Of a stretch of DNA of 64,000 bases, positions 1 to 64,000 are shown piece after piece; the first letter of the stretch is position 1; each line of letters starts with the position of its first letter. This DNA comes from Rickettsiales bacterium. Its GTDB lineage: Bacteria; Pseudomonadota; Alphaproteobacteria; Rs-D84. Where the stretch lies: contig JAITCH010000011.1 of the NCBI GenBank assembly GCA_031283185.1, positions 1 to 64,000 on the forward strand. Reading direction: 5' to 3'. A program made the translations under genes and the position numbers. The notes beneath the pieces were generated by a model. It had not been told where the DNA came from and did no database searches. It was given only the letters and a program-made list of their open reading frames with translations.

Positions 1-190
1 GGTTCGATCCGCAGGCAAAAGGCAGACGCCAAGTATGCCGGTTCGTGCGAAGCACGAATTTGCCCAGGACGAATGAGCGCGTAGCGCGAAATTCAATCCC
101 CGTGGGGCTGCCAAAAATTTAGGAATATCTCCCGCTAGAAATCCGATATTATTTCCTGCATAGTTTCCTAGGATAAAAGGGAGAAATAAT

Positions 191-448
191 ATGACACATA
201 ATGATGTTTGGAATGCGATAGATGCTTTTGCAAGGCATCATAATAGAACGGTATCTTATTTGGCGGGGCATTCTGGGTTAGACGCTACTACATTTAATAA
301 AAGCAAAAGATTTACCAAGCACGGACAAGAGCGTTGGCCTTCTACTAATAGTATATCTAAGATATTAAAGGCTAACAACTGCGACCTAATGGACTTTGTT
401 AGGATATATATGATGTCTTTGGATAAGCTAGGTAAGAAGAAGATGTGA
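191..448 (+). CDS. Short HTH regulator resembling the N-terminal DNA-binding domain of alphaproteobacterial S24/LexA-like repressors, without the peptidase domain
   Basis: 85 aa; NDVWNAIDAFARHHNRTVSYLAGHSGLDATTFNKSKRF...RWPSTNSISKIL pattern; RBS aaaagggag upstream. Confidence 0.7.
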   Translation: MTHNDVWNAIDAFARHHNRTVSYLAGHSGLDATTFNKSKRFTKHGQERWPSTNSISKILKANNCDLMDFVRIYMMSLDKLGKKKM

Positions 449-480
449 ATAATGCTGCAAAGTTTTTTAACTAATTCCCG

Positions 481-1017
481 TTAAATTATACCAGCGGATT
501 TTAACATTTTATCTAAAACAATAAAACCTTTATCAATTTCAACCCTAAGTTTCTGTAATTCCGATGGCGGTTTAAAAATATTAACTGTTTTTTTCTTATA
601 TGGCTCAATTATATGATTATGAGCATGATGATTTCGTATGTCCGGAAATTCTGATAATCTTTGCCTAAACAAATCAAAATATCCCTTTTCTATTGAGCTT
701 AATTTATTATATTCTTGTTCCAAAAATACAATCCCCAAAATACCCAACATACTTTCGAAACGATCTCTTCTAAAAGAATTCAAATCTTCAATCCTTTTTA
801 ATGCAATATTTTTACTGGAAACATCCGTAATTTTATCAGCAATTTCGATATATATTTCATCCAAACTACATTCCAACCATCCAAAAAATTCGACACATGA
901 TAACTTAGATACTAAATTTAATATCGTATTATTTGTGCCAATGGCATCGGCATATCGGGCGAATCTTGTATTCAACCCTTGCAAAACGGTATCGATATGA
1001 ATTGAGGAGGGAATCAT
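481..1017 (-). CDS. HEPN-like protein (putative RNase), partner of the DUF262 gene
   Basis: 178 aa all-helical; RNHHAH fits the HEPN R-x4-H motif; adjacent to and abutting a DUF262 gene. Confidence 0.6.
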   Translation of the reverse strand: MIPSSIHIDTVLQGLNTRFARYADAIGTNNTILNLVSKLSCVEFFGWLECSLDEIYIEIADKITDVSSKNIALKRIEDLNSFRRDRFESMLGILGIVFLEQEYNKLSSIEKGYFDLFRQRLSEFPDIRNHHAHNHIIEPYKKKTVNIFKPPSELQKLRVEIDKGFIVLDKMLKSAGII

Positions 1018-2099
1018 TATGCGAATGTTTGGATTGCTTTATTTAGTCTGTTCATAGTTTTGTCTTTGCCAAAAACTGCGTATTTAGTTGACTCGTCGCT
1101 AAATTCATTGGATCGCAAAATTATAGCAATTTTTTCATTCAAATCATTATCTGACTTATTTTGTATATTAGCTAAATTTTTTGCAAGCCCTATGAGTATT
1201 GCTTCTTTAATCGCCCAACTTTGACGTTCTCCAAATTCAAGACGCGTAGCTATTTCTGTTGTACTGTCAAATAAAGTTTTTTTGGCACTTATGTCAATTA
1301 ACGATAAATTTCGATTTGTCTTCATGTATTTGTCAAGAAATTTTGTCATAGCCCCTGTATATTGTTCATACGAATCAAAAAATGCAAAAAATCTTAATAT
1401 TCGTTCTTCGTTCTTCATTCTATCTGGACTTCTTTGTTCTGTTGATATTATTGTTTTCCAGCTAGCAGAATCATTAAGCTCTTTTATCATATTATTAAAA
1501 TGCCCTTGATATGCACAATTTCGAATCTCTTGCGGATATAGAGTCATACTTCCTTGATTCAATCTTTGAAAAATTTTATATAAATATTCCATATTTGATT
1601 CGTTATTAAAATCGCCTCGAAGAACAGTTATCGGAATTGTAACATTTATTATAGTAGAATATGGCGAAGCCTTTTTCCCATCCGGGATGTTTTCCAACTC
1701 AACTTTTGTTTTTCCGGCGATGTCTTCATGTATCTCTGGCAAATCCATAATTCTAAAATTGTCATCAGACATAAATCGCAGGATGGTGCTGATTCTCTGT
1801 AATCCATCAATAACCATTCGCTCGCGCGTTTTATAATCATAGCTAAAACACAAGCTCGGGATTGGCAACTGACGATACAATGAATCTATAAATAAACTTT
1901 TGGTTTTGTCAGACCATACGATGTTGCGTTGAAAATCAGGATCGATTCTTAATGATCCATTATCCTTCATTAGTTTTATGTCTTGCAAAGAGCGTGGTTC
2001 TGTATAAGAAACCATGTCCTCTGGTGCGGCTTCGAATTTATCATTATAATCTAAATCTTCATTCAAATTAATACATTCTAGATTTTGGTCTATGGGCAC
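1017..2099 (-). CDS. DUF262 / GmrS-like ParB-fold domain protein
   Basis: FQRNIVW...DSLYRQLPIPSLCF...RMVIDGLQRISTILRFM is typical DUF262 (DGQQR-like motif). Confidence 0.85.
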   Translation of the reverse strand: MPIDQNLECINLNEDLDYNDKFEAAPEDMVSYTEPRSLQDIKLMKDNGSLRIDPDFQRNIVWSDKTKSLFIDSLYRQLPIPSLCFSYDYKTRERMVIDGLQRISTILRFMSDDNFRIMDLPEIHEDIAGKTKVELENIPDGKKASPYSTIINVTIPITVLRGDFNNESNMEYLYKIFQRLNQGSMTLYPQEIRNCAYQGHFNNMIKELNDSASWKTIISTEQRSPDRMKNEERILRFFAFFDSYEQYTGAMTKFLDKYMKTNRNLSLIDISAKKTLFDSTTEIATRLEFGERQSWAIKEAILIGLAKNLANIQNKSDNDLNEKIAIILRSNEFSDESTKYAVFGKDKTMNRLNKAIQTFA

Positions 2100-2313
2100 T
2101 TTTTGCTCCTTTTCGTTATTTTTTTATTATATAGAAATAATTTTAAGAATTCCATAAAAATTAAACTGCAAATTTTCTGTTTTTTATCAGATTTTTTTAA
2201 AGACAAGATTGTGTAAATCTCACTAATAAAATGATAAATTGCTGGCGAATATTTCCTGCCCCACTAACACCTAATTTAATAAAAATATCCTCAATCAAGG
2301 TTGAGATTTTTAT

Positions 2314-2979
2314 TCACCAATCTATTGGTTGTTGGTTGTGATTGATTAAATACTCGTTCGCCATAGAAAAATGTTTGCATCCGAAAAATCCCCTATGCGC
2401 CGACAGGGGCGAAGGATGAACCGCCTTTAACACCAAGTTCTCCGCCGGATTTACCAACTCGGCTTTCTTTTGTGCATAACTTCCCCACAACAGATACACA
2501 ATTCCGCTCCGCATCGCAAGCGCGCGGATAACCGCATCCGTGAACATTTCCCAGCCCTTGCCCGCGTGGCTCGCCGCCAAATGCGCCTGAACGGTCAGCG
2601 TAGAATTCAGCAGCAAAACTCCCTGCTTTGCCCAATCTGTCAAATCGCCAGATGTCGCAGACTTCCGCCCCATATCGCTTTCAATTTCCTTATAGATATT
2701 TTGCAAACTCGGCGGATACGCTACGCCGCTTTGCACCGAAAAGCACAACCCGTGCGCCTGTCCGGGTCCGTGATACGGATCTTGTCCGATGATTACGACT
2801 TTCACTTTATCAAGCGGACACAGATCAAACGCATTAAAAATTTCTGCTGCGCGAGGGAAAATCATTTTGCCCGATTTATATTCTCCGCGGACAAAGTTAG
2901 TCAGGCTCGCAAAATACGACTTGTCAAACTCCGCGCCCAGAGCCCTCTTCCAAGATTCCTCTATTCTGACATCCGGCAT
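2314..2979 (-). CDS. ung: Uracil-DNA glycosylase; start set at MPDVRIEESW, the longer ORF start to 3114 is probably artefactual
   Basis: VVIIGQDPYHGPGQAHGLCFSV and HPSPLSAHRGFFGCKHFS motifs. Confidence 0.95.
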   Translation of the reverse strand: MPDVRIEESWKRALGAEFDKSYFASLTNFVRGEYKSGKMIFPRAAEIFNAFDLCPLDKVKVVIIGQDPYHGPGQAHGLCFSVQSGVAYPPSLQNIYKEIESDMGRKSATSGDLTDWAKQGVLLLNSTLTVQAHLAASHAGKGWEMFTDAVIRALAMRSGIVYLLWGSYAQKKAELVNPAENLVLKAVHPSPLSAHRGFFGCKHFSMANEYLINHNQQPIDW

Positions 2980-3578
2980 TTTATCAATCCTATTTGCAAT
3001 GATTTCCACAATACGACATCTATATATCCGCGGGGAAGACCCGTCTGCGCCACAAGGTGCGCGAACATTGCGTCCGCCCCGCCAGGGAATTCCGCGCCCA
3101 ATCGCGTTATCCACAAATCGTATTTTACAACATCTTCGCCCAAGTTCCGCGCCAAATGATTTGCGGTTATTTTTCCTATGTGTGGCAGGGTTGCAATATA
3201 TTCTAATTTATCGGACAGAGAGTTCTGCTTGTAATATCCGTCCCGAAATGCGGTGCGGTTTTCCCAAATTTTTATAATCGCATTGATTTTATTTTTATTG
3301 TTGAAAATTTCAAGTAGCCGAGATTGCCCGGTCAAGCCGGGCAATGACTTATTAGATAGATAAGTCATAATCTCCGAATGTTTTCTCTTTGCTGTTTTTT
3401 GTGAAAAGCCGCCCGCCAACACCACATAGATTGCCTGTCTTGCAAATTCATCCGCGCCAACCGGGGCGCGGCTTGCCAATCTTTCCTTTATAACAGAAAA
3501 GCTGTCTAGGTCAGACTCGTGTCCTCCCTTTGACAGCTCTTCTTCCAATTCCCGAAACCATTCGGCCGAGAACTTCAT
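2961..3578 (-). CDS. HhH-GPD type DNA glycosylase-like protein carrying an in-frame palindromic repeat
   Basis: ATLPHIGKITANHLARNLGEDVVKYDLWITRLG HhH-like region; overlaps ung start; KSLPGLTGQSR is encoded by repeat R2. Confidence 0.6.
   Translation of the reverse strand: MKFSAEWFRELEEELSKGGHESDLDSFSVIKERLASRAPVGADEFARQAIYVVLAGGFSQKTAKRKHSEIMTYLSNKSLPGLTGQSRLLEIFNNKNKINAIIKIWENRTAFRDGYYKQNSLSDKLEYIATLPHIGKITANHLARNLGEDVVKYDLWITRLGAEFPGGADAMFAHLVAQTGLPRGYIDVVLWKSLQIGLIKCRMSE
3321..3351. repeat. R2 palindrome in frame inside the HhH glycosylase-like CDS
   Basis: agattgcccggtcaagccgggcaatgactta; other copies near 7027, 7394, 29711, 36312, 46425. Confidence 0.8.
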
Positions 3579-3868
3579 TATTTCTGTATCACGACATCCG
3601 CGCCATTACGGACAACTTTGAACATTGCGTTCTTGGACGCGCCGCGGGCAAGATCAGCCTCTATGACTTTGTCGCATTTTACTCCATCATAATAGACGCG
3701 GGTTATAACATCATTATAACTTGCAAAAGTGCTTAACAAATTTCCGCGTTCTTTATACTTTTCCACATATTCGCAGGAATTCTCATCATCTTGGGAATAC
3801 TTTATATCAACCGTAGTATTACACGCCCCAAGCATCGCAACAGCCGCCAACGCAATTAGTTTTTTCAT
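3578..3868 (-). CDS. Small putative lipoprotein
   Basis: MKKLIALAAVAMLGAC signal peptide and lipobox. Confidence 0.65.
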   Translation of the reverse strand: MKKLIALAAVAMLGACNTTVDIKYSQDDENSCEYVEKYKERGNLLSTFASYNDVITRVYYDGVKCDKVIEADLARGASKNAMFKVVRNGADVVIQK

Positions 3869-3931
3869 GGATTATCCCTCGCTTTATGTTAATATATAGC
3901 CATATATTAATAACCCATAGGAAAAAAGTCA

Positions 3932-4891
3932 ATGACCGAATACGAAAAATTAGGCCTGTCCAACACGCGCGAAATGTTGAAAAAGGCAGAGACAGACGGC
4001 TATGCCGTTCCGGGATATAACTTTAATAATTTGGAACAACTCCAAGCCATCATCCGCGCCTGCGCGGAAACCCAGTCGCCAGTTATATTACAAGTAAGCA
4101 AAGGCGCGCGGAATTATGTCGGCGGCAGTCTGCTGTCTGCTATGGCGCGCGGCGCAACCGAATATGCGCGGCAGATTGGGATGCGCGCGCCGATTGCATT
4201 ACACCTTGACCACGGCGAGACATTTGAGATTTGCAAAGAATGCATTGATGCAGGATTTTCAAGCGTTATGATTGACGGCTCTGCATTGCCGCTTGATGAC
4301 AATATCGCGCTGACCCGGCGGGTAGTGGAATATGCCCATAAGTTTGATGTTTCGGTCGAAGGCGAACTCGGCGCGCTTGCCGGAATTGAAGACGATCATA
4401 GTGCGGAAAAATCGCATTATACAGATCCGAATGATGTGGCGCGATTTGTTCAAGAAACCGGCGTGGATAGTTTGGCAATATCGATTGGCACTTCGCACGG
4501 CGCGTATAAGTTCAAGTCGGAAACGGATGAACTTCGCCTGGACATATTGGATGAAGTCGCAGCGAAACTGCCGGGATTTCCATTGGTTCTGCACGGCGCG
4601 TCAAGCGTCCCGCAAAACTTGGTCGCGGAAATAAATCAATATGGCGGAAAATTGGCCGGCGCGCGCGGAATACCAGAGGCGCAATTACGGGCGGCAGTTG
4701 CGAAAAACATTTGCAAGATAAATGTGGATTCGGATTCGCGCCTGGCATTTACAGCTGGGGTGCGGAAGTTTTTAACTGAAAATCCGACTGCATTTGACCC
4801 GCGAAGTTATCTTGGCGCGGCACGCGATGCAATGACCGCACTTTATAAGGATAAAAATCTAAATGTCCTAAATTCCGCGAATAGATATTAA
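3932..4891 (+). CDS. fba: Class II fructose-bisphosphate aldolase
   Basis: VPGYNFNNLEQLQAI...LHLDHGETFE...VLHGASSVP. Confidence 0.92.
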   Translation: MTEYEKLGLSNTREMLKKAETDGYAVPGYNFNNLEQLQAIIRACAETQSPVILQVSKGARNYVGGSLLSAMARGATEYARQIGMRAPIALHLDHGETFEICKECIDAGFSSVMIDGSALPLDDNIALTRRVVEYAHKFDVSVEGELGALAGIEDDHSAEKSHYTDPNDVARFVQETGVDSLAISIGTSHGAYKFKSETDELRLDILDEVAAKLPGFPLVLHGASSVPQNLVAEINQYGGKLAGARGIPEAQLRAAVAKNICKINVDSDSRLAFTAGVRKFLTENPTAFDPRSYLGAARDAMTALYKDKNLNVLNSANRY

Positions 4892-4903
4892 AAATATGAT
4901 ATT

Positions 4904-5647
4904 TTAATTTTTAATCTCTTCCCATTCGCACACAACATAAGCGTGCATAGATTCACCATTCGAAATCCGATGACGCGATTTTAATCCGCCGCGCGCCGTC
5001 TCAATTTTCAATCCATCAACTTCAATCGGAATCTCTTTCTTAAAGTTCAACGAAATCCCGCGCAATCTATGCCCTGCCCTAAATTCCTTGCCCAACGCCT
5101 CGGTCGCCCAGACCGCATACACCGCATTATTAATATGTCTGTTTATATCATAATCGTCATATCGCGGCACGACAACTTCTGAAAAATCCGGCGCGAAGTC
5201 CGGGAACTTTTCAAACGGAACATCCAATGCCCGCGTCCCGTCCAAATCAAATTTCGGCACTCTGCCCTCGAACGGAACCGGCCGCCTGGTCGCCATATCA
5301 ATCATAACCCACTGCGAAGTTGCGCGCACCAAGACCTCGCCCGTTCCGGCATCCGTTATCAAAAAGTCGCGGGTCGTGCGGATTCCATCACGGGTGCTGG
5401 GCCAAGTTTCCAACACAATCTCGTCTCCGCCGGTCGGCATCCTGGGAATATCAACCGAATAAAAAAGCGCGACCCAGGCCAGACCAGACTCGCGGCAGAA
5501 ACTATGCCCTACTCCCAACTTTTCCGCGTGCATATCGGCGTAAGTCTGCAATTCGTTCATCAACATCAAAGGACGCAACGATCCGACTGGATCCATCTGA
5601 TACATAGATAATTTTTTCTGAATACGGAATCTTTCCATAATTACCAA
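4904..5647 (-). CDS. Acyl-ACP thioesterase
   Basis: Double hot-dog acyl-ACP thioesterase pattern; DINRHINNAVYAVWATEAL. Confidence 0.8.
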   Translation of the reverse strand: MVIMERFRIQKKLSMYQMDPVGSLRPLMLMNELQTYADMHAEKLGVGHSFCRESGLAWVALFYSVDIPRMPTGGDEIVLETWPSTRDGIRTTRDFLITDAGTGEVLVRATSQWVMIDMATRRPVPFEGRVPKFDLDGTRALDVPFEKFPDFAPDFSEVVVPRYDDYDINRHINNAVYAVWATEALGKEFRAGHRLRGISLNFKKEIPIEVDGLKIETARGGLKSRHRISNGESMHAYVVCEWEEIKN

Positions 5648-6948
5648 CTTAGACTGCGGGTAGATGTGGATTTTTTAACATCGCCGAACATATCGCGCTC
5701 GGTCTGCTTTAACACCTTGAACTGGTCGGTTGATATACGGCGAAGCACAAAAGAACTATCATCGCGTTCCGACAGAACGGGCACGATTTTGCTTTCCTGC
5801 ACGCCGGAATCCATAAGCACTTGATTGATTATTGCAAGTCTTCGCGCCGCCAATTTTTTCGCATCGGAATTTTTCACCGCATCTTCGGATACGGAAATCT
5901 GCACGGCGAATTTCGGATTATTTGCGATTCCGGCGGCATATTCAGAAATCAAGTTGTAATTGTCTTTGGAAAGCGCGCTGTCCGCGTCCGCGAAACTTAT
6001 GCGAACTTCCAAGGTTCTGGGCTGCGCGGAATTTGATGAAATATCGGCGTTGTTTCCGACAAAGCCTTCGGACACATCGATTTCCCAGTTGTCGGAACTC
6101 GCCATATCAAAGTCGTCATCCGCATATGTGGACAGATGCCGGTTTTCCGAAATGTAAGATTGATAAAACGCGCGTTTCAATTCCCGCGGAGAAAGTTTAT
6201 TGATGGGCATAGCGTCTGGGTTTTTGGGCAAAAATTCAGGCCCACTCGCCACGCGAACTTTCGGCTTGGTGTCTAGAATTGCTTGTTCTACGGCCTTGGG
6301 ATCCGGCGGTTCTGGAAGGACAATCGGAGCGGGCTCGTTCTGAACGATTTGTGTGGCGGCGGATCTGCCGCGCACCATTTTCCGTTGATTCTGCCGTTCG
6401 ATCATTTTCGCAATCGCGTTATCAAGCTGCGCTTTCCGCGCATTTTGGGCATTCCGCGCAGCAACGGGAACATTCACGGGAAGAGGCGCAGGCTTGCGGA
6501 TTGTGGCAGCTCGGGCGGGCGCGACGCGCGGTTCGCTGTTCACAAATAGTTGTTCTTCGGGAAGTTCATAGTCGTCTTCCAGACGCATAAATTCGCTTTG
6601 ACGCGAAATGCGAATTGTGTCGGACGCGTTGCCGCGGTCGTTGACCCAAAGGTCAGAATTGGGACGCTTTGGAATTAAAACATCGCCGACTTTGGCAGAT
6701 TGGGCGGAGGAGGATTTGGAGATAGTCGCAGGCTTTACAACTGCGCGAGCGACCACGGCGCGGGCGGGTTTAGGTTCAGAAACCGGGAGAGGTTCAGGCT
6801 TTGATACGGATGGTTTTTGGCCGAAAAGTTCACGAGCAGAGACGCTGCCCTTATCATAAGCGACTGCTGGAAGTTTGGCTGCGGCATTGACCATATTGAA
6901 TGGCATAGTGATGAGTGCCGAAAAAATTAACGATATTTTTCCCTTCAT
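5641..6948 (-). CDS. Exported protein with OmpA-like C-terminal domain
   Basis: Signal peptide; Pro/Ala-rich middle; C-terminus EVRISFADADSALSKDNYNLISEYAAGIANNPKFAVQIS. Confidence 0.55.
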   Translation of the reverse strand: MKGKISLIFSALITMPFNMVNAAAKLPAVAYDKGSVSARELFGQKPSVSKPEPLPVSEPKPARAVVARAVVKPATISKSSSAQSAKVGDVLIPKRPNSDLWVNDRGNASDTIRISRQSEFMRLEDDYELPEEQLFVNSEPRVAPARAATIRKPAPLPVNVPVAARNAQNARKAQLDNAIAKMIERQNQRKMVRGRSAATQIVQNEPAPIVLPEPPDPKAVEQAILDTKPKVRVASGPEFLPKNPDAMPINKLSPRELKRAFYQSYISENRHLSTYADDDFDMASSDNWEIDVSEGFVGNNADISSNSAQPRTLEVRISFADADSALSKDNYNLISEYAAGIANNPKFAVQISVSEDAVKNSDAKKLAARRLAIINQVLMDSGVQESKIVPVLSERDDSSFVLRRISTDQFKVLKQTERDMFGDVKKSTSTRSLSW

Positions 6949-7073
6949 AAGTGGATTTTACAAAAAATCAGCGAGGCGGGTCAATGGTAAAATATCGTCC
7001 GTGATTTGCCCCCTAATAAATAAAAGTCATCCCCCGGCTTGACCGGGGGATCTCGGCCACTTATACTGCCTTT

Positions 7074-7370
7074 ATGGATTACGAAGACAAAATTTTCTGC
7101 ACCTATATAATGTCAAACAAAGTTAGCAGTGTCGTATATACTGGCGTTACAAGTGATTTACCGCAACGCGCTTATGTCCATAAAAATCATTTGCTCCCGG
7201 GCTTTACTAATAAATATAATGCCGAAAAATTGGTTTGGTATGAAATTCATGGCAGTATGGAAGCAGCCATTAAAAGGGAAAAACGAATTAAGAAATGGAA
7301 TCGTGAGTGGAAAGAAAAATTGATAAATGAAATGAACCCGGATTGGCGGGATTTGAGAGAAGAGTTATAG
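7074..7370 (+). CDS. GIY-YIG domain endonuclease family protein
   Basis: TYIMSNKVSSVVYTGVTSDLPQRAYVHK...EAAIKREKRIKKW. Confidence 0.92.
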   Translation: MDYEDKIFCTYIMSNKVSSVVYTGVTSDLPQRAYVHKNHLLPGFTNKYNAEKLVWYEIHGSMEAAIKREKRIKKWNREWKEKLINEMNPDWRDLREEL

Positions 7371-7548
7371 GCAATCCCGACCAAAAAATATTAGTCATTG
7401 CCCGGCTTGACCGGGCAATCCCGGCCGATTATTCTGCTTATTTTGCCGAGATCCCCCGGTCTCCCGTTCCCACTGGCTACGCTTCGCTCGCCTGGTGGGA
7501 CCCAACGGGTCGCCGGGGGATGACTTTATTATTTTAAGTCGACGAAAA

Positions 7549-9657
7549 CTACATCCCTCTTCCCACACTTACTTGGTCGCCAAAGCCTGCAATCGGCATA
7601 CCGGCGACTTTGCATTGCACAGATTCAAAGCCTTTGTCCACTTGCTTGGCCTTAACAAAATGATTGGTTAAAAAGCCACCAAGCGCGCCAACTACGACCA
7701 TCGCTCCGCCGTCATATAAAAGTCGTTTGGTGTTGACCGATCCATCAGTCTTTTTCAACCACGATGCCTTGTCCAGTTGAAAAGCCGACAAGTCGGCCAG
7801 TTTGCTGTCGGTCGTTTCGGACTCTTCACTCTCTCCAATTAAAGGCACTCCTACTTGGCAGAACCCCCAAAGTTTTTGTTTTGACCAATCATCTGGGTCA
7901 AAATACAAAGCATTACTATTTGTTGAACTAATCCGATAGCCCTGTTCAAGCAACCTTTCACAATCATTGACATTTCTACATATATTATGCATAGCTTCCC
8001 TACATGCCGGATCCTTGCAAGAATCATTAACTTTCAAATCTTTAAAAATATCTAAATAATTCTTCACAATTTTTTTTCTAGCATTATCTTTTGTCGTACT
8101 TATATCATAATTAAACGCTAACTTTAGTTTGTTTGATATTAAGGTCAGCTTTTCAAAACATTCATTTTCAGTATCTTGCTTGCAAGTTTTGTTTATGTAG
8201 TCAGAGATTTCTTCTTTTGTATTTTTATTAGATCTAGTGATTTCTTCTAAAGATTTCAAAACTCCTGATTTATTGCAACAAGCCTGCGCCTCTTCATTAT
8301 TTTCATCAAATAACTCCACTATCGATGAGGCGCAATTGTCTTTATTAATCCTAACTTCTTTTTCCCTTTCTTCTTTTTTTATTATTTCTAATTCTTTATT
8401 AACAAGTGCTACAACTTTATCATTATTACCTCTTGCTTTGTCTAAATCTTTTATAAAAGAGTCTTTCGCACACATAACTGCTATTTGAGCTTTATTAATT
8501 CTGACTTCGTTTTCAAATGCTTTATTAAGATCTGCGTTGCATTTTTCACCCGCATCGATTGCTTTTTTACAACCTGCTACTAACGGGATTTCTTTTTCTC
8601 TGTTGATTATTTTTTTTGCTGCCGTGCAATTATCATTTGAAATATCATAAAAATTACCAGCAGCGTCCTTAAACATACGGGTTCCGACTGGGACAAAATA
8701 TTTATCGTTCGAAATGGACTGGTAAAAATTGTCGTCCTCGTTGTCTTTTTTATAGCAATAAGCATTTTTGGTTGCCAGTGATATGCTAGATTTTATATCT
8801 CTACTATTCATAAATTTATCACATTCAATTGGCTCTACCCCATATTCTGCCTCACAGACCGATTTTTTTTCAATAGCAACACACTTCTTCTCTGTCACGG
8901 GACATTTTATAACTTTCCTATCTGTTGATATAAGTGATGCGTCAATAGCAGAATTTAAATATTTTTTAGCAAAAACACAATCATCTTTGCTCTCCCAATC
9001 CAAGGGGATAAGATATTTGACGCCCGTGCTATCATTATAAGGAGTCGCTATAATTTTCATTGATTCGATTTTTGTGGTAGGACTATTTTCATAGCAAAAA
9101 GTGTCCGTTCCTGTTATTTCTATTGCTTTTGCTTTAATGGTTTTGCAGTCCGATACGCTAATACATTTAGTGCCATCATCAAAAACATCTGTTTCGCCTA
9201 ACCCACATTTTGCATTGCAGGCCTTTGCCTGAATTCCTTTATTTGATTTTACTTTTTCAAACTCTTCGCAAAAACCTTTTTTAGCAGAGTTGCCATCATT
9301 ACTAATAAATTCCGTTTTGAGTTTTTTTACCTTAGAATAGGTAAAAGTATAAATTTTTTCGTCTATTTCTAAAAAATATCCCTCCCTATTAACGATAGGC
9401 CTGTCTTTATCATCACAAAAATTACCCGACTTTATAGAATTAATGAACTCATCAAAGCAGTTTCCCTCGTTATTGCCCCCCCCCGAACTTATCTTTGCCG
9501 TCGAGTTGTCTAGATTTTGGGCAGGCGGGAGCACCAGTAGTGCTGAATGTGGGGCTTGATTCCCATCCGCCCTCGTCAAGGCAATTATAATAATTTGTGC
9601 TACCAGCAGGTATCGGCTGGCATTGATTCCCTGGCTGTCCTCTTTTATCTTTGGCAT
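7549..9657 (-). CDS. Cys-rich body plus conserved C-terminal domain of surface/secreted paralog family (copy 1); apparently frame-disrupted at a G9 tract, so residues N-terminal to the tract in this frame are probably spurious
   Basis: Many Cys; C-terminus LADLSAFQLDKASWLKKTDGSVNTKRLLYDGGAMVVVGALGGFLTNHFVKAKQVDKGFESVQCKVAG...GDQVSVG shared with ORFs at 36488 and 63257. Confidence 0.75.
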   Translation of the reverse strand: MPKIKEDSQGINASRYLLVAQIIIIALTRADGNQAPHSALLVLPPAQNLDNSTAKISSGGGNNEGNCFDEFINSIKSGNFCDDKDRPIVNREGYFLEIDEKIYTFTYSKVKKLKTEFISNDGNSAKKGFCEEFEKVKSNKGIQAKACNAKCGLGETDVFDDGTKCISVSDCKTIKAKAIEITGTDTFCYENSPTTKIESMKIIATPYNDSTGVKYLIPLDWESKDDCVFAKKYLNSAIDASLISTDRKVIKCPVTEKKCVAIEKKSVCEAEYGVEPIECDKFMNSRDIKSSISLATKNAYCYKKDNEDDNFYQSISNDKYFVPVGTRMFKDAAGNFYDISNDNCTAAKKIINREKEIPLVAGCKKAIDAGEKCNADLNKAFENEVRINKAQIAVMCAKDSFIKDLDKARGNNDKVVALVNKELEIIKKEEREKEVRINKDNCASSIVELFDENNEEAQACCNKSGVLKSLEEITRSNKNTKEEISDYINKTCKQDTENECFEKLTLISNKLKLAFNYDISTTKDNARKKIVKNYLDIFKDLKVNDSCKDPACREAMHNICRNVNDCERLLEQGYRISSTNSNALYFDPDDWSKQKLWGFCQVGVPLIGESEESETTDSKLADLSAFQLDKASWLKKTDGSVNTKRLLYDGGAMVVVGALGGFLTNHFVKAKQVDKGFESVQCKVAGMPIAGFGDQVSVGRGM

Positions 9658-9973
9658 TCGTAGAAAAACTTAAATTTCTGTTTTGTTGATCTAAACCGCT
9701 TTTTGTCTCCCCTATTGATTTGAGGCTATCATTCAATTGGTCTTGCGTTATACAACAGCGATATTTATCCTTATCAAAGATACATTTTTTCTTAAAATCA
9801 TCGTCATCTTTGAAAAGCTCGGATCTGAGTTTTTTGGCTTGGTCTGAATTGTTTGCTGTGGCAGCAAACCCATCAAAAATCGGGGTGGAAAAGGCAATCG
9901 CCGCAAGAAAAATCGTCCAATAAATCTTATTGGCGCGCGTATGATTGCGTATAGTTTTCTGCGGGTTTCCCAT
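9470..9973 (-). CDS. Signal-peptide-bearing N-terminal part of copy 1; terminates just after the G9 tract
   Basis: IYWTIFLAAIAFSTPIFDGFAATA signal peptide; ends ...GKDKFGGGQ*; loss of one G would fuse it to the 7549 frame (808 codons including stop). Confidence 0.75.
   Translation of the reverse strand: MGNPQKTIRNHTRANKIYWTIFLAAIAFSTPIFDGFAATANNSDQAKKLRSELFKDDDDFKKKCIFDKDKYRCCITQDQLNDSLKSIGETKSGLDQQNRNLSFSTNAKDKRGQPGNQCQPIPAGSTNYYNCLDEGGWESSPTFSTTGAPACPKSRQLDGKDKFGGGQ
9476..9484 (-). repeat. Homopolymer G9 (C9 on + strand), candidate phase-variation tract
   Basis: ttattgCCCCCCCCCgaactt read directly. Confidence 0.85.
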
Positions 9974-10105
9974 ACCTTAATTATATCAGATTTTCCACCC
10001 CTTTGCAAAATGTAAAATTGGTGGTGTGTGCGGGGATTTGCCCCCTGGCCTTTTGATTCGCCGGGACAAATCCCAAATCTTCTTCCAAAAATGGAACTTT
10101 TGGTC

Positions 10106-10918
10106 TTATTTTATAAAAAACTCAGGGTCAAGGGCGATATTATGATGGTATATTCCCAAATGCAAATGGGGGCCAGAAGACCGCCCGGTGCTACCCACCT
10201 TACCTATAATAGTATCCGCACTCACTTCATCCCCGACCTTAACTTTAAGCTCATCCGCGTGGAAATAAGCCGAAAAAATACGATTCCCATGATCTATAAA
10301 TATAGTATTCCCAGTCATATATAAATCATCCGCCAAAACCACCCTACCTGCCGCCGCCGCACGGAACTCCGTCCCCCGGGGCGCAGCCAAATCCAATCCG
10401 TTATGCGGATTCTTCGGTTCCCCATTAAATATCCGTCTACTGCCATAAACCCCGGAAACTTGGAATTTATCCAACGGCAATGGCGAACGCATATCCATAA
10501 ATGCCGTCCCATCCGATTCAGTGCGCCGCGCCCGGCCGATTTTCTTTTTATCCTTTTCCATCCGCGCCAAGACTTCCGGCGGATATTTCACATATTTATC
10601 CGCGACCTCTACTTTCTGTTCCTTGTATTGCCTTTGTTTCACGGCATAATCAAACTTCCTGCAATTCCCGAACAACCCCCTTTCGCAAAACTCCAATGTA
10701 ATAATATCAGGCGCGTCCATTGAAAGCGGAATAGTAAATACATCTTCCATTGACATATTATTGCCATTCACATAAACCCTGTGCGTTTCCGATTCTCCGT
10801 ATAATAATCCACCCTGAGACGCAACCCCGCATAATTTCGGCGCAGTGTCCAAAAGCCCGACAATCAGGCAAGTTGAAATGCTATAAAGTCTCATCGCTTG
10901 CGTCCTTGTAATTATCAT
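10106..10918 (-). CDS. M23 family metallopeptidase (LytM domain)
   Basis: NPHNGLDLAAPRGTEFRAAAAGRVV...GNTIFIDHGN...SSGPHLHLGIYH. Confidence 0.9.
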   Translation of the reverse strand: MIITRTQAMRLYSISTCLIVGLLDTAPKLCGVASQGGLLYGESETHRVYVNGNNMSMEDVFTIPLSMDAPDIITLEFCERGLFGNCRKFDYAVKQRQYKEQKVEVADKYVKYPPEVLARMEKDKKKIGRARRTESDGTAFMDMRSPLPLDKFQVSGVYGSRRIFNGEPKNPHNGLDLAAPRGTEFRAAAAGRVVLADDLYMTGNTIFIDHGNRIFSAYFHADELKVKVGDEVSADTIIGKVGSTGRSSGPHLHLGIYHHNIALDPEFFIK

Positions 10919-11588
10919 CCATAAAGGATTTGGCCACTATGAATCTAAGCCGCCCGGTCATATTATCCGCCATTTTTAGTGTCAGGCGATAGACTTCTTC
11001 CAATGGCTGGACGGCGTTTCCGGCGTGGCAAAATTCAATTCCCCAGTCTTCGCGCCCGGTCAAGGATGACAGAAATCCGTAATATAACGAAGAACTATTT
11101 TTTGAATTTTTTGATATAAGCATCAGCGAATTCGCCGACAGGCTATCCATACATTCGCGGACAACTTCCCAACCAAAGGGAGGAACATCCGCGAGTCCCA
11201 GCGCAATAGTAAGTTTCTTATCAAAGAATATCTCTGACTTGATTTGCGTCAATCCGGCGGCGAGTGGCTGCAAATCCCGGAATCTGACATATATTTGGAC
11301 GGCATCCGCGCCGCGCTTTAACGGCGCGCTTATATCCGCAGCCAGGTTTTCAATCGGGGTTTTATCCGCGTTCCAGGCGATGAACGCGCTGAGTTTAATG
11401 TTTGATTTTTCCAGCCAAGTCCATACTGCTGGAACCGAAACCGCATCCACAGACATTCCAGACATCTTAAATTTGGCGGCGGCGGCGGCGGATTGTATCA
11501 GGTCGGTCGCTTCATTCGCCCCCCAGCAGCACAGGTCAAGGTGCGGCCGGATGTCCCGCAGGGTGTTAAGATAATTGATTTGTTCCAT
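10881..11588 (-). CDS. Conserved hypothetical, possible TIM-barrel aldolase-like fold; start set at MEQINYLNTL
   Basis: Long ORF; the longer start at 11774 crosses the divergent gene's start region. Confidence 0.5.
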   Translation of the reverse strand: MEQINYLNTLRDIRPHLDLCCWGANEATDLIQSAAAAAKFKMSGMSVDAVSVPAVWTWLEKSNIKLSAFIAWNADKTPIENLAADISAPLKRGADAVQIYVRFRDLQPLAAGLTQIKSEIFFDKKLTIALGLADVPPFGWEVVRECMDSLSANSLMLISKNSKNSSSLYYGFLSSLTGREDWGIEFCHAGNAVQPLEEVYRLTLKMADNMTGRLRFIVAKSFMDDNYKDASDETL

Positions 11589-11633
11589 AAAGTTATTATA
11601 GCATAAAGGCGCGGATTTTGCTATAATTGAGGA

Positions 11634-12611
11634 ATGAAGCGGTTTATAAAAAACCTTCTTGAATTTGCATTTTTGCAGGCCGTGGGCATTTTGGCCTTTT
11701 CGGCCTATGTCAGTCTTTATTTCGGATTCAACATATTTTTGCGCGCGCATTGGAGGCATCTGGTGGATATGCAACTGGATGGCGCGCCCGTTGCCAGAGA
11801 GTTTTATACAGCCTTATTATTAATAGTCGCTTATTCGGTATCGGTGGTTTGGTTTGTTCTTGTCCGCCCGCGGCGCAGGATTATTTTGACATCCAGTTAT
11901 GCCCCTCCTCTCCCGGTTATTCCGCTTGCGGCAAAGCCTGGTTTGGAAAGACCCGCTATGATGAAACCCGCTACAAATATGACGGGACTTTATTCTTCGC
12001 CTGTGGCGGCGGCGTCCGCTGTGTCATCCGCCTTGTCATTCAGTCCCGCGCCAATGGTTCATCCCGCCGCAACGGCCGCGCCTGAAAAACCCGATACCAT
12101 CGCATCCGACATAACGCCGGAGATTCTAAAAAATCTTACCAATCACGGATTTATAATATCTGACGCGCCGGATATAAACGGATTAAAGCCGGATATTTGG
12201 GCACTTAACGGCGAAAGCGTTTTAATCGGCGTGGTCTGCGGCGCGCACGGGCGCGTCATTGCAAAAGAAAGCGGCGGCGATAACTGGCGTTCCGACATAG
12301 ACGGAGACTTCAAGTCCCCTGCCGGCGCGCTTTATGCGGCGGTGGAAAATCTGAACCAGTTGTTCAGTGAAACGCTTGACGCCGGGACAAAGATAAAGGT
12401 TATCCCAGTCGTAGTTATGGCCGAGGGCAATATAGAAAATTATGAAAAGTTGGCGGAAATTTGGGCGGCTTATGGCGTAAAAGTATTTAATCACGGCGCG
12501 CCTGAGTTCGAGGCCTTTGCGAATAAAATTAAAATAGAGCCAAAGAACGAATCATTTATAGAATATATGAGCACGATCGTATGGTATTATTCGGATGAAA
12601 AGGATGCATAA
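11634..12611 (+). CDS. Membrane protein with C-terminal soluble domain of unknown function
   Basis: Two N-terminal TM helices, low-complexity linker, C-terminal alpha/beta domain; overlaps next CDS. Confidence 0.6.
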   Translation: MKRFIKNLLEFAFLQAVGILAFSAYVSLYFGFNIFLRAHWRHLVDMQLDGAPVAREFYTALLLIVAYSVSVVWFVLVRPRRRIILTSSYAPPLPVIPLAAKPGLERPAMMKPATNMTGLYSSPVAAASAVSSALSFSPAPMVHPAATAAPEKPDTIASDITPEILKNLTNHGFIISDAPDINGLKPDIWALNGESVLIGVVCGAHGRVIAKESGGDNWRSDIDGDFKSPAGALYAAVENLNQLFSETLDAGTKIKVIPVVVMAEGNIENYEKLAEIWAAYGVKVFNHGAPEFEAFANKIKIEPKNESFIEYMSTIVWYYSDEKDA

Positions 12612-13123
12612 TGATTAATATAGCAGAGGCATCAAGAAGATTGGCGGCATTGGGCATTTCAGATTTGGCCTTGGGCGAGGTCGCCGCCCAGCCGCAACCC
12701 TTGCCGCGGGATTGGTTCGCCGCGTTCCGCGCCGCACGCCGCGAATTATTGACCAACCGCATCAAGAAAAATCAAGAAGAATTATTTATGATCGGTTTAA
12801 ATCCTGCGGAAATAACAGACATATATAAAGGCATTCGGATTCCAGTCGGGGTTTCGGTAAAGTTTCGCATTCCTCCGATTTACGGCGGAGAGATTTCCCC
12901 TGAAAATATGTTCGTCTGCCGAAGCGTCCCGGAGGGTCGCGCCATTGATATATTCATTGCAGAGCAAGCAGGCGCGGGCGTTTTCTTTTATCCTAATCCG
13001 GCGAAGAATGTTTATATGACTTCTATGGGGTCGCTCAATTCTCCGGGCGGAAATGCGACCAGCGATCGCCTCAGCGATGTGCAGGCGGAAGATGTGTTGA
13101 ACGCGCTTGGCGGAAGGGGGTAA
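12611..13123 (+). CDS. Hypothetical protein
   Basis: Start overlaps preceding stop; same-strand cassette. Confidence 0.55.
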   Translation: MINIAEASRRLAALGISDLALGEVAAQPQPLPRDWFAAFRAARRELLTNRIKKNQEELFMIGLNPAEITDIYKGIRIPVGVSVKFRIPPIYGGEISPENMFVCRSVPEGRAIDIFIAEQAGAGVFFYPNPAKNVYMTSMGSLNSPGGNATSDRLSDVQAEDVLNALGGRG

Positions 13124-13126
13124 AAA

Positions 13127-13546
13127 ATGGATTTCTCATCTGCTTTATCTGAATTGGAAAAGTTCGGCGCGGAATTTATTCCGCCAGCCGGGGCAGATGC
13201 CTTGCCGCGAACACAGGGCGCATTACAGGCATTGGGGCGGATTATGCTGCCGCTTGATTTGGCGGAAGTTTATAAAAGCATAGATGGAATTTTTATGGGG
13301 GACGCCGAAATGTTCGGATTGGAATCGCATCCGTTCGGACGCGGTCAGACGCGAACTATTGCGGAAGTGAATTCGGATTTAAGGATTGGGCAAAGGACGA
13401 TATTCGGACGAAACGGACTTTTCTTTTTAGTCGTTGATACGGACAGCGGCTATGCGCTGATGGATATTTATACCTTGCGAATTGTGAAGAAATATGATGG
13501 CGCGGCGGACGCTATTCGGGATTGTTTGCTGGTGGGCGCGTTATGA
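13127..13546 (+). CDS. Hypothetical protein, weakly SMI1/KNR4-like
   Basis: LPLDLAEVYKSIDGIFMGDAEMFGLE pattern. Confidence 0.45.
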   Translation: MDFSSALSELEKFGAEFIPPAGADALPRTQGALQALGRIMLPLDLAEVYKSIDGIFMGDAEMFGLESHPFGRGQTRTIAEVNSDLRIGQRTIFGRNGLFFLVVDTDSGYALMDIYTLRIVKKYDGAADAIRDCLLVGAL

Positions 13547-13752
13547 AAAAAATATCAATTTCCATAAAGGGTCATAGGACGAGTTTAAGTTTGGAACCGG
13601 AATTTATGGATGAATTGCAACGCGCGGCGGATCTAAAAAAAGTGCCGCTTGCAAAAATTATCTGCGATATTGATGAGGGGCGCGGCGCGGTTAATCTTTC
13701 TTCCGCCGTCCGCGTATTCCTGTTAAGGCAAGCGTTGCGGAAGAAAGCATAA
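13543..13752 (+). CDS. Ribbon-helix-helix domain protein
   Basis: KKISISIKGHRTSLSLEPEFMDELQRAADLKKVPLAKIICDID...SSAVRVFLLRQAL. Confidence 0.65.
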   Translation: MKKISISIKGHRTSLSLEPEFMDELQRAADLKKVPLAKIICDIDEGRGAVNLSSAVRVFLLRQALRKKA

Positions 13753-15529
13753 TCAAAACAATCATAAAACCATTCGGCAATAACGAATAAAAACTGCAGC
13801 GTTTTGCGGGAATCGCAGCGTCAATTATTCCGCGCTCTCCGACATCCAGTTTATGAAGCACGCGACCCTGCGGGTCAATAATTGCGGATACGCCAGACCA
13901 GTTTGCGCGGACGACCGGGAGTCCCGTTTCAATCGCGCGAAGCCGCGCCAAGTCCAAATGTTGCAATGGTCCGCGGGACTTTCCAAACCAGCCGTCATTT
14001 GTTATATTGATTATCGCGGATGCATATTCTTCGTTATAAGTGTTGCCGAAAATTATTTCATAACAGATGGATGGGGCGAATGATATGCCGGAAATTTCCA
14101 TCGCGCCTTGGGTGGTCGCGCCCGCTGTGAAATCGCCCGGCACCGGCACCATTTTTCCAAAGGGACTATATTCGCCGAACGGGACAAGTTTTATCTTGTC
14201 GTAATAACGGCGCGTTCCGTTTTCCATTATAAACAGGCTGTTGAAGTAATCACCCGAATCCCGGCGTATCGCGCCGAAAATAAGGGGTTTCGTCAGACCG
14301 AAATTTATTTTTGCATTCTCACTAACAGGATATGGAAAACTGCTTTCCGGCCAAACGATTAAATCAAATTCGCCCGGAAGAGATGACAATTCAATCAGTG
14401 TTTCCAAATTTCTGTCAGCGCGTTCTGCGGAAGATTTATATGCTTGTTCTATGGCTGGTTGGACTATGCGAACGATTTTTCCAGTGTCTGTTGGCGCGGT
14501 CATATTTAAGTTTGATATTAATAAAAGAATAAAAAATGCAGGCCAGAAAAATAATGCGACTTTTAATTTATTAAGTGATGCCGCCATTCCGGCGACAATA
14601 AAAGTGCTAGCGACAATTCCTATGACTCCGATTATATTGGCGGAAGTGTCTGAAAATAAAAGTGTCGCGCCAAGCGGGTTCCAAGGGAATCCGCTGAGCA
14701 TCCATCCGCGCATCCATAAAACGAGTGCGGCGAATACGGCGAAATAAAACGGCCTGCGCCATCCGTTGTCGCGCATTGCGGCGGTTAATGCGAATGGCAA
14801 TCCGAATACGATTCCACCACCCAACATTATTCCGATTGCAGCAAATGGCGCAAGCCATCCGAATGTTGCGGCGGCAGTTGCATCAACAAAGAAACTTGCA
14901 ATCATCCAGGAAAAGTTTGCGATGGCAAAGCCCGCGCCGAATGGAAAACCAACCCGAAATCCATCAATAAATTTATTGTTTGTTTCATTCATATAATATG
15001 CAGCGGCAAGCGCGATTAATGCAATTAAAAAGTTATGTTCGGGCGCAAATCCGAATACCATCAATGCCCCGAGAACAAATGCAGCAGCGGCTTTCAGCCG
15101 AGGCGACCATTTTGTTTCATATGGATTTTTTATACCGAGTTTGTGCAGAATGCGAACTTCGCGCCGCTCCATTTTTTTCGCGTCCGCATCTTCTATATGG
15201 TCAAAGCCGGACAAATGCAATGCGCCGTGCACCAACATATGCGCCGCGTGTTCTGCGAAATTTTGCGCGTCCGATTCCGCCAGAATTGTGTCATATGACA
15301 AAACTATATCGCCCATCATATGCGGATCGCCGCTCTCGAAAGACAGCACATTTGTAGGCTTGTCCATTTGGCGGTATTGCTTGTTCAATTTTCTGATTTC
15401 CGAATCATTCGTCAGCAAGACTGATACTTCGGCATTTTTATTTTTTAGGGCTGCGTTGATAATGGCGTCTATATCAAGGTTGATATTTTTCCAACGCGCA
15501 TCGTTAATTTGCACCAGAACTTTTGTCAT
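13691..15529 (-). CDS. Fusion of YbeY endoribonuclease (N-terminal) and apolipoprotein N-acyltransferase Lnt (C-terminal)
   Basis: VHGALHLSGFDHIEDADAKKME is the YbeY HGxLHLxGxDH motif; Lnt features WPESSFPYP, CYEIIFGN, TNDGWFG. Confidence 0.88.
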   Translation of the reverse strand: MTKVLVQINDARWKNINLDIDAIINAALKNKNAEVSVLLTNDSEIRKLNKQYRQMDKPTNVLSFESGDPHMMGDIVLSYDTILAESDAQNFAEHAAHMLVHGALHLSGFDHIEDADAKKMERREVRILHKLGIKNPYETKWSPRLKAAAAFVLGALMVFGFAPEHNFLIALIALAAAYYMNETNNKFIDGFRVGFPFGAGFAIANFSWMIASFFVDATAAATFGWLAPFAAIGIMLGGGIVFGLPFALTAAMRDNGWRRPFYFAVFAALVLWMRGWMLSGFPWNPLGATLLFSDTSANIIGVIGIVASTFIVAGMAASLNKLKVALFFWPAFFILLLISNLNMTAPTDTGKIVRIVQPAIEQAYKSSAERADRNLETLIELSSLPGEFDLIVWPESSFPYPVSENAKINFGLTKPLIFGAIRRDSGDYFNSLFIMENGTRRYYDKIKLVPFGEYSPFGKMVPVPGDFTAGATTQGAMEISGISFAPSICYEIIFGNTYNEEYASAIINITNDGWFGKSRGPLQHLDLARLRAIETGLPVVRANWSGVSAIIDPQGRVLHKLDVGERGIIDAAIPAKRCSFYSLLPNGFMIVLIMLSSATLALTGIRGRRKKD

Positions 15530-16812
15530 ATGATTTCTCCGCGTAATGAACTTTTATTGCCGTCTGTAATTTTTATATTTGCGAAATTGCCTTTCCCCGC
15601 GCTGGGTTCCAAAACAATTTGCTGCATATAAGGCGTGCGGGCGATGCGTTGTCCGGGCAGTTTTCCATCTTCATCAATTATGCAGGGCAAGGTCGCACCA
15701 ATAAGACTTAAATTGAACGCGCGGGTATTTTCGTTGATAAGATTATCCAATTCTTTTAGGCGGCGGGCTTTGATATCCGCCGGAATTTGACCGGGCATCT
15801 GCGCGGCGGCAGTATGCGGCCGGGGCGAAAATTTAAATGTATAGGAATTTATAAATTTCACGCGGCGCGCTATGTCCATAGACATCTGAAAATCTTCTTC
15901 GGTCTCACCGGGAAAGCCGACTATGAAGTCGCTTGAAATCTGAATGTCCGGCCGAACGCGGCGGAATGCGTCCACTATGCCCAGATATTGGTCTATGTCA
16001 TATGGCCGGTTCATTCGCTGCAAGACAGCGGGCGATCCAGATTGCAGCGGCATATTAACAAATGGTAATAATTTTTCTTCCGTCCCGTGAAGCGCGATTA
16101 GGTCGTCCGTCATTTCGGTCGGATAGGACGAAGTGTATCTTATGCGTTTGACGGACGGAATTTTTGCAGTGCGGCGAATTAAATCCGCAAGACCAAATTT
16201 ATATCCATTGACATTTTGACCGAGGAAACAGATTTCAATCGCGCCCCGCTCTACCGCGGCATTGACTTCGCCCATAACCGATTCGGGATCGCGCGATATT
16301 TCGCGGCCGCGGGTGAACGGGACGATGCAATAAGTGCAGATATGGTCGCAGCCTTCTTGGACTGGGATATATGCGGTGGCGGTGTGATTGGTATTGATCG
16401 GAAGCGCGTCAAATTTTTCAAGTCCCGACAGGTCTATATTCATATAGCGCGCCTCTGGATTTTCCAAAATTTCAGTTATTTTATGATACGATTGCGGTCC
16501 CAAAACGAAGTTCAGTGCGGGTATGCGGCGGAAAGCATTTTGCCCTTCTTCACGGGCGGTGCATCCGACTATGCCAAGGAGCGAGCCTGACTTTTTGATT
16601 TGCGCCAGGCGACCAAGTGTTGAGAAAATTTTTTCTGATGCTTTTTCCCGAACGGCGCAAGTGTTCAGGATTATTGCGTCTGCATCGGTGGCAGAGTCTG
16701 TGCGGAAGTGTCCTGCGCGGGTAAGTGCGCTTGCGATGCGTTGCCCGTCATAGACATTCATTTGGCAGCCGAAAGTTTCTAAGAAAAATTTCATAGGGGC
16801 ATTATATTGCAT
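15526..16812 (-). CDS. miaB: tRNA-2-methylthio-N6-dimethylallyladenosine synthase
   Basis: FLETFGCQMNVYDGQR; VPVQEGCDHICTYCIVPFTRGRE radical SAM motif. Confidence 0.95.
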   Translation of the reverse strand: MQYNAPMKFFLETFGCQMNVYDGQRIASALTRAGHFRTDSATDADAIILNTCAVREKASEKIFSTLGRLAQIKKSGSLLGIVGCTAREEGQNAFRRIPALNFVLGPQSYHKITEILENPEARYMNIDLSGLEKFDALPINTNHTATAYIPVQEGCDHICTYCIVPFTRGREISRDPESVMGEVNAAVERGAIEICFLGQNVNGYKFGLADLIRRTAKIPSVKRIRYTSSYPTEMTDDLIALHGTEEKLLPFVNMPLQSGSPAVLQRMNRPYDIDQYLGIVDAFRRVRPDIQISSDFIVGFPGETEEDFQMSMDIARRVKFINSYTFKFSPRPHTAAAQMPGQIPADIKARRLKELDNLINENTRAFNLSLIGATLPCIIDEDGKLPGQRIARTPYMQQIVLEPSAGKGNFANIKITDGNKSSLRGEII

Positions 16813-16845
16813 TCGCGCGGAAAGTCAATTTTGCGCGCGGACGCA

Positions 16846-16857
16846 TTTCCTAGGAAA
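16846..16857. promoter_or_regulatory. Perfect 12-bp palindrome TTTCCTAGGAAA, candidate operator
   Basis: Related TTTCCTAGGATAAAAGG at 164-180 before the HTH gene and ATTCCTAGGGATAAAAGG at 16897-16914. Confidence 0.4.
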
Positions 16858-16924
16858 AGGAACTTAGCGACTTGGATCATATTTTTGAGTTAAATTATTC
16901 CTAGGGATAAAAGGAGAGGCTGCA

Positions 16925-16987
16925 ATGACATTTTTAAATGACAGAAAATTGATATTCATAGAATATCCAAAAACTTTTGGTGAATGA
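16925..16987 (+). CDS. Candidate 20-aa microprotein MTFLNDRKLIFIEYPKTFGE
   Basis: aaaggagag SD-like sequence before ATG; followed by palindrome cccctccgttggggagggg and T-rich tract. Confidence 0.3.
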   Translation: MTFLNDRKLIFIEYPKTFGE

Positions 16988-17020
16988 AAAATCCCCTCCG
17001 TTGGGGAGGGGAACTTTTTA

Positions 17021-18466
17021 TTATATTTTTTGGCTGATGAGTTTATTAACCAGTTCGGGATTGGCGCGGCCGCCTGATTGTTTCATCACTTGACCCACCA
17101 GCCAGCCCATAAGCCCAGTCTTCCCGCCCTTTAATGCTGCGACTTTATCGGGATTCGCGCCTAACACTTCATCAATAATCTTTTCCATTTCACCAGTATC
17201 AGTCATTTGGCGAAGCCCGTGCTTTTCAATAATTTCAGCAGGCGCGCCATCGCCGTCAAGCATCATTGCAAAAACATCCTTTGCTATTTTGCCAGATATT
17301 GTGCCATCCAATATCAAGTCCACAAGTTCGCGTAGGGCGGCGGGCGTAATCGTTGAATCCTTTATATCCGCGAAATGCGCAAAGAGTTCCGAAATCATCC
17401 AATTTGCAATCGGCTTTGCGCGGCCTGATTCGCCTGCGACTGCGCTTTCAAACCATTCCGCAATCTCTGGCGTTTCGGTTAATAATCCCGCGTCATAATC
17501 GGTAAGCCCCAGTTCGCCCATATAACGCGATTTTTTTGCAGCGGGCAATTCTGGAAGTTCGCGCCGAATCTTTTCAATTCGTTCTTCGGTTAAAATCAGC
17601 GGCAATAAATCCGGGTCGGGAAAATATCTGTAATCAAGCGCGTTTTCTTTTGATCGCAGAGTTGAAGTCGTGCCAGATGTCGAATCGAATCGGCGCGTTT
17701 CCTGATCGACTTCGCCGCCATTTTCATAAAGTTCAATTTGTCGGGTAGCCTCGAATTCAATCGCCGTCTGAATGAACTTGAACGAAGTCATATTTTTTAT
17801 TTCGCAGCGCGTGCGAAATTCCGGCTCGCCAAATTTTCTCACCGACACATTAACATCGGCGCGCATAGATCCTTCGTCCATATTGCCGTTGGATGTTTTA
17901 AGCGCGCGGGCGATTGCGCGGAGGCTCCGCAAATAATTTGCCGCCTCGGTCGGCGAGCGCAAATCCGGGAACGATACGATTTCCATAAGGCCGACACCCG
18001 ACCGATTTAGATCCACAAATGATTTATTGGGATTCCTGTCGTGGACATTTTTCCCTGCGTCTTGCTCTATATGAAGCCGTTCTATGCGGACGCGTTTCTT
18101 CGCGCCTTCGTCATCCAAAATATCAAGAAATCCATTTCCGACAATCGGGGTGGTTTGCGAAATCTGGTATCCCTGCGGCAAGTCGGGATAAAAGTATTGT
18201 TTCCGCGCAAAGACCGATCGCCGATTGATTTCGGCATTTATCCCAAGCCCCATCCGAATCGCTTGGTCAATGATAAATGCGTTTGGGGTCGGCAGCATTC
18301 CGGGAAAGCCCGCGTCAACAAATGATACTTGGGAATTTGCGGGCGAAGTGGGTTTATAATCCGCCGATGCGGCCGAAAATAATTTCGCATTTGACAGCAC
18401 TTCCATATGGGTTTCGAGACCAATGATTACTTCCCAGTCGCCGGTTTTTCCAGTTATTTTATACAT
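17021..18466 (-). CDS. gatB: Asp/Glu-tRNA(Asn/Gln) amidotransferase subunit B
   Basis: WEVIIGLETHMEVLSNAKLFS...DLPQGYQISQ. Confidence 0.96.
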   Translation of the reverse strand: MYKITGKTGDWEVIIGLETHMEVLSNAKLFSAASADYKPTSPANSQVSFVDAGFPGMLPTPNAFIIDQAIRMGLGINAEINRRSVFARKQYFYPDLPQGYQISQTTPIVGNGFLDILDDEGAKKRVRIERLHIEQDAGKNVHDRNPNKSFVDLNRSGVGLMEIVSFPDLRSPTEAANYLRSLRAIARALKTSNGNMDEGSMRADVNVSVRKFGEPEFRTRCEIKNMTSFKFIQTAIEFEATRQIELYENGGEVDQETRRFDSTSGTTSTLRSKENALDYRYFPDPDLLPLILTEERIEKIRRELPELPAAKKSRYMGELGLTDYDAGLLTETPEIAEWFESAVAGESGRAKPIANWMISELFAHFADIKDSTITPAALRELVDLILDGTISGKIAKDVFAMMLDGDGAPAEIIEKHGLRQMTDTGEMEKIIDEVLGANPDKVAALKGGKTGLMGWLVGQVMKQSGGRANPELVNKLISQKI

Positions 18467-18469
18467 TTT

Positions 18470-19936
18470 TTAAGCCCCCATTATGTCGGTGGGTTGGAAT
18501 TTAAGACCCGACAATTCTTCAACCTTGCGGGCGAGTTGCAGGCATTTCAAGTCGTCAAATTGCCGTCCGATTATTTGGAGTCCCAGCGGCAGGCCGGATG
18601 CGGAAAGCCCCATCGGAACGCTTGTCGCAGGCAGCCCGGCGAGATTCACCGGAACCGTGAAAACATCCAATGCGTATTCTTCGAGCGGCGTCATTTGTTT
18701 ATCCAGCGGCAATGCCTCGGCCGCGGCGGTCGGTGTCAGAATCAAATCGCATTTCTCAAAAGCCGCATTGAAAGAATTGAATAGCAAGCGGCGAAGTTTT
18801 GCGGCCTGCATAAAATAGACTTCATACGATTCGGAAGACAGCACTGCGGTGCCGATTATCATACGGCGTTTGACTTCGGTTCCAAATCCCTCGCTACGGG
18901 TTTTTTCATACATATCAATCAAGTCTTTTGATCCCTCTGCACGGAAACCGAATCGCACGCCGTCATAGCGGGACAGATTGCTGCTGGCCTCTGCCGGGGC
19001 GATGATGTAATAAGCGGCAAGCGCGGGTTGAATTTCCGGCACGGATACTTCAATTATTTCCGCGCCTGCGGATTTCAGGTCATTAATGCGTTTATCAAAT
19101 GCCGCCCGGACATCCGGGGATAAAGTCAGGTCGCCGAGTTCCTTTATAATTCCAATACGAAGCCCTTTTAATTTCATATTATCAATCTCGCCTGCATAAT
19201 CGGGATGCTTTATGTCGGCGGAAGTTGAGTCGTTTTTATCAAAGCCCGCCATAGCGGACAACATCAACGCCGCGTCCGTTGCTGTGCGCGCAACGGGTCC
19301 CGGGCAGTCCAAGGAACTTGCGAATGCGATGCAGCCAAAGCGCGAACAAATTCCGTATGTCGGTTTATGTCCGACCAGTCCCGCGCAATGCGAAGGGAAT
19401 CTAATTGATCCGCCGGTATCGGTGCCGGTGGCGGCAATGCAGAGGCCTGATGCGACAGCGGAAGACGATCCGCCGCTTGATCCGCCTGCGGTTAATCTCT
19501 GTTCCCTCTTCCATGGATTTATTGGCGCGCCAAAGAATGAAGTCTTGGATAATCCTCCCATTGCGAATTCGTCCAGGTTTAATTTCCCAAGCAGGACAGA
19601 GCCCGCGTCCGCCAATTTTTGCGATATTGTGGATTCGTATTCGGGGATAAAATTTTCAAGCATCCGGCTGGCGGCGGTGGTGCGGACGCCTTTTGTGCAG
19701 AATAAATCCTTCATTCCGATTGGCGCGCCGTCCAGGGGCAATGCCGCGCCCTTTGCGCGCCGGGCGTCAGATGCGGCCGCGTCTGATAAAGCGCGTTCCG
19801 GCGTTTCGGTTATATAGCAGTTTAATTCGCCGTTAAATTTTTTTATGCGGTCTATATATGTCTTTGTTAATTCCACTGCGGAAATTTCCCGCGCCGCTAA
19901 TTTATCAAGTGCTTCTTTTAATGAAAGGTTTATCAT
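18470..19936 (-). CDS. gatA: Asp/Glu-tRNA(Asn/Gln) amidotransferase subunit A
   Basis: Amidase signature GGSSGGSSSAVASGLC...ATGTDTGGSIRFPSHC. Confidence 0.96.
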   Translation of the reverse strand: MINLSLKEALDKLAAREISAVELTKTYIDRIKKFNGELNCYITETPERALSDAAASDARRAKGAALPLDGAPIGMKDLFCTKGVRTTAASRMLENFIPEYESTISQKLADAGSVLLGKLNLDEFAMGGLSKTSFFGAPINPWKREQRLTAGGSSGGSSSAVASGLCIAATGTDTGGSIRFPSHCAGLVGHKPTYGICSRFGCIAFASSLDCPGPVARTATDAALMLSAMAGFDKNDSTSADIKHPDYAGEIDNMKLKGLRIGIIKELGDLTLSPDVRAAFDKRINDLKSAGAEIIEVSVPEIQPALAAYYIIAPAEASSNLSRYDGVRFGFRAEGSKDLIDMYEKTRSEGFGTEVKRRMIIGTAVLSSESYEVYFMQAAKLRRLLFNSFNAAFEKCDLILTPTAAAEALPLDKQMTPLEEYALDVFTVPVNLAGLPATSVPMGLSASGLPLGLQIIGRQFDDLKCLQLARKVEELSGLKFQPTDIMGA

Positions 19937-19937
19937 C

Positions 19938-20234
19938 TTATTCGCCCTCTATAATTTTAGGCACGGCGAAATATCCGGCGCGCTTGCCGGTATCATCCGG
20001 GACATTGGCAAGTAAAGAATCGCGGATATTTCCATCCGCCACTATGTCTTCGCGGAATCGCAAGTCGTGATTCGCTGGGCTGAGCAAAGGTTCCACCCCG
20101 TCCGTATTGATTTTTTGCAGTTGGTCAATCCAGTCGATAACACCGCTGATGTTCATATTATCCAAGTCCCCATCCGATACGGCGATGCGGGATAAATGCG
20201 CGAATTTTTTTAATGTTGCTTTTGGAAATGCCAT
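19938..20234 (-). CDS. gatC: Asp/Glu-tRNA(Asn/Gln) amidotransferase subunit C
   Basis: KKFAHLSRIAVSD...; upstream of gatA. Confidence 0.92.
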   Translation of the reverse strand: MAFPKATLKKFAHLSRIAVSDGDLDNMNISGVIDWIDQLQKINTDGVEPLLSPANHDLRFREDIVADGNIRDSLLANVPDDTGKRAGYFAVPKIIEGE

Positions 20235-20271
20235 GAATTATCCTGTATTGTTAAGATAAGGGAACATAGCA

Positions 20272-20706
20272 TTGATATATTCGGATTTCAAGGAATTTGT
20301 CGGGCAACTGCCGAAAGCGGGTAAAATTTTGGCCGTGGATTGGGGGGCAAAGCGCACGGGTATCGCCTTGTCGGATGCGGAGCGGGACTTTGCCTTTGCC
20401 CGCCCGCAAATCGCGCCCGATGCCGGAATGGTTGCAAAAATCGCGGCGAATGACCGGGCGGTCGGGATTTTGGTCGGATTGCCTAGTTCAGGGCAGGTCG
20501 CGGAAAGTATAAAAAAATTCGCGGCTGATTTGGACGCGCTGACTGCCGCGCCGATATTAATGTATGACGAAACATTGTCAAGCGTGGCGGCAAGTGCTAT
20601 GCTGTCTGAAAATGGAATTTCCGCGCGGCATCAAAAGGGCAAATTGGATAGTGCTGCGGCGCAGGTTTTGTTGGAAGAATTTTTGCAAAGGATTAAGAAT
20701 GTCTAA
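20272..20706 (+). CDS. ruvX: Holliday junction resolvase-like RuvX/YqgF (TTG start)
   Basis: ILAVDWGAKRTGIALSD...GLP...YDETLSS. Confidence 0.88.
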   Translation: MIYSDFKEFVGQLPKAGKILAVDWGAKRTGIALSDAERDFAFARPQIAPDAGMVAKIAANDRAVGILVGLPSSGQVAESIKKFAADLDALTAAPILMYDETLSSVAASAMLSENGISARHQKGKLDSAAAQVLLEEFLQRIKNV

Positions 20707-21325
20707 TAATATAATTTATATGCGCCGGGATTTATCGGATGAACAGGCCGCCGCGCTTATGTCCGAAAAGGAGTTGGCAGTTGATACCGAATTATCTGGT
20801 ATTGATGTTGAAAAGGACAGATTATGGCTGGTGCAGATAAAGGGATCCGCGCCGGAAGTTTATATCGTGCATATTCGGGATGATATGGAATATCCAAATC
20901 TTAAACGCGTTTTGGAAAATCCGAAGTCGGTAAAGATTTTCCATTATGCACGGATGGATATGCTGATGATATATAAGTATTTTGGGATATGGGCTGCGCC
21001 CGTGTTCTGCACGAAAATCGGGGTGCTGCTTGCACGGCCAAAGGGCGGACATACGCTGGCGAATTCGCTGCGCGAGATTTTTAAGATTTCTATGGATAAG
21101 AAAGAATGCCTGTCGGATTGGAGTTTGGATTTGAATGAAAGCCAGCAGGAATATGCTGCGGGCGATGTTCTGCACTTGCACGACTTGAAGCGGGTGGTGG
21201 AAGATATGTTGCGGGATAAAAACCGATTGGGTTTGGCGGAGAAATGTTTTGATTTCTTGCCTACAAGGGTGCTGCTGGATCTTGATTGGGGCACACGGGA
21301 TATTTTTGGATATAACCCGAAATAA
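20699..21325 (+). CDS. rnd: Ribonuclease D-like 3'-5' exonuclease; start set at MSNNIIYM
   Basis: ELAVDTELSGIDVEKDRLWLVQIKG...FHYARMDMLMIYKYFGI; YAAGDVLHLHDLK. Confidence 0.85.
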   Translation: MSNNIIYMRRDLSDEQAAALMSEKELAVDTELSGIDVEKDRLWLVQIKGSAPEVYIVHIRDDMEYPNLKRVLENPKSVKIFHYARMDMLMIYKYFGIWAAPVFCTKIGVLLARPKGGHTLANSLREIFKISMDKKECLSDWSLDLNESQQEYAAGDVLHLHDLKRVVEDMLRDKNRLGLAEKCFDFLPTRVLLDLDWGTRDIFGYNPK

Positions 21326-21330
21326 AAATT

Positions 21331-23412
21331 TTATTCCTTTGCGATTTCTAGAAATTCTATTTTGACTTTTTTGATTCCGGCGTCGCGGAATGCGATTGTT
21401 GCCGTGTCGCCGCTAAGTTCTATAACCACGCCCTTGCCCAGTTCCGTGTGCGATACAAGTTTTCCGAATAAGGTTGGGGTTTCTTGTTTCCTCTCAACCA
21501 CCCTGGCGGCTTCGCCGCCACCCCTCCACCTTGGAGGGGAATTATGTTGATAACCAAACCCGACTTTTTCCACAAATTTATCATCAATTTCATCTATGAA
21601 AATACTGGGGGAATTATTCTGCTTTTGCCCGAATAAGAAACGGGAAGCCGTATAAGAAATCGCGCAATTTCGTTTTGCTCGCGTTATAGCGACATAAGCC
21701 AGCCGCCGTTCTTCTTCCAACGAATCATCTGCCGCCCGCTCCTTTGGGAAAATTCCATTTTCCCAAGCGGGCAGGAACACATTCTGAAATTCCAATCCCT
21801 TGGCCGCGTGAATTGTCATTATATTGACCGCATCTTTCTCTTCATCCGGTTGAAAGTCCGCGCCGTCATCAGCAACCATCAAACTGGCATTTTCCAAAAA
21901 CTCTTCCATAGAACTATATTTTGATATAGTGGAATTAATAAGTTCATAGATATTCTTTATCCTGTCTTCGGCGTTGTCGTCTTTTGATTCCCGCCACATT
22001 TTCACATATCCGCAGGTTTCAATTAATTTCAAGGCCGCAACTGCCGGGGGCATTGCCGCAAAATCAAAATTAAACGCATTGATAAATTCTTTCGCCGCAT
22101 CGCGCTGTTTTGGTTTAAGTGAAATTTCGCGCAATGCTTCAAATAATGTTTTGCCGGTTCGTAGGGAATGCAGTTTTAATTCATCAATTACTTTATCGCC
22201 CAAGCCGCGCCGTGGCTTGGCAATAATCCGCAAGAACGCCATATCATCAAACCTGTGAACTAATAATCTAAGGTATGCGATAGTATCTTGGATTTCCATA
22301 CGATCATAGAATTTCTGTGCCCCGACCAATTTATAAGGAATTCGCCGCTGAATAAATTCTTCTTCGAATTTTCGGGATAAAGATCCGTTCCGAATAAGAA
22401 TCGCCGTTGCGGATTTTTTTGTGCTTTCATCATTTTCTATGGCGGATACTATTGCCGAGCATTCTTCCAAGTCGGAATAGAATCGAACGATTTTAACTTT
22501 CCGCCCATCGCCAAGTCCCGACCATAAGTCTTTATTTCCGTGTCGATCAATGTTGTTTTTAATTAATGAATTTGCGGCGTTAAGAATATGTCCCGTGCTG
22601 CGGTAATTTTGCGTCAGGCGGAAAATTTTCGCACCAGGAAAATCCTTTTCGAAATTAAGAATGTTTGCGTAATGAGCCCCGCGCCAAGAATATATGGATT
22701 GATCGTCATCGCCAACACAGCAGATATTTTTATGCCCGTCTGCTAACTTTTTCAGCAGAGTATGCTGCGGAACATTGGTGTCTTGATACTCGTCCACCAA
22801 GATATATTTGAACTTGTCCTGATAATGTTTCAGAACGGCCGGCCGTTCATTGAACAGGTCGTTCGTATGATTTATTATATCTGCGAAATCAAGGGCATTC
22901 AGCCGTTTCAGTTCTTCATTATATTTGTGTAAAATCTCGTCAAATTTATCGCTTTGATTTTTTTTGCGCCCGGTATCTTTGTAAAAAGAAATTGCCTCGA
23001 TCCAATTTCCCGGGTCATAATCTTTTGATTCCAATTTCATTTCTGTAAATACGGATTTCAGGACTTTTTTCTGATCGTCTTCGCCAAATACCAAAAAGTC
23101 CGAACGAAGCCCCAAATTCTGTTTTTCTTTCCGTAGAATTTTAAGGCAGACCGAATGGAATGTCCCGCACCAATAGGGCGACTTCCCAGTCTTTTGGAAT
23201 ATGCGGCTTTTCAATTCGTTCGCCGCTTTATTTGTAAATGTAACGGCCAAGATGTCCATCCAGGTATCTGGAAATATCGTAAAAATCGCAGCAATCAAAG
23301 TGGTGGTTTTACCAGTGCCCGCGCCAGCCAGTATCAGCACTGCCCCGCCGTCCTTTACGACCTTGACCGCGTTCCGTTGTTCTTCATTCAAAGATTCCAA
23401 AAAATCGGCCAT
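21331..23412 (-). CDS. UvrD/PcrA-type DNA helicase
   Basis: AGAGTGKTTTL, VDEYQDTN, VGDDDQSIYSWRGA, THAAKGLEF-like motifs. Confidence 0.95.
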   Translation of the reverse strand: MADFLESLNEEQRNAVKVVKDGGAVLILAGAGTGKTTTLIAAIFTIFPDTWMDILAVTFTNKAANELKSRIFQKTGKSPYWCGTFHSVCLKILRKEKQNLGLRSDFLVFGEDDQKKVLKSVFTEMKLESKDYDPGNWIEAISFYKDTGRKKNQSDKFDEILHKYNEELKRLNALDFADIINHTNDLFNERPAVLKHYQDKFKYILVDEYQDTNVPQHTLLKKLADGHKNICCVGDDDQSIYSWRGAHYANILNFEKDFPGAKIFRLTQNYRSTGHILNAANSLIKNNIDRHGNKDLWSGLGDGRKVKIVRFYSDLEECSAIVSAIENDESTKKSATAILIRNGSLSRKFEEEFIQRRIPYKLVGAQKFYDRMEIQDTIAYLRLLVHRFDDMAFLRIIAKPRRGLGDKVIDELKLHSLRTGKTLFEALREISLKPKQRDAAKEFINAFNFDFAAMPPAVAALKLIETCGYVKMWRESKDDNAEDRIKNIYELINSTISKYSSMEEFLENASLMVADDGADFQPDEEKDAVNIMTIHAAKGLEFQNVFLPAWENGIFPKERAADDSLEEERRLAYVAITRAKRNCAISYTASRFLFGQKQNNSPSIFIDEIDDKFVEKVGFGYQHNSPPRWRGGGEAARVVERKQETPTLFGKLVSHTELGKGVVIELSGDTATIAFRDAGIKKVKIEFLEIAKE
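21495..21546. repeat. Palindromic repeat R4 embedded in frame in uvrD-like CDS
   Basis: ccaccctggcggcttcgccgccacccctccaccttggaggggaatt, same as intergenic R4; encodes NSPPRWRGGGEAARVVE. Confidence 0.8.
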
Positions 23413-23473
23413 TGCTTTTTACCTTTGCATCTAATATACTTGACATTAGCCAATAAGTAAAAGGAATTATGAA

Positions 23474-24172
23474 ATGGCGCGCGAAGTATGTTTTGACTGC
23501 GAAACTACCGGCTTTGATTGGATGCACGGCGACCGGATAATTGAAATCGGCGCGGTGGAAATCATAGACGACCGCATAACTGATAAATCGCTTCACCTTT
23601 ATATCAACCCGGACGGCAAAATCATTCCGAAATCCGCATTTGAAGTCCATAAAATCTCCAACCACTTTTTGGAAGACAAGCCAAAGTTCGGTGAAGTCGC
23701 AAAACAACTTACAGACTTTTTCGGCGACTCGCTTGTAGTCGCGCATAACGGACAGGACTTTGACTTTCCATTTCTGAATTACGAATTAAAGCAAGCGGGC
23801 TTGCCCGAAATCCCAAAGAACCAATTGGCGGATAGTATAATTATCGCACGAGGTCGCGTATTTGGCCCAAAGTCATATTCATTGGACGCGTTGGCAAAAT
23901 GGTTCGGGATCAGTTTGGAAACGCGCACCGAGGGACACGGCGCGATTATAGACGCGCGGATTTTGGCGAATATATATCTTGAACTGACGAAAATGAATGA
24001 CGCCGAAACTTATGATGAAATGAAGGACAGATTTCGGAAAGCCGTTCAGAATTTACCCCGTAATGGTGAGGGTCGTGCAAAGCGGGAATTTCTTCCCAGC
24101 GCAGATGATACGGCGGCGTTTCAGGCATCGCTTGAAAAATCCGTCACGAATGCAATGTGGAACCAGGAATAA
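23474..24172 (+). CDS. dnaQ: DNA polymerase III epsilon-like 3'-5' exonuclease
   Basis: CFDCETTGFDWMHGDRIIEIGAVEI...VAHNGQDFDFPFLNYEL. Confidence 0.88.
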   Translation: MAREVCFDCETTGFDWMHGDRIIEIGAVEIIDDRITDKSLHLYINPDGKIIPKSAFEVHKISNHFLEDKPKFGEVAKQLTDFFGDSLVVAHNGQDFDFPFLNYELKQAGLPEIPKNQLADSIIIARGRVFGPKSYSLDALAKWFGISLETRTEGHGAIIDARILANIYLELTKMNDAETYDEMKDRFRKAVQNLPRNGEGRAKREFLPSADDTAAFQASLEKSVTNAMWNQE

Positions 24173-24175
24173 AAA

Positions 24176-25363
24176 ATGGACAAGAAAAAACTTTTTCTTT
24201 GGTGTTTATATGACTATGCAAACTCAATAGTTTGGGGCAACTTTTTGCTTTATTTCACGCGTTGGATTGTGGTGTCGGGCGGGCTGTCCGATCTGGCGTT
24301 CAACTTCATATTCGTTATGTCTGCAATCATAATGCTGGTAATCGCGCCGCGCCTCGCCGCAAAAACCGACCGAGACGGAGGACTGGTCAAATACCTCTCA
24401 TATTCCACCATCGGTATGGGATTGTTCCTTGGGCTCGCCGCATTATTTCCTGTGTTTTCTTGGAACGCATATTTGGCGGCGTTGATGTTCTTTTTGGGCT
24501 TTACATTTTATCAAATGTCGTTTGTGTTTTTCAATCCGCTGCTGAATGATGTCGCGGATGCCAAGCATCGCGGACGCGCATCCGGCTGGACGCAATTCGC
24601 AAACGCGTCAGGTATGATGTGCGGGCTGGTTGTGTTCGCCCCACTTGCCCATACCGGGATCGGGGCATTGCTGCCATCCGTCATTGCATTCGTGTTATTA
24701 TCCCTGCCGATAATGCTGTTATACAAGGAAAATAATCGCGCCGTCCGGGATGCGGAACGCGGCAATGAAAAAATAGATTTTCGTAAATTTATGCGTTTAT
24801 TGTCTGTTCCGGGCGTTGCGGCGGCGATGCTTTCGTTCTTCTTTTTCCAAAATGCGAACGGCACTATGTCTAATAATCTGTCCATTTATACCAAGCAAGT
24901 TCTGGGCATTTCCACCGATATGCATATGCTGATTTTGATCGGAACAATGATTACAACCGCGCTTGGGTCGTTGGCTGGCGGGGTGATAACAGATAGGCTC
25001 GGTTCACGCAAAGTATTGATGTCGGGGCTTGGCGTATGGATGGTTATGCTGCCATTTTTTGCAGCGGCTAATGACTTTATGACGACATTCTTTATAACTT
25101 CAATTATGGGATTTTTCCTAGGCGTTTTCTGGGCGGCAAGCCGCGCATATACCAGTTCCGTTCTGCCACCAAAAGACTTGGCTTATGGATTTTCGTTTTA
25201 TACGATATTTGAGAGGTTTTCATCCATTTTAGGGCCGCTGGTCTGGGGATTATTGGTGTCGTTGGCAGGGTCATATAGATTGGCACTTGGGTCGCTGTCG
25301 GTGTTTGCATTATTGGGATTGATGTCGCTATTTGTCCGAACTGGTAAAAAGCCCGCCGTTTGA
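24176..25363 (+). CDS. MFS transporter, UMF1-like
   Basis: 12-TM pattern; LWCLYDYANSIVWGNFLLYF. Confidence 0.75.
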   Translation: MDKKKLFLWCLYDYANSIVWGNFLLYFTRWIVVSGGLSDLAFNFIFVMSAIIMLVIAPRLAAKTDRDGGLVKYLSYSTIGMGLFLGLAALFPVFSWNAYLAALMFFLGFTFYQMSFVFFNPLLNDVADAKHRGRASGWTQFANASGMMCGLVVFAPLAHTGIGALLPSVIAFVLLSLPIMLLYKENNRAVRDAERGNEKIDFRKFMRLLSVPGVAAAMLSFFFFQNANGTMSNNLSIYTKQVLGISTDMHMLILIGTMITTALGSLAGGVITDRLGSRKVLMSGLGVWMVMLPFFAAANDFMTTFFITSIMGFFLGVFWAASRAYTSSVLPPKDLAYGFSFYTIFERFSSILGPLVWGLLVSLAGSYRLALGSLSVFALLGLMSLFVRTGKKPAV

Positions 25364-25394
25364 ATTTCATCCCATTTTATGATATGATTAGTGT

Positions 25395-25922
25395 ATGGCG
25401 CGATACGATTCTTCCACTTCATTGTTATATTGTCCGTCCGCTTTGACGGATAATAAAAGTCTATATATAGAGGCGCGCAAAGCCGTTTATGCCGATTCGG
25501 GATTAATGCCCAAGGTGGTTTCTGAAACAACTGATATATCAGACTTGCCGCCGGATGCGATTTTTTATTATCCGATTATGACGGCCAGCCGCCATTGGTG
25601 GCTGAACTTGGTGGGCGCGGATAATGTGCGGATGGTGGACAAGATTTCGGTTTCCGCAGATTGTCAGTTGGCTGTAATCCGTAATGTCTGCCCGGACGCG
25701 GAACTTAAAAAGCAAGGCGCGAAGAATTTAAGCGTTGGCGAAGTGAATCTTGCCAGCGCATTTTTCAAGGTTGTTTCTAAAAAACTGGGCTGCGTGCAGG
25801 ATATGGTGGCGACTTCGGCCGGGTCGGTTATGATATTGTTCCAGGGGCTCAGCGAAAAGAAATTAAGCGATGCGTTATTAGATACCGGCAATAAGTATTA
25901 TGGAATTATCGGGTCGTATTAA
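25395..25922 (+). CDS. Hypothetical protein
   Basis: 175 aa ORF between uvrD/MFS block and tRNA. Confidence 0.55.
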   Translation: MARYDSSTSLLYCPSALTDNKSLYIEARKAVYADSGLMPKVVSETTDISDLPPDAIFYYPIMTASRHWWLNLVGADNVRMVDKISVSADCQLAVIRNVCPDAELKKQGAKNLSVGEVNLASAFFKVVSKKLGCVQDMVATSAGSVMILFQGLSEKKLSDALLDTGNKYYGIIGSY

Positions 25923-25979
25923 AGACCTGAACATTATCAATTTGATTTTTTAGACTTTTGATATATAATGCCCGGGATT

Positions 25980-26053
25980 TGGGGTATCGTCTAATGGCAG
26001 GACAAGAGATTTTGGTTCTCTTTATCGGGGTTCGAGTCCCTGTGCCCCAACCA
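25980..26053 (+). tRNA. tRNA-Gln (TTG anticodon)
   Basis: Acceptor TGGGGTA/TGCCCCA, anticodon stem AGAGA-TTTTGGT-TCTCT, GGTTCGAGTCC T-arm, encoded CCA. Confidence 0.93.
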
Positions 26054-26181
26054 CCATTTTTGTCCGAACGAAGTGAGGATTAAAAAAATGAGTGCCGCGG
26101 CGAAGCGAAGCCGGGCAGGTTCAAAGTAAATTATTCAGGATATTGATTAAAAAACTTTTTGCCCGTTGATTCCGTGTTCTT

Positions 26182-27747
26182 TTATGCTGCAAGTTGGACC
26201 AATTCGCTATTTTGATGTGTTCTCAGCAGTTTATCTGAATAATCCGGCACAATTATATCATTTAGTATTTTCAACACTTCCATAGGGTGTTTCACATTCT
26301 CTTGTGCGACACCGCAATTGATTTTATAAACTCGGTTTTCTGATTCCGACTTCTCTAAAAGTTTTATAATTTTATTATTCGGAGAATAATTAACAATCGG
26401 CAAACTTTTGATGGTTTCAAGCGACAAAGTCATCCCGCCGTCCCGAATTCGCCACCACCAATATAAAAGTGAACTATTCAGTAATCCATAAGCAAAATCC
26501 AAATCATTTTGATTCTTGAAATACAATGTCTTCAATGAACTTCGTTGGACTGATTTTTTTAAGGCCGGAATAAAATATCTTGGGCTGGACGGAATATATA
26601 AAACAAATGATGTTTCTTTGTCTGACAGCAAATCTCCAAGAACTTTCGTTTTGTCCAAAGCATTGAAGACGGGCTCTAAAACCTTATTCACTTTCGGAAA
26701 GTATTCCGGAGTCAGTTTGGCTTCTGATAAAAACAAATCCAAAGATTCCAACATTTGTTTTCGTTCGTTAGTCTTCCAACGAAGCAATGATGTTATGCGA
26801 TGAATTGCCGGATGCGGTAAGGCTACAATTATAGATGCGCGGACGCTGTTCGCAGTGTTGGTATTTTGGCTTCCAAATTTTATTCCGTGAAAAATAGTAT
26901 CAGGAACATTATCAAAGTTATAGATGGTTAGATTATTAAACCTGTCTAATAATAGTTTTCTTAAAGAATAAAATTTCGCGGCATTCGTAAAAGATTGTGG
27001 CGTTATGCTGATAAAGCCTTTGCTGGTTTTTATTATGTTTTCAAGAAAATACGCATAAAGATCCGTGCATTTTGCGGTTTCAAAACTAGGATTCTCGTCA
27101 GTCGCTAAATACGGGGGGTTCACAATAACAAAATCATGCTGTGGAATTAAATTTAGGCTGTTGTCTAAAAATAATGAATCGTTGCCAGAATCCGCAACCG
27201 ATATAAAATCAAAGACCTTGAAATTATCCTTTATTGTATTAAATAAATTTTCATCGTCCCGTTGAAATGATATTGTGAACAGCACGCGGGCTATGAATAA
27301 TGCCAATTCATCTGTGTCTGACAGAATTAAATTATTTATTAGGAATTTTTCTTTGTCCGATTGAAATTTAATCAAATGCCACGATAAATTGCCGATGCCG
27401 GAACACGGATCAAGCCATATTCCGGTTTCAAATTTGGAACTTTGTTTTGCCATAAGTTCTGCCACATCGTCCGGGGTAAAAAATTGTCCGTTATTCTGAC
27501 GGCTGGTTCGATTATCATAACTTAGGCTGTATTCATATAAGACGCTTATTTCACCTATGGATAATTCGCTTAGCAAATCGGTATCCAGGAAATTAGCATT
27601 CTTAAATTTATCGTCATTCAATATATATAAAAATTGTTTTTTGTTCCGCAAATGCGTAGCCAATATGTCAATCCACGCGCCATTAATTCCACGCGCTTTC
27701 AGCAAGGACATTAAATTTTCAGAATCAAAGTTCAGCAGGTGGCACAT
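26182..27747 (-). CDS. N6-adenine DNA methyltransferase of a restriction-modification system
   Basis: GQFFTPDDVAELMAKQ; WLDPCSGIGNLSWHL; FVIVNPPYLATDENP. Confidence 0.9.
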   Translation of the reverse strand: MCHLLNFDSENLMSLLKARGINGAWIDILATHLRNKKQFLYILNDDKFKNANFLDTDLLSELSIGEISVLYEYSLSYDNRTSRQNNGQFFTPDDVAELMAKQSSKFETGIWLDPCSGIGNLSWHLIKFQSDKEKFLINNLILSDTDELALFIARVLFTISFQRDDENLFNTIKDNFKVFDFISVADSGNDSLFLDNSLNLIPQHDFVIVNPPYLATDENPSFETAKCTDLYAYFLENIIKTSKGFISITPQSFTNAAKFYSLRKLLLDRFNNLTIYNFDNVPDTIFHGIKFGSQNTNTANSVRASIIVALPHPAIHRITSLLRWKTNERKQMLESLDLFLSEAKLTPEYFPKVNKVLEPVFNALDKTKVLGDLLSDKETSFVLYIPSSPRYFIPALKKSVQRSSLKTLYFKNQNDLDFAYGLLNSSLLYWWWRIRDGGMTLSLETIKSLPIVNYSPNNKIIKLLEKSESENRVYKINCGVAQENVKHPMEVLKILNDIIVPDYSDKLLRTHQNSELVQLAA

Positions 27748-27748
27748 A

Positions 27749-28381
27749 TCAAAACACCACCTTGGTTATTTTTATGTCGTTATTATCTAAATTAAATCCG
27801 TATTTATCTGGGCGGGGCGCGCCATTTGAATTTCGCCCTTGGCGCAAGATGTCTAAATTGGGCAGATCTTTTTCCGATAATATAACAAAAATAATTTCTT
27901 TTAACTCTGCCGCGGTTTTACGAAGTCTTGAATTTGTAGTGCGGGATTCGCGTTCTATTTCATAATCGGATTTTCCACCCTTTAATTCCGTATGCCATTT
28001 TTGGAAACTGCGGTCGTGGTCATTATATTCTATATCGCAATTTGCAACAATCTCACCATGAAAGCCGTGTTTTTTAATTGATTCGCGCATAGATTCGCAA
28101 TCGTTTAATTGAATGATGCGTCCGGCATTGGCGGCGTGCGCCTTCAAGTCCCAATTAAAAGTCCTGAATAAATCAAAAGTTGTTGTTCCGTATTTTTCGC
28201 CAGGGAATTGAAATTGTTTGCTTAAAATTTCCCGGCATAACAATTCAAAATAAAAACCGAACCATTCCATCTGCCGCCATTGAAAATCTGCTTTCTTCAT
28301 TTCCAGAATAGATTTTCGGGCATCCCAGACGGGATTTATCTTTTTCAATAACTCTTGCAAGATTTCCAAATCTGTTTTCAT
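27749..28381 (-). CDS. Putative restriction endonuclease partner; start set at MKTDLEILQELL
   Basis: Next to MTase; TFNWDLKAHA resembles the D-x-K core of PD-(D/E)xK nucleases. Confidence 0.6.
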   Translation of the reverse strand: MKTDLEILQELLKKINPVWDARKSILEMKKADFQWRQMEWFGFYFELLCREILSKQFQFPGEKYGTTTFDLFRTFNWDLKAHAANAGRIIQLNDCESMRESIKKHGFHGEIVANCDIEYNDHDRSFQKWHTELKGGKSDYEIERESRTTNSRLRKTAAELKEIIFVILSEKDLPNLDILRQGRNSNGAPRPDKYGFNLDNNDIKITKVVF

Positions 28382-28491
28382 GATGCGAATCATACGAAAT
28401 TTGGATGGACAAATCAAGACTAATGCGATTGGGGGGAAGGGGGATTTGCCCCGGCAAATCAAAAGGCCGGGGGGGGCAAATCACGGCACTA

Positions 28492-28806
28492 TTACATCAG
28501 CCTAATACATTCAACTATTTTGCGGGATTCTACGACTTGAAGTTTGCCGGTTGTGCCTGCATCCATATCCGCGCCGGGCAATTCGCAATCAAGTCCCGCC
28601 ATTCCATAAGCCCGCTTTGAATCTATACATTCTTCGCCATATTCATAAGATTCGTCCGGACATTGGCCGACCAGTTCAGGATTTTCCATATCGTATGCGG
28701 AACACGCGCCGTCTTCGCACAGGACTTGTTCTTCGGCATTCAGCATTTCAGCGGTTGCGGCAACGCCTGCGAATAAAAACGATGCGATGAATAGATATTT
28801 TTTCAT
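28492..28806 (-). CDS. Small exported Cys-containing protein
   Basis: MKKYLFIASFLFAGVAATAEM signal peptide; six Cys. Confidence 0.6.
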   Translation of the reverse strand: MKKYLFIASFLFAGVAATAEMLNAEEQVLCEDGACSAYDMENPELVGQCPDESYEYGEECIDSKRAYGMAGLDCELPGADMDAGTTGKLQVVESRKIVECIRLM

Positions 28807-28970
28807 AATTTACCCTTTTGGTTGTTAGGGAAATTATGAATTATTTTTTGGAAATTTTTGATAGGTATGATGTCAAATGCAGGATTTGCCGGGGCAAATC
28901 CCAGAATTAATGTCGAACCACCCCGTCCGCTTCGCGTCCACCCCGCCACCCTTGGCGGGGAATTAGTGGC

Positions 28971-29684
28971 TTACACACCGGCAAAAACTTTCTGCACATC
29001 GTCCAGGTCTTCTAACGATTCAATTAATTTATCAACCTTGGCCATATCATCGTCTGACAATTCCACGGGCGCGGTCGGCAGCCAGGTAAGTTCCGCCTTT
29101 TCCGCTTCACCGAATTTTTTCTGTAATGCCGTCATCGCGGGCATAAAGTTTTCGGTCGCGGTCGTTATGATATATGCTTCGTCATCGCTTGCATCCAAAT
29201 CGTCAGCCCCTGCATCAATGACCGCCTCGAACATTGCGTCTTCTGATGCCGTGGATTTTTTATAAACGATCATTCCGACACGATTGAACATAAAGGCGAC
29301 GCTGCCGGATTCGCCCATATTCCCGCCGTTTTTTTGGAAGACATTACGGACTTCGGGAACGGTGCGGCGCGGGTTGTCGGTCATAGCCTCTACGATTATT
29401 GGAACTTTGGCGGGGCCATAGCCTTCATAGCGAACGGATTCGTAATTTTCGCCGCCTGCTGCGCTGCCCTTGTCCATAGCGCGTTTGATATTGTCGTTCG
29501 GCATATTTAATTTGCGCGCTTGAATTATAGCAAGGCGAAGTCGCGGATTATTTTCCGGCGCGGGATCGCCGAGTTTTGTAGCCATAGTAATTTCGCGGGC
29601 GAGTTTTGTGAACTGCCCAGCCTTGGCGGCGTCTTGCGCGCCCTTGCGGTGCATTATATTATGCCATTTGGAATGTCCTGACAT
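28971..29684 (-). CDS. yebC: YebC/PmpR family protein
   Basis: MSGHSKWHNIMHRKGAQDAAKAGQFTKLAREI. Confidence 0.96.
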   Translation of the reverse strand: MSGHSKWHNIMHRKGAQDAAKAGQFTKLAREITMATKLGDPAPENNPRLRLAIIQARKLNMPNDNIKRAMDKGSAAGGENYESVRYEGYGPAKVPIIVEAMTDNPRRTVPEVRNVFQKNGGNMGESGSVAFMFNRVGMIVYKKSTASEDAMFEAVIDAGADDLDASDDEAYIITTATENFMPAMTALQKKFGEAEKAELTWLPTAPVELSDDDMAKVDKLIESLEDLDDVQKVFAGV

Positions 29685-29759
29685 ATTTTTCTTCCTTTTG
29701 TAATTTATTAGTCATTGCCCGGCTTGACCGGGCAATCCCGGCAACATATAATATACACT

Positions 29760-30344
29760 ATGATTGGAAAAATTCAAGGTCTTCTCGATTCGGTTGTGGA
29801 TAACGCCGCTATTGTTATGGCGGGCGGTGTCGGATACAGGGTTTTTATGGCGACAAACGCATTGGCGGCGTTAAAGGTCGGCGCGCCTGCGACACTTTGG
29901 ATTGAAACCCATGTGCGCGAAGATCATATACATTTATATGGATTCCCGTCTAATGATGATTTGAATATGTTTAATATGCTGACATTGGTGCAGGGTGTTG
30001 GGCCGAAAGTCGCGCTTGCGATAATGGGAACATTGCCGACCGGGGCGATAATCCGGGCGATTGCCACGGGGGACAAGGCGAGTTTGACCGCCGCGCCCGG
30101 CGTAGGCGGCAAGGTTGCAGAGCGGATGATTACGGAATTGAAGTCCAAGATAAAGGGCATTTCGGCAAACGCATTGCCAGAATTGGAAGGCGCGCCAACT
30201 GGGATTTTTGCGGACGCGGCGTTGGCATTAGATGGATTGGGATATAAAAGGGCGGCGATACTGCCCGCACTCAGGAAAATTTTAGAAGACAATCCGGCAT
30301 TACCATTGGATCAGGTTATTACTAGTGCGTTGAAGGTATTGTGA
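29760..30344 (+). CDS. ruvA: Holliday junction helicase RuvA; start set at MIGKIQG, upstream ORF residues derive from repeat R2
   Basis: IETHVREDHIHLYGF; LVQGVGPKVALAIM; APGVGGKVAERMITELK. Confidence 0.94.
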   Translation: MIGKIQGLLDSVVDNAAIVMAGGVGYRVFMATNALAALKVGAPATLWIETHVREDHIHLYGFPSNDDLNMFNMLTLVQGVGPKVALAIMGTLPTGAIIRAIATGDKASLTAAPGVGGKVAERMITELKSKIKGISANALPELEGAPTGIFADAALALDGLGYKRAAILPALRKILEDNPALPLDQVITSALKVL

Positions 30345-30345
30345 T

Positions 30346-30466
30346 AAAATTCCCCTCCGGTGGAGGGGTGGACGGCGCAGCCGGACGGGGTGGGTCTGCG
30401 TTTTGTATAAAGGGTAGACCCACCTCCCGGGCTTCGCCCGGACTCCTCCATCGGAGGAGAATTATA
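30346..30466. repeat. R4 pair between ruvA and OMP gene
   Basis: attcccctccggtggaggggtggacggcgcagccggacggggtgggtct...agacccacctcccgggcttcgcccggactcctccatcggaggagaatt. Confidence 0.82.
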
Positions 30467-30536
30467 ATGGATAAATTCCCCTTAAAAAAAAGCCGATTTT
30501 ATGATATAATGGTTTTAAGTTTAGGAAACCACGACT

Positions 30537-31532
30537 ATGAAACTACTTAAAATTATGCTTGGCGCATTGGTTGCACTTGGCGCGACAAATGCAAATGCGA
30601 ATTGGTCTTATTTACAGGATAAGGACGATGGCGCGCGCTTTTATATATCCGTCAAGGGCGGACTGGCGCAAAGTTTCGGCGGGAAAACACAAGATGCAAT
30701 GGGCGATATGATCTATCTCTTTTATCCGCCCGAAGACCTAATACCAGCCGGAACTTATGCCGCAGTATTAATGACCGAAAAAGAATGTCGTGAGTATGGC
30801 AATAGTCTAGTGTCCAACGGCGGACTGGCGGCATCCGGCTGTTATCCCCTTGGATATGTTCCGCTCGGCGATATAACAAAGCAGTTCGAGGTTCGCACAT
30901 TAAGCACAAATCTCGCCGCGGGATTTGTTCTGCCGAATTCCCCGCAGGTTCGTATGGAATTGTCTTGGGATCATTTATCCGAATCCCGTTATGACACATC
31001 TCCGCTTTTCACCGGAGTAGAAGGCGAGTTCATAATTTGGGACGGGACAAACGACCCTGATATTGTCCCGGCAGTTGTTCCGTATTCGGGTTCAATCGCC
31101 TCATCGGTTTCCAGCGATATAGTGATGATGATGATGTATTATGATTTCTTTGACGGAATGTCAAAGCCACAAAAGACCATCATTCCATATATTGGCGCGG
31201 GATTCGGACTTGCGACCAGTCAAGTGCAAATGACCCTTGGCGATTCCAATGGGGTATTTTATGAAACGGGTTCGTTTGATCCTTATTTTGATTCGACGAA
31301 TGGATTCCCGCCAAGCAGTTCCAGTTCTCAGGGATTGGCGGTTGCCGGCGCGCTTGGGTTTTCATATGGATTGGTAGAGCACGCATTTATGGATGTAGGG
31401 GTCAAGGCAATATACGCAAACAAAATTAATTGGACATTGATTAATACGGATAACGGAATGGAAAAAAATATCATATCCGCTGGTCCGATGATCTACGGCA
31501 TCTTCAACATCGGATTTAGATTCGAGTTTTAA
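30537..31532 (+). CDS. Outer-membrane beta-barrel protein
   Basis: Signal peptide, aromatic beta strands, terminal FNIGFRFEF. Confidence 0.75.
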   Translation: MKLLKIMLGALVALGATNANANWSYLQDKDDGARFYISVKGGLAQSFGGKTQDAMGDMIYLFYPPEDLIPAGTYAAVLMTEKECREYGNSLVSNGGLAASGCYPLGYVPLGDITKQFEVRTLSTNLAAGFVLPNSPQVRMELSWDHLSESRYDTSPLFTGVEGEFIIWDGTNDPDIVPAVVPYSGSIASSVSSDIVMMMMYYDFFDGMSKPQKTIIPYIGAGFGLATSQVQMTLGDSNGVFYETGSFDPYFDSTNGFPPSSSSSQGLAVAGALGFSYGLVEHAFMDVGVKAIYANKINWTLINTDNGMEKNIISAGPMIYGIFNIGFRFEF

Positions 31533-31559
31533 TTAAAGCCTCGCCCGGTCGTTATGGCA

Positions 31560-33533
31560 TTACTCCAAATACAATAAATCTTCCTGCAAACTTTTGATCC
31601 GATCGCGCGTCTCGCCCGCTTTCTCAAATTCTAAATCTTCCGCAAACTTTTTCATCTGCTTGGTTAATGCCGCAATCTCTTTCTTTATATCAGTCGGATC
31701 CAGCGCACCCTTATTGGTATAAATATACTGCGTCTTTTTCCTATCCTTTATATCTTCCCCGACCTTATCAAATACATTTTTCATAATGGTCTTCGGAACA
31801 ATCCCGTGTTTTTTATTATAAGCCTCCTGCTTTGCCCGCCGCCTACTCGTCTCGCCTAATGCCTCTTCCATACTTTTCGTAATTCTATCGGCATATAAAA
31901 TAACCCGGCCATTTGCATTTCTAGCCGCGCGACCAATGGTCTGTATTAAGGATCTCGCCGACCTTAAAAATCCCTCTTTATCCGCATCCATTATCGCAAC
32001 CAATTCGCATTCGGGAATATCCAACCCTTCGCGGAGCAAATTTATCCCGACCAAGACATCAAACATTCCGGCGCGGAGTTGCCTTATCAACTCTATCCTT
32101 TCCAGCGTCTCAACATCCGAATGAAGATACCTTGCCCTCACCCCATTTTCGGTTAAATACTCCGTCAACTGCTCTGCCATTTTCTTCGTTAATGTAGTTA
32201 TCAAAACCCGGCCTTTTTGCGTTTTACACCGGGATAAAATATCATCAACTTGATTCTCGGTCGGACGAATTTCACACTCCGGGTCAAGAAGTCCAGTCGG
32301 CCTAATAACCTGCTCTGCCACTATCCCTTTTGACAGCCCAATTTCATAATCATTCGGGGTCGCCGAAACATAAATCGTATCCGGGCGGATTTTATCCCAT
32401 TCTTCGAACTGCAAGGGCCGATTATCCATTGCCGATGGCAGTCGAAAACCATAATCCACCAATGTCTGCTTGCGCGATCTATCCCCTTTATACATCGCCC
32501 CAATTTGCGGAACGCTGACATGCGATTCGTCTATAAATAAAATCGCGTCCGGCGGCAAATACTCAAACAAGGTCGGCGGCGGCTCTCCCGGCGCGCGTCC
32601 CGACAAGAACCTGGAATAGTTTTCAATCCCCTTACAGGTTCCGGTCGCCGACATCATTTCCAAATCAAAATTCGTCCGTTCGCGCAATCTCTGTTCTTCT
32701 AAAAACTTCTTCTCGTCCTTAAAGAAATTAAGGCGGTCTTCCAATTCCGTTCTTATGGCTTTAATAGCATCCGTAATAATATGGCTTTCAGTCGCATAAT
32801 GGCTATTCGGATAAATAGAAATATGCTGAACCTCCGCAAGTGTCTTGCCAGTCAAACTATCAATTTCCAAAATGCTTTCAATTTCATCTCCAAAGAATGA
32901 CAGCCTTATAACCCTATCTTCCGAATGCGGAGGGAATATCTGCACGGCATCGCCTGACACCATAAAGTCGCCCCGAGAAAACCCTATATCATTTCTTTTA
33001 TATTGCAATGCAACCAATCCCAATAACATTTCCGGCAAGGCAATTTTCTGCCCTACGCTAAACGACCGGCACATAGTCTTATATTCCTCTGGATCGCCCA
33101 AACCATAAATGGAAGAAACCGAAGACACCACTATCGTATCTCTAAACTCCAACAACGACCTGGTCGCCGAATGCCGCATCCGCTCCAACTGGTCGTTGAT
33201 CGCCGCGTCCTTATCTATATATGTATCGGTTGTCGGCACATAAGCCTCGGGCTGATAATAATCATAATAAGAAACAAAATACTCCACATGATTGTTCGGA
33301 AAAAACGCCTTCATTTCCGTGAATAACTGCGCCGCCAAAATTTTATTCGGTGCCATAATAATGGCAGGCCGCCCAAGGTTGGCAATAACATTCGCCATAG
33401 TGAATGTCTTACCCGAACCCGTCACGCCAAGCAGCGTCTGATCACGGCGACCCGATTTCAACCCTTCGGTCAATTCCCGAATGGCGGCAGGCTGATCTCC
33501 CATAGGCAAAAAATCCGATTTAAGATTGAACAA
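31560..33533 (-). CDS. uvrB: Excinuclease ABC subunit B
   Basis: [43 protein letters not shown] motif at C-terminus. Confidence 0.98.
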
Positions 33534-33601
33534 TCACGCTTCCTTATTTGTTCCCCCTATAATAATGTGTTATAATCATAAATCAAGGGAGAGGGCACAA
33601 A

Positions 33602-36070
33602 ATGAAACGATCTGTTAGAGCGCGCGCAATATGGTTTCCATCCATTGTCGTAGCAGTCGCGGCGGTCGCCGCTTTATTATTCCCGGCATTTTCGGACTTT
33701 TCTTATATAAAGGCCGGTATGGCCAACGCCCTATCCGCCCGTTCCGGCGCAGAGGTATCCATCAACGGAAGCGTTAAAATCGCCCTCCTGCCCCGCCCTG
33801 TTCTTCGGGCGCATGAAGTAGTCGCAAAGACAACTGACTATCAGATCTCTGCCAATGCCCTTCAATTTCCCATCAGCATAGAAAACATTCTTGCGCCGGC
33901 CGCCGCTGCCGTCCCGTCCGAAATAACCATCCGCGGCGGAACATTATTAACAAATGACCGCAAGTTCACCGAAATCAACGGCCGGGCAACTTTGGCTGGC
34001 AAATCATTCTCCGGCTCGTTTGAACACGCAGGGCGCAAATTCATCGCAAGCATATCTGACGGCGCGGCGAAAATTGAAAACCCAAACCTTGCCCTACGCG
34101 CTGAATTCAAGTTTGATGCAAACGGATGCGAAGGAACCTTTAAGGGATCCTTCCAAAACCTGGAAACATTTCTGAACGAATGGGGTTATAGTTTCAGCGA
34201 AGTAGCCAAGCGACCCTGGGCAATAACCACCGAATTCAACCTTGACCGCGCGGGACTCAACCTCAAAAATATGACGCTCGCCTCTGCGGATACCATATTG
34301 TCCGGCCGGGCGACATTTCCCAAAAACGATGTCCAAACACTTGATCTCGTAATGGCGGACGGCAACCTTGGGATTTTAGAAATCCCGGATTTAACCGACA
34401 AAAACATCAATATCATCGGGTCGGGCAAATTTGACTTCCGCGGGCGGACAGCCAAAAAATTCGATATATCAATGGCGGGCGGAATCCTCAAACGCGCCGA
34501 CATTCTGGGGGATGACTGGAACATCCACGCATCGGGCAGTTTCAAGGGCGGCAAGGCCGAAAACCTTGACCTGTCTCTATTCGAGAAAGACGGCCGCGCA
34601 ATCGCCGGAATATCCGCGCCAGCATCCGTCCGCTGCATCCTGACCACCAGCGGCGAAAACTGGGAATGTTCATCTCTCTCCATCAGTGGCGAATCGTTTT
34701 CAATGTCCGGCGCGGCCGAAATGCAAGGCGGACAAATGAACCTTAAACTTGACCGCATCAATGGAATGGAAATAAATGACATTATAAAGTCAGCAACCGA
34801 CCGATTCCAAAACGACATAAAAATCACCTTCCCGGGCGGACAATTCGGAATCGGAAATTCATCAAAAACCTATGCTAATGATAAAGCCAAATTAAAAGAT
34901 ATACCATTCAAGTCCTCCATAACCGACCTTATTCCGCCCGCCCTCGTGCAGAAAATAAAGGGCAAAATCAGCGCGGAATCCCGCTCGGGTTTTGAGAGTT
35001 TTGCCTTTGATTCCGACAACCTTAAAATCGCAATAACCGACAACAACGGCGCAATCCAATTTGCGGCATCCGGGCGCGACTTTGCCGGAATTTTTGGCGA
35101 TGTCTTCCCGGGCGCGGGCGGCAAGTTTCTAAAACCCGACCTGCCCTTTGACATATCCGGCAATTTCTCAGGCGGCGACTTTGACGATATAAAAATCAAT
35201 ATCGCAGGGCAAGAATTCACCGGCCGGGGCGCGGATGGACGAATATCGCTGAACGGAAAAACCCTTAACATTGACGATCTGAAAAGCCCGGATTGGAATA
35301 TAAATTTCGAGCAGTTGCAATTCGTCTCCCAAGACCCAATGCTGTCTATGTTCAGAATAACGCCGGACTTTTCGCTTGCCACCGCCCGGGTAATTTCCGG
35401 CGGCGCGACATATCAAGATCTGGCATATTCCAAAATCGGCACGGCGCAAAAGGCGTCATTGACCGACGGCTCTACCGGGGTCGGGGTTTGGGAAATAACC
35501 CGCCGGGGCGGCTCGGAATACGAGATAAATGTCAAAATATCCGGGTTTAAAATCCCCGGCCTTTTTGCAAATTTGCCGGGGCTAAATGTGGAAGGCGCGA
35601 CCCTCACGGCAGAGGCTTGGCTGACCACTATGGGTCTAACCGCCAACGATGTCAGACAGAATTTGGCTGGCAGCGCGGAACTTAATTTTGACGGCGGCAA
35701 GGTGGTGGGGATTGACACCCGCCGGGTATTCGCCGCGCCCATATCGCACGGCAATGCGTTTGATGTTGTCAGTTCTGCTTTTGCAAAGGACGCCTCTATG
35801 CCGATACGCACCCTTAATGTTCCACTTCGGATAAGCGGCGGCTCGGCATTGTCCAGCGCGCCGATGAACATCCGATCGGACACATCAAATATCAGTGGAT
35901 TTATAAAGTCGGATTCGGAAGGAACGGCAGCGAAATTGTCTGTTGTATTTAAGAACGGGGCGGCCGAACCACGACCACTGGAAGTTCGGGTTGCGCCATC
36001 GGGGGCGAGTTTTGACCGCGAAGAGTTGTTCCGCTCTGTCGATCCAGATTATATTAAATCAATTAAATAA
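33602..36070 (+). CDS. AsmA family protein
   Basis: N-terminal TM plus long beta-rich repeats; C-terminal AsmA-like RTLNVPLRISGG. Confidence 0.75.
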   Translation: MKRSVRARAIWFPSIVVAVAAVAALLFPAFSDFSYIKAGMANALSARSGAEVSINGSVKIALLPRPVLRAHEVVAKTTDYQISANALQFPISIENILAPAAAAVPSEITIRGGTLLTNDRKFTEINGRATLAGKSFSGSFEHAGRKFIASISDGAAKIENPNLALRAEFKFDANGCEGTFKGSFQNLETFLNEWGYSFSEVAKRPWAITTEFNLDRAGLNLKNMTLASADTILSGRATFPKNDVQTLDLVMADGNLGILEIPDLTDKNINIIGSGKFDFRGRTAKKFDISMAGGILKRADILGDDWNIHASGSFKGGKAENLDLSLFEKDGRAIAGISAPASVRCILTTSGENWECSSLSISGESFSMSGAAEMQGGQMNLKLDRINGMEINDIIKSATDRFQNDIKITFPGGQFGIGNSSKTYANDKAKLKDIPFKSSITDLIPPALVQKIKGKISAESRSGFESFAFDSDNLKIAITDNNGAIQFAASGRDFAGIFGDVFPGAGGKFLKPDLPFDISGNFSGGDFDDIKINIAGQEFTGRGADGRISLNGKTLNIDDLKSPDWNINFEQLQFVSQDPMLSMFRITPDFSLATARVISGGATYQDLAYSKIGTAQKASLTDGSTGVGVWEITRRGGSEYEINVKISGFKIPGLFANLPGLNVEGATLTAEAWLTTMGLTANDVRQNLAGSAELNFDGGKVVGIDTRRVFAAPISHGNAFDVVSSAFAKDASMPIRTLNVPLRISGGSALSSAPMNIRSDTSNISGFIKSDSEGTAAKLSVVFKNGAAEPRPLEVRVAPSGASFDREELFRSVDPDYIKSIK

Positions 36071-36073
36071 GGC

Positions 36074-36228
36074 CAAAAAATATTGGACGACTTTTCGTCT
36101 GCCGGTCTATAACGCCCACTAACTTCGAAACGGCGGGGAACACTCATTGGTAGACACCAACATCGCCCCGCCGTTCCTGGTTATTGGCCGTTCTATCCTC
36201 GGCATCGCGGTCGTCCTGATATTTTTTG
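36074..36228 (+). repeat. Structured dispersed element, copy 1
   Basis: CAAAAAATAT/ATATTTTTTG; GGACGAC/GTCGTCC; TGCCG/CGGCA; TAAC/GTTA; AACGGCGGGG/CCCCGCCGTT; TTGGT-agac-ACCAA. Confidence 0.85.
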
Positions 36229-36348
36229 CACGATATTAATTATAGCGTTAAAGTCCCCTTCGCTGGCGAAACCATCTGTCCGCCTTCGGCGGCCGGGGTA
36301 GTGGTTAATAAGTCATTGCCCGGTTTAACCGGGCAATCTCGCCGAATA

Positions 36349-36483
36349 AAATTCCCCTCCCGGGGAGGGGTGGATGCGAAGCAGACGGGGTGGGCAATGA
36401 GCATAGTCTAAATGCCAAGCCTTTGATTAATGGTAGACCCACCTCCTCGCCTTCGGCGGGACTCCTCCACAGGAGGAGAATTA
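36349..36483. repeat. Full-length palindromic repeat R4 pair
   Basis: aattcccctcccggggaggggtgg...ccacctcctcgccttcggcgggactcctccacaggaggagaatt. Confidence 0.8.
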
Positions 36484-36487
36484 ATAA

Positions 36488-38473
36488 TTACTTCTTGCTC
36501 CCAACACTTACCTGATCGCCCCAACCTGCTACCGCGCTACCCGCAACCTTACACTGCACAGACTCAAAGCCCTTGTCTACCTGATGCGCTTTCACAAAGT
36601 GATTCGTTATGAACCCGCCAAGCGCGCCGACCGCTACCGCCGCACTAGCATCAAACGCAAGCCGTTTTACATTGGTCGTTCCGTCAGTCTTTTTCAACCA
36701 ACTCGCGGAATCCAGTTGAAACGCCGACAAATCCGCAAGGGTTTCAACTGGCGCAGGCTTTTCTTCTTTACACGCATCTGCCAATTTATTGCCCTTTTCA
36801 AGGGATTTGTTGAATGTTCCAGCATTATTATCACATTGCACACATATCTGTGTAATATCATTTTTTGATAATTCGTTGTAATCTTGGTGCCGTGTTATAA
36901 TCTCGAAAAATGCCAGTTCGCATTTGGTCGGAACATCAATGACCGGTTCTGGGGTGCAAAATTCTAGCAGATTTTTATCGTTTATTTGTTCTGGATATTT
37001 ATCTATAAATTCCTTAAATTTATCTTTTCCGCAAGTCGCGCATACTTCATCCCATTTTTCTTTGTTTATATTCGGATAATCTTCCACCTTTTTACCATCC
37101 GGCAAACAAGACGGCGGATCACGATAGTCCTTGCAAAATTTTATCGTTGCTGTAACACCCATATCATAAAATGATTTTTCTTGTTTTTTATAGTCTTCCA
37201 TAAAAGCGGCGAATTTTGTTGCGTTGCAACTTTCGCAAATGTTATCCCAAATTTTCTTATCATAACTTGAAGAATCGCCCAACAAACTTGCCCGTGTTAC
37301 ACCTTTGGGAAGACAGGATGGCTCCGGGTCGGCCGGTTTTTCACAAGGCGTCCAATACTTCATATCCTTGCCCTTGCCTGTGGGTTTGCAGGAACGCATT
37401 GCGCTACCTTCGCCACAAATTAAATTCTGTCCTTCGTTTTTCTTACTGATATAAGTATGAACTGTAAATGTTTCACCGCCGCTCGTATATTTATATTCCT
37501 GTGGCTTTTTTTTCAAGAGATCAATAATCGTATTTCCATTAACATCCGGTGTTTTAGCATCGCAACAATGAATCTCTTTTTTATACGGAAAGCAATATTC
37601 CTTCATTGTTCCGTCTTCATTAAATAAAAAATCACTAATACGCTTATTGTCTATTACTGCCTTTGTATCGCCGCAATCTGACCATTTATAATCGTCCCTT
37701 GTGTATTCGGAACCACTTTTTTCCGATATGCATATTTTTTCCTGTCCCGGATTACAATTTAATGTAAATGAGCCCCCTGCTCCATAAGGCGTTATCTTGT
37801 CCTTAAATTCTTTTTCTAATTTGTTGTTTATTGGTCCGCAACAATGGCGTTTTCCATCACTGGCCTTTTCACATGTATACTCACTAGTGAACCTATAATC
37901 TTCATAATTCACACATTCCGTCAATATCTTATCTCTGTTCCAATAACCCTCGCAAACTCTTACTTGTCCGCTAGGGCAATCTGCTGTGTCTTTTTCACCT
38001 CTTTCAAGCGCAACGACTTTGCCTTTAAGAAACTCATAAGTCTTGCCCGTTTTACAGCAAACCCAAGAATCGCCTTTTTGTTTGCATTGGCTATTTTGTG
38101 GATCAATTAATTCTTCAAACAATTTGATGTTCTTGTCAGTTGCGGGGGCTGGTGATGCATTATTAATTTTAGGACAGAGTTTATCAAGATATTCTTGGAC
38201 TTTGTCTTTATGTAATTTTTGCTTCTTTTTATACTCTTTCATCTCTTCGCCGTGTGGACCCACAAGACTATTCTCTTTAACAATTTGATCTAAACCTACT
38301 AATTTAAGATACGCATTAATATAATCGCCACGCCCTGTATCAGAACATCCGTTTGGACTCGCGGCAAAACTTGGGGAAAAAATTGTGCTGAAAACAAAGG
38401 CAGCAAAAATTATCCTAATAGTCTTTATAGGTGTGTGTGTGTGTGTGTGTGTAGGTTTCTGCCATTTTTTCAT
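36488..38473 (-). CDS. Cys-rich exported protein, paralog family copy 2, with (AC)11 in N-terminal coding region
   Basis: MKKWQKPTHTHTHTPIKTIRIIFAAFVFSTIFSPSFAAS; repeated CxxC...KF..F modules; conserved C-terminal LADLSAFQLDSASWLKKTDGTTN...GDQVSVG. Confidence 0.85.
   Translation of the reverse strand: MKKWQKPTHTHTHTPIKTIRIIFAAFVFSTIFSPSFAASPNGCSDTGRGDYINAYLKLVGLDQIVKENSLVGPHGEEMKEYKKKQKLHKDKVQEYLDKLCPKINNASPAPATDKNIKLFEELIDPQNSQCKQKGDSWVCCKTGKTYEFLKGKVVALERGEKDTADCPSGQVRVCEGYWNRDKILTECVNYEDYRFTSEYTCEKASDGKRHCCGPINNKLEKEFKDKITPYGAGGSFTLNCNPGQEKICISEKSGSEYTRDDYKWSDCGDTKAVIDNKRISDFLFNEDGTMKEYCFPYKKEIHCCDAKTPDVNGNTIIDLLKKKPQEYKYTSGGETFTVHTYISKKNEGQNLICGEGSAMRSCKPTGKGKDMKYWTPCEKPADPEPSCLPKGVTRASLLGDSSSYDKKIWDNICESCNATKFAAFMEDYKKQEKSFYDMGVTATIKFCKDYRDPPSCLPDGKKVEDYPNINKEKWDEVCATCGKDKFKEFIDKYPEQINDKNLLEFCTPEPVIDVPTKCELAFFEIITRHQDYNELSKNDITQICVQCDNNAGTFNKSLEKGNKLADACKEEKPAPVETLADLSAFQLDSASWLKKTDGTTNVKRLAFDASAAVAVGALGGFITNHFVKAHQVDKGFESVQCKVAGSAVAGWGDQVSVGSKK
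38431..38452 (-). repeat. (AC)11 dinucleotide tract (GT on + strand), candidate phase-variation tract
   Basis: gtgtgtgtgtgtgtgtgtgtgt read directly. Confidence 0.9.
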
Positions 38474-38542
38474 CTTCTCGTCCGCTGTTAATACATAATT
38501 ATTATATCATTTTTTGTGCATTTTTACAAAATATAAAATTCA

Positions 38543-38645
38543 AGGGATTTGCCCCCTGGCCTTTTGATTTGCCGGGGCAAATCCCACATTAAACTAAAAC
38601 GGCACAAAGTGCCGTCATCCCCGTGAAGACGGGGATCTCAAATTG
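38543..38645. repeat. Composite R1+R3 repeat (~100 bp)
   Basis: gggatttgccccctggccttttgatttgccggggcaaatcccacattaaac...gtgccgtcatccccgtgaagacggggatctcaaattg; near-identical copy at 63105-63210; R1 also near 10032, 28440 (inverted), 50387. Confidence 0.82.
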
Positions 38646-38751
38646 GACAATGCCGAATTAATTTGATTTTTTACAATCTGAGATTCCCGCCATCCACACC
38701 CCACGAACAAGTTCGCGGGGACCCCGGGCGCGGGAATGACAAATAAATAAT

Positions 38752-38890
38752 TCCCCTCCGTTGGAGGGGTGGCCGCGAAGCGGACGGGGCGGTTTAACCA
38801 CATATAACCACACTGCTTGCCAAAATGTGGCTAAACTACCCCGTCAGTCGCTCCGCGACTGCCACCCCTTCAATGAAGGGGAACTTTTTA
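38752..38890. repeat. R4-type pair downstream of the pil operon
   Basis: ttcccctccgttggaggggtggccgcgaagcggacggggcggttt...aaactaccccgtcagtcgctccgcgactgccaccccttcaatgaagggg. Confidence 0.82.
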
Positions 38891-38894
38891 ATTA

Positions 38895-39968
38895 CTATGA
38901 AATCGCGGCTGCGACCTGATCCTGCAACTCAAATGTTCCAAACACCACCCACGCAATAACCACCGAAATTACCAATATCCCAACCGAATTAAGCATATTG
39001 GAAAGCCCCTCTATCCTGCTTACCGCGCCATCCATATATCCATTCGCCACATTCATTAAATTCTTATCAAAATTATCTAACTCAGCATAAATCTTCAAGT
39101 CGCCTATAATCTCTTCATTCGGAAACTTCGTTTCCGCTTGCTCCAAAGCATCACCTAAATTCCGCCCCGCTATTACCCCAAACAACGCCTTATCCGAAAC
39201 ATCCGATAAATACTTATTGGAACTGCCCGCCATAATTTTTAATGCCTCTGGCAATGTCGCGCCCGCACGCATCAATGACGCCAATGACACCAACCACCCG
39301 GCCGAACTGGAAATTTTATAAAGCGACCAAGGCGGAAACCTATCCAACATAACCCTAAATCCCCCAGTCAAGCGCGACATACTTAATCCCGCCAACACTG
39401 CCGCAACCGCAAGTCCCGTCGACACCGCCACCCAATTCGCCCCGGCAAATTCCGACACATTGACCAAGGTCCTTGCCGCGCCGCGCCACACCACATCGCG
39501 CCCCACTGCCTCTAACATCGGCGGCACAAGAAATTCCCCCACCATAACCACAATCGCCACACTTGCCACCAGCAAAAACAACGGGTAAGCCAAAGCCGAA
39601 ATCAATGCCGAACTTATTTTACCACTACCCTCCGTAATCCGCACGGTATTATCCAATGCGATCGACAATTTCGACATATCGCCGACCGACAGCATTAATG
39701 TTTCAATTTCCGGCACCCAGCCCTGCACAGCCTCGGGGAAACTATAACCCCTCTCCAACTTATCCATCCAATCGCGGAATGCAATCGCAAACGGCTCGCC
39801 CGGCTTTTTTCCATTTCGACTCTCTATATTATACAGCCTATCCAGCGCGTCCAATAATGTGAATTCGCCCCGCAACAATGATGCTAATTTTCTATACGCA
39901 CCCAATCGCTTATCCGTATCAAGACGAAATGAAATTTTTGCATAAAAAGTTTCCAATCTATTCGCCAT
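38895..39968 (-). CDS. Type II/IV secretion inner-membrane platform protein (PilR/PilC-like)
   Basis: PilC/GspF-type topology; downstream of ATPase. Confidence 0.8.
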   Translation of the reverse strand: MANRLETFYAKISFRLDTDKRLGAYRKLASLLRGEFTLLDALDRLYNIESRNGKKPGEPFAIAFRDWMDKLERGYSFPEAVQGWVPEIETLMLSVGDMSKLSIALDNTVRITEGSGKISSALISALAYPLFLLVASVAIVVMVGEFLVPPMLEAVGRDVVWRGAARTLVNVSEFAGANWVAVSTGLAVAAVLAGLSMSRLTGGFRVMLDRFPPWSLYKISSSAGWLVSLASLMRAGATLPEALKIMAGSSNKYLSDVSDKALFGVIAGRNLGDALEQAETKFPNEEIIGDLKIYAELDNFDKNLMNVANGYMDGAVSRIEGLSNMLNSVGILVISVVIAWVVFGTFELQDQVAAAIS

Positions 39969-39976
39969 TGCACCCT

Positions 39977-41614
39977 CTAATAAACATCCGGCTGATCAAT
40001 CAAGCCGACCCATCTTTCCAATTCATCCGCGCCGACTTCGCCCTTTAACATCAACTCACTCGCCGCCTCTTTCAATGTTCTGCCCGCCTTCTTCGTCAGC
40101 CAATAAAGCATCGCCCCGCGCACATCGCCCGCAGTCAACAATTCCAACAGCGGCGCGTCAGTCAAAACAATTTCGCCAGCCTTAACGCGCCCCAATGTTC
40201 CCTTGCCGCCGCAATGCTCGCAGCCACGACCCTTTACAAAAATTTGCTTTAATCCGACATCGCCATAATAATCCTTAACCCGCGCATAAGCCGGATGATC
40301 GGGACGCTTCGCCAATGGTTCGCGGCAAACCGGGCAGACTTTCTTAAACAGCCGCATTGACATCAGACCCCTCAGCATCGTTTCGTCTTTTAACTTAAAC
40401 GCCTCTACACCCATATCAATCAGACGGGTCGCCGCCGCAAGCGCGGAATTCGCATGCAATGTCGTCCAAACCGAATGGCCCGACAACGCGCCCTTTAATG
40501 TAAGTTCCGCCGCGGACAATGTGCGAACTTCGCCGACCATCAAGACATCCGGGTCAGAGCGCAACGCCGCCGCCAATGCCTCTGTAAATTTTTCATCCCT
40601 CGCCTCTTCCGATGCGGCATTCACCACCGGCATCTGATGCGCGCCGAAAATTTTCCGTTCCGCCGGATCTTCAACGGTTATCAGATTTATTTCATATTCC
40701 CGCTCGCGCAGCATCAATGTCATATTCTGAAACAAAGTCGTAGATTTACCGCTGCTAGTCGGACCCGCAACCACCACAAGCCCAGTCGGAAACGACCGAA
40801 GGCGCGCCAAAATCCGCTGTTCGTAATCCGTAAATTCCTGTTCCAGTTTTATCCCGTCAGACGGATTTTCGTAAAGCAATCGCATAACCACATAACGAGA
40901 TCCAAAAGCAATCGGATTGAACTGCATACGAATGCCCAAAACCCCAGCGGGCAGATATAAATCCTTGGTTCCGCGCAATGGCGTGCGCCCGTCTTTCTGC
41001 GCGCTTTGATATTCATTCTTCGCATAATTTGAACTGGAAATATCCGCACTCGCAAACGCCGCGCGAATGAAATTTTCACCCCAAGCCGCACTATATTCCA
41101 ACGCCGTCTGCATACTGCCATCGCGCCTGAAATATATTGTCGTTTGTCCGGCAACTTCTATATGAATATCGGAAACTTTTGCAGCCGCGGCCTTGGCCAC
41201 AATATCCACAAAGTCTTTCTGCATCTGATTGTCGTAATCAAGACGCGACCGACCCGCCGCCCCCGCATTCGTGCGCGAATCATTTTCTTTATATATCGCA
41301 GACAATAATCCCAAGTCGCTATAATAAGGTTCTTTCAGCGGCAATCCCTCGGTCTGAATTAATGAAACAAACGCCAAAACGCGCCCGTCAAAACGATGGG
41401 TGCGCGATACGACCAATTCGCCGCCTTCGAAATAAGCAACCAGATTCTGCGTGTCTTTGGGCAATTCAAACCGCCCGCGAAATCCCGTCAGCAATCTGTT
41501 ATTTTCAGCAAAAAGAAAATCTACTATTTTTTTATGATCGCCGCCCGCCATACTCGGAGGAACCGATGCAGCGGAATCTTTTTTATAAGATTGTCCAGCA
41601 GCCGCCATAATCAC
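39977..41614 (-). CDS. Type IV pilus/secretion ATPase (PilQ of R64 / PilB/GspE family)
   Basis: VVVAGPTSSGKSTTLFQNM; VEDPAERKI; GEVRTLSAAELTLKGALSGHSVWTTLHANSA; CPVC..C..C. Confidence 0.92.
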   Translation of the reverse strand: MIMAAAGQSYKKDSAASVPPSMAGGDHKKIVDFLFAENNRLLTGFRGRFELPKDTQNLVAYFEGGELVVSRTHRFDGRVLAFVSLIQTEGLPLKEPYYSDLGLLSAIYKENDSRTNAGAAGRSRLDYDNQMQKDFVDIVAKAAAAKVSDIHIEVAGQTTIYFRRDGSMQTALEYSAAWGENFIRAAFASADISSSNYAKNEYQSAQKDGRTPLRGTKDLYLPAGVLGIRMQFNPIAFGSRYVVMRLLYENPSDGIKLEQEFTDYEQRILARLRSFPTGLVVVAGPTSSGKSTTLFQNMTLMLREREYEINLITVEDPAERKIFGAHQMPVVNAASEEARDEKFTEALAAALRSDPDVLMVGEVRTLSAAELTLKGALSGHSVWTTLHANSALAAATRLIDMGVEAFKLKDETMLRGLMSMRLFKKVCPVCREPLAKRPDHPAYARVKDYYGDVGLKQIFVKGRGCEHCGGKGTLGRVKAGEIVLTDAPLLELLTAGDVRGAMLYWLTKKAGRTLKEAASELMLKGEVGADELERWVGLIDQPDVY

Positions 41615-42246
41615 CTCGATATAGTGCTGATCCCAAGGATGATTTCATCGCCGTCTTCGCTTTGGAATATAACGCCTTCGTCCGCAGAAACCGCAACAAC
41701 TTTCATCCCGTCCAGGCTGCGCCCGGCCTGAACCCGCCGCCTTTGCCCTGTCGGAATGTTTTCTACCAATGCAGTTAAATTATCCGCAGAACCTGATATG
41801 TTCAGCAATTTATAAATCTCCGAAATGTCATACGCGCCAGCGGCATCCGGCACAGGCTCTGTCGGCAAAGAAGGCGCGGATTTCGCCGCCTCCATCTGCT
41901 TTTTAAGGCTTTCAATTTCGCCAGCGAATTTCTTTTTTTCTTCATCTAATTTCGCCGCCAATTCCGCAGTCGCAGAACTCGCCGCGTCCGCCGAATCCCT
42001 CGCGCCGGATAACTTTGTCTTTTCCGCCTCTATCCTGTTCAAGTCCAATTCAAGTTGCGCGCGCTCTTTTTCCAGACGCATCAAAACCTTGTCCTGTTCT
42101 AATGCGGTAATCCGCAAGAACACCGAACCATCGGCATCAAATCCGCCCAGGTCAATGTCATCGGCCAACGCAGGACTGACCACCAAAGCCGCCAATACGG
42201 CAAGTATTTTATTTAGCATATATTCTCTCCTCATAACTCCATTCAT
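41611..42246 (-). CDS. PilP-like type IVb pilus biogenesis protein
   Basis: Coiled coil, then TALVENIPTGQRRRVQAGRSLDGMKVVAVSADEGVIFQ; position between PilO- and PilQ-like genes. Confidence 0.7.
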   Translation of the reverse strand: MNGVMRREYMLNKILAVLAALVVSPALADDIDLGGFDADGSVFLRITALEQDKVLMRLEKERAQLELDLNRIEAEKTKLSGARDSADAASSATAELAAKLDEEKKKFAGEIESLKKQMEAAKSAPSLPTEPVPDAAGAYDISEIYKLLNISGSADNLTALVENIPTGQRRRVQAGRSLDGMKVVAVSADEGVIFQSEDGDEIILGISTISR

Positions 42247-43468
42247 TTTTCACATTATCCCAGCGAATTGAAATCGTTTCAACCGCAGGAATTCCATCAA
42301 AGAATTTTATAAATTCGGCCGGCATAATTTTCGATTCCGCCTTTACCGAAATAAATCCTATCTCTTTTTTTATCGCCCCATCCGCAATAATTTCTTTCGC
42401 GCGAGATATTGACGCAGACATATTAACCTGCTGAAAGGCCGAACGAACCTGCCGCTCCACCGCCGCCAAATCCGCCGCAGGGGCGGAATTTTCACCCGGA
42501 ATTTTTGCAAATGTCCCAGTTAAATCCGCATCCGATCCGCCGGATAAATTGACTTTCACATTCGGCATCAATGTCGCCGCCGAAGTATAAAGATCTTCGG
42601 CCGTGCCATAATCGCGGCGCAAACGCGCCGATACTTTTCCATTCGCGCATTCTACCGAAATCGCATTCCATCCATAAATCTGCTGCATAACAAACGCAAT
42701 AGCCATAGTGCATCTGTTCGCAAACTCCGCGCGATTTGGAATATTTTCCCAAGGCATTTTTGCCGCAACGGACGGCGCGTTCGCGCCACCTGCATTTTTA
42801 GATTCCATCTTTTTTCTGAATTCCGCAGCCGCCTCCGGGGTTAAATTTGACGGCGCGGGCTTGCCCAAAAACGGCGTGATAATTTTCATAACATCGCCCT
42901 GAAAGAAATAAAATACCGCAAACAATACAACCGCAAGAACCGCGAAATTACCAAGAAAACTGCCACCTCCGCCAATCCGTTTCAGCGCGACATTAACTCT
43001 GCCTGATATAACTTCTTCTATATTTTTATCAACCGCGCCGCGCACGCCCCAACTTTCCGGCGCGACTATCAATGACCAATCCGGCAATTCCAATAACGCA
43101 TTAAAAGATTTTACCGCGTCCGCCTCATTATGAAAAAGCCTATCATAATCTGGAATAATTACTCCATTCCGAACTGCTAAAATATATATCCCGCCCTGGA
43201 CGCGAAACGCCGCCGCGAATGAAGGCGAGTCTCCAAAACTTTCCACTAATTCGGGCGCAAGCACCGACAGCCCAGGCTCCAATCCGCGCATATCCGCGGC
43301 GAGACCAACTGAATTTCTATATCCTGCATAATATCTGAATTTGGATGCGGGCGCGAGTTTTTCAATGCGAACGGCTTCGTCCGAGGCAGAGCGACCAGAT
43401 CCCGTCGGCTGCCAAAACAGACCAACGGCATACTTCTTCCGACCAATATTTATCGCCTGCGGTGCCAT
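42209..43468 (-). CDS. PilO (R64-type) pilus accessory protein
   Basis: MAPQAINIGRKKYAVGLFWQP...SVLAPELVESFGDSPSFAAAFRV. Confidence 0.75.
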   Translation of the reverse strand: MAPQAINIGRKKYAVGLFWQPTGSGRSASDEAVRIEKLAPASKFRYYAGYRNSVGLAADMRGLEPGLSVLAPELVESFGDSPSFAAAFRVQGGIYILAVRNGVIIPDYDRLFHNEADAVKSFNALLELPDWSLIVAPESWGVRGAVDKNIEEVISGRVNVALKRIGGGGSFLGNFAVLAVVLFAVFYFFQGDVMKIITPFLGKPAPSNLTPEAAAEFRKKMESKNAGGANAPSVAAKMPWENIPNRAEFANRCTMAIAFVMQQIYGWNAISVECANGKVSARLRRDYGTAEDLYTSAATLMPNVKVNLSGGSDADLTGTFAKIPGENSAPAADLAAVERQVRSAFQQVNMSASISRAKEIIADGAIKKEIGFISVKAESKIMPAEFIKFFDGIPAVETISIRWDNVKNEWSYEERIYAK

Positions 43469-43485
43469 CTCTCTCCATAGTCGGA

Positions 43486-43643
43486 CAAAACCCGCAAGTG
43501 GAATTTTTCATCCCGCCGCGTCATTTCCGTCCACTACACTTCGGAAACCCGACGCGCCGCGGACAGAAAGTCCAGACGGGCGGTCGGGTTTCCTTGGTAT
43601 TGAACGGCCTGCCGCGCCGTTGCGATTCCCCTAGCGGGTTTTG
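43486..43643 (+). repeat. Structured dispersed element, copy 6 (inside the pil operon)
   Basis: CAAAACCCGC/GCGGGTTTTG; GGAAT/ATTCC; CCGT/ACGG; GGAAACCCGAC/GTCGGGTTTCC; GGAC-agaaa-GTCC. Confidence 0.85.
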
Positions 43644-43749
43644 ATCCCTATTAATTTCCCCTCCAACCCTCATACCCAAGCCTCGCCCGGCTTTGCCGGG
43701 AGAGGAGGAAACCTCGCGGGCTTTGCCCGCATAGGTTTCCGGTGAGGGC

Positions 43750-45348
43750 TTAATTCAATGGTGCGCCCCATTCGCGCTGTATCGCCCGTTCCGCATCCAT
43801 CGGTGATACATGAACCTGCGGCGTCAAGATAACCACCAATACATCTTTCTTTGACTGCGTATCGCGCGAACCGCCGAGTGCCATAAATCCAGGATCCCCA
43901 GTTCCATACCGAGTATCGTTATTCGTCTGTTTCTCAAATCCCGACAGCACCAGCATCTGACCAGATTCCATTACAACTTCCTGCATAAACGCGCGCTCTT
44001 CAACTTCCGGCAACTGCAAGAATATATTTCCTACTTTTTTGTCTTCCAGATTTATCAATTCGCGCAGCGACATCTTGAATAACAACAGAACGCGGCCGCC
44101 TTCTAATATGCTCGGCAACAACTGCATGGAAAATCCTGTTTCCAAAGTATCTTGCTCAACCGTCGAAGTTACATCCGCCGTGAAAGACCTAGTCTCAAAC
44201 TTCTTTATATAGCCCTGAGTTTTGACATTGCTAACCGGCGCGACACGATTATTCCGGGTCGTAACCGACACATTCGTAACCAGTGAAATTTTTCCTTGTT
44301 TCGCCAATGCTTGTATCAAAGCGGCAGATCCCGCCGCCGGACCAAACGGAGAATTCGCAACAGCAGAACCACTTAACGATCCGCCAGCCGCGCCAGCAAC
44401 ATCATTATTCAGAACAGCCAAGTTCAGCGCGTTCGCGCCTGAAATTTCTGGATTGCCGCCTGGACGAGATACAAGTTGCAAGCCCGATGTTGATTGTATC
44501 GCCGCGCCCAAATTCAATCCAAACGCATTTGCATTAGAAATAGAAACTTGCAAGACCTTTACATCAATTGAAATCTGCTGAGATAATCTTCTGTTCTGCC
44601 TTGCGACATAATCGCTAACTCGCGCCAAGACACTCGGGGCGGCCGTAACCGTTATAGTCCCCAATGACCGCGACACCGTGAACTTTGCATTATTCACGCC
44701 ATCCAAAATCGCGCTAATACTTTTTTCAATCTCTTCCCATTCGCGCATATTGGATTCCAACGCAACCTGATTGGAATCATCAGTTTGAATTCTGGACGAT
44801 ACACTTATATCCGTCCCCAAAGCATTCAGATTAAATGTCTTCGTTTCGGTTTGATAAAACACAATTGACTGCCTGTCGTAATACCACAGCAAGTCCATAT
44901 CCATCGCCGCCTTGCTCAGCAAGTCCGACAGCCGCCCGCTATGTTCAATGCGAACTTTATTATTTAATTTATCACTGCCAATCTGCCCATCTATGACCAC
45001 AGGAATCCCAGTCGCCTCTTTTACTATATTCGCAAGTTCGGATAAATTCACAGGCTCGTTATTAATAATCGTAACACCAGTTGATGTTTCAAACTTCGCC
45101 GGCAAATCATTTTTATGCGGAATTAAAACTGAACGGGATCCCAGCCATACGCCCTCTGATGCCGAAACCGTATCTCCCGAAACTCTGGAAGTCGGCGTGC
45201 GCGCGCTTTCCAATGCGCGATACGCATTCAGATAATCATCATCCACGGCAGACGCAACCTTGGCCGAATCTTTATTAGAACAAGCCGAAACCGCCGCCGC
45301 CATAAGCGCGAGATATAAAAACTTTTTACATACCATGGTTTTCCCCAT
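43750..45348 (-). CDS. PilN-family type IVb pilus secretin lipoprotein
   Basis: Lipobox VSAC; secretin C-terminus EVEERAFMQEVVMESGQMLVLSGFE. Confidence 0.88.
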   Translation of the reverse strand: MGKTMVCKKFLYLALMAAAVSACSNKDSAKVASAVDDDYLNAYRALESARTPTSRVSGDTVSASEGVWLGSRSVLIPHKNDLPAKFETSTGVTIINNEPVNLSELANIVKEATGIPVVIDGQIGSDKLNNKVRIEHSGRLSDLLSKAAMDMDLLWYYDRQSIVFYQTETKTFNLNALGTDISVSSRIQTDDSNQVALESNMREWEEIEKSISAILDGVNNAKFTVSRSLGTITVTAAPSVLARVSDYVARQNRRLSQQISIDVKVLQVSISNANAFGLNLGAAIQSTSGLQLVSRPGGNPEISGANALNLAVLNNDVAGAAGGSLSGSAVANSPFGPAAGSAALIQALAKQGKISLVTNVSVTTRNNRVAPVSNVKTQGYIKKFETRSFTADVTSTVEQDTLETGFSMQLLPSILEGGRVLLLFKMSLRELINLEDKKVGNIFLQLPEVEERAFMQEVVMESGQMLVLSGFEKQTNNDTRYGTGDPGFMALGGSRDTQSKKDVLVVILTPQVHVSPMDAERAIQREWGAPLN

Positions 45349-46135
45349 CCTCCAAAGTGCTTACTACCAACACTCTGTTCCCTTTATAAAACCTGGCATA
45401 AGGCACCGGAGTCGCCCGCGCAAAATTTCTCACCAATGCACTTGATACATCCATAAACCGACCCTCAAATACCGCGCTCGCCGAAATCGGATATTCGCGC
45501 GATGTATTCCAAACCAAGTCCCATCCCGCAGCCTTTGCCCATTCGTTCAATACAACACGCAATGGTTTGCCCGCAACAACAACCCAACTCCGCACAGCAT
45601 CGCCCGGTGTTGCAGTCGCCGCCGCCTCTCCGCCCATATAATTTCCATCCAATATAACTCCGCCATTTGATTCCGCAGAATTATCTTCTATGCGGCGCGT
45701 ATCATTATATTTCCTGTCAGTCGTCGACATTACCAACGCCGATCCGCCATCGTCTTCCAACATCTCTTGCACTAATAACGGCATCTTCGCATCCGAATTA
45801 TAATTGAAAGCCGGAGGCGCATCATTGCCATGCATCATATCCGCACCACCTGTGAAAGAATTCTGATCACCCCAATTATTTGTTATGATCTGATTGTCCA
45901 CGCGTAATCCCGAAGTGCGATAAATTTTATGATTTGTCTGCGGATTTCTATTGGCTTCCGACTTGCCGTGAATATAGTTTAAGGTCGCAGAATTGTCAGC
46001 CGCTTTGGGCGCGTTAAGGCTTAATCCCTCGTCGGGACCCTGCCATACCAAACCGCTGCGATCCACATCATCAGATGCAATGACTGAACCCACGACTAAA
46101 ATCCCGCATAGAGCGGCGATAAGTCTTTGAAACAT
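45326..46135 (-). CDS. PilL/TcpQ C-terminal domain protein
   Basis: RSWVVVAGKPLRVVLNEWAKAAGWDLVWNTSREYPISASAVFEGRF is a TcpQ-type domain. Confidence 0.75.
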   Translation of the reverse strand: MFQRLIAALCGILVVGSVIASDDVDRSGLVWQGPDEGLSLNAPKAADNSATLNYIHGKSEANRNPQTNHKIYRTSGLRVDNQIITNNWGDQNSFTGGADMMHGNDAPPAFNYNSDAKMPLLVQEMLEDDGGSALVMSTTDRKYNDTRRIEDNSAESNGGVILDGNYMGGEAAATATPGDAVRSWVVVAGKPLRVVLNEWAKAAGWDLVWNTSREYPISASAVFEGRFMDVSSALVRNFARATPVPYARFYKGNRVLVVSTLEDGENHGM

Positions 46136-46204
46136 GATTAAATCCTTTCCTTCCCCGAAGTCCTTCTCACTATTATATCAGATTTAGCACAGGTTGAGCA
46201 AGGT

Positions 46205-46360
46205 CAAAAAACATAAGGTGCATTTTTCGTTTGCGGTCTATATCGCCGATTATCTGCGGAAAATGGGGGCACACTCATTGGCATCCAGCCAACTTCGCCC
46301 CCATTTTCCTTGATCCTCGACAATCTATCCTCGCAAACGCGATGCACCTAATGTTTTTTG
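46205..46360 (+). repeat. Structured dispersed element, copy 2
   Basis: CAAAAAACAT/ATGTTTTTTG; AGGTGCAT/ATGCACCT; CGTTTGCG/CGCAAACG; GGAAAATGGGGGC/GCCCCCATTTTCC; TTGGC-atcca-GCCAA. Confidence 0.88.
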
Positions 46361-46467
46361 CGGGTTATTATTGCGACAACCTATACCACTCGTCATCCCG
46401 GCGAAGGCCGGGATATTTGTAATAAGTCATTGCCCGGCTTGACCGGGCAATCTCGGCAAAATAAAAA

Positions 46468-47565
46468 TTATGCAGACTGCAATTCTTCCAACAACTTCTT
46501 CTGCTTGCTCGAAAGCCTAGTCGGAACATCCGTCTTTATATTAAGATATAAATCCCCGCGACTACCCGCGCGCCCCATCATCGGCATACCATTTCCCTTT
46601 AACCTCAACTTGGATCCAACCTGCGTTCCCTGTGGAATTTTTACCTCTATACTCTTACCATCAATCCCCGCAACCTCAACCTGACCGCCCAATGCAAGGG
46701 TCGCAAACGGCACAGATAAATTCACCAATAAATCATCGCCATTCCTTGAAAATACCTCATCCCTCGCAACAGAAACATCAACAAATAAATCGCCGTTCCT
46801 TCCGCCAAGTCTTCCCGCTTCGCCCTGCCCCGGAACTCTCAGCCTTGACCCGTCCTGCACGCCCGCAGGAATTTTTACCTCTATCGTTCTCTTACCCGCA
46901 GTCGCGCCCGCACCATTACAAGCACTACATTTTTTATCCGCTTTCCGTCCCGTCCCATGACAATCAGGACATTCCGAAACAGATGAAAAGAATCCATTAG
47001 ACCTTCGCACCGAACCCGATCCGCCGCAACTTTTACAAGCAGGCGCGGGACTGCCATCCGCCGTCCCCTGTCCATTACATTTCTCGCACTTCACATTCGC
47101 ATTAAATTTCACTTCTATATTTTTTCCATAAAACGCATCTTTCAGACTTATACGAACCTCATGAAGCATATCCCGCCCATTAGTATCGGGCGCGGAATGT
47201 CTACCGCCGCCAAAACCCATTTGCGAAAATATATCTTCAAACATATCGCCAAAGCCTGCTGAATTAAAATCAAAGCCCTGAAAACCACCCGCGCCGCCAA
47301 ACGGATTACCGCCCTGCCCAAATGGATTGCCACCGCCGCCGCCTTGGAACGCAGCCTCGCCATATTGGTCATAAGCCGCCCTTTTCTGCGGATCGCGGAG
47401 CACATCATAAGCGTTATTAACTTCCTTGAATTTTGATTCGGCCTCTTTATTGCCCGGATTTTTATCCGGATGATATTTCATAACTAATTTATGATAAGCC
47501 TTTTTCAGGTCTGCTTCGGACGAGCCCTTTGGAACACCTAAAATTTCATAAAAATCTTTCGCCAT
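46468..47565 (-). CDS. dnaJ: Chaperone DnaJ
   Basis: J domain [10 protein letters not shown]-rich region, four CxxCxGxG motifs. Confidence 0.98.
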
Positions 47566-47627
47566 AATTATCTCTTTTTTACAATAGATATAGAGTAATA
47601 ACTTAAAAAGTCAAGGGTTCATATGTC

Positions 47628-47784
47628 CAAAAAACATAACCTCGGTTTTTCGTTTGTTGTCTATAACGACCACTACCTTCGTCCACCTTAGGGCCACTCA
47701 TTGGCATCCAGCCAACTTCGCCCCCGGCTTTCCTCGGTATTGATCGTTCTATCCTAACAAACGCGACCTCGTTAATGTTTTTTG
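47628..47784 (+). repeat. Structured dispersed element, copy 3 (partly degenerate)
   Basis: CAAAAAACAT/ATGTTTTTTG; CGTTTGT/ACAAACG; TACC/GGTA; TTGGC-atcca-GCCAA; P4 eroded. Confidence 0.8.
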
Positions 47785-47899
47785 AGATTATTTATTATCG
47801 TCATCCCCGCGAAGGCGGGGATCTCAAATTGTATAATGCAAAAAAATTCCCCTTCGCTGGCGAAGGGGTGGCAACCGAAGGCTGACGGGGTAGTGGTAA

Positions 47900-49021
47900 T
47901 TACACTCTCTGAGGCATCAGGATATAAATGCAATCCGAACCTTTATCCTTACCCTGCATAATCGTCGGGCTCAGCGAATCCATCATAGAAATCTGCATCT
48001 TATCCGCATCAATCTGCGTCGCTATATCCAACAAGAACCGAACATTAAACACAATCTGAAACTGCTCGGCATTATTATATTCTATATCCATTTCTTCAAC
48101 CGCCGCACCAGCCTCGGGCGCGGAGGTATTCGCAACCAATTTGCCAGTGCTGAAATTAAGCACTACCGATTTCGTCCTCTCCGTGGATGTTACGGACACG
48201 CGATCAATCATTTCAACAAACGGCAATCTACCAAACACCGCCAACTTATCATTATTTTTTGGAATGACCACGCGATAATTCGGATATTGCGCGTCAACCA
48301 GTTTTGTGGTTAAGACCGCCGCGCCAAGAGTAAATCTCGCCTTGGTATCCGACAATTCCACAACCACATCATCAACCTCTGCATCCGCCAATAACTTTGA
48401 CAATTCGCCAATAACGCGACGCGGAAGAATAACGCTTGGCATCGCCTCTGACCCGGCCGGCGCGGCCGCGGAACATACCGCCATTCTTTGCGAATCAGTC
48501 GCAACGGCCGTCAATAATTTATTCTTGCCGTCTTCTGTAATGTGGAAGAATATACCCGCAAGGTGATACCGAGTATCATCAGTCGGCATAGCAAATTTCG
48601 TCTTGTCCATCATCCGCGCAAGTTCGCCCGTGGTCATCGTGAACTTGGTCGAAAGATTCGCGCCGGACATAGTTGGAAAACTATCCGCCGACAAAGTCGA
48701 CAAAGTAAATTTCGCCTTGCCGCTCGACACGATTAACTGCTGTTCATTTAATTGGCGAATTTTAACTTCGGCCTCTTCGGGAAGTTTTCTCAAAATATCA
48801 TAAAGCAAATGGACAGGAACCGTTATTTTTCCCGGCAAAGTAATATCCGCCTGCACGCGTTCCACCAATTCAAGGTCAACATTCGCAGCGGTTATGACCA
48901 GGTCTTCCTTGGCCTCAATTCTGACATTCATCATTATGGGCAGCGGCGCGCGCCGTTCCACAATAGACTGCATATGCGCGATGCTTTTTATCAGCACTTG
49001 GCGATAGACCGAGAATTCCAT
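47900..49021 (-). CDS. dnaN: DNA polymerase III beta clamp
   Basis: Beta clamp pattern; RRAPLPIMMNVRIEA...C-terminal YILMPQRV. Confidence 0.95.
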   Translation of the reverse strand: MEFSVYRQVLIKSIAHMQSIVERRAPLPIMMNVRIEAKEDLVITAANVDLELVERVQADITLPGKITVPVHLLYDILRKLPEEAEVKIRQLNEQQLIVSSGKAKFTLSTLSADSFPTMSGANLSTKFTMTTGELARMMDKTKFAMPTDDTRYHLAGIFFHITEDGKNKLLTAVATDSQRMAVCSAAAPAGSEAMPSVILPRRVIGELSKLLADAEVDDVVVELSDTKARFTLGAAVLTTKLVDAQYPNYRVVIPKNNDKLAVFGRLPFVEMIDRVSVTSTERTKSVVLNFSTGKLVANTSAPEAGAAVEEMDIEYNNAEQFQIVFNVRFLLDIATQIDADKMQISMMDSLSPTIMQGKDKGSDCIYILMPQRV

Positions 49022-49118
49022 AATTTGCTCCTTATTTCTAGGGACTTTACAAAAAAAACCACAGCCAAATCAAGAGAATTTTAAGATATTTCTTGACTTT
49101 CTGCAAATTCGTCCCACA

Positions 49119-50159
49119 ATGGCAATACATACCTGGTCAGGAGGGACTACGCAAATGACACATTCTTTTCCGTTTTCTTCGGCAGTTTTAGACTCGCTTA
49201 TTCCGCCGCAAACAGGCTTTGATGTCGCGCGCGACACATCGCACCCGGATCTCCAACTCTATATAACCGCAGGCGGGGCAAAGACTTTCTTCGTTCGCAA
49301 GCGCGTCCGCGGTAAGGACATACGCAAACTAATCGGCCGTTTTCCCGATATGTCCATTGACGAAGCGCGGGACGCCACAAAATCCGCATTAATGAAAATG
49401 CGCCAGCCAGTCAAAGTCCGCCACGGCGATATAACCCTTAAACGAATGGCTGAAATCTACATCAAGGACAAAGTCCGCAGGGCGGAATCATCAAAACAAA
49501 AACTTGAACGAACCATCGCCCGTTTATGGGTAGATATACTCGGCAAAAAAATTACTGAAATAACACGCGAAACCCTGTCCGGCCTCCATTTCGAAATCGC
49601 AATGAAACACGGCAAATCCACCGCCAACAGAATGCGCGAAACGCTCTCCGCCATCTTCAACTACGCCATCGAAGAAGGCTACACCAAGGAAAATCCCGCC
49701 AAGGATTTGGAAAACTTTCCCGAAGGCGGATTCAATCGCCGCATATCAGACGGCGAATTCCATTCACTTATCCGCGCAATGGATATGGAGAAAAATCCAA
49801 CTATGCGCGCCGCTATGAAAATGCTCGTCTTCGGATTTTCTAATAAAAGCGATATACTCGGAATGAAATGGAAATCTCTCGACCTTAACCGCGATGTCTG
49901 GCATAACAAGCCCCTGTCCGACAAGGCCGTTTTATTATTGGAACAACTACCGCAAAAATCCAAATATGTCTTTCCGAATACCGCAGGCGCGAAGGGTCAT
50001 ATAACCGATCCGAAACGCGCTTGGAAGCGTATAACCGACCGCGCAGGATTATCCAATATGCGTATCGCCGATATATATAAGACCCTCCGCGGGCAAGTAG
50101 ACAAGCACGAAGGCAACATCCGCCGCCAGATCAACTCCATTCTTGATCGCATCGCTTAA
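49119..50159 (+). CDS. Tyrosine-recombinase/integrase-like protein, catalytic residues apparently degenerate
   Basis: DUF4102-like N-terminus, SAM-like core domain; C-terminus lacks a recognisable HxxR...Y box. Confidence 0.75.
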   Translation: MAIHTWSGGTTQMTHSFPFSSAVLDSLIPPQTGFDVARDTSHPDLQLYITAGGAKTFFVRKRVRGKDIRKLIGRFPDMSIDEARDATKSALMKMRQPVKVRHGDITLKRMAEIYIKDKVRRAESSKQKLERTIARLWVDILGKKITEITRETLSGLHFEIAMKHGKSTANRMRETLSAIFNYAIEEGYTKENPAKDLENFPEGGFNRRISDGEFHSLIRAMDMEKNPTMRAAMKMLVFGFSNKSDILGMKWKSLDLNRDVWHNKPLSDKAVLLLEQLPQKSKYVFPNTAGAKGHITDPKRAWKRITDRAGLSNMRIADIYKTLRGQVDKHEGNIRRQINSILDRIA

Positions 50160-50164
50160 TCGGA

Positions 50165-50321
50165 CAAAAAATCCTAACTTTGTATTTCATCCCGGCTTGA
50201 TATTTCCGCCCACTACACTTCGGAACGGCAGGGAAACTTATGGGCATCCAGCCCACCGCGCCCTGCCGTTCCTTGGTATTGGACGGCCTATCAAGCCGCT
50301 CAGACAAAGTTGGATTTTTTG
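50165..50321 (+). repeat. Structured dispersed element, copy 4
   Basis: CAAAAAATCC/GGATTTTTTG; AACTTTGT/ACAAAGTT; GGCTTGATA/TATCAAGCC; GGAACGGCAGGG/CCCTGCCGTTCC; TGGGC-atcca-GCCCA. Confidence 0.9.
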
Positions 50322-50448
50322 CACGATATTAATTTATTGTCGTCATCCCCGCGCAGGCGGGGATCTCAAATTGTATAAAGCAAAAAAGGGATTTGCCCCT
50401 TGGCCTTTTGATTTGCCGGGGCAAATCCAACTAAAAAATTGCACTATT

Positions 50449-51579
50449 CTACTGATTCATTAAACAATCACTTGGCAAGCCGTGTGCCTTACATTCACGG
50501 ATCAACCGCCAATTTGCATGATTCTCTTGATGCTCTTCGTGCGTTTCCGCAAACACATGCCCGCCCGTTCCATCCGCTACAAAATAATAAAACTTATGCT
50601 TTTCCGGCCTCATCGCAGCCCTTATCGCATCCAATCCGGGATTCGCAATCGGACGCGGCGGCAAGCCCTTATACTTATAAGTATTATACGGACTATCAAA
50701 TTGTAAATGCGCCCGCGTAATCCCCCGCCCCTGCATATGCCCAAGCCCATTCGTAACCGCATACACAACAGTCGGATCCGCCTGCAAACGCTGATCAATT
50801 TTCAACCGATTAATATAGACCCCCGCTACGCGCGGCATCTCTGCTAATATACTCGTCTCTTTCTGCACCAATGCAGCAAGGCTTAACAACTCATTCCAAT
50901 CCTTTATAGGCGCGGGAAAATTCACGCCATTAATTTCGCGCACCCTCGCCATCTTCGCCGCCAAAGTTTCAAGCACTTTATTCCTATTCGTCCCGCGCGC
51001 AAAAGCATAAGTATCCGGGAATAATTCCCCGTCATTATATACCACGCGAATTTCGCCGCTTAATTCGGGATTCATTCCGACAATTTCATAAATCTGCTTT
51101 GCCGTCAAACCCTCGGGAATCGTCAATGTCGTAGTCGCTATATTCCCGCGCCCTAAATCGCGCGCTACGCCCCAAACACTCCGCCCAGGTTTCAAGTCAT
51201 AAGTTCCAACCTGCACCCGTCCGCCCCAAGCCATAACAGATGCCTTAAATAGATATTCGCTGATTATCAATCCATTTGATTTCAAGTCGGATGATATACG
51301 CGAAACCGATGCGCCCGGCGCAACCACCAATTCCGATTTCACTCGTATCGGAGATAAGATAAATGTCGCATAAGAAATAATCAATCCCAGCACAACAATA
51401 ACAGCAATCGCAATTTGAGAAATTGTGTTGCGGAAATTTAATAAGGTCGAACCACCCCGTCCGGCTACGCCGGACACCCCGCCACCCTTGGCGTGGAATT
51501 TTGAGCGCGACACAAGCGAAGGGGACTTTTTAGTGTTTGCGGGGAATTTCTTTTTTGATGTCTTCTTTTTCACAGGCAT
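50449..51579 (-). CDS. mltG: Endolytic transglycosylase MltG (YceG-like), with in-frame R4 repeat near N-terminus
   Basis: LAALVQKETSILAEMPRVAGVYINRLKIDQRLQADPTVVYA. Confidence 0.93.
   Translation of the reverse strand: MPVKKKTSKKKFPANTKKSPSLVSRSKFHAKGGGVSGVAGRGGSTLLNFRNTISQIAIAVIVVLGLIISYATFILSPIRVKSELVVAPGASVSRISSDLKSNGLIISEYLFKASVMAWGGRVQVGTYDLKPGRSVWGVARDLGRGNIATTTLTIPEGLTAKQIYEIVGMNPELSGEIRVVYNDGELFPDTYAFARGTNRNKVLETLAAKMARVREINGVNFPAPIKDWNELLSLAALVQKETSILAEMPRVAGVYINRLKIDQRLQADPTVVYAVTNGLGHMQGRGITRAHLQFDSPYNTYKYKGLPPRPIANPGLDAIRAAMRPEKHKFYYFVADGTGGHVFAETHEEHQENHANWRLIRECKAHGLPSDCLMNQ
51445..51501. repeat. Palindromic repeat R4 embedded in frame in mltG
   Basis: ccaccccgtccggctacgccggacaccccgccacccttggcgtggaattt; encodes KFHAKGGGVSGVAGRGGST. 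Confidence 0.78.
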
Positions 51580-52811
51580 TAGATTTTACCTATGATAATC
51601 GTTGCGTTCGTCCCGCCAAATCCAAATGAATTAGAAAGCGCGTATTTAATATCTTTCTTTTTGGCTTTATGCGGAACCAAATCTATACCTTCTGTCTCCG
51701 GCTCTGGATCATCCAAATTAATCGTCGGCGGCAAAATCCCATCACGCAATGCAAGGGTTGAAAATATCGCCTCTATCGCGCCAGCCGCGCCAAGCAAATG
51801 CCCCGTCATAGATTTCGTTGAAGACATACTGACATCCGTTCCGGCAAACATTTTCTTTACCGCCGACAATTCCGCCAAATCGCCCAATGGGGTCGAGGTC
51901 CCGTGCGCGTTAATATATCCAATATCAGACGGCTTTAAGTTCGCATCTTTCAATGCGGCCTGCATCGCCCTATATCCGCCATTGCCATCTTCCGCCGGCG
52001 CAGTAATATGATTGCCATCGCCCGACATTCCATAACCCAAAATCTCGCCGTAAATTTTCGCGCCGCGAGCCTTGGCGTGTTCATATTCTTCCAACACCAC
52101 GACACCCGCGCCTTCGGCAATTACAAATCCATCCCGCGCTTTGTCCCAAGGACGGCTTGCGCCCTGCGGATTTTCATTATTGGTTGAAAGCGCGCGCATC
52201 GCGTCAAACCCGCTCATCCCAATCTTACATACTCCGCTTTCCGTTCCGCCAGCAACCATTATATCCGCATCGCCGTGAATTATCATACGCGCCGAATCGC
52301 CAATAGAATGCGTCCCAGTCGCGCAAGCCGTTACAAGCGACAAGTTCGGTCCCCTTAATCCATAAAGAATAGACACCCATCCGCTTGCCATATTAATCAA
52401 GGCCTTTGGCACAAAGAAAGGCGAAATCCGCCCGGGTCCCTGCTCTTTCAATGCAACGCAATTATCATACATCGTCTGCAATCCGCCGATGCCGGATCCG
52501 ATTGAAACGCCCGCGCGTTCTTTTTCTTCGTCAGACAGATTTTCAATGCCCGCATCTTTAATCGCCTCTATTGCCGCGCCCACTCCGTAAGATATACATT
52601 TATCCATTTTCCGAAGTGCCGCCGGATCAATAACCGATGCAGGGTCAAATTCTGGAACGCCCCCGATCTGAGACTTCAAGTCCGATACATCAAAAATTTC
52701 AACTTTGCCTATGCCCGATTTGCCTGCAAGCAGGTTCTTCCAAGCGTTTTCAACCCCTGTTCCCACGGGACAGACGATCCCCATTCCTGTTATAACAACT
52801 CGACGAGTCAT
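51579..52811 (-). CDS. fabF: Beta-ketoacyl-ACP synthase II
   Basis: VVITGMGIVCPVGTGVENAW; TACATGTHSIGDSARMI; NAHGTSTPLGDLAE; NSFGFGGTNATI. Confidence 0.97.
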   Translation of the reverse strand: MTRRVVITGMGIVCPVGTGVENAWKNLLAGKSGIGKVEIFDVSDLKSQIGGVPEFDPASVIDPAALRKMDKCISYGVGAAIEAIKDAGIENLSDEEKERAGVSIGSGIGGLQTMYDNCVALKEQGPGRISPFFVPKALINMASGWVSILYGLRGPNLSLVTACATGTHSIGDSARMIIHGDADIMVAGGTESGVCKIGMSGFDAMRALSTNNENPQGASRPWDKARDGFVIAEGAGVVVLEEYEHAKARGAKIYGEILGYGMSGDGNHITAPAEDGNGGYRAMQAALKDANLKPSDIGYINAHGTSTPLGDLAELSAVKKMFAGTDVSMSSTKSMTGHLLGAAGAIEAIFSTLALRDGILPPTINLDDPEPETEGIDLVPHKAKKKDIKYALSNSFGFGGTNATIIIGKI

Positions 52812-52834
52812 ATCTTAAATCCTTTTTGTTCAGC

Positions 52835-52988
52835 CAAAAAATCCTGGTCAATTTTTCATCCCGCCGCGTCATTTCCGCCCACTACCTTCGGAAACCCGAC
52901 ACATTATGGACATCCAGTCCACCGCAGGTCGGGTTTCCTCGGTATTGGACGGCCTGCCGCGCCGTTGCGATTGACCTAGGATTTTTCG
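52835..52988 (+). repeat. Structured dispersed element, copy 5
   Basis: AAAAATCCT/AGGATTTTT; GGTCAA/TTGACC; GGAAACCCGAC/GTCGGGTTTCC; TGGAC-atcca-GTCCA; TACC/GGTA. Confidence 0.87.
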
Positions 52989-53058
52989 CACTTTATTAAC
53001 TTTTTGAGATTATAAAATTAAGAATAAATTATGTAAAGGAGAAAATATGACAGCAATT

Positions 53059-53772
53059 TTACCGCCTTTTCATAACCAATAAACTTCCCTCGAACAACAT
53101 AATCAACGGCAAGGCCAGCGCAATACAAGACACCAAGTCCGGCGGGGTCAACATCGCGCCCACAATAAACATTCCAACCCAAACAAAACGCCGCGCTTTT
53201 ACCGCCGATTCCCGCCCTAAAAACCCTATCCTATTCAGCACCACCAGAATAACCGGCAGTTGAAACGCCAATCCGAATGTCTTCATAAGTCCCACGCATA
53301 ACGCCACATATCCCGCCATATTCGGCAATAAAACCGATGCAAAATTACCCTCTTCCGAAAAGCCTATGAAGAACTCAAACATAACCGGCATTAAAAAGAA
53401 ATAAACAAACGCCGCTCCCGCCACGAAAAACACCGGAGACGCCAACATAACAGATGCAATAAATTTACCCTCCGCGCCCTTTAACCCCGGCCTCGCAAAC
53501 CTGAACAACTGAAACATCGCAAAGGGCAATGACAGCACCGCCGACAACATCAATGCAATATCCAATCTTATCATCAACGCATCCGCCAAGCCCGTCCACA
53601 GCAGCGCGCCATCCGCCCAAACAGATTGCAGCGGCGCAACAATCAAATCCTGGGCAATCGGTGAAAAATACCAGCCCGCGCCAAATGCAATCAGAAAAAA
53701 CAAAGCGCAGAACAGAACGCGGCGGCGCAATTCCGCAATATGATCCATAATCCTCATCTTCGGCTTTTTCAT
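53059..53772 (-). CDS. tatC: Twin-arginine translocase TatC
   Basis: MDHIAELRRRVLFCALFFLIAF; VILVVLNRIGFL. Confidence 0.95.
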   Translation of the reverse strand: MKKPKMRIMDHIAELRRRVLFCALFFLIAFGAGWYFSPIAQDLIVAPLQSVWADGALLWTGLADALMIRLDIALMLSAVLSLPFAMFQLFRFARPGLKGAEGKFIASVMLASPVFFVAGAAFVYFFLMPVMFEFFIGFSEEGNFASVLLPNMAGYVALCVGLMKTFGLAFQLPVILVVLNRIGFLGRESAVKARRFVWVGMFIVGAMLTPPDLVSCIALALPLIMLFEGSLLVMKRR

Positions 53773-54167
53773 TTCTTTCCGCCTTTAAGTTCCCCTCCGT
53801 TGGAGGGGTGGACGCGAAGCGGACGGGGTGGTTTAGCCACATATGGCCGAACTGCATCGCTTAATTTGGTTAAACCACCTCCCCGCCTGCGGCGGGACTC
53901 CTCCAATGGAGGAGAACTTTTTTTAATCGGCTCCGCAAATGTCGCCATCATATCATCCATTACTTTCTGACTATGAACCACAGGATCAATCCTTTCCACT
54001 TCGCCAGCCAATTCTTCCAACTTCACCTGCGCTATATAAGTCATCTCGCGTATCCAACGCACAACTCTCGCCAAACCCCTAGCAACACTTGGCCAATAGC
54101 GCGGAGGCAAAACCAACACAGCAACTATAATTATTAATAAAAATTCCCCACCCGATATTCCAAACAC
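53769..54167 (-). CDS. tatB: TatB; C-terminal ~45 aa encoded by repeat R4
   Basis: MFGISGGEFLLIIIVAVLVLPPRYWPSVARGLARVVR; ATGA overlap with tatC. Confidence 0.88.
   Translation of the reverse strand: MFGISGGEFLLIIIVAVLVLPPRYWPSVARGLARVVRWIREMTYIAQVKLEELAGEVERIDPVVHSQKVMDDMMATFAEPIKKSSPPLEESRRRRGGGLTKLSDAVRPYVAKPPRPLRVHPSNGGELKGGKK
53788..53924. repeat. Full-length R4 pair lying entirely inside tatB CDS
   Basis: ttcccctccgttggaggggtggacgcgaagcggacggggtggttt...aaaccacctccccgcctgcggcgggactcctccaatggaggagaactt. Confidence 0.85.
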
Positions 54168-54233
54168 TTTTTTTCGCCTTTAAGGTTGTTCCTAATAATT
54201 GCTCACTGCCACCAGCCCGGTGCAGATGCTAAC

Positions 54234-54857
54234 CTATTCGTAATACTTATCACCAGTCCCGGTTGTATTCACCCTATGTTTCTGCACATTCCAAAATCCC
54301 TTTGGAAAGTCCGTTCTCGTCTTCAATCCGCTTAACTCCACTTCCGTCTTACTTCCAGTCGCATCCTTTAACTCCCAACCCTTTAACGCAACAGGACTAT
54401 CACCAAACAAGACCTTCATCTCGCCCAATCCCGGATTGTTTTTCAGATTCAACTTTAACTCAAAGCCCCCTGAAAATTGCCTGCTTTCCATTACCTTAAT
54501 ATCCGCGCCAGTCAAGTCAATCGTCTTTCTCGCCAGCACGCTCGCAGGCGTAGATGACGAAGGAATAGTCGTAATCTGATCCAACGACTTGTCATAAAAG
54601 AACAGATTCTTGCCATCCGAAATAAGCTGTATCGGCAATTTATCATAATCAAGCCTAATCTTCCCCGGACGCAACATATAAAACTTTCCAAACTCTTCCT
54701 TACCTCCGCCAACCTTTTGCGTAAAGCCGCCCTCTAATCCCGATATATTATTCAGGTATGTCTCCGCCCGCTCCACTAATTTGGCATCAACTTTCGCCTC
54801 CGCCATAAAAGGCATTAACAACGCGCCCAAAATCAAACTAATCTTCAACATAAGCAT
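54234..54857 (-). CDS. LolA-like outer-membrane lipoprotein carrier
   Basis: LVERAETYLNNISGLEGGFTQKV...GKFYMLRPGKIRLDYDKLPIQLISDGKNLFFYD. Confidence 0.85.
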   Translation of the reverse strand: MLMLKISLILGALLMPFMAEAKVDAKLVERAETYLNNISGLEGGFTQKVGGGKEEFGKFYMLRPGKIRLDYDKLPIQLISDGKNLFFYDKSLDQITTIPSSSTPASVLARKTIDLTGADIKVMESRQFSGGFELKLNLKNNPGLGEMKVLFGDSPVALKGWELKDATGSKTEVELSGLKTRTDFPKGFWNVQKHRVNTTGTGDKYYE

Positions 54858-56604
54858 CCTCCACCATTAATTGCACGCTTGAATTCCCATTATATATATT
54901 TTCTTTCACCCGGGCAAACAAGACAATTTTTCTGCCCCTATTCGCGTCATTCATAAAAAATTCCCCGGCCGCAGTTTTCAACATTCCAAAGCCTATCCCC
55001 GCCAACCTCCCAACCGCAGTAGTAAAACCCAATCTTAAATGCCCCGTTCCGACCGGCTCTACCCAATCTATAACCGCGCCCGATAATATAAAGCCCGGCT
55101 CCGGGTTATCCTGCCCGAACGGAGACAGCACCGACAAACTCCGCGCCATATCTAAATTCGCAGCAGATGCGTCAATCATTAAATCCGCTTTCAGCAAAGG
55201 CGCGAATTCCCGACCCTTCATAATTTTCGCAACGGAATCTTCAAGATGTTTCTTAAACGCCGGAATGTTTTCAACGCGTAATGAAAATCCCGCCGCCGCC
55301 GCGTGCCCGCCGCCCTCTATCAATAATCCCTTTGCACGCGCCTCTTCTATGATGCCGCCCAAATCCACTTCCGGCACGCTCCGCCCCGAACCCTTGGCCA
55401 CGCCATCCGGCTGAATGGTCGCAATGCAAGCCGGACGATAATACTTTTCTTTCAGCCTGCCCGCAATAATACCCATCACTCCGCCGTGCCAATTTTCCCC
55501 GCAGACGAAAATACAATTCGCATCGCCACCCTCGGCATCCACCATCTCGCACGACAATTGCAATATCCCGCTTTCTATATCCTTCCTTTGGCGATTCAGG
55601 CCATCCAGTTTCTCCGCCAGTTCCCGCGCCTCTATCTCATTATCCGTCAGCAGCAGTTTCATACTATCATCCGCAGTCCCAAGCCGCCCGGATGCATTCA
55701 GCCGGGGGCCCAGCATAAATCCCGCGCCATAAACATCCAAATGCTTACAGCCTGCAACATCGCCTAAAATCCTGAGACCCGTGCGATTCCATAAATTTGC
55801 AACTTTGAGCCCGGTTGAAACAATCGCCCGATTAAGCCCGATTAATGGCATCGTATCACATATAGTCCCAATCGCCACCAGATCCAAAAATTCCTTCAAG
55901 TCCGGCTCTGGTTTAGCATCGTTAAAAAATCCCCGCTCCCTTAGATTCCGATTAAGCGCGATTAAGAACATAAAGACCACGCCGACACCCGCCAGCATTC
56001 CCAATCCCGATTCGTCCCCGATTCTCTTCGGATTGATTATCGCATCCGCAACTGGCAATTCCGGACTGCCTTGGTTATGGTGATCGGTTATTATTAATTT
56101 CAGCCCTAATGATTTGGCGTGCGCGGCCGCCTGCATCGCTGATATGCCGCAATCAACCGTTATAATCAGATTCGCATTCAATTTATGAAATTCATCCACC
56201 GCATCTTTGGACAGGCCATATCCTTCGTGATCCCTATGCGGCAATCTCCAAACGACTTTATCATCCAACCCCAATGCCAAAAGGTATTTAACCATCACGG
56301 CGGCGGCAGTTATACCATCCACATCATAATCGCCGAACACAGCAATTTTATCGCCCGCCAAAACCGAGTCTGACGCAATACGAACGGCGTCATTCATTCC
56401 AAGAACAACATTCGGATCGGGAAGTTGATTATGTAAAGACGGGTTTAAAAATTCAGCGGGCTTTTCAATGCCGCGCGCGACCATAAGGGAGGCCACAATT
56501 TCGGATACTGAATTTTCTTTTTGGATGGCGGAGACTTGTTCGGGATTAACATCCGAAACAAACCAGGATTTTCCTGTTAAAGATTTATCCACTATTTTTT
56601 TCAA
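54838..56604 (-). CDS. recJ: Single-stranded-DNA exonuclease RecJ
   Basis: KIAVFGDYDVDGITAAAVM; LIITVDCGISAM; ITDHHNQ. Confidence 0.96.
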   Translation of the reverse strand: MKKIVDKSLTGKSWFVSDVNPEQVSAIQKENSVSEIVASLMVARGIEKPAEFLNPSLHNQLPDPNVVLGMNDAVRIASDSVLAGDKIAVFGDYDVDGITAAAVMVKYLLALGLDDKVVWRLPHRDHEGYGLSKDAVDEFHKLNANLIITVDCGISAMQAAAHAKSLGLKLIITDHHNQGSPELPVADAIINPKRIGDESGLGMLAGVGVVFMFLIALNRNLRERGFFNDAKPEPDLKEFLDLVAIGTICDTMPLIGLNRAIVSTGLKVANLWNRTGLRILGDVAGCKHLDVYGAGFMLGPRLNASGRLGTADDSMKLLLTDNEIEARELAEKLDGLNRQRKDIESGILQLSCEMVDAEGGDANCIFVCGENWHGGVMGIIAGRLKEKYYRPACIATIQPDGVAKGSGRSVPEVDLGGIIEEARAKGLLIEGGGHAAAAGFSLRVENIPAFKKHLEDSVAKIMKGREFAPLLKADLMIDASAANLDMARSLSVLSPFGQDNPEPGFILSGAVIDWVEPVGTGHLRLGFTTAVGRLAGIGFGMLKTAAGEFFMNDANRGRKIVLFARVKENIYNGNSSVQLMVEDAYVED

Positions 56605-56698
56605 CTGCGCTTCTTTTTTATTGAATGGATATTAACATCCTATTTTGCACGGCGCAATAAATAAATGATATATGGATTTGCCCGGCAAATCCATTTTC

Positions 56699-58360
56699 TT
56701 AAATCCGCTCAAACATACTATCAAGTTCCGCAAGTGTTATCTCTTTCCAAACAGGCCGTCCGTGATTACATTGCCCGCCCCGCTCTCCATTTTCTATATC
56801 CCTTAATAACGCGTCCATCTCTTCATAACTCAATTTTCGACCCGCCCTAACCGACCGATGACATGCAAAATTTGCCAGTTTCAAATGCAGCCTTTCCTGC
56901 AACGCCGCACTGCTACCTTTTGCCCTTACTTCGGACGCAATAACTTTCAGCACTGCCGCCCAATCAAGATCAAAGTCCCCGGGAACCTCTCTGACCACTA
57001 CCGAATTATCTCCGAAATGTTCCACCGACAATCCGCATTTTTGCAGGTCTTCCGCAACGGATAAAACCGCGTCCAATTCACCCGCATTCAGGTCAACAAC
57101 TTGCGGCACTAACAAGGGCCTAGTCGGCAAAATGTTATCCCTTAATTTTTCATAAGTAATTCTCTCCGCCGCTGCATGTTGGTCAACCAATACCAGGCCG
57201 TTTTTATTTTCAGCAACTATATATTTGCTAAGTATTTGGCCGATTACACGCCCCAACGGCAAATCAAAACCATCAATAATCGGCGCGGAATCATCGGCGT
57301 CAAAACCCGGCATTTTTGATATATTATTCTCAAAAAAGCCGGTGTCCCGAAAGACGCAAAAATCATCCTGAACAGGGGCATAAAACGGCGTAATTTCAGA
57401 CGCCAAAGACCGAGATAAAACAGCCCTTAAACTTCGCACCATAAGGTCCCTAATTCTACGCGGTTCTAAAAAATGCACCTCCGTCTTCGCAGGCGATACA
57501 TTCACATCCACCTCTTCTGACGGCAATTCTAGGTAAAGGCAACAGACTGGAAATTCACGGCTAGACATAACATCAAAATACGCCGCACGCAATGCGCCAA
57601 CCAGAACTTTATCCTTCACCGGACGACCATTCACAAACAGATATTGATCGCTTGCGGACGCCCTTCTAAAAGTCGGCTTTGATATAAATCCATGCAAACG
57701 AATTTCAGAGTCATTCGCATCAACTTCTGACATTTGACCTGTTATATCCTCCCCTATAACCCGAACCATCCGATCAAAAATCGCCTCATTCGCCGGGAAC
57801 CTTTCGGACACATTAAATACAAATCCAACATCCGGCCGCGCCAGCGCAAGGCGATATAAAACCTCCCGCGCGGACGCCAATTCAAATCGGTCATTACGCA
57901 AAAACTTCAATCTTGCCGGAACGCATCCAAACAGATTTTCCACCCTTATGCAAGTTCCTTTCTCCACCGGCGCAGGGGTTATTTTTTGCGTAGCGCAATC
58001 CAGTCTCCATCCTCCGTCTCCGGCGGATGTTGAAATCGTCATTTCCGAAACCGAGGCAATGGACGGAATCGCCTCGCCCCTAAAACCCAAAGTTTTAATA
58101 TCCAATAAATCTTCGCCAGTTAATTTACTTGTCGCGTGCCGACCAATACAGGCGGATAAATCTTCTTTATTCATTCCGCAGCCGTTATCAATGACGCTGA
58201 TTAATGTGCGGCCGCCATCCACCACATCCACAACAATCCTGTCCGCGCCCGCATCCAATGAATTTTCCACCAATTCCTTTACGACCGAGGCAGGCCTTTC
58301 CACCACTTCTCCGGCGGCAATTTTATTTACCAGATCAAGCGGCAAAATTCTAATCGCCAT
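56699..58360 (-). CDS. mutL: DNA mismatch repair protein MutL
   Basis: IAAGEVVERPASVVKELVENSLDAGA; GFRGEAIPSIASV; QHAAAERITYEKL. Confidence 0.97.
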   Translation of the reverse strand: MAIRILPLDLVNKIAAGEVVERPASVVKELVENSLDAGADRIVVDVVDGGRTLISVIDNGCGMNKEDLSACIGRHATSKLTGEDLLDIKTLGFRGEAIPSIASVSEMTISTSAGDGGWRLDCATQKITPAPVEKGTCIRVENLFGCVPARLKFLRNDRFELASAREVLYRLALARPDVGFVFNVSERFPANEAIFDRMVRVIGEDITGQMSEVDANDSEIRLHGFISKPTFRRASASDQYLFVNGRPVKDKVLVGALRAAYFDVMSSREFPVCCLYLELPSEEVDVNVSPAKTEVHFLEPRRIRDLMVRSLRAVLSRSLASEITPFYAPVQDDFCVFRDTGFFENNISKMPGFDADDSAPIIDGFDLPLGRVIGQILSKYIVAENKNGLVLVDQHAAAERITYEKLRDNILPTRPLLVPQVVDLNAGELDAVLSVAEDLQKCGLSVEHFGDNSVVVREVPGDFDLDWAAVLKVIASEVRAKGSSAALQERLHLKLANFACHRSVRAGRKLSYEEMDALLRDIENGERGGQCNHGRPVWKEITLAELDSMFERI

Positions 58361-59162
58361 CAGACTTCATCCAATTTCTTATTACCTCGAACGGCATCTT
58401 TTCATAATCACCCATCGCGCCACCAATAAACGACTTTGCAAATTCCGCCGCGACAATCCAGGCCGCAACATCCACTTCGCCCGATACCACAGCCGCGCTT
58501 TGCCCATCTGGCAGACTTTCCAAAATATCCGCCGCCGCGCCCTTGTTTTTCGCAAAAACGAGACTTGGAATATGTCCAAAGGCCCGCACCGCAGGCAATC
58601 CCTCCGCAAGAGTTCTAAACAACGCGTCTCCGCCCAAAACACGGAATGCCGCCCCGTGCATAACTTTTAATTCCCAGAACAAGAACATCGCCAGATCCGC
58701 ATCCGGCAATCCTCGGCTTTTTTGCAAAAAGGTCTCGAAGAACTCCGGCGTGGACGCGTGGTGCAAAACCTCCGCCAGGCTTTTATAATAATTCCTTTCG
58801 GACACCTCTATAATTTTTATATTTTCGTGTTTCGGCAAAACATCAAAATCAATTTTCGCCAGGCTCCGCTGATGCGAAGGGATCATATCCATATATGCCT
58901 TGAATTCGGGCGCGTTCAACACCGCCATATCCTGCAAGGGCGAATAATCCTTGAAATTGAAATCAAGTTCTTTCCAAATCGGCCTTTCCGGCGCGGCTAA
59001 TTTTTTAATGGCAGTTAACGCCTCTTCATTTATCCTCACCAACGACCAGTCAAACAACGCCCCGGCAAAGGGATGCACCGCGCCCTTCCTCATCCCGGAT
59101 AATTCGCCAATGCCAAGGTCTGATACAAATTCCGCCTGTTTTTTCAGATATGTTAAATCCAT
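58350..59162 (-). CDS. Conserved hypothetical protein
   Basis: 270 aa; overlaps mutL start, greA stop/start adjacency. Confidence 0.6.
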   Translation of the reverse strand: MDLTYLKKQAEFVSDLGIGELSGMRKGAVHPFAGALFDWSLVRINEEALTAIKKLAAPERPIWKELDFNFKDYSPLQDMAVLNAPEFKAYMDMIPSHQRSLAKIDFDVLPKHENIKIIEVSERNYYKSLAEVLHHASTPEFFETFLQKSRGLPDADLAMFLFWELKVMHGAAFRVLGGDALFRTLAEGLPAVRAFGHIPSLVFAKNKGAAADILESLPDGQSAAVVSGEVDVAAWIVAAEFAKSFIGGAMGDYEKMPFEVIRNWMKSDGD

Positions 59163-59623
59163 TAAAACCTCACAGATATTATCTCGTATTCTTTCACACC
59201 GCTCGGGGTATGGACAGATACCAGGTCGCCTACCTTATGCCCGACCAACGCCTTGCCGATGGGGCTGGATACAGAAATTTTGCCCGCCGCTATGTCGCTT
59301 TCCGTCCCGCCTAATAATTGATAAGAAACTCTTTTGCCCGCCTCGTCTTCCAATTCCACCACCGCGCCAAATGAAGCAACTCCTTCGGTCGCATTGGAAA
59401 AATCTATGACTTTGGAACCCGTAATCAGTTTTTCCAGTTCGCCGATGCGCCTATCCATCCATCTCTGCTTTTCCCGAGCAGTCTGATATTCCGCGTTTTC
59501 CTTCAAATCGCCTAATGCCCGCGCGGCTTGAATCGCCTGCATAAGCGGAGGGCGTTCAACCTCGCGCAGTTGCTTTAATTCGGATAAAAGTTCATCCATA
59601 CCAGACTGAGAAATCGGCTTCAT
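59162..59623 (-). CDS. greA: Transcription elongation factor GreA
   Basis: LKQLREVERPPLMQAIQAARALGDLKENAEYQTAREKQ; SPIGKALVGHKVGD. Confidence 0.96.
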   Translation of the reverse strand: MKPISQSGMDELLSELKQLREVERPPLMQAIQAARALGDLKENAEYQTAREKQRWMDRRIGELEKLITGSKVIDFSNATEGVASFGAVVELEDEAGKRVSYQLLGGTESDIAAGKISVSSPIGKALVGHKVGDLVSVHTPSGVKEYEIISVRF

Positions 59624-59702
59624 TTCTTCAATTCCCTTATATATTGATTTTCTGCCATCAATATAATAAAATAAGGTTTCTAAGTCAACAACCGAGGATT
59701 AA

Positions 59703-60395
59703 ATGACAAACGCAACTATAATATCAATAAAGGAACAAACGCCAGTCCATCGTATTTTCCAAATCGCTATGGACGACAAGGGCAAAATCCCATTTGATGC
59801 CGGACAATTCGCAATACTTGAATTGGAAGGGGTGCGCCGTGCTTATACTATCGCATCCGCCCCAGGCACAGATTGTTTAGAATTCATAATCGTGAAGGTA
59901 GATGGCGGGCAATTCACCACAAAATTATGGGAACTGAAAACGGGGGATGCAATCAATGTTATGCCGCAGGCATTTGGACATATAAAACTATCCGCCATAC
60001 CGACTGACGCGCCTATATTTATGATTTCCACAGGCACAGGAATTGCAATGATGCGCTCTATGCTGAATGGCGGCGCATTAAACGGACGCAAGGTCTGGCT
60101 GCTTTCCGGCGCGAGATATGCGGCAGATCTTGGATTCCGCGAAGAAATCTCCGCCATTACCGACCCAAACTTTACCGCAATCCAAATCGCATCGCGTGAT
60201 GAATATCAAGGATTCCAAGGCCGCATAACATCGGTCTTTGACAATCCCGCCCTCGCATCTAAACTCCCTCCGCTTGACCCATCCACCGGGCTCCATATCG
60301 TGATGTGCGGGAATCCTGAAATGGTAGACGGGATGAGTGATAAATTTAAAGCACTCGGCTTTCCAGACTCTCAAATCCACTTCGAGAAATACTAA
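59703..60395 (+). CDS. Ferredoxin-NADP reductase-like FAD/NAD-binding protein
   Basis: FDAGQFAILELEGVRRAYTIASAPG; MISTGTGIAMMRSML. Confidence 0.8.
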   Translation: MTNATIISIKEQTPVHRIFQIAMDDKGKIPFDAGQFAILELEGVRRAYTIASAPGTDCLEFIIVKVDGGQFTTKLWELKTGDAINVMPQAFGHIKLSAIPTDAPIFMISTGTGIAMMRSMLNGGALNGRKVWLLSGARYAADLGFREEISAITDPNFTAIQIASRDEYQGFQGRITSVFDNPALASKLPPLDPSTGLHIVMCGNPEMVDGMSDKFKALGFPDSQIHFEKY

Positions 60396-61474
60396 TGAAG
60401 TTCTTCCCCTGGCGCACCATTATATCAAGATTCTTATCGGGGAAATTCCTCCGCGCTTTCGGACTCGTCCTATTTATCGTATCCGCCGTAATCCTATCCA
60501 TATCTTTTGTCGAAGAACTCGGTCGCGCTGACACCGGCGGCAGCGCGTTTATCCAAGCCGCCGCAAAACTTTTGGAATGGATGCCGCTCTTCCTGCCGCT
60601 CGTCATATTTATGTCCGTTTTACTTATGACTTATCAACTGCTCCGCTCTTCCGAAATGGTTATAATAACAGGCGCGGGATTATCGCCGCTCCGCATAACC
60701 CGCCCGCTCGCCCTTACCGCGGCACTCGTCGGACTATTCGCATCTATGGCAATCAACCCGGTCTCTATCAGCCTTAACCGCACAATATCGGGCGCGAATT
60801 CTTCTCATATGAATATGGTGGACGGAAAAATCTGGCTATCCGAAGACGGAAAAGACAGCCGAATGATTATGTCCGCCAAGGGAATCCAAATAAAGAACGA
60901 TGCCGCCGCCTTCATAGACGCAACCATCATCAATCAGAAAAAAGGATCGTCCGCCGCCACCCGCATCGAAGCCCCCTTAATATCCCTTAGGGACGGCGAA
61001 TTCCAAGCAGTAGAGGCCGCCGCAGTCTATGGCGAAGATGGCATCCCGAAAATCGCCAGAAACTGGAAAATGCCATCCCTTATAACCGCGCAAAATGTAA
61101 AGGAACGCTACCTGAAACCCGCAGAAATCCCATTCTGGAAACTGCCATCTTTCATCGCCAGCCAGGGTCTGATGGGCATCAACAGCCGCCCTCACTTGGT
61201 GCAATTCTTCTCTCTTCTCTTTATGCCGCTGACCTTGGCGTCAATGGTCGCGCTTGGTATGGCTTTTTCGCAAACCAAAAGCCGCCGTTTTTTCTCATTC
61301 GGCAAAAAGTTCACTCTGGGAATCCTTGCCAGTTTCATTTTGTATTTTGTGATTAATCTATTTTCCAATTTGGGCGCGGCGGGATTTTTACCACCATTTG
61401 CCGCCGTCTTATTACCGCCTATGATAATCGCATTTTTCTCGTTAACATACATCATCTCATTCAATAAAAAATAA
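60395..61474 (+). CDS. LptF/LptG family permease
   Basis: YjgP/YjgQ topology; SEMVIITGAGLSPLRITRP; PLTLASMVALGMAFS. Confidence 0.8.
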   Translation: MKFFPWRTIISRFLSGKFLRAFGLVLFIVSAVILSISFVEELGRADTGGSAFIQAAAKLLEWMPLFLPLVIFMSVLLMTYQLLRSSEMVIITGAGLSPLRITRPLALTAALVGLFASMAINPVSISLNRTISGANSSHMNMVDGKIWLSEDGKDSRMIMSAKGIQIKNDAAAFIDATIINQKKGSSAATRIEAPLISLRDGEFQAVEAAAVYGEDGIPKIARNWKMPSLITAQNVKERYLKPAEIPFWKLPSFIASQGLMGINSRPHLVQFFSLLFMPLTLASMVALGMAFSQTKSRRFFSFGKKFTLGILASFILYFVINLFSNLGAAGFLPPFAAVLLPPMIIAFFSLTYIISFNKK

Positions 61475-61485
61475 AGGAGGCAATA

Positions 61486-61617
61486 ATGCCATTAAAAAAG
61501 AAACATCCCACCAGAAACCGCATGGCAATTTTCGTAATCATAGCAGCGATCGCAGCACTAATGATCATTTCATTTGCCGCGCCAGTGCATATAACCGAAG
61601 TCGTCCTATTCCCTTAA
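61486..61617 (+). CDS. Candidate 43-aa single-TM small protein, not in ORF track
   Basis: aaaggaggcaataATG; MPLKKKHPTRNRMAIFVIIAAIAALMIISFAAPVHITEVVLFP. Confidence 0.6.
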   Translation: MPLKKKHPTRNRMAIFVIIAAIAALMIISFAAPVHITEVVLFP

Positions 61618-61621
61618 ATAA

Positions 61622-61751
61622 TAATTCTCCTCCTTTGGAGGAGTCCCGCCGCAGGCGGGGAGGTGGTTTAGCCACATTAAGCGTTGCAGTGTGTTTTAAT
61701 TTGGTTAAACCACCCCACCCTTCGGGCGCCCCTCCAACGGAGGGGAACTCA
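61622..61751. repeat. Full-length R4 pair, intergenic before xerD-like gene
   Basis: ttctcctcctttggaggagtcccgccgcaggcggggaggtggttt...aaaccaccccacccttcgggcgcccctccaacggaggggaa. Confidence 0.82.
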
Positions 61752-61760
61752 AAATAAACA

Positions 61761-62651
61761 ATGAACAACAACATTGAACTTTTTCTTGAAATGCTCGCGG
61801 CTGAAAAAGGCCGCGCAAAGAATACTATTATCTCCTACCAATCCGACTTGGATGAAATCGCCCGGGACTGCGGCGACATCAACTATGCTACTTCCACCAT
61901 ACTCCAAGACTATTTCTCCGACCTCACCAAATCGGGAATGCGCGCCAGCAGCATCGCCCGCAAGGCATCCGCCCTGCGCCAATTCTATAAATTTATGAAC
62001 CTTGAAAAGATAATGTCCGAAAATCCAATGCAAGGCGTGGAACTGCCCAAACGACATCTCGCGCTTCCAAAATACCTGTCCGAAGAAGATATAGAGGCAT
62101 TAATCTCTTCCGCGGACGATGTCCGCTATTCGTTGCGGCTCCGCGCAATGATTGAAATACTTTATGCCTCCGGCCTCCGCGTTTCCGAACTGGTCTGTCT
62201 GCCGCTGTCAGCAATACTCAAAGACCGGCTACTTGTCCACGGCAAGGGGTCCAAGGAACGGATGGTGCCAATCCATCAAAAAGCCCTGGACGCAATCGCC
62301 GCCTATATGAAAGTCCGCCCAGCATTTATCCCGCGCGGACGCAAGGCATCGCCCTTTCTTTTTCCCGGCATCGGCGCGGCAGGTCATTTAACACGGGATG
62401 GATTTTATAAAGTCCTTAAAAAATGCGCCGTGCTCGCCGGAGTGTCCCCGGAAAAAGTCAGCCCCCATGTGCTGCGCCATTCGTTCGCATCACACCTCTT
62501 GGGCGGCGGCGCGAATTTGCGTTCAATCCAAACAATGCTGGGACACGAAGATATTTCCACGACCCAAATCTATACTCATGTGCTGCCGGAAAAGTTAAAG
62601 TCCGCAGTGCTGCAACACCATCCATTGTCTAATAAAAAGGGCGCGATATGA
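61761..62651 (+). CDS. xerD: Tyrosine recombinase XerD-like
   Basis: LYASGLRVSELVCL; HVLRHSFASHLLGGGANLRSIQTMLGHEDISTTQIYTHV. Confidence 0.92.
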   Translation: MNNNIELFLEMLAAEKGRAKNTIISYQSDLDEIARDCGDINYATSTILQDYFSDLTKSGMRASSIARKASALRQFYKFMNLEKIMSENPMQGVELPKRHLALPKYLSEEDIEALISSADDVRYSLRLRAMIEILYASGLRVSELVCLPLSAILKDRLLVHGKGSKERMVPIHQKALDAIAAYMKVRPAFIPRGRKASPFLFPGIGAAGHLTRDGFYKVLKKCAVLAGVSPEKVSPHVLRHSFASHLLGGGANLRSIQTMLGHEDISTTQIYTHVLPEKLKSAVLQHHPLSNKKGAI

Positions 62652-63100
62652 AATGCGAAAAACCCGGTTGCACGGCGGATGCCGAATGCCGCGCCCCGAA
62701 AAACCGCGCGCTTAAAACATATTGGAATTTTTGTAAAACCCACGCGGCGGAATATAACCAGAATTGGAATTTTTACGAAGGCATGACCGCAAAGGAAGTA
62801 GAACAAGATTGGGAAAAACGCACATTTGGCACAATACTGGAAGACGGCAAAAAGCATTCTTATAAAGATATTATTAATGATATTCTCGCCGGGAAAGTAA
62901 TTGAAAGCACCGGGTTCCCGAGGGATGTTGATGATGCGTTTCGGACGCTTGGGATTGTTCCCACGCGGGATTTGGCTGCGGCGAAAAAAGTATATTTAGA
63001 ATTGGCAAAAAAATATCATCCTGATACATCAAATAATTCTTCCGACCGGTTTAAGCAGATTTCTTCGGCCTTCCAAATCATCCAAAAATTCTTGAAATAA
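62648..63100 (+). CDS. DnaJ-domain protein
   Basis: C-terminal LELAKKYHPDTSNNSSDRFKQISSAFQII. Confidence 0.7.
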   Translation: MKCEKPGCTADAECRAPKNRALKTYWNFCKTHAAEYNQNWNFYEGMTAKEVEQDWEKRTFGTILEDGKKHSYKDIINDILAGKVIESTGFPRDVDDAFRTLGIVPTRDLAAAKKVYLELAKKYHPDTSNNSSDRFKQISSAFQIIQKFLK

Positions 63101-63256
63101 TGCAGGGATTTGCCCCCTGGCCTTTTGATTTGCCGGGGCAAATCCCACATTAAACCAAAACGGCACCATAGGTGCCGTCATCCCCGCGAAGGCGGGGATC
63201 TCAAATTGTATATTGCTTAGCGGGACTGGGTCAGGAGACCCCGCCCCGCATTTATT

Positions 63257-64000
63257 CTACCTCTTCCCGACACTTACCTGATCACCAAACCCGGCAACCG
63301 CAAAGCCCGCGACAGAACATTGCACAGCCTCAAAGCCCTTATCCACTTGTTTCGCTTTCACAAGGTGATTGGTGAGGAACCCACCAACCGCGCCGAGTGC
63401 CACCGCCGCGCCAGCATCCCAACCAAGCCGTTTCCAATTTGTCTCACCATCGGTTTTCTTTAACCAACTCGCCTTATCCAGTTGAAACGCCGACAAGTCG
63501 GCAAGTTTATCCGATACTTTGGTTTCTGCCTCTGTGGTCTGTTTATCTTCTGCCTCAACCTCTTTTCCCTTTTCACCATTAACTTCGTCTGCTACTCTTT
63601 CATGCCCCATCTCCCTATCTTTGTCGTTACATGCTTCTCTTATGTCATCCCAGCCAGGGTTTCTTAATCTATTGCTTCTATAAAATTCATAAGAATCATT
63701 AAAGTTTTTCACATTATCCTTTCCGCAGGCTTCACATAGTTGAATTTTGTTGTCGACTCCCAGACGTTCAAATTTCGAATTGATTTCTGCAAGAAGACTA
63801 TTCCCGCATTTATCTTCTAATTTTTTATTTTCTTCGTTTTCTCTTAATGCTTTACATCCTTCACTTGCCTCTTCCGGGGAATTAATGTTGGGATTATATT
63901 GCATTGCTGCTTCAAAAGACTGCTTTGTTTTGCAATGATCGCAAGCCTTTATATAATCCTCAATATTTAAATTTGGATCTAAAAATTTTGTTCGAACGGC
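63257..64000 (-). CDS. Cys-rich paralog family copy 3, open through the window edge (5' end missing)
   Basis: Frame stays open upstream of the listed Met to 64000 (AVRTKFLDPNLNIEDYIKACDHCKTKQSFEAAM...); conserved C-terminal domain LADLSAFQLDKASWLKKTDGETN...GDQVSVG. Confidence 0.8.
   Translation of the reverse strand, partial: AVRTKFLDPNLNIEDYIKACDHCKTKQSFEAAMQYNPNINSPEEASEGCKALRENEENKKLEDKCGNSLLAEINSKFERLGVDNKIQLCEACGKDNVKNFNDSYEFYRSNRLRNPGWDDIREACNDKDREMGHERVADEVNGEKGKEVEAEDKQTTEAETKVSDKLADLSAFQLDKASWLKKTDGETNWKRLGWDAGAAVALGAVGGFLTNHLVKAKQVDKGFEAVQCSVAGFAVAGFGDQVSVGKR

Follow-up and report, generated by a model that had tools for sequence, protein, structure and literature searches.

A cysteine-rich gene split at a G9 tract as a probable phase-variable locus in a small-genome alphaproteobacterium

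The window analysed here is the first 64 kb (64,000 nucleotides) of contig C4 from a Rickettsiales bacterium genome of 930 kb in 15 contigs, and it carries a minus-strand gene that is divided between two reading frames at a run of nine guanines (Table 1). The first frame encodes a signal peptide and closes just past the G9 tract, and the second crosses the same tract and encodes a Cys-rich body. The gene starts with ATGGGAAACCCGCAGAAA and has a 15-mer in common with one of the (AC)n cassettes described below. Both frames had been described in the initial annotation, which further held that a tract of G8 or G11 would fuse them into 808 codons and that this copy looks OFF, and all of these claims are borne out by the present analysis: removal of one G gives a single frame of 808 codons including the stop (807 aa), and because one G fewer yields this single frame, the copy as assembled is called OFF. 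The homopolymer thus lies within the coding region, at the frame junction, and a single-unit change in it toggles the gene between a full-length and a truncated product.

Table 1. Features of the split gene and its paralogs, in window coordinates unless a contig is named
Feature	Position	Strand	Remark
G9 tract, proposed slippage switch	9476-9484	minus (C9 on plus)	frame OFF as assembled
Signal-peptide ORF, 167 aa	9470-9973	minus	ends ...GKDKFGGGQ* just past the tract
Cys-rich body, tract to stop, 644 aa, 29 Cys	7549-9484	minus
Full open frame containing the Cys-rich body, 702 aa	7549-9657	minus
Promoter-like site TTGCAA-17-TATAAT, TG before the -10	9980-10008	minus	adjoins the ATG at 9973; consensus match only
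Gene 5' end ATGGGAAACCCGCAGAAAACTATACGCAATCATA, repeat degraded	9940-9973	minus	GGAAACCCGCAGAAA common with the (AC)n cassette at C4:64618; read from sequence
Conserved 83-aa C-terminal domain common to paralogs	7552-7800	minus
Complete paralog, same C-terminal domain	36488-38493	minus
(AC)11 microsatellite at start of paralog 36488-38493	38431-38452	minus	in frame
Third window paralog	63257-64000	minus	(AC)9 5' end outside the window, C4:64607-64624

The signal-peptide frame and the body frame overlap by 197 nt (9473-9669), with the G9 beginning 185 nt into this overlap, and the chance for any one G/C run of at least 8 in the window to hit the overlap is approximately 0.3%; the bare G8 count in the window is itself ordinary (3 matches versus 2.6 expected). 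Codon usage is coding-like on either side of the tract, where the signal-peptide frame scores best far upstream and the body frame scores best past the tract, and from about -190 to 0 nt before the tract both frames are close. Since codon usage alone does not fix the exact point of the frame switch, its placement also draws on Cys content: across the 58 codons leading up to the tract, the signal-peptide frame has three Cys and the body frame none. The earlier claim that the tract sits at the exact junction is supported by the Cys counts and by the G9 being the only run of at least 6 in the overlap, and it is left ambiguous by codon usage taken by itself. A reading in which the locus encodes two separate proteins, with the body translated from its own ATG at 9657, can draw on the presence of that ATG and on a hydrophobic patch in the stretch; however, this 58-codon stretch has no Cys, no Shine-Dalgarno was seen in the sequence, and complete paralogs join signal peptide and body, which makes this reading extremely improbable.

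Past the tract, the body frame stays open for 641 codons with no further lesion seen. These observations bear on whether the gene carries a fixed frameshift and is decaying to a pseudogene, which would agree with the broken frame and with the availability of paralogs that could cover its function. Decay is decidedly unlikely given this long open frame, the coding-like codon usage on both sides and the position of the only break exactly at the longest run.

The split gene belongs to a paralogous family whose members have their own start-proximal repeats, which the initial annotation missed, together with the poly-G promoter tracts and the dispersed (AC)n cassette of the lineage. The C-terminal domain is found at 8 loci and in 2 contig-end fragments of this genome. 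A search of 101 genomes recovered it in 50, every one of them a member of the same bacterial family. Full-length paralogs run from signal peptide through to C-terminal domain in one protein, and paralogs carry (AC)7-11 near their starts. A long G run is present in only 2 of the 8 family members of this genome, a point against G-tract switching. In a paralog on contig C5, signal peptide and body are split at an A8 tract, with a G10 further on. In a sister species, one member is interrupted by a C8 tract located after its start and ahead of the hydrophobic segment of the signal peptide. Neither the two pieces of the gene, nor two paralogs, nor the C-terminal domain matched a Pfam or NCBIfam model above the curated cut-off. 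When the signal-peptide piece, the alternative frame and the early body were compared by BLAST with paralogs and relatives, nothing useful was recovered, so N-terminal homology among the paralogs rests on short motifs and the common 5' cassette. A structure predicted for the C-terminal domain with 9 sequences as input had poor scores (pLDDT 50, pTM 0.22) and suggests only a hydrophobic helix. Two members, L070 (C14) and L057 (C5), have identical C-terminal domain protein sequences despite differing bodies, which suggests recent gene conversion.

Long G runs are in excess across the genome, where 31 runs of at least 8 and 16 runs of at least 10 were counted, versus 3-14 and 0-3, respectively, in simulations of the same length. 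In the stretches fetched for analysis, which are tract-enriched by design, run counts drop to length 7-9 and climb again at 10. The tract-bearing genes are surface-related and include a GT2 and radical SAM fusion, a GT61, an FkbM methyltransferase and Opa-like barrels. In the fusion, a G11 tract joins the GT2 domain and the radical SAM domain in one frame (L059:3016-5316; C7:17337), and sister genomes likewise have tracts where radical SAM genes begin. Many intergenic places across the genome, for example 7384-7425 of the window, hold a dispersed repeat that is palindrome-like (CATTGCCCGGCTTGACCGGGCAAT).

Homologous tracts in relatives differ in both length and frame, as observed in genes other than the G9 gene that we take to be GT92-like from an IDLDEFLV motif (our own naming, with no Pfam test behind it): one sister genome has a G9 coding tract that leaves the gene in frame, and another has two copies in which the tract is G10 and the gene is split there. 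A scan of genome contigs recovered sister species only, with no other genome of this species among them, and contig-end overlaps checked for mixed tract lengths gave nothing clear, with dispersed repeats interfering.

This genome-wide evidence can be weighed against a consensus error, in which the real tract would be a fixed G8 and the gene intact. Long G runs are difficult to call, and some of those in this assembly lie at contig ends and may be artefacts; against this, 130 intact ORFs of at least 250 aa contain 78 A/T runs of at least 7 and 15 G/C runs of at least 8, which argues against general frame damage at homopolymers in the assembly, and tract splits recur in three genomes from different assemblies. 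An error at this one tract is therefore considered unlikely. The differences between homologs also bear on recoding, where ribosomal or transcriptional slippage at the G9 would let the OFF sequence still yield a share of full-length protein. In its favour, runs prone to slippage can also have effects in RNA, but tract lengths and frames vary between homologs as DNA slippage predicts and the (AC)n repeats of paralogs indicate change at the DNA level, such that recoding as the explanation is very unlikely.

Tracts of the same kind are also found in promoters. When a tract was required to have a TTGAC-like box no more than 20 nt away and TANNNT where the tract ends, 36 of 118 tracts from four genomes lie between -35 and -10 boxes, versus 0.27% at random positions; two of the 36 have spacings (10 and 23 nt) that are unlikely for a promoter. 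Each genome has many promoters, those of Opa-like barrels among them, with the tract directly against the -10 box, and homologous promoters that have a TAGACTGC or TAGCC box in common carry G10, G10, G10, G11, G12 and G14 with spacers of 16-23 nt. In one species, a G9 promoter tract lies just 5' of a cas9-like gene with HNH and RuvC (L125:264; G002:C9), and as the two adjoin, a CRISPR nuclease might be switched by this tract. In genome G001 (loci L084-L112), 39 of 43 G runs of at least 9 are exactly G9, and about 25 have TTGACA on one side and a TAgaaT box on the other, 18 nt apart; these could also represent a fixed promoter class bound by a factor instead of a switch.

A third group of repeats consists of (AC)n runs. 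The element GAAACCT-(AC)n is common to 10 loci in this genome, with n = 7-11; at five of these a long secreted-type ORF has the repeat within its start or immediately ahead of it, and at the other five it lies in a short leader ORF that is followed by a stem-loop and then a gene. More broadly, a cassette GCAGAAA[C/G]CT-(AC)n opens genes that are unrelated to one another throughout the bacterial family, and only part of these genes are in frame. Runs of T(AC)n are present in other genera of the family, and those that were fetched start genes that include an ABC transporter, a GT2, a GT61 and a collagen-like protein. When 15 (AC)n genes were scored for ATG starts within 60 nt, 7 were in frame and 8 out, a count that is approximate because L147, with (AC)9, scored OFF yet has an ATG directly 3' of its repeat and may be expressed regardless. 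At the five leader loci (L144, C3:66625; L145, C3:82013; L150, C5:61992; L151, C5:65022; L153, C14:24864), the leader ORFs begin MAETYTHTH, and stem-loops that differ in sequence stand at similar positions, with a T-rich stretch next and then the gene, a layout that is attenuator-like in its sequence features.

Loss of mismatch repair was considered as a cause and was rejected for this genome, in which MutS and MutL were both found. Their presence would lower slippage at short mononucleotide tracts and so counts against a G9 switch. Neither protein was found in genome G001, which is 86% complete.

Taken with the evidence above, it is likely that the two ORFs are one gene and that slipped-strand mispairing at the G9 switches its protein. 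The proposal of the initial annotation that the gene is phase-variable is well supported, as the best and a probable reading, by genome-wide, family-wide and cross-species evidence; against it, a G9 is among the shorter tracts for which fast switching is known. In the proposed mechanism, the gene would encode a secreted or surface Cys-rich protein with its promoter just 5', and slipped-strand mispairing during replication would gain or lose Gs at the tract. At G8 or G11, signal peptide, body and C-terminal domain would be made as one protein of approximately 807 aa (ON), and at G9 the stop just past the tract would leave a short secreted fragment without the body or C-terminal domain (OFF). 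The gene layout, the frame states, the tract excess, the promoter positions and the differences between homologous tracts are seen in the sequences; from them we infer that such switching takes place in living cells, that the protein has a surface location and that it plays a role in host or phage interaction.

The gene would then be one unit of a lineage contingency system in which poly-G tracts act both within coding regions and as promoter spacers, alongside (AC)n cassettes close to gene starts. Given dozens of slippery repeats in the surface genes and promoters of relatives, the lineage appears to switch its surface randomly. It seems somewhat more probable than the contrary that such switching is lineage-wide in this family of small-genome gut alphaproteobacteria, with the portable cassette spreading among unrelated genes and bringing frame control, and with some copies now serving as leader ORFs with terminator-like hairpins. 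From isolate names, we infer a termite-gut origin for the same-genus MAGs.

Repeat-driven phase variation is known mainly in pathogens, and here it would operate extensively in gut symbionts that are uncultured and have reduced genomes. The prediction of mixed tract lengths at named loci is testable in existing metagenome reads. MAGs with a single consensus would conceal a large part of how the surfaces of these bacteria vary, and ORFs split at such tracts should not be called pseudogenes before reads are checked.

The slippage mechanism is already known. In the literature searched, no report for this lineage was found, and neither the Cys-rich family nor the portable (AC)n cassette appears to have been described. 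Poly-G coding contingency loci, in which the length of a run inside the ORF sets the frame, have been described in Campylobacter (PMC8355987) and in hmbR and hpuA of Neisseria (PMC3786947). The present locus is like these in its in-ORF G run, in the many such genes per genome and in their surface-related targets. It differs in belonging to unrelated small-genome alphaproteobacteria and to a Cys-rich family without a Pfam match, and in that the known loci are defined by population length variation whereas this tract is known from assembled sequence. A dinucleotide example is Helicobacter pylori oipA, where a CT repeat in the signal-peptide region switches the frame (PMC10564699). The (AC)n repeats of the paralogs resemble it as dinucleotide repeats in the signal-peptide coding region; unlike oipA, the AC repeat is part of a common 5' cassette before unrelated genes, and the G9 gene retains a degraded version only. 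For promoter tracts, Neisseria offers two similar cases, porA and opc. In opc, a poly-C tract lies in the promoter (PMC3960869). The promoter tracts of this lineage, which concern the setting and not the G9 itself, are likewise G/C tracts inside promoters, such that their length would change transcription, and they differ from opc in that many promoters of each genome have the tract directly beside the -10 box and, in one species, such a tract stands at a cas9-like gene.
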